Shown: positions 1 through 42,105 of the stretch, piece after piece
Numbering within the stretch: position 1 is the first letter of the stretch
Layout: the number at the start of each line of letters is the position of its first letter
NCBI GenBank assembly: GCA_913009825.1
Contig: CAJVYQ010000044.1
Location: 1-42,105, forward strand
Direction of reading: 5' to 3'
DNA length: 42,105 nucleotides
Source of the DNA: an uncultured Deferribacteres bacterium
GTDB taxonomy: Bacteria; Zhuqueibacterota; JdFR-76; DREG01
The notes under the pieces: generated by a model
Database searches by the model: none
What the model was told of the DNA's origin: nothing
What the model saw: the letters and a program-made list of their open reading frames with translations, nothing else
Program-made: the position numbers and the translations under genes

Positions 1-145
1 CAAAAAACTAAAGTGTTACGGTATTGTCACTACTCAGGCAGCCCGCGAAAGACTCAAAAAAAAACAGGAAAAAAGTTAGATGAGATCATTCGATTGTTTC
101 GTGAGCTTTCTGCCTGTGTCAGACAGAAGTGAGCTGAATAGTTAC
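1..145 (+). repeat. Right part of a GTAACTATTCAG-family element
   Basis: Bases 1 to about 143 match, nearly base for base, the reverse complement of 37178-37320. The copy ends at the terminal motif CTGAATAGTTAC (134-145). Its left part lies outside the window. No open frame in it resembles a protein, so I read it as one end of a non-autonomous mobile element in opposite orientation to the copy at 37176-37515. Confidence 0.75.
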
Positions 146-620
146 AAATATTTGATAAACGTGCCGGTCGAACATGATTGGGAAAACCATTTTCCACTAC
201 TAAATTCTTGAAAAACCCGGCAGACGGCGGAATGGGTGTAGTAGATAGAGCCGGGGATACAAAACTCAAATGAACCGTGGAGTTTGGTGGAAGTATAAGA
301 GCTGCATGAAATCCGATTAATGAAATTATCTTAAAGTGCATAATTTGCAGTATAACGAACGTTTCAACTTGACTTGAAACAGCGAATACTTTTTTGTTTC
401 TCAGTACGGTTTGGTTCAATGTTTGCCTATTTATCAAGTTCGTCTCCGCGGTTCCAAGCAAGTTGAACGAAGACCGTTATCCGTGCATCAATATTCTTCA
501 TCTTCACATTAACATCATTTCCAGTCATAGATTACTGATCACCAGTTACCAAATACTTCGTCAACCGGACATTTTATAGATTACAAAGTCCTACCAGAAC
601 TTATTGAGAGGATACCTAAA
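146..620. other. Gene-free stretch, no recognised content
   Basis: About 475 bases between the element end at 145 and the peptide stub at 621. Short open frames exist on both strands, including one on the minus strand that runs into the repeat. None has a convincing ribosome site, domain or composition. I see no tRNA, terminator or clear promoter here. It may be a decayed gene. Confidence 0.4.
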
Positions 621-671
621 ATGAAAAAATTAATTTCCTTGTTTCTCTTTTCTTTCCTTTTTATACTATAA
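621..671 (+). pseudogene. Signal-peptide stub (16 residues)
   Basis: A purine-rich ribosome site (GAGAGG, 606-611) precedes ATG 621, which encodes MKKLISLFLFSFLFIL and then stops at TAA 669-671. This is a lysine-started hydrophobic segment like the first half of a Sec signal peptide, with no mature protein after it. I read it as the start of a secreted-protein gene whose body was lost. A short leader peptide for ddl, 40 bases downstream, is possible but has no supporting motif. Confidence 0.4.
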
Positions 672-710
672 CTAACACAGATGTGAATTTCCATTTTCAG
701 GAGAAAGCAG

Positions 711-1838
711 ATGAAAAAACTTAGGGTGGCTGTTCTATTTGGCGGACGTTCTGCAGAACATGAAGTTTCGCTGGTGTCGGCAGCAAGTATTATTAATGCC
801 CTCGACCCGAATCATTATGAACCGGTTTTGATTGGTATTACTCATAATGGAAGATGGATAGTTCATGAAAAAGCTTTGCAAATGTTGCAACAGGGAAAAA
901 TTGAAACCAATATTTCCGCATTTCCGGCAGCCGATCCGACCGTGAGGAGTATTCTTCTACTGGATTATACTGCAGCTGATATTTTTGCGGGTGAGATGGA
1001 GATAGATGTAATATTTCCAGTTCTACATGGCACCTACGGTGAAGACGGAACAATGCAGGGATTATTTGAACTGATGGACATTCCTTATGTTGGCGCTGGG
1101 GTTTTGGGTTCTGCGGTTGGCATGGATAAGGTGATTCAAAAACAATTATTTGCCTTTCATAGACTTCCTGTCGTGCAATTTCTCTCTTTTACAAAGAACG
1201 ATGAGCCGCAAAAGGCGCCGGATAAATTGGCAGAAATTGAAGCCCGGTTGGGTTATCCAATGTTTATCAAACCGGCAAATCTGGGCTCCAGCATCGGGGT
1301 CACAAAGGCAATCGGCACAGACGAGTTGAAAAAAGCCATCGGAGTAGCTTTTGAATACGATAGAAAAATTATCATCGAAAAAAGTGTGGAAAATGCCCGG
1401 GAAATTGAGATATCTGTTTTAGGCAGCGATGAGCTGCGTGCTTCTGTGCCCGGTGAAGTGAAACCAACCCGCGAATTCTATGATTATCAGGCAAAATATG
1501 AAGATACATCTTCTCTTCTAAATATTCCGGCAAATCTTCCGGAAAATATGAAGAAAAATGCGCAACAATTAGCTATTAAAGCAGTTAAAGCTATCGATTG
1601 TTCAGGAATGGCGCGCGTAGATTTTCTTCTTACCGGGGACCAACTCTACGTGAGCGAGGTAAACACCATCCCGGGTTTTACCAAAATCAGTATGTATCCC
1701 AAATTATGGGAAGCATCCGGCCTGTCCTATTCCCAACTCCTGGACGAGTTGATCCGTTTGGCCATGGAAAAACATCAACAAAAGAAGCAGTTAAAAACAC
1801 ATGCTACGAAAATAACGGATTGGTATAAAAATAATTGA
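711..1838 (+). CDS. ddl: D-alanine--D-alanine ligase
   Basis: ATP-dependent ligase that makes the D-Ala-D-Ala dipeptide for the peptidoglycan stem in the cytoplasm. The 375-residue product has the family layout. The N-terminal substrate domain starts VAVLFGGRSAEHEVSL, the central ATP-grasp contains KPANLGSSIGV and the tail of the substrate loop (EFYDYQAKYED), and the C-terminal metal/ATP motif reads ARVDFLL with EVNTIPGFT. Length is normal for the longer Ddl subgroup. The start at ATG 711 has AGGAGA about 6 bases upstream. The next two intact genes also act on the cell wall, but the 241-base gap before the NlpC gene suggests separate transcription. The family assignment is secure. Activity toward D-Ala-D-Lac cannot be excluded from sequence alone. 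Confidence 0.95.
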   Translation: MKKLRVAVLFGGRSAEHEVSLVSAASIINALDPNHYEPVLIGITHNGRWIVHEKALQMLQQGKIETNISAFPAADPTVRSILLLDYTAADIFAGEMEIDVIFPVLHGTYGEDGTMQGLFELMDIPYVGAGVLGSAVGMDKVIQKQLFAFHRLPVVQFLSFTKNDEPQKAPDKLAEIEARLGYPMFIKPANLGSSIGVTKAIGTDELKKAIGVAFEYDRKIIIEKSVENAREIEISVLGSDELRASVPGEVKPTREFYDYQAKYEDTSSLLNIPANLPENMKKNAQQLAIKAVKAIDCSGMARVDFLLTGDQLYVSEVNTIPGFTKISMYPKLWEASGLSYSQLLDELIRLAMEKHQQKKQLKTHATKITDWYKNN

Positions 1839-1843
1839 TCAAC

Positions 1844-1930
1844 ATGAAAAAAATACTGTTTATTTTATTTGGTTTAGTGAAGGTAAGTCGATTCCTCGAA
1901 TCGACTAATCAAGTAAACAACAATAGGTAA
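1844..1930 (+). pseudogene. Second signal-peptide stub, broken at a palindrome
   Basis: Six bases after ddl, ATG 1844 starts MKKILFILFGLV, a typical signal-peptide beginning. The frame then runs directly into the palindrome at 1886-1906 and stops at 1930. The body of the gene is missing. It looks like the 5' end of a secreted-protein gene cut by a small repeat. I cannot name the lost gene. Confidence 0.35.
1886..1906. repeat. Perfect 9-base palindrome, AGTCGATTC arms
   Basis: AGTCGATTC and its complement GAATCGACT flank a CTC loop. It sits inside the broken reading frame at 1844-1930. It has no T-run, so it is unlikely to be a terminator. It is more probably an intergenic repeat. Confidence 0.5.
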
Positions 1931-2079
1931 AAAACTAAAACTACACTGATATTAAAAATGTGAATAACCGGTTGAAGTTAATTCAATTTAAGTTTCATGC
2001 TTGCCATGGTTCGACTGAGTCAGTTACTGTATCAACCAGCCATTCACATTAAAAAATTATATAACAAAAAGGTGAAAAT

Positions 2080-3216
2080 ATGATGAAAAGATTGAAGACA
2101 ATTCTTTTTTTACTGACTCTAATAACACTTTTTTCCTGTCAGAAAATTTCCAATCAGGTGCCGCCGTACCTGTTGAAAGTTGTGGAAAATGTGAAAAAAA
2201 GTCAGGCGCCGGATACCCGGGTAGAAATGTTTAATATCAAACTGGAGAAGCGGGGTGACCAGCTCATTGTGAGCGGCGAATTGATCAACCCGGAAATAAA
2301 ACGAATTTTGCTTGATTCCCTTCATGCAACTGCTAAATATTATGATTTGCTGGACAGCATTAAGGTTTTGCCCGACGCCAAATTGGGCGCAAACATGTAT
2401 GGTATCACTTATGTGAGTGTTGCCAATATGCGCCGCCAGCCCAAACACAGCGCTGAATTGATCAATCAGGTTATTTTAGGGACAACGGTGAAATTATTCA
2501 AGAAAAAAGCCGGTTACTATTTTGCTCAAAATTGTGATCAATATTTGGGTTGGTTGAGCAGCGCTTCCATGGTAGAAGTCGATTCGTTGACTGCACAGCA
2601 TTGGGATGATTCACAACATGTGATCTGTACCGCGAATTACGGTCTCGTTTATAGTCAACCAAATACCGGCAGTGATATTGTGGTGGATTTAGTTCCCGGA
2701 GCAAAACTGGGAAAAATTATTCCGGTTGGGAATTGGATCAAAGTTAAAGCACCGGATGGAAGAACCGGTTTTGTGAAAAATAATCTTGTCGTCGATGAAA
2801 AAAAATTCAACCAAATCGTAACAAAGAGGAAGAGCTTGGTAGAAACAGCCAAAGGATTTGCCGGCATTCCCTATTTGTGGGGTGGAACGTCGGCAAAAGG
2901 ATTCGATTGCTCCGGTTTTGTGCAGACCGTTTACCGCATGAACAACTATTTTCTCCCCAGAGATGCAAACCAGATGGCTGCTATTGGAGAAGCGGTGGAT
3001 ACAACCGGTCATTTTGAGAAATTATCACTCGGTGATTTGCTGTTTTTCGGTTCTTCTGCCAACCATATTACCCATGTAGCATTCTATTTGGGGAAGAGAA
3101 AATATATCCATGCGGACGGATGGGTTCATATAAACAGTTTCGATCCGCGGGATCCGTTATACAATCATTATCGGCACAGCACATTCCGTATAGCAAAGAA
3201 AATACTTACTGAATAG
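2080..3216 (+). CDS. SH3-domain NlpC/P60 endopeptidase lipoprotein
   Basis: Predicted cell-envelope cysteine peptidase (family C40) that cuts peptide bonds in peptidoglycan stems, typically after D-Glu. A lipoprotein signal with lipobox LFSC lies near residue 20. Two SH3-like regions cover roughly residues 105-170 and 185-245. The NlpC/P60 domain starts near residue 255. Its catalytic set is visible: Cys277 in FDCSGF, His332 in ITHVAFYLG and His344 in YIHADGW. Start ATG 2080 follows AAAGGTG. The epimerase gene begins 8 bases after the stop, so the two are very probably co-transcribed. The pair fits murein-peptide recycling: this enzyme would release L-Ala-D-Glu-type dipeptides and the next enzyme would epimerise them. 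That substrate link is inference. Confidence 0.9.
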   Translation: MMKRLKTILFLLTLITLFSCQKISNQVPPYLLKVVENVKKSQAPDTRVEMFNIKLEKRGDQLIVSGELINPEIKRILLDSLHATAKYYDLLDSIKVLPDAKLGANMYGITYVSVANMRRQPKHSAELINQVILGTTVKLFKKKAGYYFAQNCDQYLGWLSSASMVEVDSLTAQHWDDSQHVICTANYGLVYSQPNTGSDIVVDLVPGAKLGKIIPVGNWIKVKAPDGRTGFVKNNLVVDEKKFNQIVTKRKSLVETAKGFAGIPYLWGGTSAKGFDCSGFVQTVYRMNNYFLPRDANQMAAIGEAVDTTGHFEKLSLGDLLFFGSSANHITHVAFYLGKRKYIHADGWVHINSFDPRDPLYNHYRHSTFRIAKKILTE

Positions 3217-3224
3217 GAGATGAA

Positions 3225-4256
3225 ATGGCCAAAGGATTGAAATTATCGTACGAAGTAAAACGCTTAACCTTAAAACATACATGGACAATTGCAAGAAATT
3301 CTACCGATTACAAAGAGAATATTATTGTGAAAGTCAAAAAAGACAATATTGTTGGCTTCGGCGAGGCGGCACCCAATGTTCGCTACGGTGAAACACCGGA
3401 ATCAACGATTGCCGTGATAGAAAAGGCGATTCCGCTATTTGCAGATCGGGATCCCTGGCATTTTGTCGACTTGGGATTTGAGATTAAAAAACTACACCAA
3501 ACGCAAACAGCGGCAAAAGCAGCGTTGGATATCGCTTTGATGGATTGGATTGCCAAAGCGCTGCACGTGCCGTTTTACCGCTATCTTGGCCTGGATAAAA
3601 CAAAAACCCCGGTTACCACATTTTCCATTGGCATCGATACTCAGGAAATGATCATCCAGAAAGTGAGGGAAGCCGAACCTTACCCGGTACTTAAAATTAA
3701 GCTTGGACTTGGCAATGATGAAGAGATTATCGGCGCGGTTCGATCCGTGACGGATAAACCGCTGCGCATCGATGCAAATGAGGGATGGAAGGACAAGCAT
3801 GAGGCGGCAGACAAGATTAACTGGCTTGCTTCTGAAGGAGTTGAGTTTGTAGAACAACCCATGCCTGACGATATGTTGAATGAAATTGGCTGGGTGCGGG
3901 AGAGAGTGAATATTCCCATCATTGCGGATGAAAGCGTAAAAACAACGGCGGATATTCCTAAGTTGGCGGCTGCGTTCGACGGCATCAATATCAAACTGAT
4001 GAAAGCCGGCGGATTACAGGAAGCGCTGCGCATGATCTGGCTGGCAAAATCCTTGAAAATGAAAGTGATGCTTGGCTGTATGGTCGAAACTTCGGTAGCC
4101 GTTTCCGCCGGTGCAAGTATTTCTCCCCTGATAGATTACGCCGATCTGGACGGCAATTTACTTATCACCAACGATCCTTTCCGGGGAGCTGTTGTTGAAC
4201 AAGGTAAATTGATTTTGAATGATGAACCCGGCCTCGGTATATCTCCTGAGCCATAA
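3225..4256 (+). CDS. Enolase-superfamily dipeptide epimerase (L-Ala-D/L-Glu type)
   Basis: Cytoplasmic metal-dependent epimerase of the muconate-lactonising subgroup. The 343-residue product has an N-terminal capping domain and a barrel with the full active-site set: KIK (Lys157 and Lys159), metal ligands Asp183 (RIDANEG), Glu210 (VEQP) and Asp235 (ADES), and Lys260 in KLMKAGG. MLGCMVETS and DLDG near the C-terminus are also typical of Ala-Glu epimerases. Start ATG 3225 follows AGGAGA closely. It sits between the NlpC/P60 gene (8-base gap) and the broken HAD gene (17-base gap), so it is the middle of an operon. Dipeptide epimerases differ in specificity, so L-Ala-D/L-Glu is the best guess from the wall-peptidase neighbour and not proven. 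Confidence 0.88.
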   Translation: MAKGLKLSYEVKRLTLKHTWTIARNSTDYKENIIVKVKKDNIVGFGEAAPNVRYGETPESTIAVIEKAIPLFADRDPWHFVDLGFEIKKLHQTQTAAKAALDIALMDWIAKALHVPFYRYLGLDKTKTPVTTFSIGIDTQEMIIQKVREAEPYPVLKIKLGLGNDEEIIGAVRSVTDKPLRIDANEGWKDKHEAADKINWLASEGVEFVEQPMPDDMLNEIGWVRERVNIPIIADESVKTTADIPKLAAAFDGINIKLMKAGGLQEALRMIWLAKSLKMKVMLGCMVETSVAVSAGASISPLIDYADLDGNLLITNDPFRGAVVEQGKLILNDEPGLGISPEP

Positions 4257-4273
4257 ACAGAAAGAATATTCGT

Positions 4274-5181
4274 TTGAACCAAAAGAAAAAGTACCGCCTG
4301 TTTATTTTTGATCTGGACGGCACGCTGGCAGACACGGCTGAAGATGTCCATTTCAGCATGAATCAACTGCGCCGGGAGTTGGGACTACCGCACATTTCGT
4401 TGGCAGAAGCAAAAAAATCCATCGGTCCCGGTTCTGACCGGTTTATAAAATTGCTCACACCGAATCCGGAACAGAATAATTTAAAAAAAATGGTAACTAT
4501 TCAGGTCGCCTGAGAGTGAACCCTCAGGCTAAGACATGAAAGCATCCTGAAGGATGCTATCGTAAATAGGACGCTTTAGCGCCCTTTCATTTCTTAGCCT
4601 TGTCGTTCACGGCAAGGCGAAAAAGATTGAAAGAAAACACCTGAATAGTTACAATAGTTTTTTTAAAACTTTCGTGACTTACTGTCTTTGTGGCAAAAGG
4701 AAACCAGGCTGAATAGTTACAAAAAATGATTAAAAAATTCCGGCAGATATATGCGGATCATTTAATGGATCAGACAAAATTATTTTCCGGCATTGAATCG
4801 GTATTAAAAACACTACACGATTCCGGTATAACAAAAATTGTTGTCACCAATAAGCCGGGAAAATATTCACGTAAAATTCTGGATGGGCTGGGTGTGTTGG
4901 ATTATTTTATTTCTGTTTTGGGTCCGGAAGATGTAACCAAACAAAAACCGGCGCCGGAACCGGTTTTGAAAGCGCTTGGATTAGCTCGGGTTAAACCGGA
5001 TGAGGCAATTATGATTGGCGATACGGTTTATGATATGGAATCCGCCAAAGCCGCAAACGTGGATGTGTGTGCGGTTGCTTATGGGTATACATCTGCTGAA
5101 GAACTAAACTCATTGAAACCAAATTATTTTATTCGTGAACCGAAAGAAATATTATATCTCATCGATGATTTTTTTGATTAA
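4274..5181 (+). pseudogene. HAD phosphatase split by a mobile element
   Basis: The gene encoded a HAD subfamily IA phosphatase of the phosphoglycolate phosphatase type. The first part (TTG 4274 to about 4492) has the nucleophile motif FDLDGTLADTAED. It then runs into the inserted element and stops at 4513 after six foreign residues. The second part (from 4729, re-openable at ATG 4726) carries motif II (VVTNK), motif III lysine (KQKPAPEP) and motif IV (MIGDTVYDME). Removing the element and one target copy joins ...NNLKKM to IKKFRQIY in frame and gives a 223-residue protein of normal length. The fragments separate the nucleophile from the other catalytic residues, so neither should be active alone. 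The insertion looks recent because no other lesion is visible. It would be the last gene of the NlpC-epimerase operon. Confidence 0.93.
4493..4720 (+). mobile_element. 228-base MITE-like element with 8-base target duplication
   Basis: Terminal inverted repeats GTAACTATTCAG (4493-4504) and CTGAATAGTTAC (4709-4720) are perfect over 12 bases. The insertion is flanked by direct copies of AAAAAATG (4485-4492 and 4721-4728), as expected for transposition with an 8-base duplication. A third end copy (4641-4652) lies inside. Its ACCTGAATAGTTAC (4639-4652) is a perfect 14-base match to the left end, so the element may be compound: a 160-base unit plus a tail. The interior is strongly folded: arms 4526-4542 with 4584-4600, a perfect AGCATCCT palindrome near 4541-4558, and a GCCTTG hairpin near 4598-4619. 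There is no transposase frame, so a source must act in trans. Confidence 0.92.
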
Positions 5182-5339
5182 TTAAATTTCCAATGTTTCT
5201 TTGGATCTATTTATCAAACAAGATTGTACCTATTCAGGCATACAAGATTTTGTTATTGAATACGTTAAGGAAAACTCCCTTTCATTGTTGTTCCCGGGAA
5301 AGTGGAAATCTATCAGTTTTTATTTTTATTGGAGGTTTT
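5182..5339. repeat. Intergenic repeat remnants before the crotonase gene
   Basis: A diverged end motif GTACCTATTCAG lies at 5226-5237, one base off the GTAACTATTCAG end. A short palindromic remnant around 5289-5310 (TTCCCGGGAAAG) resembles common dispersed intergenic palindromes. Neither has a partner end here. The ribosome site GGAGGT at 5331-5336 belongs to the next gene. Confidence 0.35.
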
Positions 5340-6122
5340 ATGAAATTAGAAAATATTTTGTTTGAAGTTAAGGATAATCTGGGAAAAATCTCCATAAACC
5401 GTCCCAAGGTACTGAATGCTCTCAATTCTAAAACCATGGATGAGATAGAAACCGTAGTGGAACAACTTGAAAAGGATGCGAATATTCACGTCGTTATTGT
5501 AACCGGAATTGGCGGGAAAGCGTTTATTGCCGGTGCGGACATCGCTGAAATTGAAGTGCTGGACAGACAAAACGGTAAGGCTTTTGCGCAACGGGGACAG
5601 GAGATTTTTAACCGGCTTGCGGGTCTGGATAAACCGGTCATCGCTGCCGTTAACGGATATGCGCTGGGGGGCGGCTGTGAGCTTGCTCTGGCTTGCCATA
5701 TCCGCATCGCTTCGGAAAACGCTTATTTCGGTTTACCCGAGGTAAAATTGGGTGTTATTCCCGGTTACGGTGGCACGCAACGCCTGAGCCGGTTAATCGG
5801 CACCAGTATGGCTGCGGAACTTATCCTGACCGGAAATATTATCGATGCCGAAGAAGCGCTGCGCATTGGACTGGTGAACCGGGTTCTGCCCCACAATGAG
5901 CTGAATCTGGCAGTTGAGAAGCTGGCCGATACCATTCTTTCCCGCGGCCCTATTGCGGTGAAAAGAGCGATCTATGCCATCATTTACGGAAGTCGAACCG
6001 GTTTTATCAACGGCCTGGAAATAGAAGCCAGCTTATTCGGCGATGTGTGTGGCACCGATGACAAAAATGAAGGCACACGCGCTTTTCTGGAGAAGAGACC
6101 GCCTGTGTTTCAAAATAAATAG
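5340..6122 (+). CDS. Enoyl-CoA hydratase/isomerase (crotonase) family protein
   Basis: Acyl-CoA-processing enzyme of the crotonase fold, most likely hydrating 2-enoyl-CoA or crotonyl-CoA in the cytoplasm. With start ATG 5340, chosen because GGAGGT ends 3 bases upstream, it is 260 residues, the usual length. The open frame extends further upstream, but that part has no homologous look and crosses a repeat. Visible motifs are the oxyanion-hole segments (FIAGADI and GYALGGGCEL) and both expected catalytic glutamates: one in GGGCEL and one in GLPEVKLGVIPG. GGTQRL follows. No other beta-oxidation gene is adjacent, so the true substrate cannot be read from context. Confidence 0.92.
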   Translation: MKLENILFEVKDNLGKISINRPKVLNALNSKTMDEIETVVEQLEKDANIHVVIVTGIGGKAFIAGADIAEIEVLDRQNGKAFAQRGQEIFNRLAGLDKPVIAAVNGYALGGGCELALACHIRIASENAYFGLPEVKLGVIPGYGGTQRLSRLIGTSMAAELILTGNIIDAEEALRIGLVNRVLPHNELNLAVEKLADTILSRGPIAVKRAIYAIIYGSRTGFINGLEIEASLFGDVCGTDDKNEGTRAFLEKRPPVFQNK

Positions 6123-6194
6123 ATTGACCGTACCTATTTATTTTTTCCACAGAATGTACGAAAAACTAAAAAAATTCCGAATGATTTTATTCTA

Positions 6195-6313
6195 CCCTGA
6201 ATTGAGCGATTCCCTTGTTTTTGAGTTTGTTTTTATTACTGAATTGATTTTTATTTTAAATGCAAATATAGTTGGCGATTCAGCGAATCGCCCTACAATC
6301 GCTCAATTAAGGG
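6195..6313. repeat. 119-base inverted-repeat element, TTAATTGAGCGATT family
   Basis: The two ends (6195-6211 and 6297-6313) are 17-base inverted repeats with one mismatch. Inside is the palindrome GGCGATTCAGCGAATCGCC (6274-6292). A second copy with the same core and right end lies at 11880-11968. No coding capacity and no clear target duplication are visible. It fills most of the gap before the PLP enzyme gene. Confidence 0.7.
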
Positions 6314-6396
6314 CAGAAATACTTTTCGTTTGTTTTGTCTGTTTAGCGAGTGGACTTGTTGTGGATGAACCTATAGTATAAATCAGGAGAATACTC

Positions 6397-7518
6397 ATGA
6401 AAGGAGCACCGGTAGTTCCACCGATTTACATGACGGCAACTTATCAATTTAAAGATTCTGATGAACTGATTGACGTAGTGCAAAATCGCAGCGGTTACAT
6501 TTACTCTCGTTGGGACAATCCATCTGTGGTCGAAGTGGAAAAAAGAATGGCGGCATTAGAAAGATATGAATACGCGCTCGGTTTCAGTTCCGGCATGGCT
6601 GCAATCACGACAACCATCTTCTCTCAATTAAGAAAAGACAGCCGGATTGTCGGTATGCGGGAAGTTTACGGCGGAACATTTCAACTGCTCTACAATTTTT
6701 TACCCAAATTGGGGATTGGAACGGTCGATGTGAGTTGTAGTGAAATGGATCGTATTTTGGCGGAGATCGAAAAAGGATTATCCGTTTTATATCTGGAAAC
6801 CCCAACAAATCCGCTATTACGTGTAGTGGACGTGAAAACGTTAGCCGATGCTGCTCATGCAAAATGTGCGCCGGTCATCCTGGATTCCACGTTCGCATCA
6901 CCTGTGAACCAGCGACCCAAAGAACTTGGCGTGGACATAGTTATCCACTCCGCTACAAAATATTTAGGCGGCCATCATGATATTACCGCCGGGTTTGTCT
7001 GCTGTAATGAAGAACACTTTCATTCCATCTGGGAATACCGGAAAATTTTTGGCGGAGTGATGGATCCGATGACGGCTTTTTTGATTTTGCGCGGACTGAA
7101 AACCTTGCAACTCCGTGTAGAGAAACAAAATGAGAATGCCATGATAGTCGCTGATTTTCTTGAAAAACAGAAAAAGATCGACGCCGTCTTTTATCCCGGA
7201 TTAACTTCTCATCCTGATCATGAGATTGCAGTAAGACAAATGAAAGGTTTCGGTGGCATGCTCAGCTTTTTGGTCGCAGCGAATTTTGACGGTACTAAAA
7301 AATTCATGGATCATCTTAAATTCATCAAACTGGCAACCAGTTTAGGCGGGGTAACCAGCCTTGCCAATCAGCCGATTACTAATACACATGCGGCCTTGAA
7401 TCCGGCAGAGAGGGCAAAAGCAGGCATCAAAGAAAATCTGGTTCGTTTTTCTGTAGGGATTGAAGATCCCAATTTGCTCAAGCAGGACATACAACAGGCG
7501 TTGGCTGTAGTGAAGTGA
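6397..7518 (+). CDS. Cys/Met-metabolism PLP-dependent enzyme
   Basis: PLP enzyme of the cystathionine gamma-synthase / gamma-lyase / methionine gamma-lyase family, acting on sulfur amino acids in the cytoplasm. Visible motifs are the cofactor-phosphate region YSRWDNPS and GFSSGMAAI, the LETPTNP loop, the LDSTFASP strand and the Schiff-base lysine Lys188 in SATKYLGGH. The C-terminus has SLGGVTSLANQP and LVRFSVGIED. Start ATG 6397 has AGGAGA upstream, and an in-frame stop at 6379-6381 rules out extension. The protein therefore begins at MKGAPVVPPIYMTATYQF and lacks the roughly 20-30-residue N-terminal arm that usually precedes PPIY in this family. Synthase, lyase or elimination activity cannot be told apart here. 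The gene appears to stand alone. Confidence 0.9.
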   Translation: MKGAPVVPPIYMTATYQFKDSDELIDVVQNRSGYIYSRWDNPSVVEVEKRMAALERYEYALGFSSGMAAITTTIFSQLRKDSRIVGMREVYGGTFQLLYNFLPKLGIGTVDVSCSEMDRILAEIEKGLSVLYLETPTNPLLRVVDVKTLADAAHAKCAPVILDSTFASPVNQRPKELGVDIVIHSATKYLGGHHDITAGFVCCNEEHFHSIWEYRKIFGGVMDPMTAFLILRGLKTLQLRVEKQNENAMIVADFLEKQKKIDAVFYPGLTSHPDHEIAVRQMKGFGGMLSFLVAANFDGTKKFMDHLKFIKLATSLGGVTSLANQPITNTHAALNPAERAKAGIKENLVRFSVGIEDPNLLKQDIQQALAVVK

Positions 7519-7658
7519 AAATATCCGGTCATTCAGCGCAGTATTCCAAAACGGGAAAATTTTCACTTGATTCTTTTCGATTTTCTCCCGATAATTTTAA
7601 TGAGGTATTTGTCTGTTAATAATCATTTAGATCAATATTAAAAATAAAGTACGACACC

Positions 7659-8633
7659 ATGTCCCATTCAAAAATTCATGTGGAAAGTTACGATCCCGGC
7701 AACAAAATCATAAAAATAACCCCGTCAGAATCCTTCAGCGCCACTAAGGATGCCCATCTCCTCTATCAAACGGTTGTGAATCTGACAAAAATCAAACAGA
7801 TACGAATTCTTTTCGATCTGGCCAATATTGATTATCCACCCAACAGCTTTCTAGGATTTATGATTGAAATATCCTCCTTGCTGCGTCGACAGGGGGGGGA
7901 ACTGCTGTTAGTCAATCTCTCCGAAACAGCAAAGATGAATTTAATCAGCTTTAACCCCATGAGCTTTTTACAAATATTGGAGAAAGGAGAGGAAGTTCAA
8001 CAAATCGTTTCGGTTGAAACGGATCATAGAAAATCTGATCCCAATATGCAGAAAATACAACCGGAGAATGAAACAACGATTGGCCGGGAAGATTTCTCGA
8101 TCAAAGATATTTTAACCACATCACCGGCTAAACAGGAAGTGCAAGTTGGTAAAAACCGGTCCGCCGATTTTGATTTTGCTGTGCCAGTGGGAGAAAAAGC
8201 CGGGACCGTCAACGAAACAAAAACCGAGAGAATAGTTGTTCACGGCAAAGAAGACCAACTGTACAAATTAACCGATTTTATCGGTATTCACGCAGAACAT
8301 GCCGGATTTGATCATACGGAAGTGTCGCGGATAAAAATTTCCGTTTATGAAGCGGCCCATAATGTTATTGAACATGCTTATGAATTTAACACTAACAAAT
8401 ACATCGAGCTGCAAGTAAAATACGACCGGCAAAAATTTACCATTAAATTAATGGATAAAGGCAAATCTTTTGATTACGATCCCAATAAAGATTATGATGC
8501 CGTAGAAGCCGCCGAAGAAAGGAGAACAGGGGGCTTTGGTTTGCATATCATTCGCCGGTCCATGGATGACGTGCAGTATGAATCAAATCCCGTCTGGGGG
8601 AATCGGTTAACCATGATCAAAGAAATCCCGTGA
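7659..8633 (+). CDS. STAS domain fused to RsbW-like histidine-kinase-type ATPase
   Basis: Predicted cytoplasmic partner-switching regulator. Residues 1 to about 110 look like a STAS (anti-sigma antagonist) domain, with ILFDLANIDYPPNSFLGF in the place of the phospho-acceptor region. A linker of about 90 residues is polar and probably disordered. Residues from about 200 to the end form a GHKL ATPase of the RsbW/SpoIIAB type, with N-box EAAHNVIEHAY, G1 box MDKGKSFD and G2 region GGFGLHIIRR. Antagonist and kinase are usually separate proteins, so this fusion joins both sides of the switch. No sigma factor or PP2C phosphatase gene is adjacent, and the regulated partner is unknown. Start codon ATG 7659 has no strong ribosome site nearby. 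Confidence 0.85.
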   Translation: MSHSKIHVESYDPGNKIIKITPSESFSATKDAHLLYQTVVNLTKIKQIRILFDLANIDYPPNSFLGFMIEISSLLRRQGGELLLVNLSETAKMNLISFNPMSFLQILEKGEEVQQIVSVETDHRKSDPNMQKIQPENETTIGREDFSIKDILTTSPAKQEVQVGKNRSADFDFAVPVGEKAGTVNETKTERIVVHGKEDQLYKLTDFIGIHAEHAGFDHTEVSRIKISVYEAAHNVIEHAYEFNTNKYIELQVKYDRQKFTIKLMDKGKSFDYDPNKDYDAVEAAEERRTGGFGLHIIRRSMDDVQYESNPVWGNRLTMIKEIP

Positions 8634-8807
8634 TTTTACTTTCAACTGCGGTTTATTTTGTTAAACATGTACAGAAAAAAATACGGACTTGTAAAATATG
8701 ATGGATGAACGCTATTTTGTGTTTAATTTATCAGCTTAGATTATCTGAAACCCTGTGATTGGATTCAATATAATTTTGTAGAGTGTAAAATTTTTTGGGT
8801 CTCCCGT

Positions 8808-9051
8808 AGAATTTGTGGGTAAAAACACCGCATTGAACAAAAAGGTTTTTTAAGGCATAATAATGGTAATAACAGATTTAAGCTGAATGCGATGAACACA
8901 ACCTTCTTTTTCTTGTTTGGGAGCGATATTCATAGCAAAACAAAACTGACCGTGAGAAAAATATACTGCTCCGGAGTAGTCAAAACCATCTTACTTGCTT
9001 CAAATCAGCACTATTCGCTTTTGCAAGGTTTGAGGTTTACCCACAAATTCT
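8808..9051. repeat. Inverted-repeat pair around 244 bases
   Basis: AGAATTTGTGGGTAAA (8808-8823) and its exact complement (9036-9051) enclose about 210 bases without a credible gene; a 65-codon frame inside lacks any protein character. The arrangement suggests another non-autonomous element. The whole gap 8634-9255 contains only this element, the palindrome at 9151-9180 and AT-rich sequence. Confidence 0.55.
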
Positions 9052-9150
9052 TACGAAGAGGCAATTTTTTAAGGTACTTAGAGCCATAATCTACTTGTTT
9101 GATCAGGAATAAAAAAACATGAAAACTATTTGGTGGTTATGGTTAAAAGT

Positions 9151-9180
9151 AACCTTCCAGGTTTTAAAATCCGGAAGGTT
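9151..9180. repeat. AACCTTCCAG palindrome, copy 1
   Basis: AACCTTCCAG and CCGGAAGGTT face each other around an AT-rich centre. A better-preserved copy lies at 11658-11689, so the two copies bracket the DUF5916 gene. It may act as the 3' hairpin of that minus-strand gene, but no T-run follows on that strand. Confidence 0.55.
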
Positions 9181-9255
9181 TGATCTGCCGGAACGTTTAT
9201 TATTATCTACCCGGTTAGGTTTTTGCATCCCTGCGGAAATTACTGATGATTATTG

Positions 9256-11421
9256 CTATATCCGTATTCCGTAACGCAATTTAATCAGCAATTGATTGGA
9301 ATCCAGATTCCAGCGATCCATCACAGATTTAACCAGATTGTGATTGTAAACGATAAACAGGTCGCCCAGAGGATTGAATGTCCAGCGTAATCTCGAGTTG
9401 ATGCCAAATGAATCGCTTTCGTTGTCATACTGAATGAAACTGCTTATCTGAAGATCGGGAGAAAAATTTAGTGAAATCCGGCAAGCGATGAGGCGTTGGG
9501 TAAAATTCCCTTCCGGCAGACGGCCATAATTTACCTCGCCGGAGAGTTCCGCTTTAATCAGGGAAGAAGGGTTGAATGTTGAAGTTAATTCGATCTGATC
9601 TAGTTTTCCGCTGTAAAATTCTCCGAACCACCAGGTCAGTTGACCGCTGAATTTCCGTTTTGCCGCCAGACCACCTTCCAGGCGGTAGCGCATCCAATGA
9701 TACCGGCCGTTGGGAATGGTTGTATTTTCCGTAACTACAAACGGTTCAAATAAATTTTCTCCCTGGGGAACAATGTTAAATTCAAAACGATCGCCACTCT
9801 CCAGCCGCCAGTTGACAGGCGCCATAAATACACGATAGCTTTCCCACTGATTATTTAAACCGGTTACCAGAGTGGGGAAAAATTCATGAAACATCTGACG
9901 CACCGGTTTCCATGAGGGACGGGGGTCGTATTCAAATCCGAAACGCCAGCTGTTAATCCCAACCCGCGGCACAAAACCAAGTGACGGTTGAAAGTCGGCG
10001 CCGATTCGCTTGTAAGACAGAGAGATACCAAAGAGGTCGTTGGGGTAGTCAATTTTGAATCCGTAAGCCTGCTGATCGCCGGTTAGATTTTCCCGGTGGT
10101 TAAGTAACCCCCAGATACCGGTAACAAAATTTTTGTCACCCCTGAATTTGGAAGTCTTGTAGGTCATATCGAAACCCAAAAGCCAGCTTTGTTCACTACC
10201 GTGTGGATCGCCGGTTGTGGCAATTATACCGACGGAAGATTCCCGCAAAATATTCTGTTTGATGCGAACGACACCCACTGTTGCTCCGGGTGTAACATCT
10301 TTTAACTTACCGCTGCGGACAACCAATGCGCCCATGTTTGTGTTACCGATTCTGCCGTTTACTTTGCCGCCGACTTTAATAGGAACCTGCTGCCCATTCA
10401 TCAGGCCGATACGCCTGCTGAAATAAGGTATAATATCTCGTTCTAATCCCAGTCCAAATTCAAAAATATCTGCGCCCTCCAGAAAAAAAGTCCTTTTCTC
10501 CGGAAAAAACAGGGGAAAACGGGTGATGTTGGTTTGCCGGGCGTCAACTTCCGTTTCAGCAAAATCCGTATTAACTGTCAGTGAAGCCTGCATATTGGGT
10601 CCCATTTTTTGCAAAACGTCCAGATTTATATCGTGTGTAAATTCTGTATCCATTCCCGGTCCCGGTATGCCTGCGCCGCCGATGGTTGAACCGCTGATAT
10701 GCAGACCCAAGCCAAAATTGAAATCCGGCAATCCTTCGAGGCGTCCCGACTGGCTGGTTTGTGTGATTTTGTAATCCCTTTTTGTGCCGGCCCATCGGTC
10801 GGTTTCCTGCAGACGCTGGATTCGCCGTTCAACATTGAAACCCCAGGTTGTAATTCCTTTTTTAAAACTCAGGCTTTTGATGGGAATCCTGACTTCCGCT
10901 GACCAGCCTTTCCGGCTAATATATGTTTTCGCTTCCCAGATTGCATCCCAGTTGCTGTTCACTCCTTCACGCTGATCGGAAACCAGACCGTCGTACCGTG
11001 CACCAAGGGGATTGATAGCAAAAACATAGCCGGAACGGCCGTCCATAAAAGTGTCCAGCACAAAACGGATATTATCTTCCCTTCTCAATTCCGCATCTCT
11101 CGATTTGGAATAAGCAACGATTCCATCGGCATTGCGGTCCCGGCAATCGAAACCGAAAACCAAATCGCCGGCGTTGGCCAGAACTTTGACCACAGTTCGA
11201 TTGGAAGGTTTTTTCCCTTCTTCCGGCTCAATCATGGTCAGATTGGATATGGAATCCGTTTCAAACCAGGCAGGTTCAGTTAGACGTCCATCTAATTTCA
11301 AATCTTTTGGCAATTTGCCTGTCAGCAGGGATGTTTTCTGTGCCGCCGCCGATTGGATAGAAAAAAGAAGAAACAGAGAGGTGAAAATCCAACTCCATAA
11401 GTAATTCATTTTGCATTGCAT
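9256..11421 (-). CDS. DUF5916 outer-membrane beta-barrel protein with CBM9-like domain (copy 1)
   Basis: The 721-residue protein has a Sec signal peptide ending near QSAAAQ. A CBM9-like beta-sandwich follows at about residues 35-230 (LDGRLTEPAW, VFGFDCRDRN, NWDAIWEAK, GWSAEVRIPIKSL). The long C-terminal half is DUF5916, rich in alternating aromatic strands and thought to form an outer-membrane barrel. FFPEKRTFFLEGADIFEFG and PYFSRRIGL are typical family signatures. Its function is unknown in the family; roles in carbohydrate or protein export and uptake have been suggested by context only. Start ATG 11421 follows AAAGGA. A related 748-residue protein lies at 34876-37122. It is flanked on both sides by the same palindrome and is transcribed against its neighbours. 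Confidence 0.88.
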   Translation of the reverse strand: MQCKMNYLWSWIFTSLFLLFSIQSAAAQKTSLLTGKLPKDLKLDGRLTEPAWFETDSISNLTMIEPEEGKKPSNRTVVKVLANAGDLVFGFDCRDRNADGIVAYSKSRDAELRREDNIRFVLDTFMDGRSGYVFAINPLGARYDGLVSDQREGVNSNWDAIWEAKTYISRKGWSAEVRIPIKSLSFKKGITTWGFNVERRIQRLQETDRWAGTKRDYKITQTSQSGRLEGLPDFNFGLGLHISGSTIGGAGIPGPGMDTEFTHDINLDVLQKMGPNMQASLTVNTDFAETEVDARQTNITRFPLFFPEKRTFFLEGADIFEFGLGLERDIIPYFSRRIGLMNGQQVPIKVGGKVNGRIGNTNMGALVVRSGKLKDVTPGATVGVVRIKQNILRESSVGIIATTGDPHGSEQSWLLGFDMTYKTSKFRGDKNFVTGIWGLLNHRENLTGDQQAYGFKIDYPNDLFGISLSYKRIGADFQPSLGFVPRVGINSWRFGFEYDPRPSWKPVRQMFHEFFPTLVTGLNNQWESYRVFMAPVNWRLESGDRFEFNIVPQGENLFEPFVVTENTTIPNGRYHWMRYRLEGGLAAKRKFSGQLTWWFGEFYSGKLDQIELTSTFNPSSLIKAELSGEVNYGRLPEGNFTQRLIACRISLNFSPDLQISSFIQYDNESDSFGINSRLRWTFNPLGDLFIVYNHNLVKSVMDRWNLDSNQLLIKLRYGIRI

Positions 11422-11657
11422 TGTTAAGATTCCTTTTTCAGTTTCTTTTATTCCCGTTTCTATTTTAAATATACGGAAGAAAAATTAAAATCAGATTAAA
11501 ATTAAAATCATTTTGATTTTGTTCAAAGTTTGATAATAAATTTTAGACCATTTTCCTGATTTTGTAAAGATACAACGAACAGACAGCAAAGGTTCACTTG
11601 GTTGAAGAAGGAAGGTTTTCTCTGAGGAATTTTAGAATGTTTAGATTGAATTTTTGA

Positions 11658-11689
11658 AACCTTCCAGGTTTTTAAAACCTGGAAGGTTT
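11658..11689. repeat. AACCTTCCAGG palindrome, copy 2
   Basis: AAACCTTCCAGG and CCTGGAAGGTTT are near-perfect arms around TTTTTAAAA. It matches the copy at 9151-9180, on the other side of the DUF5916 gene. Confidence 0.65.
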
Positions 11690-11750
11690 GTGTTTTCCCA
11701 AAGATGCTTCTTGCAATCGATACTAAAAATTTGTTACTTTATTATAACTT

Positions 11751-11875
11751 GTCGAACTCGTAAAAAGTCTAAAATGTTTATTATGTGTCCACATATAGTA
11801 GATAGTGAAATATTTTCGATACCGATACTATATATTGATCTTATATGCCATTTCTTGACTTTTTACGAGTTCGAC
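11751..11875. mobile_element. 125-base MITE with perfect 19-base ends and 7-base target duplication
   Basis: The ends GTCGAACTCGTAAAAAGTC (11751-11769) and their exact complement (11857-11875) are perfect over 19 bases. The direct repeat ATAACTT flanks both sides (11744-11750 and 11876-11882), consistent with a target duplication. The interior is AT-rich without a gene. The duplication runs into the next element, which begins at 11880, so the two were inserted close together or one into the other. I found no second copy of this family in the window. Confidence 0.8.
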
Positions 11876-11879
11876 ATAA

Positions 11880-11968
11880 CTTTAATTGAGCGATTTTTTT
11901 ATTTTTAGACTTGTTGCCGTTATCCCGTTTGCGATTCAGCGAATCGCCCTACAATCGCACAATTAAGG
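11880..11968. repeat. 89-base element, TTAATTGAGCGATT family (second copy)
   Basis: The left end CTTTAATTGAGCGATT (11880-11895) and right end AATCGCACAATTAAGG (11953-11968) are imperfect inverted repeats. The inner palindrome GCGATTCAGCGAATCGC (11931-11947) and the following CCCTACAATCGC match the copy at 6195-6313 almost exactly. The spacer to the left of the palindrome is shorter and unrelated. Confidence 0.7.
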
Positions 11969-12017
11969 TCTATAGTACGTTCTTTTGTAAGAATTAGGAC
12001 AGATATTAAATGATACT

Positions 12018-12060
12018 GTAGTTATTCAGCCTGCGAATTACAAAAATCATCCGAATAAGA
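12018..12060. repeat. Diverged fragment related to the 37176-37515 element
   Basis: GTAGTTATTCAG (12018-12029, two bases off the usual end) is followed by a GCGAATTAC...ATCATCCGAATA stretch. The latter resembles the GCGAATTACACG...ATCATACGAATA part near 37428-37456 of the full element. It lies in the gene-free region 11422-12186, which otherwise holds the elements above and upstream sequence of the two flanking genes. Confidence 0.45.
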
Positions 12061-12186
12061 ATAATTGTTTTCATTTTTCTCTTTATTTTAAAACACGATT
12101 TAACTGGTGGTTATTCCAGTGGATAAAATGAGGTTCCGATACACTGCTGAAATTATGAATAGATCAGAAAAAAACAAAGTGATTCA

Positions 12187-13935
12187 ATGAAACTTCATCC
12201 AATCGATTCGGCAATCATCATTCTTTATTTTCTTTTTATTTTCATCATCAGTTTTATGCTAAAACGACGTGCCGGGAAAAATCTGGACTCTTATTTTCTG
12301 GGCGGCGGCAGCATGCCGTGGTGGTTGTTGGGTATGAGCGGCAGCAGTACTTATTTTGATATCACCGGCACCATGTGGATGGTTTCCGTCTTTTATATGC
12401 TTGGTGTAAAAGGGATGTGGGAGCAATGGTTCTGGTGTTTTCCTTTTGCCGGATTTCTGATGGTCTATAAAGGAAAATGGAACTATCGCAGCGGCGTTCT
12501 TACCAGTATGGAATGGCTGATATTCCGCTATGGTTCCGGCAAAGCCGGACAGGCGGCAAGGTTGATAAATGTGCTTGTATCCGTTGTTTTGATGATCCTG
12601 ATGTTGGGTTATGCCGGAACCGGTATCGGCAAGTTTTTGGAAGAATTCCTGCCCATCGGGAAAAATTTAGCTGTGCCGGTTTTATTTACTTTCACTGGAA
12701 TTTATGTGGTTATCGGCGGTTTTTTCAGCGTGGTCTATAGTGATTTCATACAAACCATCTTGCTGAGTTTTGCTTCTGTTTATATTTCCATTGTTGCTTT
12801 TCTGAAAGTGGATCCGGAAATATTTCATCGGGCAGTAGGGAATAGTTGGTTCAGTATCAAACCGGTATGGGAATTACCTCATCCGCCTGTTCAGTACAGT
12901 GATATTTTCGGGCTGCTGATCATTCTTTGGTTATCGAAAGGGGTTCTGCAACTTTTTGCCGCCGGTGCCGGCGCTACGGGAATGGAATTCCAGCGTGTCC
13001 GTGCAGCACGGAATGAAGCGGAGGCTTCAAAAATAGCCCTGGCCTGGGGTGTGATGATGAGTGTGCGCTGGTCGCTGGTGATAGCATTTACGGTTTTCGG
13101 CCTGTCGATTTTTGCCAACAACGGTGTGATGGTAGACAGTGAAAGAATTTTACCCATGGTGCTGAATCGTGTCCTGCCGGTTGGAATCAAAGGATTGGTA
13201 TTGGCCGGTTTGCTTGCTGCTTTTATGTCCACATTCGATTCCACTTTAAATGTTGCCGCTTCTTTTATTGTCAATGATTTGGTTAAACCGGTGTGGAAGA
13301 AAACATCGTCCAAACAATTAATGTGGGTAAGTTATATTTCAACTTTCAGTATTGTTCTTTTGGGCATTATTATTAGTCTGAACACGAAACAGATCCGGGA
13401 TATCTGGAATCCAATCAATTTTGCACTGGGGGCGGCACTATTGGCGCCGGCTTTATTGGCGCCCTATTGGTGGCGTGTTGACGGCTGGACCCACTGCATC
13501 AGCGGTTTGATTACGCTGTTTGCCGCAATATGGGTTTATTTTTTCACTGATTGGCATGAATTGCAATATTTTCCTTTTCTGGCGGCTATCGGTTTTATTT
13601 CTACCATCGCTGCAAGTTATTGGCTGCCGGATACGTCGGAACGAGCGCTTAAAAATTATTACCGCAAGGTACGTCCTTTTGGATTTTGGCGCCCGGTAAA
13701 AAGATTATTGCACAAAGATGGTGAGCAGATTGAACGGTTCAAAAGAGATAAGTATGATCTGTCCATTGCGGTGATTGCCACTTTTTTCTTCATTTTTTTA
13801 TATTTGCTGATGATGGACCTGGTTTTGCATAATTGGGGCCGGGTGATCTGGCTGGTTATTTTGGATGCGGTAATTGGCGTGATACTTTATTTTACCTGGT
13901 GGAAAAAATTATCCGGTAAGTCGGAAGCAGAGTAA
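12187..13935 (+). CDS. Sodium:solute symporter (SSS) family protein
   Basis: Inner-membrane secondary transporter that most likely couples sodium entry to uptake of a small organic solute. The 582-residue protein has roughly 13-15 hydrophobic segments. The N-terminus (DSAIIILYFLFIFIISFML) is followed by the SSS feature DSYFLGGGSMPWWLLGMSG, and later AGLLAAFMSTFDSTLNVAASF, where the serine/threonine-rich helix normally holds the second sodium site. The C-terminal 100 residues (two extra helices after a basic cytosolic loop) resemble the larger members of the family. The substrate cannot be read from sequence; the adjacent DUF5916 gene is on the other strand and gives no firm clue. Start ATG 12187 has no strong ribosome site. 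Confidence 0.9.
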   Translation: MKLHPIDSAIIILYFLFIFIISFMLKRRAGKNLDSYFLGGGSMPWWLLGMSGSSTYFDITGTMWMVSVFYMLGVKGMWEQWFWCFPFAGFLMVYKGKWNYRSGVLTSMEWLIFRYGSGKAGQAARLINVLVSVVLMILMLGYAGTGIGKFLEEFLPIGKNLAVPVLFTFTGIYVVIGGFFSVVYSDFIQTILLSFASVYISIVAFLKVDPEIFHRAVGNSWFSIKPVWELPHPPVQYSDIFGLLIILWLSKGVLQLFAAGAGATGMEFQRVRAARNEAEASKIALAWGVMMSVRWSLVIAFTVFGLSIFANNGVMVDSERILPMVLNRVLPVGIKGLVLAGLLAAFMSTFDSTLNVAASFIVNDLVKPVWKKTSSKQLMWVSYISTFSIVLLGIIISLNTKQIRDIWNPINFALGAALLAPALLAPYWWRVDGWTHCISGLITLFAAIWVYFFTDWHELQYFPFLAAIGFISTIAASYWLPDTSERALKNYYRKVRPFGFWRPVKRLLHKDGEQIERFKRDKYDLSIAVIATFFFIFLYLLMMDLVLHNWGRVIWLVILDAVIGVILYFTWWKKLSGKSEAE

Positions 13936-14370
13936 AAATGCTTAGAGGTAAAACCTGTAATGTTTCGGTTGCAGTATAAATTTCCACGATTATCTGTCGA
14001 TGACAGGAGATGATTCGTTCCATGGTTTTCTGTTTATCTTCGATATGTCAGGTTTTCCAAACAATTTTTTACTGCAAACATTTTTAGCTTTAATCTATCT
14101 GATAATTATGTTATATTATTACTTAATAATCGATCATGGAACTAACGAATGATATGTTTTTAAAACCGCTGAAGCGGTTAAGGAGCCGGTTGTTTAACAT
14201 GTATCCATAACAATAAATTGTGGCGCTGTTTCAAAAACGACCATTTAAGTTAACACCATGATTTATCATGATGTTATACAGTCCCAACATATTTGGGAAA
14301 CCGTTTTAACTGTTTACAACAGTAACTGAATAGTTGAACGATATTCACCAAAAATAAGAAGTAAAAACAG
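13936..14370. other. Gene-free stretch with small palindromes before the SNF2 gene
   Basis: It is 435 bases, AT-rich. It contains AACCGCTGAAGCGGTT near 14163-14178, a CATGATTTATCATG palindrome near 14257-14270 and a degenerate mobile-element end CTGAATAGTTGA at 14326-14337 (two bases off CTGAATAGTTAC). A TATATT at about 14111 could be a -10 box but lacks a good -35. No gene is supported. Confidence 0.4.
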
Positions 14371-17300
14371 ATGGAAACCGATCACTTTTACAGTTTAATT
14401 TCTTCACGGATGTTGCGCGAGAGGTTGTTACTCAAACGAAATCCCCTGGACTACCAGGCTTATATCGAAACATTCCGGGAATCGCTAATTGACGCTAATC
14501 CACACCAGATTGAGGCGGTGGTTTTTGCGTTGGAAAAGCTGGATAACGGCGGCTGCATTCTGGCCGATGAAGTGGGCCTGGGTAAAACCATCGAAGCCGG
14601 ACTGATCATTTCCCAATACCGGGCGCGCCGGAGTTTCAATATTCTGATTCTGGTGCCCACATCGCTGGCCGGACAATGGAACAGTGAATTGCGCAAACTG
14701 TTTCAGATTCCCTCCACTATTTTTACATCGAGAGATTTAAGGAAATTCAGAAAAAACGGCGAGGATGAATTGTTTGCCGAAGAGGGGGTGTACATTATGG
14801 GTCGTGAATTTGCCAGCAGGTTGGAAAAGGAGAGATTATTGCGCCGCAAGCCCTGGGATCTCATCATCATCGATGAAGCTCATGAAGTTTTTGCCAATAT
14901 CTATCGCCGTTTTAATGCCAGGAGCGGAGAATATTTGCTGAATTCCAAAAGTTCAGCTACCGCCGGAAATCTATATTACCTGCTTAAAAAAACACCGATC
15001 CTTTTGCTGACCGCCACACCGATACAGAATAACATTCTCGAATTGTGGGGCCTGGCTTCCTTTATTTTGCCCGAGAAAAACAAAAATTACCTGGGCAAAT
15101 TCAACCATTTCAAAGAACTGTTCATCCAGAACAGCGAGCTTGTTTTAGATAGAATTCCGGAATTGAAGGATCGAATCGGCAATTTTTTAATCCGAAATTT
15201 AAGAAGAAATGCGCAGATATTTATGAAATATAAATTCACTGATCGAAATTGCGAAACGTTGAATTTCAATATGAACAGGGCGGAAAAAGCGCTGTACGAC
15301 GATATCTCCGCTTATTTTGAAAGGGATGATATTTTCGCTTACAGCGCCAAGGGGATTATCGATATGACCAATGAAAGATTCTGTGGGATTCGCAATCTGC
15401 TAAAATTAAGTTATCGAAGAGCTTTGGGCAGCTCTTTTGCCGCCTTGAAATTGAGTCTGAAAGGCATCATTGAAAGATTGGAAGCGATGAAAAGCGGGGG
15501 ACATGTGGATTTGGAAACCGCTGTTGAAACAGATGATCCTGAAAATGATGAAGATGATAAAATCGCAGCAGGGATCGATAGCAATGAAGATGAATGGCCG
15601 AAATCGGAAGTGCAGCCGGTGGATACAGAAGGGATGAATAAAGAGATTGAGGAAGTGCGATCCTTTATCGACAGGGCAGAAGATATACGTGAAACAAGCA
15701 AGGATAAAATCATTGTGCATGCGCTTCAGGAAGTTTTCTCCAAGCCGGATAAATTCTATCAAAAAGCCGTGATTTTTACTACCTATATTGCCACGCAACA
15801 ACATCTTATGACTATTTTAGAAGCCAATGGATTTGAGGATGAAATTCTCCTGTTTTCCGGTTCGGCGCGGAAATCTCCCAGGCAGAAAGAAATACTTTCA
15901 ACTGCCATCCGGATTTGGGAAGAAGAAGTGGGACGATCCATTCCCATTTCCGAACGGCCTGCAGGAAATATTTTGGCACGAACTGCACTCATTCATTATT
16001 TCAAAACCCGTAAAAAAATTCTGATTTCCACAGAAGCCGGAGCAAAGGGATTAAATCTGCAATTCTGCAATGTGATCATCAATTACGATTTGCCGTGGAA
16101 TCCGCAGCGGATCGAACAGAGAATTGGCCGCTGTCACCGGTATGGTCAGGAGCGGGATGTGTTGGTGATCAATTGCATTAATGCGGACAATGAAACAGAA
16201 CAGAGAATTTATGAAATTTTATATAATAAGTTTGATCTGTTCAAAAATGTGCTGGGCACCGGCGATGATGTACTGGGCACATTGAGTAAAGCAGTTAATT
16301 TTGAGATGCGCATCAATGACATTCTGAACAAATTCAAAACAAAAGAAGAAAGGTTGTTGTGGCTGCAGCGGTTTGAAGAAGAGATCAACGAAGAAACCAG
16401 ACGTTTGAAAGATAAAAAATTGATACAAACCCGCAAACTGATCGACGAATTAGATCCTCATGTAACACAGCGGTTGAAGGATATCCGGGATAAGTTGCCG
16501 GATTCTTTCAGTCAGTATGATCGGGATTTGCTGGATTTTCTTCATTTTTATGCGGATTACAAGCAGTTCTCGTTTGAAATTCAGGAGAGGAAGAAAGAAC
16601 AGATATATTTTAATTTTAATGGACGCGATTATTATATCGGCAAAAGGGATGAAGATAAAATAATAAATCATGAACACATCACGCTGAATCATGAATTGTT
16701 GGAAAACCCTCTTACCGAATTCCGGACGAATTCCCTTCGGCTGAATGCCAATATCTGTTTTGATTACAGCACCGCACCGGGAAAAAGCGCAATATTGAAA
16801 CCATACATTAAGTGTTCCGGGAAATGGCATTTTACAAAAATTGCCTTTTCCGGTCTGGAAGAGGAAGAAAGATTAAAAGACATCATGATTCTGAATTCTG
16901 ACGGTGGCATCAGGGCTTTAAATTCCGATGAGATAAACGCACTTAAAAGTGTTCCGTTTCATCTATCGGATAAGGGCAATGGTTCAATCGATGATGAAGA
17001 AATCGAACAAAACCTGAACCGGTTTATCGAAAAAACGATGCATCAAATCCAAAATGAGCAGCAACCGCGCATCGATAAAAAAATCCACAATATGGAAATC
17101 GAACTGAAGGATATGGAAGATTACCTGAGAAAGGCAGAACAGGAGATGATGAAGCAGATAGATGAAGTGGACAGGAAAATTAAAAACACATTCAACCGGG
17201 AAGAAGGCAAGAAGTTGATTAAACAGAAAGCTGCTTTGCAAAGCGGGCTTACTAAAATCCGCAAAGATTTACTGGAGTTCCAGAATGAATTTGCCGAGCT

Positions 17301-17391
17301 TTCCACGCAGGCGCAATTGGATTTGGTTGAAAAACGGTTCATCGATACCAAAACAGAAGAAATATTTTCGCTGAATTTTGAGATAGAATAG
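14371..17391 (+). CDS. SNF2-family DNA helicase/translocase
   Basis: Large SWI2/SNF2 ATPase (1006 residues) expected to move along duplex DNA and remodel bound proteins. The first RecA lobe shows ADEVGLGKTIEAG (Lys72), LVPTSLAGQW, DEAH (168-171) and LTATPIQNN. The second lobe shows AVIFTTYIATQQ, ISTEAGAKGLNLQ (near 560), NYDLPWNPQRIEQRIGR and HRYGQ. An acidic insert (about residues 385-425, rich in Asp/Glu) separates the lobes. The C-terminal 300 residues hold a beta-rich part and a long coiled coil (about 880-995). The layout resembles RapA-like and defence-associated bacterial SNF2 proteins, but no DISARM or restriction partner is adjacent. Downstream, on the same strand, are an Mre11-like nuclease and a Rad50-like ATPase. 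A shared role is inference. Confidence 0.93.
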   Translation: METDHFYSLISSRMLRERLLLKRNPLDYQAYIETFRESLIDANPHQIEAVVFALEKLDNGGCILADEVGLGKTIEAGLIISQYRARRSFNILILVPTSLAGQWNSELRKLFQIPSTIFTSRDLRKFRKNGEDELFAEEGVYIMGREFASRLEKERLLRRKPWDLIIIDEAHEVFANIYRRFNARSGEYLLNSKSSATAGNLYYLLKKTPILLLTATPIQNNILELWGLASFILPEKNKNYLGKFNHFKELFIQNSELVLDRIPELKDRIGNFLIRNLRRNAQIFMKYKFTDRNCETLNFNMNRAEKALYDDISAYFERDDIFAYSAKGIIDMTNERFCGIRNLLKLSYRRALGSSFAALKLSLKGIIERLEAMKSGGHVDLETAVETDDPENDEDDKIAAGIDSNEDEWPKSEVQPVDTEGMNKEIEEVRSFIDRAEDIRETSKDKIIVHALQEVFSKPDKFYQKAVIFTTYIATQQHLMTILEANGFEDEILLFSGSARKSPRQKEILSTAIRIWEEEVGRSIPISERPAGNILARTALIHYFKTRKKILISTEAGAKGLNLQFCNVIINYDLPWNPQRIEQRIGRCHRYGQERDVLVINCINADNETEQRIYEILYNKFDLFKNVLGTGDDVLGTLSKAVNFEMRINDILNKFKTKEERLLWLQRFEEEINEETRRLKDKKLIQTRKLIDELDPHVTQRLKDIRDKLPDSFSQYDRDLLDFLHFYADYKQFSFEIQERKKEQIYFNFNGRDYYIGKRDEDKIINHEHITLNHELLENPLTEFRTNSLRLNANICFDYSTAPGKSAILKPYIKCSGKWHFTKIAFSGLEEEERLKDIMILNSDGGIRALNSDEINALKSVPFHLSDKGNGSIDDEEIEQNLNRFIEKTMHQIQNEQQPRIDKKIHNMEIELKDMEDYLRKAEQEMMKQIDEVDRKIKNTFNREEGKKLIKQKAALQSGLTKIRKDLLEFQNEFAELSTQAQLDLVEKRFIDTKTEEIFSLNFEIE

Positions 17392-17407
17392 GTGTAAAAA
17401 CAAAATA

Positions 17408-17428
17408 GCCGGCTAAACATCAGCCGGC
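17408..17428 (+). terminator. GC-rich hairpin after the SNF2 gene
   Basis: GCCGGCT and AGCCGGC form a perfect 7-base stem with a 7-base loop 17 bases after the SNF2 stop. A T-run is missing, so termination would be weak; it may instead stabilise the message end. Confidence 0.4.
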
Positions 17429-17536
17429 AGTGTTCAATTATTAATGGATTTTCTCACAATTGAGAAGTAAACAAGAACTTAATGAACAATAAAACACCTG
17501 ATTTAACGAGGTCTGAAATTAAAAAGGAGACATATT

Positions 17537-18112
17537 ATGAAAAATCACACAACTGTTATTTTCATTTTATCCATATTTTTTATAATTCTTTTTAACTGTT
17601 CTCCTAATCTTACTGATTTAGTTAAACAGTATCCTGTAATTTATAATACTCACAATGTCAAAGAAATAGTCTCATTATATGCCGATAATGCTGTTTTCGA
17701 AGTAGTTGGACAACTTTCGTTCACCGGGAAAAACCAAATACGCAACATTACAAAATATGACAGTGTTCTGAATATTAATATGACGATCAGCAATATTGAA
17801 ACACGTGGTGATACAGCGTTTTTCAATTTGACTGAAACGAATGACTGGTTAAAAACTGCCGATATTGGCGAAGCTCATTACAAGGCGAAATTTATTTTCC
17901 ACAATGGTTTAATTAAACACCTTCGGGCGGAAGCAATGCCGGAAACTCAACAGGCTTTTGGGAAAGTACTGACTCCTTTAATTGAGTGGGCAAAAGAGAA
18001 TAAGTCTGATGTGTTAGCCAAGATGATGCCTGAAGGAAAATTCGTTTATAACGCTGAAAATGCAAAAAGAACATTAGCTCTTTTGCGGGAATGGAAGAAT
18101 AGTATAAAGTAA
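17537..18112 (+). CDS. SnoaL-like (NTF2-fold) lipoprotein
   Basis: The 191-residue product begins with a lipoprotein signal (hydrophobic run, lipobox LFNC near residue 21). Residues about 25-140 follow the SnoaL/NTF2-like pattern: an opening helix (TDLVKQYPVIYNTHNVKEIV), then SLYADNAVFEVVG, GKNQIRN and a curved sheet (MTISNIETRGDTAFFNLTE, FIFHNGLIKHLRAE). The fold usually binds small ligands or is non-enzymatic; no catalytic residues can be assigned. Start ATG 17537 has AAGGAG 8 bases upstream, a good site. It lies between the SNF2 and nuclease genes, but its own ribosome site, 145-base upstream gap and envelope location argue against a shared function with them. Confidence 0.8.
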   Translation: MKNHTTVIFILSIFFIILFNCSPNLTDLVKQYPVIYNTHNVKEIVSLYADNAVFEVVGQLSFTGKNQIRNITKYDSVLNINMTISNIETRGDTAFFNLTETNDWLKTADIGEAHYKAKFIFHNGLIKHLRAEAMPETQQAFGKVLTPLIEWAKENKSDVLAKMMPEGKFVYNAENAKRTLALLREWKNSIK

Positions 18113-18188
18113 TTTTAATTTTCTTGCTGCACAATTCAATAATCAGCATACAAATAGCGACCGGGGTTTCAAATGAAAGCCGACCTAT

Positions 18189-18401
18189 TTGTATTTGTAC
18201 GAGAATATGCTCAGAAACCGCCTGTTTGAAGACGCGGTTAAACAAGCATGGATCGATGGAAAAATTTCCGCTAAAATTGCTCTGGCCTTCTTGGATGTAG
18301 GGGCGATGAATCAACGCATGTTGTTGAAAGCCAATCAAAGGAAACTTGAGCGAAGATTTCATACACAGTTGTCCGGTCCCTGGAAGATTACTAAAGGCTG
18401 A
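18189..18401 (+). CDS. Uncertain small ORF, unrecognised
   Basis: An open frame of at most 70 codons. It would start at TTG 18189 or more naturally at ATG 18207 (MLRNRLFEDAVKQAWIDGK). The sequence is helical, basic and protein-like (AKIALAFLDVGAMNQRMLLKANQRKLERRFH), and an in-frame stop at 18174 excludes extension. No ribosome site is evident and I recognise no family. It ends just before a mobile-element end at 18413-18424, so it may be the tail of a gene cut by an insertion. The rest of the gap 18113-18474 shows nothing else. Confidence 0.3.
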   Translation: MYLYENMLRNRLFEDAVKQAWIDGKISAKIALAFLDVGAMNQRMLLKANQRKLERRFHTQLSGPWKITKG

Positions 18402-18412
18402 TGTTCAGAGGG

Positions 18413-18424
18413 CTGAATAGTTAC
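18413..18424 (+). repeat. Solitary CTGAATAGTTAC element end
   Basis: An exact copy of the 12-base right end of the GTAACTATTCAG family. I find no matching left end within the preceding 400 bases, so this is either a remnant or the right end of a decayed element. Confidence 0.5.
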
Positions 18425-18474
18425 AAGTTTGTTCAAAGAAAAGAAAGAATCAAAACATTAACCGGAGAAATATT

Positions 18475-19638
18475 TTGATAGAATTTATTCACACAGCGGA
18501 TTGGCATCTTGGCAACAGCTTCAGCCATTTCTCGCCGGAGATGCGGAAAAAACTGAATGACGCGCGTTTCCTGACGGTTGAGTCTATTTTTATTTACGCA
18601 AAAAATAAAAATATACCGCTCATTCTTTGCGCCGGTGACAATATTGACAATGGTCAGTTGGCCGATCCTTCTCACCTTGATCGTTTAATCCGCATGGTTG
18701 CTAAATATCCCAACATCAAACTGATTCTCATCGCCGGAAACCATGATCCGCTGATGGCAAACAGTGTGTATTATCGTTATGATAAGAATCTGTTTCCCGA
18801 CAATTTCCATCTGGTGACGGACAATGAGGTTATCTCACTTCCGGATTCCGGCCTGGTCATTTTTGCCGGTTCAATCAAAGAGAAAAACGGCGATTATAAT
18901 CCGTTGAATTGGATCGATCCGGCGGATTTCGATGATAACCGGATTCATATCGGACTTGTCCACGGCAGCATTCGCAATGAACGGTTTGCCAACGATGCAT
19001 TTCCCATCGAGCCCGATTTTGCCATTCAAAAGAAGCTAAATTACCTGGCGTTGGGCGACTGGCATTCGTTCAATAAAATTAATGAACGCACCTATTATCC
19101 GGGAGTGCCGGAACCATTGCAGTTCGGTGACCAGGGCTACCCGCTGAGAGTAACCGTCGCAAAACCGGGCGCTGCACCCACGGTGGAAAAAATAACCGGT
19201 GTACAGCAATATTTCTGGTTGGAAATAGAAAAGACGATTTCCGATGATAATTTCCCGACTTTTCAGACAGAATTTTCTTCCATTGGTTTAAAAGAAATCA
19301 GGAAAATAAAATTGTCCGGTTTTTTAGCGCCCGGCAACTACAAAATATACAAAGACCTGCTGCGCCTGCATCGATCGCAATATTATTCGATCATCGATCA
19401 GGTCGGTATTCATCCCGATGATGAAGAATTATTGAAAATGGCTGACGGCAGTATGCGCGATTTGGTTAATCAATTGTTGGTTTTGAAAAAATCAAACGAG
19501 GAAATACCTGAGGATATTTTTAATCGCATCGTGCCGTTCAATCAGGAGAATGTAGAAAAAGCAGCAGAAAGTATCACAAGAGAGGAAATTCTGGATCGGG
19601 CACTATTGAAAATGTACCAAATGTTTGGCAGTCAATAA
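18475..19638 (+). CDS. Mre11/SbcD-like DNA repair metallophosphoesterase
   Basis: Predicted dimetal nuclease subunit acting with the Rad50-like ATPase downstream. The 387-residue protein carries the five phosphoesterase motifs in order: HTADWHLG (Asp9, His11), AGDNID (Asp55), AGNHD (Asn89-Asp91), LVHGS (His163) and LALGDWH (His197). The last motif reads GDWH rather than the GHIH of classic SbcD, as in YhaO-like members. A C-terminal cap domain follows from about residue 225, ending in helices that in this family bind the ATPase coiled coil. Start TTG 18475 is chosen because GGAG lies 8 bases upstream and the first motif begins 5 residues in. The gene begins 50 bases after a mobile-element end and 268 bases before the ATPase gene. 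Confidence 0.9.
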   Translation: MIEFIHTADWHLGNSFSHFSPEMRKKLNDARFLTVESIFIYAKNKNIPLILCAGDNIDNGQLADPSHLDRLIRMVAKYPNIKLILIAGNHDPLMANSVYYRYDKNLFPDNFHLVTDNEVISLPDSGLVIFAGSIKEKNGDYNPLNWIDPADFDDNRIHIGLVHGSIRNERFANDAFPIEPDFAIQKKLNYLALGDWHSFNKINERTYYPGVPEPLQFGDQGYPLRVTVAKPGAAPTVEKITGVQQYFWLEIEKTISDDNFPTFQTEFSSIGLKEIRKIKLSGFLAPGNYKIYKDLLRLHRSQYYSIIDQVGIHPDDEELLKMADGSMRDLVNQLLVLKKSNEEIPEDIFNRIVPFNQENVEKAAESITREEILDRALLKMYQMFGSQ

Positions 19639-19657
19639 TCGAGTATTATTTATGAGT

Positions 19658-19786
19658 TTGTTGATTTAATGCAAAAAACTTCCAAAGTTTTTGATCAATT
19701 CTGCGAAATGTGATTTATATTTTTGGAACATACAATATGTTGACAAACGCCCACGGGGAAACTTTGGAAGTTTAATTAATCAACAG
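19658..19786. repeat. 129-base inverted-repeat element between nuclease and ATPase genes
   Basis: AAACTTCCAAAGTTT-type arms lie near 19677-19691 and 19759-19773 as an exact or near-exact inverted pair. Outer TGTTGATT-type sequence extends the similarity to about 30 bases on each side. The rest of the 268-base gap (19639-19906) holds the ATPase ribosome site and nothing else that I recognise. Its position suggests insertion into a once shorter intergenic region. Confidence 0.6.
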
Positions 19787-19906
19787 AATCATTTATTAGA
19801 TGGAAGTGAATTATTTATCAATGGATTACACTCTTCATGATCTGCTACAATTTATAATAGTTCAAACAAGGATAATCGACTAAAATCGTTTTAAAGAGGA
19901 CAAAGA

Positions 19907-22759
19907 ATGATCATAGAAAAATTGTGCTTGGCATCCTGGAAGCATATTGGCAATCTGGAGTTATCCTTTGCCAACGGAATCAATCTTATTCACGGCCGCA
20001 ATGAAATTGGCAAATCGACAATTATCGATGCTATTCAAAAAGCGTTTTTGGGAAATGCCGCGGGAAGCGGGGGAGAATATAAAATTCTCAAGCCCTGGGG
20101 TACGGAAGTGCGGGCAAAAGTGGAGCTTGTTTTTGCCGGAAAGGATCAAAACAGGTACCGGATCGAAAAATCGTTTCCCAAAGGGGAAGCAAATCTTTAT
20201 CTGAACGAGATAAAAATAACAGAAAATGCAGCCAAAACACAGCAGGAGTTATTGCGGATTCTGGGGATTTCGGAAAAAACCGCAGGCTTGTTCCACCTGT
20301 TGTTCATCAACCAGGGTGAGACGCTGAACATTTTCAATAAAAAAGAGAATCCGTTGGACGAACACACACGGTCTTACATTAAGAATATCATCAAAGAGAC
20401 TGTGTTAAAAGAGATTCAGGAATTTGAAAATAACCTGAAAGAGCAGCGCAATCAAATTTTTACTTCCGGCGGCAAACCGAAAAAAAATTCTATCTATGCT
20501 CAACTTTTAGCTAAAGAGACGGAATTAAAAAGCCGGCTTGAACCGTTAAAAGAGAGGGAAAATCTCTTTGCCGAAAACCTGATCAAAATGGAAGGATATG
20601 AAAACCGGTTACTGGAAATACAGACTGTGGAGAAAAAACAGGATGCCTGCCTGCTGCAATTGCACGGCAAGAAGAAGCAGTTGGATATTTTTGAAAAGAA
20701 AAAATTAACGTTTGAACCGCTTAAAAAAAGCTATGAACAACTGCTGCGGGTTGAGCGGACAATCGATGAAATTGGTAAAAGATTGCCGGCGCTGTGGCAA
20801 ATGCGGCAAAAAAGTATGCAAAAATTAGCCGTAGAAATTACGGAACTGGAAAAAGAGCAGGGAAATATCCAACAGTTAGTGAAACAGTTGCGGAAAAAGA
20901 AACGGGTTTTTGAACAACTATCCGAATTGAAACAAAAATATTTCACTATCAAAAACCGGTTTCTGCAACTGAAATCTTTGCAGGCGCAGATGGAGGAAAA
21001 CAGAAAGAAACTTCCGGAATTGTTCGCTGTGAACAGAGAAATGCTGCAACGGGAGGGAGAAAAAATATCGCAAAAAATAGAAGATTATAAAGCCAAGTGT
21101 TCGGAGTTGGCGGAACAGATTGAAAAACTGAAAAAGCAGGCTGCGGCTGCGGAACCGGTGTTTTCCCTGCACTGCAAAATTTCACCGGTAAAGGACAGGG
21201 AAATTAACTTTCAATTGAAGACAGATGACAGTGATGAAAAAACATATAGTACAAAATCCGATCTGGAATTTAAAGATTTTCGCCGGATGAAACTGGATTA
21301 CCAATCGGAATTTTCTCTGGAAGTTACCGGATCTGCGCAGGATAAAGAAACGGAAGACGGAAAATCCGGTAAAAAAAACGCCGGCGCAGTGATGTTAAAT
21401 CAATCAAAGAACGATTATAAGAAATTGATTCAAAATCTAACACACAAAAAAATGGAAATAGATGAAAATCTGGAAAAATTACAAAAATCTGCAGCAGCAA
21501 ATTTAGGAAAAAGCGTCATTCCTGAAGGGCTGGTGATCGATGAGAGCAAGTTGAAGAAGTCGCCCGATTATTGGCATGAAACATTACTAAGAACGTTACA
21601 GACCTTCAAAACCAATAAAAAACAGATGCAGAGCTTGTTACAAGAGCGCACCTTTTCTTCGGTTGAAAAAGAGTATACTAAAATCGAAACAGATCTGAAG
21701 CAGCTTACAGGCGAATTTAGTGAAACGGAACCGGTTCAAATTACAGAAATCAAAGATGAAAATATCGACAAAGAGGTGCGCAAGGAACACGCTTTGATCT
21801 TAAAGTTGCAGGAAAAACAGAGCGACCGAAATAACCTGCAAAATATTGAACTGGAAACGGAATTTGAACCTTCCGCAGAAATTTCCGGTGTGAAAGTGAA
21901 CCAATCCCCGCAAGCGATCCGGGATGAAATACAGCAACTCACGACAAGATTAACGGAACTCAAAAATCAAAAAAATCAATTGATGCAGGAAAAAAGCGCT
22001 GAAGAATTTAAACAAAACTATTTTTCGCAAAAAGATGAGCTGCATACTTTATTAGGAGAATTAGATCAGATTGAACCGCAGCATATCCACAGTTTGCAGG
22101 ATTTGCAAAAAGAGATTGACTCTGTCACTATATCTATAAAAAACAGCGCGGCACAGAAGCTTGAGATCGAAAAACAAAAAGCGGAAATTTCCGGTGAAAT
22201 GAAAGAGTACGGATCCTTTATCGAAAATCTACAAAATACCGAATATGAATACCAAACTACACTGAACGAGTTGAAACCGGAATTGACGGATATTTTTGCC
22301 ACGGAATGGCTGCTGAAACTGGTGGATGAGGAAAAGGAAAAATCACAACGGGAAATATTCCGCCCGCTGCAAAACCGGGTGATGGAGGCGTTCGGCAAAC
22401 TTACGACAGATCGTTACCGGGTGCAAATCGACAATGAATTGAATCTGAATATTGCCGCCAAATCTTTAACCGGGGAATATTTAAACGGAATGAATCAATC
22501 TTTGTCCTTCGGCACAAAAGAGCAGTTATCTTTTTTAGTACGTCTGGCCATTGCGGAACAGCTCTCTAAAAAAGAACCGCAGGTGATGATTTTGGATGAC
22601 TCGTTTGTCAATTCGGATTATTTTCGCCTTGCGCAAATGATGGAGATCATGCGGGAAAAATCGAATAATATCCAGTTTCTAGTATTCACCTGCAAAACAG
22701 AAGAGTTCAAAAAATACCGAAATGGTATTCATTTCATTGATCTGGAAAAGCTGCTGTAG
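19907..22759 (+). CDS. Rad50/SbcC-like SMC-type ATPase without zinc hook
   Basis: Large ABC-type ATPase (950 residues) with a split head and long coiled coils, expected to partner the Mre11-like protein upstream. The N-terminal head has LASWKHIGNLELSF and Walker A HGRNEIGKST (Lys36). The C-terminal head has signature LSFGTKEQLSF (near 866) and Walker B MILDDS (Asp897-Asp898). Coils run at about residues 170-415 and 500-800. Between them, instead of a CxxC zinc hook, is a stretch of about 80 residues with beta-like alternation and charged turns (about 415-495). None of the cysteines is paired as CxxC. This resembles the YhaN-like branch more than SbcC or Rad50. Start ATG 19907 has AGAGGA 6 bases upstream. 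Confidence 0.9.
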   Translation: MIIEKLCLASWKHIGNLELSFANGINLIHGRNEIGKSTIIDAIQKAFLGNAAGSGGEYKILKPWGTEVRAKVELVFAGKDQNRYRIEKSFPKGEANLYLNEIKITENAAKTQQELLRILGISEKTAGLFHLLFINQGETLNIFNKKENPLDEHTRSYIKNIIKETVLKEIQEFENNLKEQRNQIFTSGGKPKKNSIYAQLLAKETELKSRLEPLKERENLFAENLIKMEGYENRLLEIQTVEKKQDACLLQLHGKKKQLDIFEKKKLTFEPLKKSYEQLLRVERTIDEIGKRLPALWQMRQKSMQKLAVEITELEKEQGNIQQLVKQLRKKKRVFEQLSELKQKYFTIKNRFLQLKSLQAQMEENRKKLPELFAVNREMLQREGEKISQKIEDYKAKCSELAEQIEKLKKQAAAAEPVFSLHCKISPVKDREINFQLKTDDSDEKTYSTKSDLEFKDFRRMKLDYQSEFSLEVTGSAQDKETEDGKSGKKNAGAVMLNQSKNDYKKLIQNLTHKKMEIDENLEKLQKSAAANLGKSVIPEGLVIDESKLKKSPDYWHETLLRTLQTFKTNKKQMQSLLQERTFSSVEKEYTKIETDLKQLTGEFSETEPVQITEIKDENIDKEVRKEHALILKLQEKQSDRNNLQNIELETEFEPSAEISGVKVNQSPQAIRDEIQQLTTRLTELKNQKNQLMQEKSAEEFKQNYFSQKDELHTLLGELDQIEPQHIHSLQDLQKEIDSVTISIKNSAAQKLEIEKQKAEISGEMKEYGSFIENLQNTEYEYQTTLNELKPELTDIFATEWLLKLVDEEKEKSQREIFRPLQNRVMEAFGKLTTDRYRVQIDNELNLNIAAKSLTGEYLNGMNQSLSFGTKEQLSFLVRLAIAEQLSKKEPQVMILDDSFVNSDYFRLAQMMEIMREKSNNIQFLVFTCKTEEFKKYRNGIHFIDLEKLL

Positions 22760-22908
22760 AAAAATGAAAAAACCCCTTGGGTAGTTGTTTTAAGCTGAGA
22801 ATCGTTCAATTTAGGTTAAAATAACCTGCGGAAAGGTTTTCGGACTTAATCAACAGAGTCGTTCATGATCCTGTGAAAAAGAAACATTCCGGTTAAAATA
22901 AAAGATTT

Positions 22909-22968
22909 AGCCACAGAAATAAGATTTCACAGAAATTAAAATCAGAAAAATACCTCTGTGGCTTTTTT
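22909..22968 (+). terminator. Terminator-like hairpin after the ATPase gene
   Basis: AGCCACAG (22909-22916) pairs with CTGTGGCT (22955-22962) around a 38-base loop and is followed by a T-run. The loop holds a second CACAG repeat. It could terminate the ATPase transcript 150 bases after its stop. The AGCCACAGAAAT part also resembles a dispersed intergenic repeat. The rest of 22760-23099 shows no gene. Confidence 0.5.
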
Positions 22969-23099
22969 AAGCGTAATGCTGAAGTGAACTTCAGGACGGT
23001 ATCCGGGACTCCTGTTCTGAATTAAAAGCAGGGCCGTGTAGTTATGTGCTATGCAGCTTTGAAAACATGCGGATGTTGAAAAAGACTCATAAAAAAACC

Positions 23100-23128
23100 T
23101 TGCATCCCGTGCAATTATTTTTTATATT
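23100..23128 (+). promoter_or_regulatory. Sigma70-type promoter for the tRNA cluster
   Basis: TTGCAT (23100-23105), a 17-base spacer and TATATT (23123-23128) lie with a start predicted about 15 bases before tRNA-Gly. The tRNA-Arg and thrS promoters have the same spacing. Confidence 0.65.
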
Positions 23129-23150
23129 TTTCAAGTTTTGAAACACCATT

Positions 23151-23222
23151 GCGGGAGTAGCTCAGTGGTAGAGCTTCTCGTTGCCAACGAGAAGGTCGCG
23201 GGTTCAAGTCCCGTCTCCCGCT
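23151..23222 (+). tRNA. tRNA-Gly (anticodon GCC)
   Basis: The acceptor GCGGGAG pairs with CTCCCGC and the discriminator is T. The anticodon stem TCTCG/CGAGA holds loop TTGCCAA (GCC, reading GGC and GGT). The T-arm GCGGG-TTCAAGT-CCCGT is normal. CCA is not encoded. First of four tandem tRNA genes. Confidence 0.97.
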
Positions 23223-23224
23223 CA

Positions 23225-23264
23225 AAGGAAGGGCAGGTTTTTTTTGCAAGCTTTGCCCTTCCTT
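23225..23264 (+). other. Stable hairpin between tRNA-Gly and tRNA-Cys
   Basis: AAGGAAGGGCA and TGCCCTTCCTT are perfect 11-base arms around a loop containing eight T residues. It could be a processing or attenuating hairpin within the tRNA transcript. No T-run follows the right arm, so full termination is unlikely. Confidence 0.5.
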
Positions 23265-23269
23265 GTTTT

Positions 23270-23342
23270 GGCGGCGTAGCCAAGTGGCTAAGGCGACGGT
23301 CTGCAAAACCGTTATTCAGCGGTTCGAATCCGCTCGCCGCCT
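23270..23342 (+). tRNA. tRNA-Cys (anticodon GCA)
   Basis: The acceptor GGCGGCG pairs with CGCCGCC. The anticodon stem ACGGT/ACCGT holds loop CTGCAAA, giving GCA. The discriminator T is usual for tRNA-Cys. CCA is not encoded. Confidence 0.97.
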
Positions 23343-23352
23343 CAAACTAAAT

Positions 23353-23437
23353 GCCGAGGTGGCGGAATTGGTAGACGCACAGGACTTAAAATCCTGTGTC
23401 CTCTTAGGGCGTGCCGGTTCGATTCCGGCCCTCGGTA
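23353..23437 (+). tRNA. tRNA-Leu (anticodon TAA)
   Basis: An 85-base class II tRNA with a long variable arm (TGTCCTCTTAGGGCGT region). The anticodon stem CAGGA/TCCTG holds loop CTTAAAA, giving TAA for TTA/TTG codons. The acceptor GCCGAGG pairs with CCTCGGT, with a G-T first pair. The discriminator is A, as expected for Leu. Confidence 0.97.
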
Positions 23438-23444
23438 CTTTTCC

Positions 23445-23518
23445 GGGCGATTAGCTCAGGTGGTTAGAGTACTTGCTTGACATGCAAGGGGTCACTGGTT
23501 CAAGTCCAGTATCGCCCA
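23445..23518 (+). tRNA. tRNA-Val (anticodon GAC)
   Basis: The acceptor GGGCGAT pairs with ATCGCCC. The anticodon stem CTTGC/GCAAG holds loop TTGACAT, giving GAC. The discriminator is A. Last of the four-gene cluster; a terminator follows at once. Confidence 0.97.
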
Positions 23519-23521
23519 CTG

Positions 23522-23559
23522 AAAAAGCCATGCCGAAATATCGGGATGGCTTTTGTTTT
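23522..23559 (+). terminator. Intrinsic terminator of the tRNA cluster
   Basis: AAAAGCCAT (23523-23531) pairs with ATGGCTTTT (23546-23554), with an inner CCG/CGG extension, and is followed by GTTTTA. It sits 4 bases after tRNA-Val. The remaining 300 bases to thrS hold the thrS promoter and no gene. Confidence 0.8.
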
Positions 23560-23842
23560 ATCTCTGCTCTTTTAATGTTAAAAGCGATGTTCAAAGTCGC
23601 TCTGGTTTTTTTATAATTTCCTGGGGATGAAATTCGAGCCGGAGAAAGATGTTTTATCATTCATTTATAGCTGGTCTCCGGGATATAAAAAAGCAGAGCA
23701 GGGATGCGTTGTTTTGTGTGAATAAAAAGATAAACAGGATTTGAAACATTTTCATTCCCACCTGAAATTCCGGTTTTAGCGAAAAGGCAAGAAAAAACTT
23801 CACTATCGGTAGAAATATCAATATCTTAATCAGTTATTTCGC

Positions 23843-23871
23843 TTGCTTTTTTAAGAAAAATTACTTATAAT
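23843..23871 (+). promoter_or_regulatory. Sigma70-type promoter of the thrS operon
   Basis: TTGCTT (23843-23848), 17 bases, then the consensus TATAAT (23866-23871). The start would be near 23878, giving a 64-base leader. I see no T-box or threonine operator in that leader. Confidence 0.75.
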
Positions 23872-23941
23872 TAGTGCGTTTATCTCGGAAATAAAGTGTT
23901 GTTTTTGAAATGTGTCATTCAAAAATATTAAAAAGAGAATA

Positions 23942-25864
23942 ATGATAAAAATAGAATTATCGAACAGCAAGACGGTAGAAATAGAATCAGGAACTTCTGC
24001 CAAAGATATTTTAAAGCAATATTTACCAAAAGCGTTGAAGAATGCTTTAGCGGCGAAGCTTGATGATCGATTAATTGAGTTGAACCGTCCATTGCAGCAA
24101 AGTGGGAAATTGGCTGTCGTTTCTTTCGATGATGAAGCCGGCCGGGAGATATTCCGGCATAGTTCATCCCATTTGATGGCTCAGGCGATTAAAGCGCTTT
24201 TTCCTTCCGCCAGGCTGGCTATCGGACCGCCCATTGAAGACGGTTTCTATTACGATATCGATCTGGATCAAACGATCCGCAGTGATGATTTGTCTCGCAT
24301 TGAAGAAAAAATGCGCCAATTATCTCAGGAAAAATTATCCGTATTAAGAGAAGAGTTACCCAAAAAAGAAGCAGTCAAACTTTTTTCCGACATGAACGAG
24401 ATATACAAGGTGGAGATTTTAAACGGATTGGATGAAGGAGAGACCGTTTCAATTTACCGGCAGGGTAATTTTGTCGATCTTTGCCGCGGTCCCCATGTGC
24501 CGGACACCGGAAAGATCAAACATTTTAAATTGCTAAGCGTTGCCGGCGCTTATTGGCGGGGCGATGAAAAGAACAAAATGCTGCAGAGAATTTATGGCAC
24601 TTCCTATGCTAAAAAAACGGATATGGATGAACATCTTCGTTTGCTGGAGGAGGCCAAAAAACGGGATCATCGTAAATTGGGGAGGGAGTTAGAGCTTTTC
24701 TCCATCAGTGAAGATATTGGCGCCGGTTTGATTTTGTGGCATCCGAAAGGTTCGCAAATTCGACATCTCATCGAGCAGTTTTGGAAAGACGAACATTTTA
24801 AAGCGGGGTATGAGTTACTTTATTCGCCTCACATCGCGAAATTGGATCTGTGGAGAACCAGTGGGCATGTGGATTATTACAAAGAAAATATGTATGCCCC
24901 CATGTTGATCGATGACGTGGAATATCAGTTGAAACCGATGAACTGTCCGTTTCACATCGAAGTGTTCAAGTCGCGTATACGCAGCTATCGGGAATTGCCC
25001 ATTCGCTGGGCAGAATTAGGAACGGTGTACCGTTACGAACGATCCGGTGTTTTACATGGCATGTTGCGGGTGCGGGGTTTTACACAGGATGATGCCCATA
25101 TTTTTTGTCGTCCGGATCAGCTTGAAAACGAAATACTGGCGCTGCTTGACTTTACTATGTTCTTTTTAAAAACTTTCGGTTTTGAAGAATACCGGATTTA
25201 TCTGAGCACCCGCCCCGGCAAATCCGTGGGTTCCGGCGAGAGTTGGAAATTAGCTACAGATGCGCTGGAGAATGCTTTGAAAATCAGGAAGATGGATTAT
25301 AAAATCGATCCGGGTGAAGGTGTCTTTTATGGCCCTAAAATCGATATTAAAATCCGGGATGTTTTGAAACGTTATTGGCAGTGCACCACTATTCAGGTAG
25401 ATTTCAACAATCCGGAACGGTTCAAAATGGAGTACATTGGAGAGGATGGACATACTCACCAGCCTATCATGGTGCATCGTGCGTTATTAGGTTCGCTGGA
25501 GCGTTTTTTCGGTATTTTGATCGAGCAGTACAGCGGCGCTTTTCCCGTCTGGCTGGCACCGGTTCAGGCCACCGTTATTCCCATCACGGAGCGTCACCGG
25601 GAGTTTGCCCGGAAGTATTTTGACTTGTTGCGTCAGGCTGGTATCCGGGCACAATTAGATGGCCGGAATGAAAAGATCGGATATAAAATAAGGGAAGGGG
25701 AGATGCAAAAAATACCATATATGCTGATTATTGGCGATAAAGAGATCGAACAGGATGCAGTTTCAGTAAGACGGCGACGGGAAGGCGACATCGGCGCCAT
25801 GACTCTGGCTGAATTTATATCTCTGATTCGTGAAGAAATTAAGGGAAAATCGCTGTTAACTTAA
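23942..25864 (+). CDS. thrS: Threonyl-tRNA synthetase
   Basis: Class II synthetase that charges tRNA-Thr and edits mischarged Ser. From ATG 23942 it is 640 residues, the full usual length. That start is preferred over an upstream GTG at 23912 because AAAGAG precedes it and the protein then begins MIKIELSNSKTVEIESG, a proper TGS domain. The editing domain has HSSSHLMAQAIKALFP. The catalytic core has LYSPHIAKLDLWRTSGH, MNCPFHIEVF (zinc ligand Cys), RYERSGVLHGMLRVRGFTQDDAHIF and VHRALLGSLERFFGILIE. The anticodon-binding domain ends the protein. It is the first gene of a tightly packed operon; infC starts 15 bases after the stop. Confidence 0.97.
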   Translation: MIKIELSNSKTVEIESGTSAKDILKQYLPKALKNALAAKLDDRLIELNRPLQQSGKLAVVSFDDEAGREIFRHSSSHLMAQAIKALFPSARLAIGPPIEDGFYYDIDLDQTIRSDDLSRIEEKMRQLSQEKLSVLREELPKKEAVKLFSDMNEIYKVEILNGLDEGETVSIYRQGNFVDLCRGPHVPDTGKIKHFKLLSVAGAYWRGDEKNKMLQRIYGTSYAKKTDMDEHLRLLEEAKKRDHRKLGRELELFSISEDIGAGLILWHPKGSQIRHLIEQFWKDEHFKAGYELLYSPHIAKLDLWRTSGHVDYYKENMYAPMLIDDVEYQLKPMNCPFHIEVFKSRIRSYRELPIRWAELGTVYRYERSGVLHGMLRVRGFTQDDAHIFCRPDQLENEILALLDFTMFFLKTFGFEEYRIYLSTRPGKSVGSGESWKLATDALENALKIRKMDYKIDPGEGVFYGPKIDIKIRDVLKRYWQCTTIQVDFNNPERFKMEYIGEDGHTHQPIMVHRALLGSLERFFGILIEQYSGAFPVWLAPVQATVIPITERHREFARKYFDLLRQAGIRAQLDGRNEKIGYKIREGEMQKIPYMLIIGDKEIEQDAVSVRRRREGDIGAMTLAEFISLIREEIKGKSLLT

Positions 25865-25868
25865 TTAT

Positions 25869-25882
25869 GGAGGCTGCCAATT
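25869..25882 (+). promoter_or_regulatory. infC: Ribosome site and AUU start codon of infC
   Basis: GGAGG (25869-25873) is followed six bases later by ATT (25880-25882). The in-frame continuation is [18 protein letters not shown], the conserved N-terminus of IF3. No ATG, GTG or TTG gives that N-terminus. AUU initiation lets IF3 limit its own synthesis in many bacteria. Confidence 0.85.
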
Positions 25883-26392
25883 AGTAAAGGAAAACAGATC
25901 CGCATCAATGAACAAGTAAATGCTCCCAAGGTTCGTTTGATTGGCCCGGAAGGAAAGCAGGTCGGGCTTGTTTCTTTAAAGGAAGCGATGGATATGGCGG
26001 AAAATCTTGGTTTGGATTTGGTTGAAATAGCGCCCGATGCCAAACCTCCCGTTTGTAAAATTTTGGATTTTGGAAAATATCGTTATGAAATAACGAAAAA
26101 AGAGAAGGATCAAAGGAAAAGACAGCATGTAATTCATGTGAAAGAGATCAGGCTGCGGCCAAAAACAGAGGAGCATGATCTGGCTCACAAGATCAAACAT
26201 GCTAAAAGATTTTTGGAAGAGGGGAATCGCTTAAAAGCGACGGTTTTGTTCAGAGGACGGGAATTGGTCTATAAAAAATTCGGTTATGATTTGATCAATC
26301 GAGTTGTTCAACAATTGTCTGATGTGGCCAAAGTGGAAAAAGGTCCCATTGAAGAAGGTAGAAATCTTGTGATATTTTTTGTGAAAAAATGA
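25880..26392 (+). CDS. infC: Translation initiation factor IF-3
   Basis: IF3 binds the 30S subunit, prevents premature 50S joining and checks the start codon and initiator tRNA. With the AUU start at 25880 the protein is 170 residues, normal for the family. The first ATG-like starts would remove the conserved INEQV segment. The N-domain has [19 protein letters not shown] and [23 protein letters not shown]. The C-domain has [14 protein letters not shown] and [10 protein letters not shown]. The AUU start suggests the classic feedback loop: high IF3 rejects its own start codon. The gene lies between thrS and rpmI in one operon, the usual arrangement across bacteria. Confidence 0.95.
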
Positions 26393-26402
26393 GGAAATAA
26401 AA

Positions 26403-26597
26403 ATGCCAAAAATGAAAACCCAACGTGGTGCTGCCAAGCGTTTTAAGTTAACAGCGTCCGGCAATGTGAAAAGACGAAAAGCTTATGCGAGTCATATTCT
26501 CACTAAAAAATCGACGAAGAGAAAAAGAAATCTCCGTCAGTTGGGGTATGTAACGGATAGTGATGAATCCAGAGTAAAAAGAATGATTGTGGCTTAG
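26403..26597 (+). CDS. rpmI: Ribosomal protein bL35
   Basis: A 64-residue, strongly basic large-subunit protein. [20 protein letters not shown] is the recognisable bL35 start, and [23 protein letters not shown] follows. It begins 10 bases after infC and ends 8 bases before rplT, as in most bacteria. Start ATG 26403 has the usual short spacing from GAGG in the infC stop region. No internal oddity is visible. Confidence 0.97.
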
Positions 26598-26605
26598 GAG
26601 GAAAG

Positions 26606-26956
26606 ATGCCAAGAGTAACAAATAATGTTGCGTCCCGAAGAAGAAGGAAGCGTGTGCTGCTGAAGGCGCGTGGCTATTGGGGGCGCAGGTCGATTGCTTA
26701 TAAAACCGCAAAAGAAACCATGCACTGGGCTCTAAAATATGCTTACAGAGACCGGCGCACAAAGAAGCGCCAATTTCGCAGATTGTGGATTCAAAGAATT
26801 AATGCTGCGTCCCGTTTAAACGGCTTGTCTTATTCCAAATTCATGGCCGGTTTAAAAGAAATGAACATTGATCTGGACCGGAAAATTTTGGCTGAACTTG
26901 CCGTAAGTGATCCAAACGCATTTTCCGAGCTGGCATCCCGGATTGCGAACACGTAG
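26606..26956 (+). CDS. rplT: Ribosomal protein bL20
   Basis: A 116-residue large-subunit assembly protein that binds 23S rRNA. It begins [26 protein letters not shown], the typical bL20 N-terminal extension, and continues [21 protein letters not shown] and [15 protein letters not shown] (26597-26603) is a strong ribosome site. In several bacteria bL20 represses this operon by binding a pseudoknot before rpmI. The 10-base infC-rpmI gap here leaves little room for one, so I see no evidence of it. Confidence 0.97.
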
Positions 26957-26966
26957 GCCGTAAACG

Positions 26967-27998
26967 ATGGCCAGATCCGGTTTAAATGAACAGCTCGCAA
27001 AAATCCAATCTCTGAAGGAGAATTTTCACAAGGAAATTGAGGCTTGCACCAATCCCCGGGAAATTGAACAGGTGCGGATAAACTACCTGAGTAAAAAAGG
27101 GGAATTGAATCAACTGTTTTCTTTGCTTGGCAAGGTATCCGCAGAGGACCGGCCAATCCTGGGCAAGAAACTCAATGAAGCAAAAAATAATCTGAACGAT
27201 GTTCACAAACAAAAGCTTTCCTATTTTGCAGAGATTGACAAGAAAAAAGAGCGAATCGACACCTCTCTGCCCGGCAGAGCGCCCTTCCCGGGATCGCAGC
27301 ATCCCATCACCCAAATTCTGGATGAAATCAAAGAAATTTTTTCTTTTATGGGATTCGAAATTGCCGAAGGTCCGGAAATTGAATCGGATTACTACAATTT
27401 CGAAGCGCTGAACATTCCCGGGGATCATCCGGCAAAAGAGATGCACGACACGTTTTATCTCGACAGCGGCATGCTGTTGAGAACCCATACTTCTCCTGTG
27501 CAAATTCGTGTAATGGAATCCCAAAAACCGCCGGTTCGCATGATTGCCCCCGGCCGCTGTTACAGAAAAGACACACCGGATGCCAGTCATTCACCGTTTT
27601 TTCATCAGGTTGAGGGACTTTGTGTGGATGAAGGAATTTCATTTGCAGATTTGAAAGGAATAATTTCAATATTTGCCAAAAAGATGTTTGGTGAAGATGT
27701 AAAAATCCGTTTCCGGCCAAGCTACTTTCCTTTTACTGAGCCCAGCGCTGAATACGACTTTACCTGTGTGTTTTGCAAAGGGAAAGGTTGTAAAACCTGT
27801 AAAGGTACCGGCTGGCTGGAGATCAGCGGCGCCGGAATGGTCGACCCGGAGGTGTTCCGTTTTGTTGGCTATGATGCGGACAAATATACCGGGTACGCAT
27901 TTGGTATGGGTGTGGAGCGGATTGCCATGTTGAAATACGGTATCAACGACATCCGTTATTTTTATGAAAATGATTATCGATTTTTGACCCAATTTTAA
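26967..27998 (+). CDS. pheS: Phenylalanyl-tRNA synthetase alpha subunit
   Basis: Catalytic subunit of the alpha2-beta2 enzyme. The 343-residue protein has an N-terminal coiled-coil region (about 1-90) that contacts tRNA, then the class II core: [28 protein letters not shown] (motif 1), [23 protein letters not shown] (motif 2) and [14 protein letters not shown] (motif 3). A short cysteine cluster [17 protein letters not shown] sits before [10 protein letters not shown]; many bacterial PheS proteins have this zinc-knuckle-like insert, so it is not unique. The gene starts 10 bases after rplT and ends 12 bases before pheT. Confidence 0.96.
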
Positions 27999-28010
27999 GT
28001 TGATGTCTCT

Positions 28011-30323
28011 ATGAAATGTACCTATCTTTGGCTGAAAGAATTTGTGGCGTTTGATTATACTCCTGCAGAGTTAGCGGAGAAACTGACTTTGTTGGGTCTG
28101 GAGGTCGACGGCTATGAAACGGTCCGGCGAAATCTTAAGGATACGGTGGTAGGGAAAATTGTTGACCGGAAAAATTCAGGCGTGCTCCGGATGGATGTTG
28201 GCAATGAAATAATTGATGTTGCCAATTCCGGCCATCTTCCGGCAGAGCGGCAGATGGTAGTTGTCCGCAAAAAAGACAACAAGGGCGAAATCACCACTTA
28301 TGAGATGTTGCAGATTTCCGATGACGAATCTGCCATTTTTGTCGAAGATCAGACCGAATCCGGTAAGAAAATCAGCGAGATCATTCCGGAAGAAGATGTT
28401 GTTTACGACATCGATTTGACACCCAATCGGCCCGATTGCCTGAGTATTTTAGGTATTGCAAGAGAATTGGCGACTTTAACCGGGAATCCGCTGAGACTGC
28501 CTGAAACGAAGGTGGTGGAAGTGGATGCTGCTGCAGCGGATTATGTGGGCGTGTCGATAGAAACAGCGGATGGTTGTCCGCGCTATGCAGCGCGTATGAT
28601 CCGTGATATTTCCATCCAACCCTCTCCATTGTGGATTAACGACCGGTTAGCCAAAGTTGGTTTGCGCGCCATCAATAATGTGGTCGACGCTACCAATTAT
28701 GTCATGCAGGAGCTGGGTCATCCTTTACATGCTTTTGATTATCAGCTTATTCGCAACCGGGAAATTCAAGTTCGTTTATCCAGGCATGGTGAATATTTTA
28801 TCACACTGGATGAGAAGGGTTATACACTGGATGATGAAACCGTACTCATTTGCGACGGTAAACGGACGGTAGCCATCGGCGGTATCATGGGCGGCTTGAA
28901 CAGCGAAGTGAGCGCTTCCACCAAAGATGTTTTGCTTGAATGCGCTTATTTCAATCCTGCTTACATCCGTAAAAGCAGCCGAAAGCTGAATCTTACTACG
29001 GATGCATCCATGCGATTCAGCAGGGGCATGGATCCCAACGGGATTGAAATGGTAATTAATAGAACAGCCGGTTTGATCGGAGATACGGCGCAGGGAAAAA
29101 TTCTTAAAGGAATTGTGGACCAATACGTCGCACCGGTTGCGCAAAAAACAATTCATTTACGATCGGAACGAGTCGAAAAGGTTTTAGGTGTGAAGGTGAC
29201 TGCCCGGCAAATCCGGCAAATTATGAAAAGTCTGGGTTGCCTCGTGGTGAATGCAGGAGAATCGGATGAAGATTCGACGATTACGGTACCGACTTACCGT
29301 CCGGATCTGGAACGGGAAATAGATCTGATTGAAGAAGTCAGCAGAATTATCGGCTACGATAAAATACCCGAAAAAACGGCGACGACATTGCAGCTTTCGA
29401 CTGCAATCAACCGGAAAGAAAGAGATCTGAAAAACATCCGGGAATTTTGGGTTGGCAACGGATTTAACGAGGCTGTAAGCAGCAGCATGATTCCGCTCTC
29501 AGATGTGAGTCTGGAGTTCTATTCTTCGGAGACCATCAAAATAAAGAATCCGCTGAGTGAAGATATGGCTGTACTGCGTCCATCATTAATTCCTTCATTG
29601 ATGCGCATTGCCCAATACAATCTGTTTCGCCGGCAGCAAAATATCCATTTTTTCGAAATTGGTTCTAATTTTCTTCATCATGGCGATGTCCACGAAGAGC
29701 AACTGATGCTCACAGGAATTTTGAGTGGCAATATGATGGAAAATCACTGGTCCCGTCAAAGTGAGAAAGTTACGTTTTTTGATTTAAAAGGAGTTCTAAC
29801 CAATTTTTTTAAAAAATTTGGCGTTTCGAATTATCAATTCAAAGATATGAAAACCTGGGCACTGGAAGAACCGTGTGTGCAAATTCTAATCGATGGCCAT
29901 ACTGTTGGAATTGCCGGTCGGGTGAAACAGAATATTCTGGATCGGTACGATATTTCTTCCGAATGCTTTATTTTTGAGTTGACTTTGGACAAATTTTTAC
30001 CTAAAATAAAAAGAGAAAGGCTTTTAACACCAATCCCCCGTTTTCCGTCGGTGCAGAGAGATTTGGCTTTTGTTATCGATTTGGAAATTCCCGGAGGAAA
30101 GGTATTGGAAGAAATTGCGAAGTGGGGTGGAATATATCTGAAAGATTTGGAAATCTTTGATATTTACACCGGAAAGCAAGTCCCGGTCGGGAAAAAGAGT
30201 GTTGCCGTTTCGATGAATTTTCAGGCAGAAAATAAAACACTCACAGAATCAGAAATAAATGAGATGGTTGAAAAAATTATTATCAATGTAAAAGATTCAT
30301 TAAAAGCTGAGTTACGTAGTTAA
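28011..30323 (+). CDS. pheT: Phenylalanyl-tRNA synthetase beta subunit
   Basis: The beta subunit carries editing and tRNA-binding domains. At 770 residues it is somewhat shorter than the usual 790-810. B3/B4 editing (VGVSIETADGCPRYAARMIRD, LGHPLHAFDYQ, IGGIMGGLNSEVS), B5 (YVAPVAQKTIHLR, VPTYRPDLEREIDLIEEV) and the C-terminal anticodon fold (TPIPRFPSVQRDLAFVI) are all present. The N-terminal EMAP-like OB domain (about residues 38-120) is short and lacks the usual HPNADKL stretch, reading VVGKIVDRKNSGVLRMDVGN instead. That explains the length difference and may weaken tRNA binding by this domain. It follows pheS by 12 bases. Confidence 0.95.
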   Translation: MKCTYLWLKEFVAFDYTPAELAEKLTLLGLEVDGYETVRRNLKDTVVGKIVDRKNSGVLRMDVGNEIIDVANSGHLPAERQMVVVRKKDNKGEITTYEMLQISDDESAIFVEDQTESGKKISEIIPEEDVVYDIDLTPNRPDCLSILGIARELATLTGNPLRLPETKVVEVDAAAADYVGVSIETADGCPRYAARMIRDISIQPSPLWINDRLAKVGLRAINNVVDATNYVMQELGHPLHAFDYQLIRNREIQVRLSRHGEYFITLDEKGYTLDDETVLICDGKRTVAIGGIMGGLNSEVSASTKDVLLECAYFNPAYIRKSSRKLNLTTDASMRFSRGMDPNGIEMVINRTAGLIGDTAQGKILKGIVDQYVAPVAQKTIHLRSERVEKVLGVKVTARQIRQIMKSLGCLVVNAGESDEDSTITVPTYRPDLEREIDLIEEVSRIIGYDKIPEKTATTLQLSTAINRKERDLKNIREFWVGNGFNEAVSSSMIPLSDVSLEFYSSETIKIKNPLSEDMAVLRPSLIPSLMRIAQYNLFRRQQNIHFFEIGSNFLHHGDVHEEQLMLTGILSGNMMENHWSRQSEKVTFFDLKGVLTNFFKKFGVSNYQFKDMKTWALEEPCVQILIDGHTVGIAGRVKQNILDRYDISSECFIFELTLDKFLPKIKRERLLTPIPRFPSVQRDLAFVIDLEIPGGKVLEEIAKWGGIYLKDLEIFDIYTGKQVPVGKKSVAVSMNFQAENKTLTESEINEMVEKIIINVKDSLKAELRS

Positions 30324-30341
30324 ATTCTAAAAGGTAGCGTT

Positions 30342-30623
30342 ATGAATTTATCCAACATCGAAAGATTGGAAGAAAAGATCAATCATATTGTTCAACAGAT
30401 GCAAACGTTGAAAGAAAGAAATCGCGAGCTGGAGCAGAGAAATATCGAATTCTCATCGATGTTGGAAGACAGAAACAGACTCATACAGGCAAACGAAGCC
30501 GAGATTGATCATCTGAAACAGCAGATGCAAAATTCACTGCAATTTCAGGAGCAAGAGGAAAGAATCAAACAAAAAATTACGCAAATGCTAAGCAAACTTG
30601 ATCAATTGGAGTCTATGGTCTAA
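30342..30623 (+). CDS. Small coiled-coil protein upstream of zapA
   Basis: A 93-residue protein with almost continuous heptads (MNLSNIERLEEKINHIVQQM ... IKQKITQMLSKLDQLESMV), no membrane segment and no cysteine. Size, composition and position directly before zapA resemble ZapB-like or DUF904-type cell-division coiled coils, but I cannot recognise a specific family motif. Start ATG 30342 has AAAGGT upstream. It is 18 bases after pheT and 17 before zapA, so it is in the same operon. A role with ZapA at the division ring is inference from position. Confidence 0.75.
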   Translation: MNLSNIERLEEKINHIVQQMQTLKERNRELEQRNIEFSSMLEDRNRLIQANEAEIDHLKQQMQNSLQFQEQEERIKQKITQMLSKLDQLESMV

Positions 30624-30640
30624 TTTCCGTAAAGGTTTGC

Positions 30641-30931
30641 ATGGAAGACAAAAAAACTTTACGCGTCAATATTTATGGCACCGAATATCCCATCCGTGGG
30701 ATTGCCGATGAAAAATATATTCTTAAAGTTGCCGAATATGTAGACGCTAAAATGCGGGAAATAGATCAGAAAGTTGCAGTAAAATCAGCTTTGAAAGTTG
30801 CCATTTTGGCGGCTTTAAATATTACAGATGAATTATTCAGAGAACGGTTGGAAAAAGAAGAACTTGTCAACCGTTATGAAGAAAATATTAATAATCTTTT
30901 AAACCGGCTGCAGGATATCCCAACCATCTGA
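30641..30931 (+). CDS. zapA: Cell division protein ZapA
   Basis: A 96-residue FtsZ-ring protein that crosslinks FtsZ filaments. The N-terminal globular domain matches ZapA (LRVNIYGTEYPIRGIADEKYILKVAEYVDAKM), followed by the AILAALNITDELF helix and a C-terminal coiled coil. Start ATG 30641 follows AAAGG. It ends the thrS-to-zapA operon; a strong hairpin terminator begins 27 bases after the stop. Pairing of pheT with zapA is common in many phyla. Confidence 0.92.
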   Translation: MEDKKTLRVNIYGTEYPIRGIADEKYILKVAEYVDAKMREIDQKVAVKSALKVAILAALNITDELFRERLEKEELVNRYEENINNLLNRLQDIPTI

Positions 30932-30957
30932 TCTGATTTCTACACAAAATTTTTTTC

Positions 30958-31027
30958 ATCCCCACTTTAAAGCACAGTGATAATTATGTACCGTGATTGG
31001 TATGCTTTAATGTGGGGATTTTTTTTT
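30958..31027 (+). terminator. Strong intrinsic terminator between zapA and rny
   Basis: ATCCCCACTTTAAAGCA pairs with TGCTTTAATGTGGGGAT (one mismatch in 17 pairs). The loop is about 28 bases and a run of nine or more T residues follows. It ends the thrS-zapA transcript 27 bases after zapA. Its 62-base hairpin is too short for 6S RNA, which often lies at this spot. Confidence 0.85.
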
Positions 31028-31041
31028 ACCGGAGGTTACCG

Positions 31042-32601
31042 ATGAATGTGTTCATTGAAGTGGTTCTCGCTGTCTTGATTGTTGCGGCATTTTTCCTGGG
31101 GAGGTATTTGCGACTTCAATTCGGAAAAGCGAAAATTGCAGATGCGGAACAAATTGTAAAGACAATTATCGCCGATGCGAAAAAAGAAGCGGCGGATATA
31201 AAAAAATCAAAAATATTAGAAGGGAAAGATCAACTTTACCAATTAAAGATAAAACAAGAAAATGAAATCCGGCAGAAGCGAAAAGAACTACACCGGTTCG
31301 AAAAGCAGTTTGCTAACCGTGAAGAAAATATGGATAGAAAAGCGGATCTGTTAAAAAAGCAGGAAGATAGTTTAGCGCGTCTGCAGCAGGATATTCTTAA
31401 ACGGGAACAGTACATAAAAAGCAAGAGAGAACATCTTAATGAGTTGATCGATGAACAGGTAGTTCGACTGGAAACCATTTCAGGCCTGACCCAGGAAGAA
31501 GCCCGTAATTTGTTGGTGGAAAAATTAAAGGAATCGGCCAAAGAGGATGCAGCTCAGATCATGAAAGATATCCGGGATCAGGCGCGGGTAACTGCGCACC
31601 GGGAAGCCAAAGAGATGATCATCGAGGCGATTCAAAGAACAGCAGTTGATCATACCACCGAATCGACCGTTACGGTTGTGCGCCTGCCCGCCGATGAAAT
31701 GAAAGGCCGGATTATCGGCAGGGAAGGCCGAAATATCCGTGCTTTCGAAATGGAGACCGGTGTAGAAGTGATTGTGGACGATACGCCGGAAGCGGTAATC
31801 CTTTCCTGTTTTCATCCGGTACGGCGGGAAATTGCTAAAATTGCGTTGGAAAAATTAATCAGCGATGGGCGAATTCATCCCGGCCGGATTGAAGATGTTG
31901 TAATAAAAGCAAAGGAAGAGATGGAAGAACGGATCCACGAGATTGGTGAAAAAACTCTGTTAGAGGTTGGTGTACACGGTCTTCATTTCGATTTGGTCAA
32001 GGCGTTGGGCAAATTGAAATTTAAAAGCACTTACGGACAGAATGTGTTGCAGCATTCTATCGAGGCTGCCCATTTAGCTGAGTACATGGCAGTTGAATTG
32101 GGTTTTGATCCCATTATCGCCAAGCGGGCGGGACTGTTGCATGATATCGGCAAAGCGGTCGACAGCGGCAAGGATGAAAAAGTAGCCAAATTGGGAATGG
32201 AATTGGCCAAAAAATGCGGCGAGGGTCCCATTGTGCAAAATGCCATCGCCGCCCTTGACGGAGAATCGGCTATTATTCATCCTATTACGGTTTTGGTGCA
32301 GGCAGCAAATAATATCTCGATCTCCCGGCCGGGAGCGAAAAGAGAAACGTTGGAAGAATACATCCAACGCCTGCAAAAGCTGGAAACAATCACCGGAGAG
32401 ATTGAAGGCGTAGAGCGTTCGTTTGCTATTCAGGCAGGGCGCGAAATTCGTGTGATTGTCAATCCCGAAGAAATATCCGACATCGAAGTGGATCAATTAG
32501 CCATTAAAATTACCCGGAGAATCCGTGAAGCAATGGAATATCCCGGGCAAATAAAAGTTACCGTGATCCGTGAATACCGGATTGTGGATTATGCTAAATA
32601 A
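31042..32601 (+). CDS. rny: Ribonuclease Y
   Basis: Membrane-anchored endoribonuclease that starts mRNA decay. It is 519 residues from ATG 31042, chosen because GGAGGT (31031-31036) precedes it and the protein then begins with the anchor helix (VFIEVVLAVLIVAAFFLGRYL). The open frame could begin 45 bases earlier, but that part overlaps the terminator. A long coiled coil fills about residues 25-200. The KH domain has IIGREGRNIRAFE and the HD domain has LLHDIGKAVD with SIEAAHLAEYMA. It is the first gene of a three-gene group with ymdB and folD; in Bacillus, rny and ymdB are also neighbours. Confidence 0.96.
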   Translation: MNVFIEVVLAVLIVAAFFLGRYLRLQFGKAKIADAEQIVKTIIADAKKEAADIKKSKILEGKDQLYQLKIKQENEIRQKRKELHRFEKQFANREENMDRKADLLKKQEDSLARLQQDILKREQYIKSKREHLNELIDEQVVRLETISGLTQEEARNLLVEKLKESAKEDAAQIMKDIRDQARVTAHREAKEMIIEAIQRTAVDHTTESTVTVVRLPADEMKGRIIGREGRNIRAFEMETGVEVIVDDTPEAVILSCFHPVRREIAKIALEKLISDGRIHPGRIEDVVIKAKEEMEERIHEIGEKTLLEVGVHGLHFDLVKALGKLKFKSTYGQNVLQHSIEAAHLAEYMAVELGFDPIIAKRAGLLHDIGKAVDSGKDEKVAKLGMELAKKCGEGPIVQNAIAALDGESAIIHPITVLVQAANNISISRPGAKRETLEEYIQRLQKLETITGEIEGVERSFAIQAGREIRVIVNPEEISDIEVDQLAIKITRRIREAMEYPGQIKVTVIREYRIVDYAK

Positions 32602-32631
32602 TGCAGATTATACAAAGGATTTTAAAATAAA

Positions 32632-33420
32632 ATGATCGGTTCAACCAATTTACTTTTTATCGCCGACATTGTCGGTGAACCGGGATTGCAGATTACGGAA
32701 AAACTTCTTCCCGGATTGATGAAAAAATATAATGTCGATTTTTGCATTGTCAACGGAGAAAATGTAACGGAGGGTAAAGGGATCAATGATCAGGATCTGG
32801 CTACGTTGATCAATCTGAGAGTGGATGTGATCACCAGCGGCAATCATATCTGGGATACATTCAAATCGGTAAATACACTGAAAAAAGATAACCGGATTCT
32901 GCGTCCGGCTAATTATCCCAAGGGTAATCCGGGAATCGGTCACAAGGTGATTGAAAATTCAAAAGGGATTAAATTGGGCGTGCTCAACTTGCAGGGGCGG
33001 ATTTTTATGACTCCGATCGACAATCCATTCGCCGTCGCTTTGGAAAAGATTCAAATTCTAAAAAAGCAAACAAACTTGATTTTTATCGATTTCCATGCTG
33101 AAGCAACGGCGGAAAAAATTACAATGGGCTGGTATCTGGACGGAAAGGTAAGCGCCGTGGTCGGGACTCATACGCATGTGCAAACCGCCGATGAGCGTAT
33201 TTTCCCGCAGGGAACCGCTTTCATTACGGATGCCGGAATGACCGGCGCCATAGATTCAGTCATCGGAATGAAGAAAGAAGTTGCCCTGCATCGCTTTATG
33301 TATTCCACCAACCAGAAATACCAGGTGGCAAAAGAAAATCTGCATTTTTGCGGTGTGGTAATCACAATCGATAATGAAACGGGAAAATCAGTAAGCATTG
33401 AAAGAATAAATCTACCGTAG
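32632..33420 (+). CDS. ymdB: YmdB-family metallophosphoesterase
   Basis: A 262-residue dimetal phosphoesterase of the TIGR00282/YmdB family. In Bacillus subtilis YmdB hydrolyses cyclic nucleotides and influences motility and biofilm. Visible motifs are FIADIVGEPG (metal Asp), NGENVTEGKG (Glu), TSGNHIWD (Asn-His), FIDFHAEAT (His) and GTHTHVQTADERI (His pair). The C-terminal MTGAIDSVIGM is family-typical. ATG 32632 lies 30 bases after rny and the gene ends 8 bases before folD, so the three are likely co-transcribed. A 2'3'-cNMP or 3'5'-cNMP substrate cannot be decided here. Confidence 0.93.
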   Translation: MIGSTNLLFIADIVGEPGLQITEKLLPGLMKKYNVDFCIVNGENVTEGKGINDQDLATLINLRVDVITSGNHIWDTFKSVNTLKKDNRILRPANYPKGNPGIGHKVIENSKGIKLGVLNLQGRIFMTPIDNPFAVALEKIQILKKQTNLIFIDFHAEATAEKITMGWYLDGKVSAVVGTHTHVQTADERIFPQGTAFITDAGMTGAIDSVIGMKKEVALHRFMYSTNQKYQVAKENLHFCGVVITIDNETGKSVSIERINLP

Positions 33421-33428
33421 GCAAAAAC

Positions 33429-34310
33429 ATGAGTGCAAAGATTATTGACGGGAAACAGATAGCTAATCAGATCCGCGAAGAACTGAAGGCGGAAGTAGAA
33501 GAGTTGAAATCCGCCGGTATTACGCCCGGTTTGGCAGTTGTGCTGGTTGGCGAAGATCCTGCATCGCAGGTGTATGTACGCCGGAAAGAAAAAATAGCGC
33601 TCGAATTGGGTTTCTATTCACTTACATTGCGTTATCCGCAAACCATGACACAGGAAGAGCTGTTAGCGTCGATACACAGATTGAATGAAGATGCGAAAAT
33701 TCACGGCATTTTGGTGCAATTGCCGCTGCCGGATCATATCGACGCTAATCTGGTGATCGAAACTATCGATCCGAAAAAAGATGTGGATGGCTTTCATCCG
33801 AAAAATGTGGGCGCCCTGATGCTGGGCAAGCCGATTTTTGTCCCCTGCACGCCCGCAGGAATAATGCTGCTGCTGCAAAGAGCGGGGATCGATCCTGCCG
33901 GTAAGCACGCTGTAATTCTGGGACGCAGCAATATTGTCGGTAAACCGATGATGAATCTGCTCATGCAAAAACAGAAGGGAGCCAACGCCACGGTTACCAT
34001 CTGTCACACCGGGACAAAAGATTTTACCGTCTACACCAAACAGGCGGATATCCTGATTGCTGCCATGGGAAAAGCTGCCGTGGTAATCGGCGATATGCTG
34101 AAGCCCGGTGTCGTTGTTATCGATGTCGGTGTGAACAGGATGGATGATCTTTCGAGAAAATCCGGTTACCGCTTAGCCGGCGATGTGGATTTTACCTCGG
34201 CTGCGGAAGTCGCTTCCATGATTACTCCTGTTCCCGGCGGCGTTGGCCCCATGACCATCATCATGCTGATGAAAAACACCGTGCGGGCGGCGAAACGGGT
34301 GAGAAGGTAG
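33429..34310 (+). CDS. folD: Bifunctional methylene-THF dehydrogenase/cyclohydrolase
   Basis: Converts 5,10-methylene-THF to 10-formyl-THF in two steps for purine and formyl-Met synthesis. The 293-residue protein has YVRRKEK (catalytic lysine near residue 56), GILVQLPLPDHID, KDVDGFHP, PCTPAGIM and the dinucleotide segment ILGRSNIVGKPM. PVPGGVGPMTIIML closes the protein. Length is standard. ATG 33429 follows the ymdB stop by 8 bases. No terminator is obvious after it. Confidence 0.96.
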   Translation: MSAKIIDGKQIANQIREELKAEVEELKSAGITPGLAVVLVGEDPASQVYVRRKEKIALELGFYSLTLRYPQTMTQEELLASIHRLNEDAKIHGILVQLPLPDHIDANLVIETIDPKKDVDGFHPKNVGALMLGKPIFVPCTPAGIMLLLQRAGIDPAGKHAVILGRSNIVGKPMMNLLMQKQKGANATVTICHTGTKDFTVYTKQADILIAAMGKAAVVIGDMLKPGVVVIDVGVNRMDDLSRKSGYRLAGDVDFTSAAEVASMITPVPGGVGPMTIIMLMKNTVRAAKRVRR

Positions 34311-34409
34311 CGGTTCGCAGAGATGAATCAGCATTTTTTATTCTTGAATATATGCGCTTGTACTAATCAATCCATACCGGCAATTTAGTAGTGAGGGACA
34401 ACAAACAGA

Positions 34410-34438
34410 TTGATTTTTTAACAATCTCTTCGTATATT
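34410..34438 (+). promoter_or_regulatory. Sigma70-type promoter for tRNA-Arg
   Basis: TTGATT (34410-34415), 17 bases, TATATT (34433-34438). The predicted start near 34445 lies about 12 bases before the tRNA. Same architecture as the promoter at 23100-23128. Confidence 0.65.
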
Positions 34439-34456
34439 AAAAATATAGCATGATCT

Positions 34457-34530
<74 letters not shown>

Positions 34531-34560
34531 CAAGCTAATAATCAATAAAAATCAATACCT

Positions 34561-34586
34561 AAGCCCCACTTTCAGGGCTTTTTTTA
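34561..34586 (+). terminator. Terminator after tRNA-Arg
   Basis: AAGCCC and GGGCTT enclose an eight-base loop and are followed by TTTTTAT, 30 bases after the tRNA. Confidence 0.75.
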
Positions 34587-34875
34587 TTTCTTCATATTCT
34601 CAATATTACCCATTTTAAGCCACGGCCGAATCAGTTGAATCTTTTTTCAAAGAACACGGTGTAAAAAAAACGCCGGCATACTAAATCTGATCGACCTGTT
34701 TCATTGACAGTTGGATTGGCTGACCGGTAACGGGCAATTAATATCAGAGACAAAAGTTTTAAATTTTTGCGCCGAACAAGATTTTCGTGTTTTCTCTTAT
34801 AGTCACCAAAGAATTACCGGAAACGACTGTTCCCTGTCTACTATTCACTTTAGTCACTTCAAACTTCAGTACACT
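34587..34875. other. Gene-free stretch before the second DUF5916 gene
   Basis: The gap from the tRNA end (34531) to the DUF5916 stop is 345 bases. After the terminator I see only a possible C-terminal gene scrap near 34620-34682 (reading ESVESFFKEHGVKKTPAY then stop, with a stop close upstream). It is too short to name. No repeat family member is recognisable. Confidence 0.35.
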
Positions 34876-37122
34876 CTACTTGCGCAGAAAGAATGTCATC
34901 TTGGCCATAACGGTGCGATTATTCAAAATGTCTTCGCCGCCGCCGAAGAGATTTTCCTGGTTGAGAACAAGATAAAAATCACTGCCCGGCCGGTAATGAT
35001 AACGGAGAATTATATTTTCCGAATATCTCGCCTTGCCGCCAAGAAGCAGTTTGTCATCATAATATTGTAAAAATGCTTTGATGTAAAAATCGGGATTGAA
35101 AGAATAAATAATACGGGCAGAAGTGGCGATGGTGTTAAAATGTCCCTCCGGAAGCGTGACCTTATTGTAGTTAAACTGGATATTTGCTGTGAGCCGTTTG
35201 AAAGCCAGTATATCCATTGAAATAATACCGCCAACCCGGTTGCCTGTGTAATATTCGCCCACATTCAGGTTCATTCTCACACTGACGGCATGAGAACGGT
35301 TGGTGTTGTAACGAATCCTGATCTCTTTATTGGTATATCCCCGGATCGGAATTATAAATCCGTCCCGCACTGCCCAATTGTAATCGAGATAATCATATTC
35401 GCTGGTAAGGTTGATACCAAGCCGGGAGCTGTTTTCAAACCGGATGCTGAATTCGCCGTCAATTTTTCGGTTCAACATAAAATTTTGATGATTGGTCTGA
35501 TATTCTCCGTTCAACCCGAATTCAAATTGACGGATCGCTTTTGAAAAAGAAGGGCGGGGCGAATAGGATGCTTTACCCTGTGTGCGCCGGATATCGGTTC
35601 TACGGATGAATCCCATTTCCGGATTGAAATCTTTCTGAATATCCAGAATATTAGCGGAATACTTCCACAGATCGGATTCATAATTGAAGCCTGTATTTCC
35701 GGCAAAATTGTTACGGTTTGTTTCACCGGAAGAGAAGGTTCCTGCGCTGTTCAAAAAGAAGGAGAAGCGATTACTGACAGGGAAATTGGAATCAAACCCG
35801 AAAGACCGGTTATAGGAACCGTTACTTTGCCGTTTGTTCAATAACATGATGCCGGCAGATGAACGGGAAAAAAAATTACGTTTGAGTCGGAATACATTGA
35901 AATTAGTATTCGGAACGGTTCCGGGATTATAGCCGCCAATCGTTGTTTTTTCTGTCTGAAGGGACAACACTCCCAAAGTATATTTACCTACCTTTCCATT
36001 CAGTCGCCCGCCGCCAATAATTGGAAGAAGCTGGCCGGATTCCAGGCCGATTCTGCGGCTGTAAAATAACTGGATAGCTCCGGCATCCGGACGGAAACTG
36101 TGTCCGCCTGTTTGCCCAAAAGTAAATATTTCGGCGCCCTCTAAAAAAAATTCTCTTTTCTCCGGAAAGAACAGAGAAAAACGGGTTAAATTTATTCGTT
36201 CCTGATCGGATTCCACCTGGGCAAAATCGGTGTTGTAAGTAAGATCGGCAGTGAGGGTAGAGGTAAGATTGATTTTCATATCCAACCCGGCATCACCGGT
36301 TTTCTTCGTTTTGAAGTCCGTGTAGTTGTCATGCTGGATACCACCGCTGGTGAATGGTTTGAATTCGAATGTGCCGCCCATTTTCAAATTTTCAAAACCG
36401 TAAATAATTCCGGCTTCGGACATGCGGAAACGGCCGAACCAGCCGGCATCCCGGGGAATAAGCCGCCAGTAATCATCTTCGTTTTTACGCTGAATTCTGC
36501 GGACAAAATTAGCGCCCCATACGGTTTTGCTTCCCTCTTTGAACCGCAGAGTCTGCCAGGGAATAGCCATTTCCACAAACCAGCCGCGGTTATCGATGGA
36601 TGTTTTGCAGCTCCAGACACCGTCCCAATTTGAATTTTGGATTTTCCCCTCGTCGCTGATTGTGCCGTCCCGCCGCAAACCGAAAGGATTGGTGGTAAAA
36701 TAAAAGGCATTGCGAAAATCGTGAAAAGTATCGAAAATGATGCTGAAATAGTCGTCTTTATATAAAAATGCATCGCGCCGCATTTCAGTGGCGATGATTT
36801 TCTCCGGTTCGGAATCGAAACAACGTGCGCCGATGTACAGATTGTTTTTATCATAAATGATGGCCACTTCGGTTTTTTCAGTTGCAGGTTCTCCTTCTTT
36901 TGGTTCCCGCTGGAAAAAATTATTCTGAAATGATACCGATTGCCAGACCGGATCATCCAACTTACCATCAATTACGGGGGCCTTGCTGATTTGTACCGCT
37001 TCCATCTCTCTTTGAAACGGATCGGTTTTACCGGCAGCGCCATCCTGGGCAGAACCGCTGCCAACGTAGATAAACAGAAACGCAAAAAATAAGAATTGAG
37101 ATAATGAAGACTTCATGTTCAT
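34876..37122 (-). CDS. DUF5916 outer-membrane beta-barrel protein with CBM9-like domain (copy 2)
   Basis: Second family member in the window (748 residues). It has a signal peptide (QFLFFAFLFIYVGSGSAQ), a CBM9-like domain at about residues 45-245 (VIDGKLDDPVWQSV, YIGARCFDSEP, NSNWDGVWSCK, GWFVEMAIPWQTLRF) and a long DUF5916 barrel (FFPEKREFFLEGAEIFTFG, LFYSRRIGLESGQ). It ends in an aromatic-rich strand, MAKMTFFLRK, as barrel proteins often do. It differs too much from copy 1 to be a recent duplicate. Start ATG 37122 follows AGAAGGA with 11-base spacing; ATG 37116 is a close alternative. Family function is unknown. A mobile element sits 53 bases upstream of the start, in the promoter region. 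Confidence 0.88.
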   Translation of the reverse strand: MNMKSSLSQFLFFAFLFIYVGSGSAQDGAAGKTDPFQREMEAVQISKAPVIDGKLDDPVWQSVSFQNNFFQREPKEGEPATEKTEVAIIYDKNNLYIGARCFDSEPEKIIATEMRRDAFLYKDDYFSIIFDTFHDFRNAFYFTTNPFGLRRDGTISDEGKIQNSNWDGVWSCKTSIDNRGWFVEMAIPWQTLRFKEGSKTVWGANFVRRIQRKNEDDYWRLIPRDAGWFGRFRMSEAGIIYGFENLKMGGTFEFKPFTSGGIQHDNYTDFKTKKTGDAGLDMKINLTSTLTADLTYNTDFAQVESDQERINLTRFSLFFPEKREFFLEGAEIFTFGQTGGHSFRPDAGAIQLFYSRRIGLESGQLLPIIGGGRLNGKVGKYTLGVLSLQTEKTTIGGYNPGTVPNTNFNVFRLKRNFFSRSSAGIMLLNKRQSNGSYNRSFGFDSNFPVSNRFSFFLNSAGTFSSGETNRNNFAGNTGFNYESDLWKYSANILDIQKDFNPEMGFIRRTDIRRTQGKASYSPRPSFSKAIRQFEFGLNGEYQTNHQNFMLNRKIDGEFSIRFENSSRLGINLTSEYDYLDYNWAVRDGFIIPIRGYTNKEIRIRYNTNRSHAVSVRMNLNVGEYYTGNRVGGIISMDILAFKRLTANIQFNYNKVTLPEGHFNTIATSARIIYSFNPDFYIKAFLQYYDDKLLLGGKARYSENIILRYHYRPGSDFYLVLNQENLFGGGEDILNNRTVMAKMTFFLRK

Positions 37123-37175
37123 AAAATGATTGTTCCTTCTCTATAGATTAACCATAATAAATTGATACAAAAAAT

Positions 37176-37515
37176 GTAACTATTCAGCTCACGTCTGTCT
37201 GACACAGGCAGAAAGCACACGAAACAATCGAAAGATCTCATCTAACTTTTTTCCTGTTTTTTTTTGAGTCTTTCGCGGGCTGCCTGAGTAGTGACAATAC
37301 CGTAACACTTTAGTTTTTTGAACAAATCCGCTTCCTTTGCGCTCTCTGCGTTTTAAAGCGCCTGTTTTTTTAACGCAGAGACGCGGAGGGCGCCGAGAAA
37401 TTGAAAAAATCGTCTGCCTGTTCAGCACGCGAATTACACGAAATCATACGAATAGGACAAAATAGTTAACGATTCGCGTTTATTAGCGCTATTCGCGGGC
37501 AACCTGAATAGTTAC
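37176..37515 (-). mobile_element. 340-base MITE-like element, GTAACTATTCAG family
   Basis: The ends GTAACTATTCAG (37176-37187) and CTGAATAGTTAC (37504-37515) are exact inverted repeats. The flanks CAAAAAAT (37168-37175) and CGAAAAAT (37516-37523) match in 7 of 8 bases, in line with the 8-base A-rich duplication at 4485-4728. The first 140 bases are an inverted copy of 1-143. The middle holds a CGCAGAG-type repeat (37332-37400) and the right part a GCGAATTACACG repeat, so the element is a mosaic. No transposase is encoded. It lies just upstream of the DUF5916 start and of the truncated antitoxin gene. Confidence 0.85.
37332..37400. repeat. CGCAGAG-type palindromic repeat inside the element
   Basis: A CTTTGCGCTCTCTGCGTT arm faces an AACGCAGAGACGCGGAGG arm. 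The same kind of sequence recurs at 39235-39273 and 41980-42105. It is a dispersed intergenic repeat, not coding. Confidence 0.65.
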
Positions 37516-37626
37516 CGAAAAATATTTTAATAACTACAATTTAAAACCGGGTAATGTTCAATTTAATTATTAAAATACAAACATATCGGAAACGCAAAAC
37601 TAAATCAACAAAAAATAAAATTGAAA

Positions 37627-37785
37627 TTGGAACAAATTTTCGATGCTTTGTCATATTATTATGAACATCGGGAAAATATTGACCGGCAGATTAAAAAAGA
37701 TCAGAACTATTTTTTTCAGGTAAAGAAAGATATCATCAGAAAGCAGCACTTTATAATCCCAAAATATGCTAAAAATTTACTGTGA
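37627..37785 (+). pseudogene. Truncated DUF433-type antitoxin
   Basis: The frame encodes LEQIFDALSYYYEHRENID followed by RQIKKDQNYFF and a basic tail, ending at TGA 37783-37785. This is the C-terminal helical part typical of DUF433 antitoxins (the ALAYYYDHREEID region). The N-terminal half with the DNA-binding fold is missing: upstream codons are AT-rich, lack a good start, and meet an in-frame stop at 37564. The end overlaps the toxin start by 20 bases, the usual arrangement. The truncation lies about 110 bases from the mobile element at 37176-37515. Whether the remnant is translated is unknown; TTG 37627 has no ribosome site. Confidence 0.75.
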
Positions 37786-38158
37786 TGAGAATATTGAAAT
37801 TGCCATTGTTGAAAGCCTAAAACGCCTTAACATCGAAGCATCGTCAGCACTTGAAGCTGGGAATTTAGGATTAAGCGATGAACAGCAATTAAAATATGCT
37901 TCACAAGAGGATGCTTGTTTGTTCACTTATGATTTTGATTTTGTACATATTAGTCAGCAATGGTTGCAAGAAGGGCGGGAGCACCCTGGAATCTTTATTA
38001 TTCATCCCTTGCATGCAACTATAGTTGACTGTATCCGAAAATTAAAAGAATTTGCCGAGATCATGGATTCCTTTAATGTTAAAAAATCAACTAATATTTC
38101 TTTAACTGATGCAAACTCTTCCCGCTCTTCACAACCCGCATCCCAATTTTGTAAATAG
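37766..38158 (+). CDS. DUF5615 PIN-like toxin
   Basis: A 130-residue PIN-like protein expected to be the nuclease toxin of a DUF433/DUF5615 toxin-antitoxin pair. Metal-binding acidic residues are visible: Asp7-Glu8 in YCDENI and Asp56 and Asp58 in TYDFDFV. GIFIIHPLHATIVDCIRKLKEF completes the fold. The C-terminal 25 residues are polar and low-complexity, beyond the normal domain. The start at ATG 37766 lies inside the antitoxin remnant. The toxin seems intact while its antitoxin has lost its N-terminal half, so it may be inactive, poorly expressed or controlled by another antitoxin. Confidence 0.85.
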   Translation: MLKIYCDENIEIAIVESLKRLNIEASSALEAGNLGLSDEQQLKYASQEDACLFTYDFDFVHISQQWLQEGREHPGIFIIHPLHATIVDCIRKLKEFAEIMDSFNVKKSTNISLTDANSSRSSQPASQFCK

Positions 38159-38285
38159 TATCTGAAAAACATCTTGATAATTTAAGAATTAATCGTAATT
38201 TTTCTTTTATGTTATTCTATATTGTTGATCCATTATCGTTAAGAATAAAAACGGGCTGAATAAATAAAAAAGAAGGATACATCAC

Positions 38286-39185
38286 ATGTCAAATCCAAAA
38301 CTTGATGTTAAAGGTATCTTTTCTTTTTTAGGAATTACATTTTTCATCACTTATCTCATTGAAGGAGCGCTGATCTTAGGCGGGTTTCGCATTACAAATA
38401 TTCCGGCTATGGGCGGTCAGTTGGTTGTTGCGGCCGTTATGTGGGTGCCGGCACTGGCAACGGTGCTGACCATTAAGTTTGTGACTCACGAGGGGTTTGC
38501 CATTACGAATTTGCGTTTTGGTTCCTGGAAACCCTATCTTGCTTCAGGATTGCTTTTGCCCGCTTCTTTTCTCCTGATCTACGCATTAACCTGGTTGTTG
38601 GGATTAGGTCAACCGGATTGGCATCTGACACAATTTCAGGAAATGATTGCCGCCTCAGCCGGACCTGCTGTCGCTCCCATGCCGTCGCCGGTAATGATAT
38701 TGGTTGTTTTATTAGTTGTCACACTTTTAGTAAGTCCGGTTATTAACGGGATTTTGGGTTTTGGCGAAGAATTTGGCTGGCGCGGCTATCTTCTACCAAA
38801 ATTGATGCCGCTGGGAAAGTTCCGCGCTTACGTTATTGAGGGCATCATTTGGGGGCTGTGGCATCTGCCGTTACTTTTAATAGGGTTTACCTACGGCCAC
38901 TCAATTTTGGGGGGCATTCTCGCATTTTTTGCATTGACAACCGCATTTGGCATCTATCTGAACGAACTCACACTGCATTACAAAAGCTCGGTGTTGGCAG
39001 GTTGGGTTCATGGCGTCTTCAACAGCCAAAAATTAGGAGTCTGGCTTTTACTGTTCCCGGGTGTAAATCCGCTTGCAGGCGGGTACGCCGGTGTTGTTGG
39101 CATTTCTGTTTGGTTGATATTAGGCCTGGCAGAGATGCGCTATCTTAAAAAAATCAGTGGAAATACTGCAAACGCAGAAGGTTGA
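38286..39185 (+). CDS. CPBP-family intramembrane metalloprotease
   Basis: A 299-residue multi-pass protein related to CAAX-processing Rce1 and bacteriocin-processing proteases. Roughly eight hydrophobic segments are present. Catalytic motifs are intact: EEFGWRGYLL (Glu161-Glu162, Arg166), GLWHLPLL (His193) and AGWVHGVFNS (His242, Asn246). No bacteriocin or prenylated target is adjacent, so the substrate is unknown. Start ATG 38286 has AAGGA upstream. The gene stands alone between the toxin gene and the phosphoesterase, with CGCAGAG repeats just after it. Confidence 0.9.
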   Translation: MSNPKLDVKGIFSFLGITFFITYLIEGALILGGFRITNIPAMGGQLVVAAVMWVPALATVLTIKFVTHEGFAITNLRFGSWKPYLASGLLLPASFLLIYALTWLLGLGQPDWHLTQFQEMIAASAGPAVAPMPSPVMILVVLLVVTLLVSPVINGILGFGEEFGWRGYLLPKLMPLGKFRAYVIEGIIWGLWHLPLLLIGFTYGHSILGGILAFFALTTAFGIYLNELTLHYKSSVLAGWVHGVFNSQKLGVWLLLFPGVNPLAGGYAGVVGISVWLILGLAEMRYLKKISGNTANAEG

Positions 39186-39234
39186 AACCCGATAGCAAGA
39201 AAAATGTATTTCTTAGCCCGGATTATTTAAGATT

Positions 39235-39273
39235 TTCTCTGCGTATCTCTGCGGCCTCCGCGAACTCTGCGTT
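39235..39273. repeat. CGCAGAG-type palindromic repeat
   Basis: TTCTCTGCGTATCTCTGCGG followed by CTCCGCGAACTCTGCGTT. Related copies lie at 37332-37400 and 41980-42105, always between genes. Confidence 0.65.
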
Positions 39274-39286
39274 AATTATTTTTACT

Positions 39287-39359
39287 GTAGTTTGGCAAAA
39301 ATGTCATTCCCTGCCCGGGCAGGCGGCAAGCCACCCCCCTCTAAAATTTGCCAAACTAC
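39287..39359. repeat. 73-base inverted-repeat element
   Basis: GTAGTTTGGCAAA (39287-39299) and its exact complement (39347-39359) enclose a GC-rich core with CCCGGGCAGGCGG. It lies between the CPBP gene and the phosphoesterase gene. An open frame crossing it is only a read-through extension of the next gene. Confidence 0.6.
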
Positions 39360-39450
39360 TATATTTTTTATGAATAATTCAGGTTGGAACGGGATGTCAA
39401 ACTTCAGGGAACTATTCAGGATAAAAATATACAAACAGAAACGGAGGCAA

Positions 39451-41904
39451 ATGATGAAAAAACAAGGACTGCACATTGTACTTTCCCTGCTAATGTCAGC
39501 AGCGTTATTAAGCCAATGCGGCAGGGAAACTGCACAGATGATTCCCGGGAAAATGAGTGACGGCTCGGTTTTGTTGCCCAATCGTTATAGATTAACGCCG
39601 GCGGGAAAACAGATTCCGGTGGGCGATCTGCCATTGAATATGGTATTTAGCCCGGACGGAAAATATCTTGCCGTAACCAACAACGGTTTCAGCAATCAGT
39701 TCGTTTCTATCATCGATGTAGCGCAGCAGCAACAGATTCAAACGCTGCCGGTTCGGGCATCCTTTTTTGGCATCGATTTCAGCAGTGACGGTAAAACCCT
39801 GTTTGTCTCCGGTGGTGCCAGGAATCGGATCTACATCTTCCGCCGGCAGGAGTCCGGATTTGTTATGGCGGATTCGCTTCTCCTTACCGACAGGAACGAA
39901 GAATGGTTTGTAACCGGATTAAAATCCGCCGCTGACGGAAAAACAGTTTTTGCCGCCACCAAGACACACAAATCTTTGTTGAAAGTATCTGTGGCTAAAA
40001 AGAAGGTAGTTGCACAATTATTATTCAATCATTTTCTTTATGATGTTGTAAGCGGCGCCGACAGAAGTAAACTTTATGTAAGCATCTGGGGCGGGAGCGC
40101 CGTTGCCGTGGTCAATCCGGATAATTTGACGCTGCAAAAAATGATTCCGGTTGGCGATCATCCCAACAAAATGATAATTGCACCGGACGGACGTCTTTTT
40201 GTGGCCAATGCTAATACGGATAATGTCTCCATCATCGATACCGGAACAGATGAGGTCGTGGAAACGATTTCCGTTCAACCGTACCCGGATGCTCCCAACG
40301 GTTCAACCCCAAACGGACTGGCGGTTTCTGCAGACGGTAAAACCTTGTATGTGGCCAATGCGGATAATAACGATGTATCGGTTGTGGATATCGCCCGGGC
40401 GGGAAAGGCTCAGATAATTGGATTGATCCCCACCGGCTGGTATCCAACCGCCGTAGCATTGTCGAAAAAAGATGACATTCTTTTCATCGCAAACGGCAAG
40501 GGACTTGTTTCCAAAGCAAATCCGAACGGCCCGGATCCGACAGGGGAGAGGAAAGCCGAAAAGAAGCAGTATATTGCCGGAATGCTCTGGGGTACCGTTT
40601 CCGTGTTGCCGGCGCCGGATGAAAATAGACTGAAAAATTTTACCGCTCGAGTCTGGAAGAATAACGGCTGGAATAATAGAAAAGATGGCGAAATAAAAAA
40701 GGCAATTTCAGCGCGGGCAATCCCCGAAAAACCGGGATCGCCGTCGTTGATCAAACATGTTCTTTATATCATCAAAGAAAACAGGACCTACGACCAGATT
40801 TTCGGCGATTTGCCTCGGGGTAACGGCGATTCTTCGCTGGTGCTTTTCAACTGGGAAATCACACCGAATCACCATAAAATTGCCGAAGAGTTCACGCTGT
40901 TCGATAATTTTTATGTAGATGCGGAGGTGAGCGCCGATGGACACGAGTGGTCCATGGGGGCTATTGCCAGCGATTTTGTGGAGAAAACCTGGCCCAGCAC
41001 TTATTCCGGCAGAGGGCAGGGTTATCCTGCCGAAGGGAATTATGAAATTGCATTTCCTACTATCGGTTATCTTTGGGATATGGCGGCGCGGAAAGGGATA
41101 TCCTATCGCAGCTATGCCGAATTTATCACCGCGCCACCCGACACAACCAAACCTGCGTTAACATCCATGAAAACATTGCAAGGCCATTTCGATCCGCAAT
41201 ACCGGCCCTGGGATCTGGATTATATGGATATCCGGCGGGCTAAAGAATTTAGCAGAGAGCTGCAGGAATTCGAAAAAAATGACAACCTGCCTAATCTGAT
41301 GATCATGCGGCTTCCCAATGACCATACTTACGGCACCCGCGCCGGCAAACACACACCCCGGTCGATGGTTGCAGATAACGATCTGGCGCTGGGGATTGTG
41401 CTGGATGCAATTTCACACAGTAAATTCTGGAAGGAAACAGCCGTCTTTGTTCTGGAAGATGATGCCCAAAACGGCCCCGATCATGTGGATGCTCATCGTT
41501 CGGTTTTACTGGTGGCCTCTCCGTATACCCGCCGCGGTTTTACAGATCATAATATGTACGACACAGCGAGCGTACTGAAAACCATCGAGCTCATATTGGG
41601 TTTGCCGTCCATGAGCCAGTACGATGCGGCTGCTTTTCCATTGATTGCCGCTTTCCGGGATAAACCGGATTTTACCCCGTATGTTCATTTGCCGAACCGT
41701 TATCCGCTGGACAAAATAAATGAAAAAACGGCGTATGGTGCAGCAGCATCGTTGGCAATGGATTTCGGCGAAGAGGATGAGACGCCGGAATTTGAACTGA
41801 ATGAAATTTTGTGGAAAAGCATCAAAGGAGCAAATTCGGAAATGCCGCCTATCAAAAATGCCCGCTACCGGCAGTTGTTCAATGCCCGTGTGAGCTTGAA
41901 CTGA
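39451..41904 (+). CDS. Lipoprotein with YVTN beta-propeller and phosphoesterase domain
   Basis: An 817-residue envelope protein of the YncE-like plus alkaline-phosphatase-superfamily type. Start ATG 39451 is chosen because GGAGG lies 4 bases upstream and MMKKQGLHIVLSLL begins a lipoprotein signal (lipobox LSQC). Residues about 35-400 hold propeller blades with repeated SPDGKYLAVTN, SSDGKTLFVSG, APDGRLFVANANTDNVSIID and SADGKTLYVANADNNDVSVVD. Residues about 430-780 match the acid phosphatase/phospholipase-C-like phosphoesterase family: LYIIKENRTYDQIFGDL, EVSADGHEWSMGAIASDF, PNDHTYGT and LEDDAQNGPDHVDAHRS. These are the expected metal-binding stretches. It could release phosphate from organic esters outside the cell. 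The gene appears single. Confidence 0.9.
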   Translation: MMKKQGLHIVLSLLMSAALLSQCGRETAQMIPGKMSDGSVLLPNRYRLTPAGKQIPVGDLPLNMVFSPDGKYLAVTNNGFSNQFVSIIDVAQQQQIQTLPVRASFFGIDFSSDGKTLFVSGGARNRIYIFRRQESGFVMADSLLLTDRNEEWFVTGLKSAADGKTVFAATKTHKSLLKVSVAKKKVVAQLLFNHFLYDVVSGADRSKLYVSIWGGSAVAVVNPDNLTLQKMIPVGDHPNKMIIAPDGRLFVANANTDNVSIIDTGTDEVVETISVQPYPDAPNGSTPNGLAVSADGKTLYVANADNNDVSVVDIARAGKAQIIGLIPTGWYPTAVALSKKDDILFIANGKGLVSKANPNGPDPTGERKAEKKQYIAGMLWGTVSVLPAPDENRLKNFTARVWKNNGWNNRKDGEIKKAISARAIPEKPGSPSLIKHVLYIIKENRTYDQIFGDLPRGNGDSSLVLFNWEITPNHHKIAEEFTLFDNFYVDAEVSADGHEWSMGAIASDFVEKTWPSTYSGRGQGYPAEGNYEIAFPTIGYLWDMAARKGISYRSYAEFITAPPDTTKPALTSMKTLQGHFDPQYRPWDLDYMDIRRAKEFSRELQEFEKNDNLPNLMIMRLPNDHTYGTRAGKHTPRSMVADNDLALGIVLDAISHSKFWKETAVFVLEDDAQNGPDHVDAHRSVLLVASPYTRRGFTDHNMYDTASVLKTIELILGLPSMSQYDAAAFPLIAAFRDKPDFTPYVHLPNRYPLDKINEKTAYGAAASLAMDFGEEDETPEFELNEILWKSIKGANSEMPPIKNARYRQLFNARVSLN

Positions 41905-41979
41905 AGTTTGATTTTGGGTAAAATTGTAATCATTTTCATATCATCTGCTAAGCAGTGATTTACATAATAGCAGGTTTTT

Positions 41980-42105
41980 AAACGCAGAGTTCGCAAAGGA
42001 CGCAGAGAATGATGATTTATTGTTCTCAATATTTTCCGGTTGATAACAATCTTTTATCGTGTCGGAAAATTAAGTTTTTCTCTGCGAAACTCTGCGCTCT
42101 CCGCG
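41980..42105. repeat. CGCAGAG-type inverted repeat at the window end
   Basis: AACGCAGAGTTCGCAAAGGA and GCAGAGAA (41980-42009) face TTCTCTGCGAAACTCTGCGC and CTCCGCG (42079-42105). The arms form an inverted pair about 70 bases apart. It continues past the window, so its right end is unknown. Confidence 0.65.

What the first reader, a model, noticed from the sequence alone, without database searches (positions are those of the whole stretch)
4274..5181. Recent precise MITE insertion in a HAD phosphatase gene, with reading frame restorable
The 228-base element has 12-base inverted ends and an exact 8-base duplication AAAAAATG. Deleting the element plus one duplicate joins the two halves in frame into a complete 223-residue HAD protein with all four motifs. 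No other lesion is seen, so this is either a recent knockout or a reversible switch. It is direct evidence that the family moves with an 8-base duplication.
Basis: seen in the sequence. Interest (0 to 1): 0.7.

Follow-up and report, generated by a model that had tools for sequence, protein, structure and literature searches.

The report
Composite IS66-type MITE splits HAD gene
A small non-autonomous jumping element, itself stitched together from pieces of two such elements and using IS66-type ends, has recently cut a phosphatase gene in two in an uncultured bacterium; this is a clear but essentially ordinary gene knockout, with an unusual element inside.

Summary
A 228-bp insert (4493-4720) with 12-bp inverted ends and an exact 8-bp duplication (AAAAAATG) splits a HAD phosphatase gene. 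Joining the flanks with one duplicate gives 223 codons that align gap-free across the junction to intact orthologs in relatives, some in the same gene order. The insert is not a simple MITE: it is a 160-bp MITE (4493-4652) plus a 68-bp tail resembling the end of another MITE, with a third terminal repeat inside. This composite moves as a unit: four full copies each have their own exact 8-bp duplication. The terminal 12-mer occurs 369 times in the genome. Single-ORF IS66 elements (ISBst12-like) in the same phylum have the same ends, one with an exact 8-bp duplication, as does the published ISDge4; no IS66 transposase was found in this draft genome. The 160-bp unit encloses a hairpin doublet that also occurs alone and beside a Y1 transposase gene. 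Of 41 insertions with exact duplications, only this one cuts the middle of a convincing gene. Recent knockout: well supported. Reversible switch: unsupported.

The parts
4274..4492 (+). 5' part of the split HAD phosphatase gene (TTG start; 73 codons up to and including the first target duplicate); the reading frame runs on to a stop at 4513 inside the element
   Evidence: ORF 4274-4513; Pfam HAD_2 positions 2-64; DLDGTLADT motif, alignment with orthologs
4485..4492 (.). left copy of the 8-bp target duplication AAAAAATG
4493..4720 (.). composite mobile element, 228 bp, with 12-bp inverted ends GTAACTATTCAG; four complete copies in the genome, each with its own 8-bp duplication, and a fifth cut by a contig end
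4493..4652 (.). 160-bp MITE unit with 14-bp inverted ends; many copies at 97-100% identity elsewhere, usually alone with an 8-bp duplication
   Evidence: folded as RNA -72.2 kcal/mol, z -10.2
4506..4619 (.). cargo: REPIN-like doublet (four hairpins with conserved linkers), present without IS66-type ends elsewhere in this genome and in relatives
   Evidence: eight copies beside a Y1 transposase gene in L182
4641..4652 (-). internal third copy of the terminal repeat (right end of the 160-bp MITE)
4653..4720 (.). 68-bp tail, related to the right end of other MITEs (86% to C3:118832-118887, 77% to the outer end of the 586-bp element on C7)
4721..4728 (.). right copy of the 8-bp target duplication; its ATG (4726-4728) is the start of the downstream ORF
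4729..5181 (+). 3' part of the split HAD gene (150 codons and stop), holding motifs II-IV but lacking the nucleophile motif
   Evidence: Pfam HAD_2 positions 61-178 for ORF 4726-5181; alignment

Best explanation
The insert is a non-autonomous element with IS66-type (ISBst12-like) ends that was mobilised in trans by an IS66-family DDE transposase recognising GTAACTATTCAG ends and joining them to the target with an 8-bp stagger. It inserted once into the A/T-rich stretch AAAAAATG of a HAD phosphatase gene and inactivated it: the nucleophile motif is separated from motifs II-IV. The element is composite. A 160-bp MITE carrying a REPIN-like hairpin doublet probably inserted beside or inside another MITE; the left end of the first and the right end of the second then moved together as a new 228-bp unit, which is now at five or more places. 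The host gene shows no other lesion, so the insertion is recent relative to gene decay. Shown: ends, duplication, composite structure, several copies with independent duplications, intact orthologs in relatives, IS66 elements with the same ends. Inferred: mobilisation in trans, the order of assembly of the composite, loss of function.
For: Exact 8-bp duplication here and at 40 other pairs, mostly A/T-rich sites (80% against 57% for the genome). Four complete 228-bp copies, each with a different exact duplication: AAAAAATG, CAATTTAG, GAATAAAT, GAAAATTC. IS66 elements with GTAACTRTTCAG or GTAACTACTCAG ends in G053 (1525 bp, exact duplication ATTTTTTG), G057 and G039; in G048 seven further copies, plus one in G065, end exactly in this sequence with different flanks. 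Transposases confirmed as IS66 by NCBIfam NF033517 and Pfam PF03050. ISDge4 of the ISBst12 group has ends GTGACTACTCAGCA/GTAACTGCTCAGCA and an 8-bp repeat (PMC12898284). Joined HAD protein is gap-free against orthologs; gene order kept in G005 and G006.
Against: No IS66 transposase was found in this genome, though it is a 123-contig draft at about 96% completeness and multi-copy elements often fall out of such assemblies. The MITEs share only about 12-16 bp with the IS66 elements found, so the exact parent is not identified. The inner 160 bp are identical among the four composites while the tails vary at 4 sites (Fisher p = 0.007), which hints at assembly smoothing, conversion or more than one origin.
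Confidence: 0.88

Rival explanations
1. Reversible switch: the element excises precisely often enough that the HAD gene is turned on and off within the population.
For: The reading frame is exactly restorable and the gene has no other lesion.
Against: An intact frame is expected for any recent insertion. No transposase was found in the genome. ISDge4 of the same group is reported as copy-and-paste (PMC12898284). Of 41 insertions only this one cuts the middle of a convincing gene, so there is no pattern of genic switches.
Confidence: 0.04
2. Assembly artefact: a repeat-graph or scaffolding error has put a multi-copy repeat between two halves of an intact gene.
For: Many contigs in this draft begin or end inside the same repeat, so the assembler struggled with it, and the identity of the inner 160 bp may be smoothed.
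Against: A graph error would not create an exact 8-bp duplication flanking a complete element, of just the length that 40 other copies show; the four composites have different flanks and duplications.
Confidence: 0.05
3. Old, fixed insertion in a gene that is still used: the two halves are made as separate polypeptides (the second starting at the ATG within the duplicate) and act together.
For: The downstream half has an in-frame ATG at 4726 and remains open for 151 codons.
Against: The upstream half ends after 79 codons inside the element; no clear ribosome-binding site precedes 4726 by eye; such splits are not a HAD arrangement known to me; the orthologs examined are uninterrupted.
Confidence: 0.03

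Closest known systems
IS66 family, ISBst12 group (e.g. ISDge4 of Deinococcus geothermalis, PMC12898284)
   Same: End sequence of the form GT(A/G)ACT(A/G)(C/T)TCAG, 8-bp duplication, single transposase ORF in the autonomous relatives with matching ends
   Different: The element here has no transposase ORF, is 160/228 bp, shares only 12-16 bp with the IS66 elements found, and has a foreign hairpin cargo
Bacterial MITEs such as MITECca01 (Cardinium, IS982-derived, 169 copies, PMC9769881) and MITEPsy1 (Pseudomonas syringae, PMC3189936)
   Same: Short, non-autonomous, inverted ends, many near-identical copies; MITECca01 is likewise mostly outside genes and only rarely inactivates them
   Different: The ends here are IS66-type with 8-bp duplications; MITEPsy1 makes 4-nt duplications and MITECca01 derives from IS982
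REPINs with RAYT transposases (PMC3116915) and IS200/IS605-type palindromes
   Same: The cargo of the 160-bp MITE is a doublet of hairpin units in inverted orientation, with compensating changes between copies, and occurs beside a Y1 transposase gene (L182)
   Different: The whole 160/228-bp unit moves by IS66-type ends; the Y1 protein in L182 (156 aa) was not shown to be a RAYT or to move the doublet

Membership tests
MITE (miniature inverted-repeat transposable element) | Short, without a transposase gene, terminal inverted repeats | tested here: met
   160/228 bp, 14/12-bp inverted ends, no transposase gene inside
MITE (miniature inverted-repeat transposable element) | Many copies, each flanked by a target duplication | tested here: met
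MITE (miniature inverted-repeat transposable element) | Mobilised by the transposase of a parental IS | not testable with these tools
   Inferred from shared ends only; no transposase found in this genome
IS66 (ISBst12 group), as non-autonomous relative | Ends matching those of an IS66 element | tested here: met
   G053, G057, G039, G048, G065, G063 elements; ISDge4
IS66 (ISBst12 group), as non-autonomous relative | 8-bp target duplication | tested here: met
   41 exact 8-bp, 0 extend to 9; the IS66 element of G053 has ATTTTTTG on both sides
IS66 (ISBst12 group), as internal-deletion derivative | Internal sequence derived from the parent IS | tested here: not met
   Only 12-16 bp at the ends are shared with the IS66 elements found; the interior is other repeat sequence. 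So it is filed as a MITE with IS66-type ends, not as a deletion derivative of a known IS66 element
REPIN (cargo only) | Two inverted hairpin units, dispersed in the genome, conserved loops and linkers | tested here: met
   15 of 28 predicted pairs have a both-sided change that keeps the pair; solo copies
REPIN (cargo only) | Moved by a RAYT | tested here: inconclusive
   Eight copies flank a 156-aa Y1 transposase gene; the protein was not classified further

The most novel reading that the evidence does not exclude
In this genome an IS66-type transposition system treats any two inverted 12-bp ends within a few hundred bases as a transposon, so new mobile units are continually assembled from ends of different MITEs and from whatever lies between them, including REPIN-like palindromes of a second, unrelated transposition system; the 228-bp unit in the HAD gene is one such newly assembled unit.
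Probability: 0.5. Interest if true: 0.5.

Novelty: new variant of a known kind. Interest (0 to 1): 0.36.

Why it matters
The insertion itself is an ordinary gene knockout by a MITE. The value lies in the element: a MITE population with IS66-type (ISBst12-like) ends, for which my few searches of the paper library found no description, present with hundreds of ends in one genome. Its ends can be tied to an identifiable transposase group, and its members are visibly assembled from parts of each other and from another repeat family. That makes the origin of MITEs that are not internal deletions of an IS directly examinable.

Tried and rejected
The DruA/Tn5-like transposase between two GTAACTATTCAG copies on C7 (L007 4845-7151) was first considered as the autonomous element. 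Rejected as the likely parent: it has its own inverted repeats (CTTAACATGTCCCTC...) just inside, and the outer pair has no target duplication, so it appears to be a separate IS sitting within a MITE. The 2.16-kb pair on C9 (L005 6685-8847) holds ordinary genes and no transposase by eye. Search for the MITE in viral contigs: none. Rfam: none. Literature search for the 12-mer: none; IS66 with MITE and '8 bp': none. A scan of GTDB contigs with the HAD protein gave only distant homologs. Blast of MITE interiors against the IS66 elements: only the ends match.

Full report
Observation. The 228-bp insert at 4493-4720, its 12-bp inverted ends and the exact AAAAAATG duplication (4485-4492, 4721-4728) are in the sequence as described. 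Joining 4274-4492 to 4729-5181 gives 672 nt and 223 residues without a stop. In a MAFFT alignment with eight relatives' HAD proteins there is no gap at or near the junction (about 38-55% identity), and the HAD motifs are all kept. In two genomes of the same order (G005, G006) the uninterrupted gene lies between the same neighbours, the epimerase-like and enoyl-CoA hydratase genes; G004 shares the epimerase side, and G001 and G002 share the hydratase side. The locus is therefore an orthologous, otherwise intact gene, cut once.

The element is composite. A third copy of the terminal repeat lies inside at 4641-4652. Positions 4493-4652 are a 160-bp MITE with 14-bp inverted ends, found in many near-identical copies elsewhere in the genome. 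The remaining 68 bp (4653-4720) resemble the right ends of other MITEs: 86% to C3:118832-118887 and 77% to the outer end of the nested 586-bp element on C7. The 228-bp unit occurs complete at C44, C6, C16 and C79 with four different exact 8-bp duplications, and once more at a contig end on C11. It has thus moved as a unit. The simplest history is that a 160-bp MITE landed next to or in another MITE and that the left end of one and the right end of the other were then used together. No progenitor copy (AATAGTTT in front of the 160-bp unit) was seen in the 1.83 Mb examined. Among the four complete units the inner 160 bp are identical while the tails vary at four sites (Fisher p = 0.007). Since many contigs end inside this repeat, assembly smoothing is a real possibility and identity alone should not be used to date the spread.

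The family. GTAACTATTCAG occurs 369 times in this 5.1-Mb draft, and its reversed control 0 times. In 1.83 Mb, 41 oriented pairs have exact 8-bp duplications (a few overlap because elements are nested or tandem), with lengths from 56 to 586 bp and several unrelated interiors. No repeat extends to 9 bp, and 0 of 1632 swapped flank pairs match. The targets are A/T-rich (80% against 57%), roughly RAAWWTTN.

The transposase. No IS66 gene was found in this genome (PF03050; NF033517 up to E = 10; an IS66 protein of the phylum). The same PF03050 search rings in 15 other genomes of the phylum. There, single-ORF IS66 elements carry these ends: G053, 1525 bp, GTAACTGTTCAG...CTGAATAGTTAC, exact duplication ATTTTTTG; G057, 1508 bp; G039, 1523 bp, GTAACTACTCAG at both ends; the last two lack a matching duplication. 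In G048 seven further copies and in G065 one end exactly at CTGAATAGTTAC (or its complement) with different flanks. NCBIfam and Pfam place the proteins in IS66. The published ISDge4 of the ISBst12 group has ends GTGACTACTCAGCA/GTAACTGCTCAGCA, an 8-bp repeat and a reported copy-and-paste mode (PMC12898284). The ends and duplication are therefore IS66-type; the exact parent is not identified, because the MITEs share only 12-16 bp with these elements.

The cargo. Positions 14-127 of the 160-bp MITE match repeats in other genomes without the IS66-type ends, including G005, which has no copy of the 12-mer at all. Solo copies at about 65-80% identity lie in this genome. An 11-sequence alignment gives four hairpins; 15 of 28 predicted pairs have a both-sided change that keeps the pair. 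Eight copies flank a 156-aa Y1 transposase gene in L182, seven of them in a tandem array of period 154. The 160-bp MITE is thus a REPIN-like palindrome, perhaps tied to a Y1 transposase, enclosed between IS66-type ends. Whether the Y1 protein is a RAYT was not tested.

Why this insertion stands out. With each element and one duplicate removed in the script, only the HAD insertion cuts the middle of a long ORF that is supported as a gene (73/223). Three other sites lie within the last three codons of an ORF, one near the start of an ORF, and two in ORFs of 163 and 127 aa not tested for being genes. By contrast 78% of random points fall inside an ORF of at least 150 aa. Genic insertions are strongly depleted, by selection or by the A/T-rich target preference, so this one is a rare and probably young or tolerated event.

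Mechanism and verdict. Most likely an IS66-type transposase, acting in trans, placed this composite element into the HAD gene with an 8-bp stagger and inactivated it. A reversible switch is not supported: excised molecules could not be sought, no transposase was found, and an intact frame is expected for any recent insertion. The insertion is an ordinary knockout; the element is a somewhat unusual variant of a known kind.

Noticed in passing
window 37176-37515: Another member of the same superfamily (348-bp class, 340 bp here) with exact 12-bp ends and a 7-of-8 duplication (CAAAAAAT/CGAAAAAT), just upstream of the DUF5916 gene 34876-37122.
   Followed up: partly
window 5226-5237, 134-145, 18413-18424, 39408-39419: Lone copies of the terminal repeat (exact or one mismatch), probably relics or elements cut by the contig start; the one at 5226 lies between the HAD and hydratase genes.
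   Followed up: no
L007 4728-7213: A DruA-domain/Tn5-like (IS4-type) transposase element with its own inverted repeats of about 37 bp appears to sit inside a GTAACTATTCAG MITE.
   Followed up: partly
L016 8117-8392 (G000:C3:88117-88392): Two MITEs (92 and 160 bp) lie side by side, separated and flanked by three copies of the same 8-mer GTCTATTC, as if the second inserted exactly into the duplicate of the first, at the last codon of a P-type ATPase-like gene.
   Followed up: partly
L182 1330-2976: Array of 154-bp hairpin repeats (7 in tandem plus one) on both sides of a 156-aa Y1 transposase gene; same family as the MITE cargo.
   Followed up: partly
G000 contig ends (C1, C3, C8, C11, C22, C25, C46, C57, C77, C115): Many contigs begin or end inside the 160-bp MITE, so this repeat limits the assembly.
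   Followed up: no
G048 contigs C8, C45, C254, C587, C646, C681, C719: An IS66 element of the ISBst12 type is present in several copies at contig edges, i.e. probably active in that relative.
   Followed up: partly
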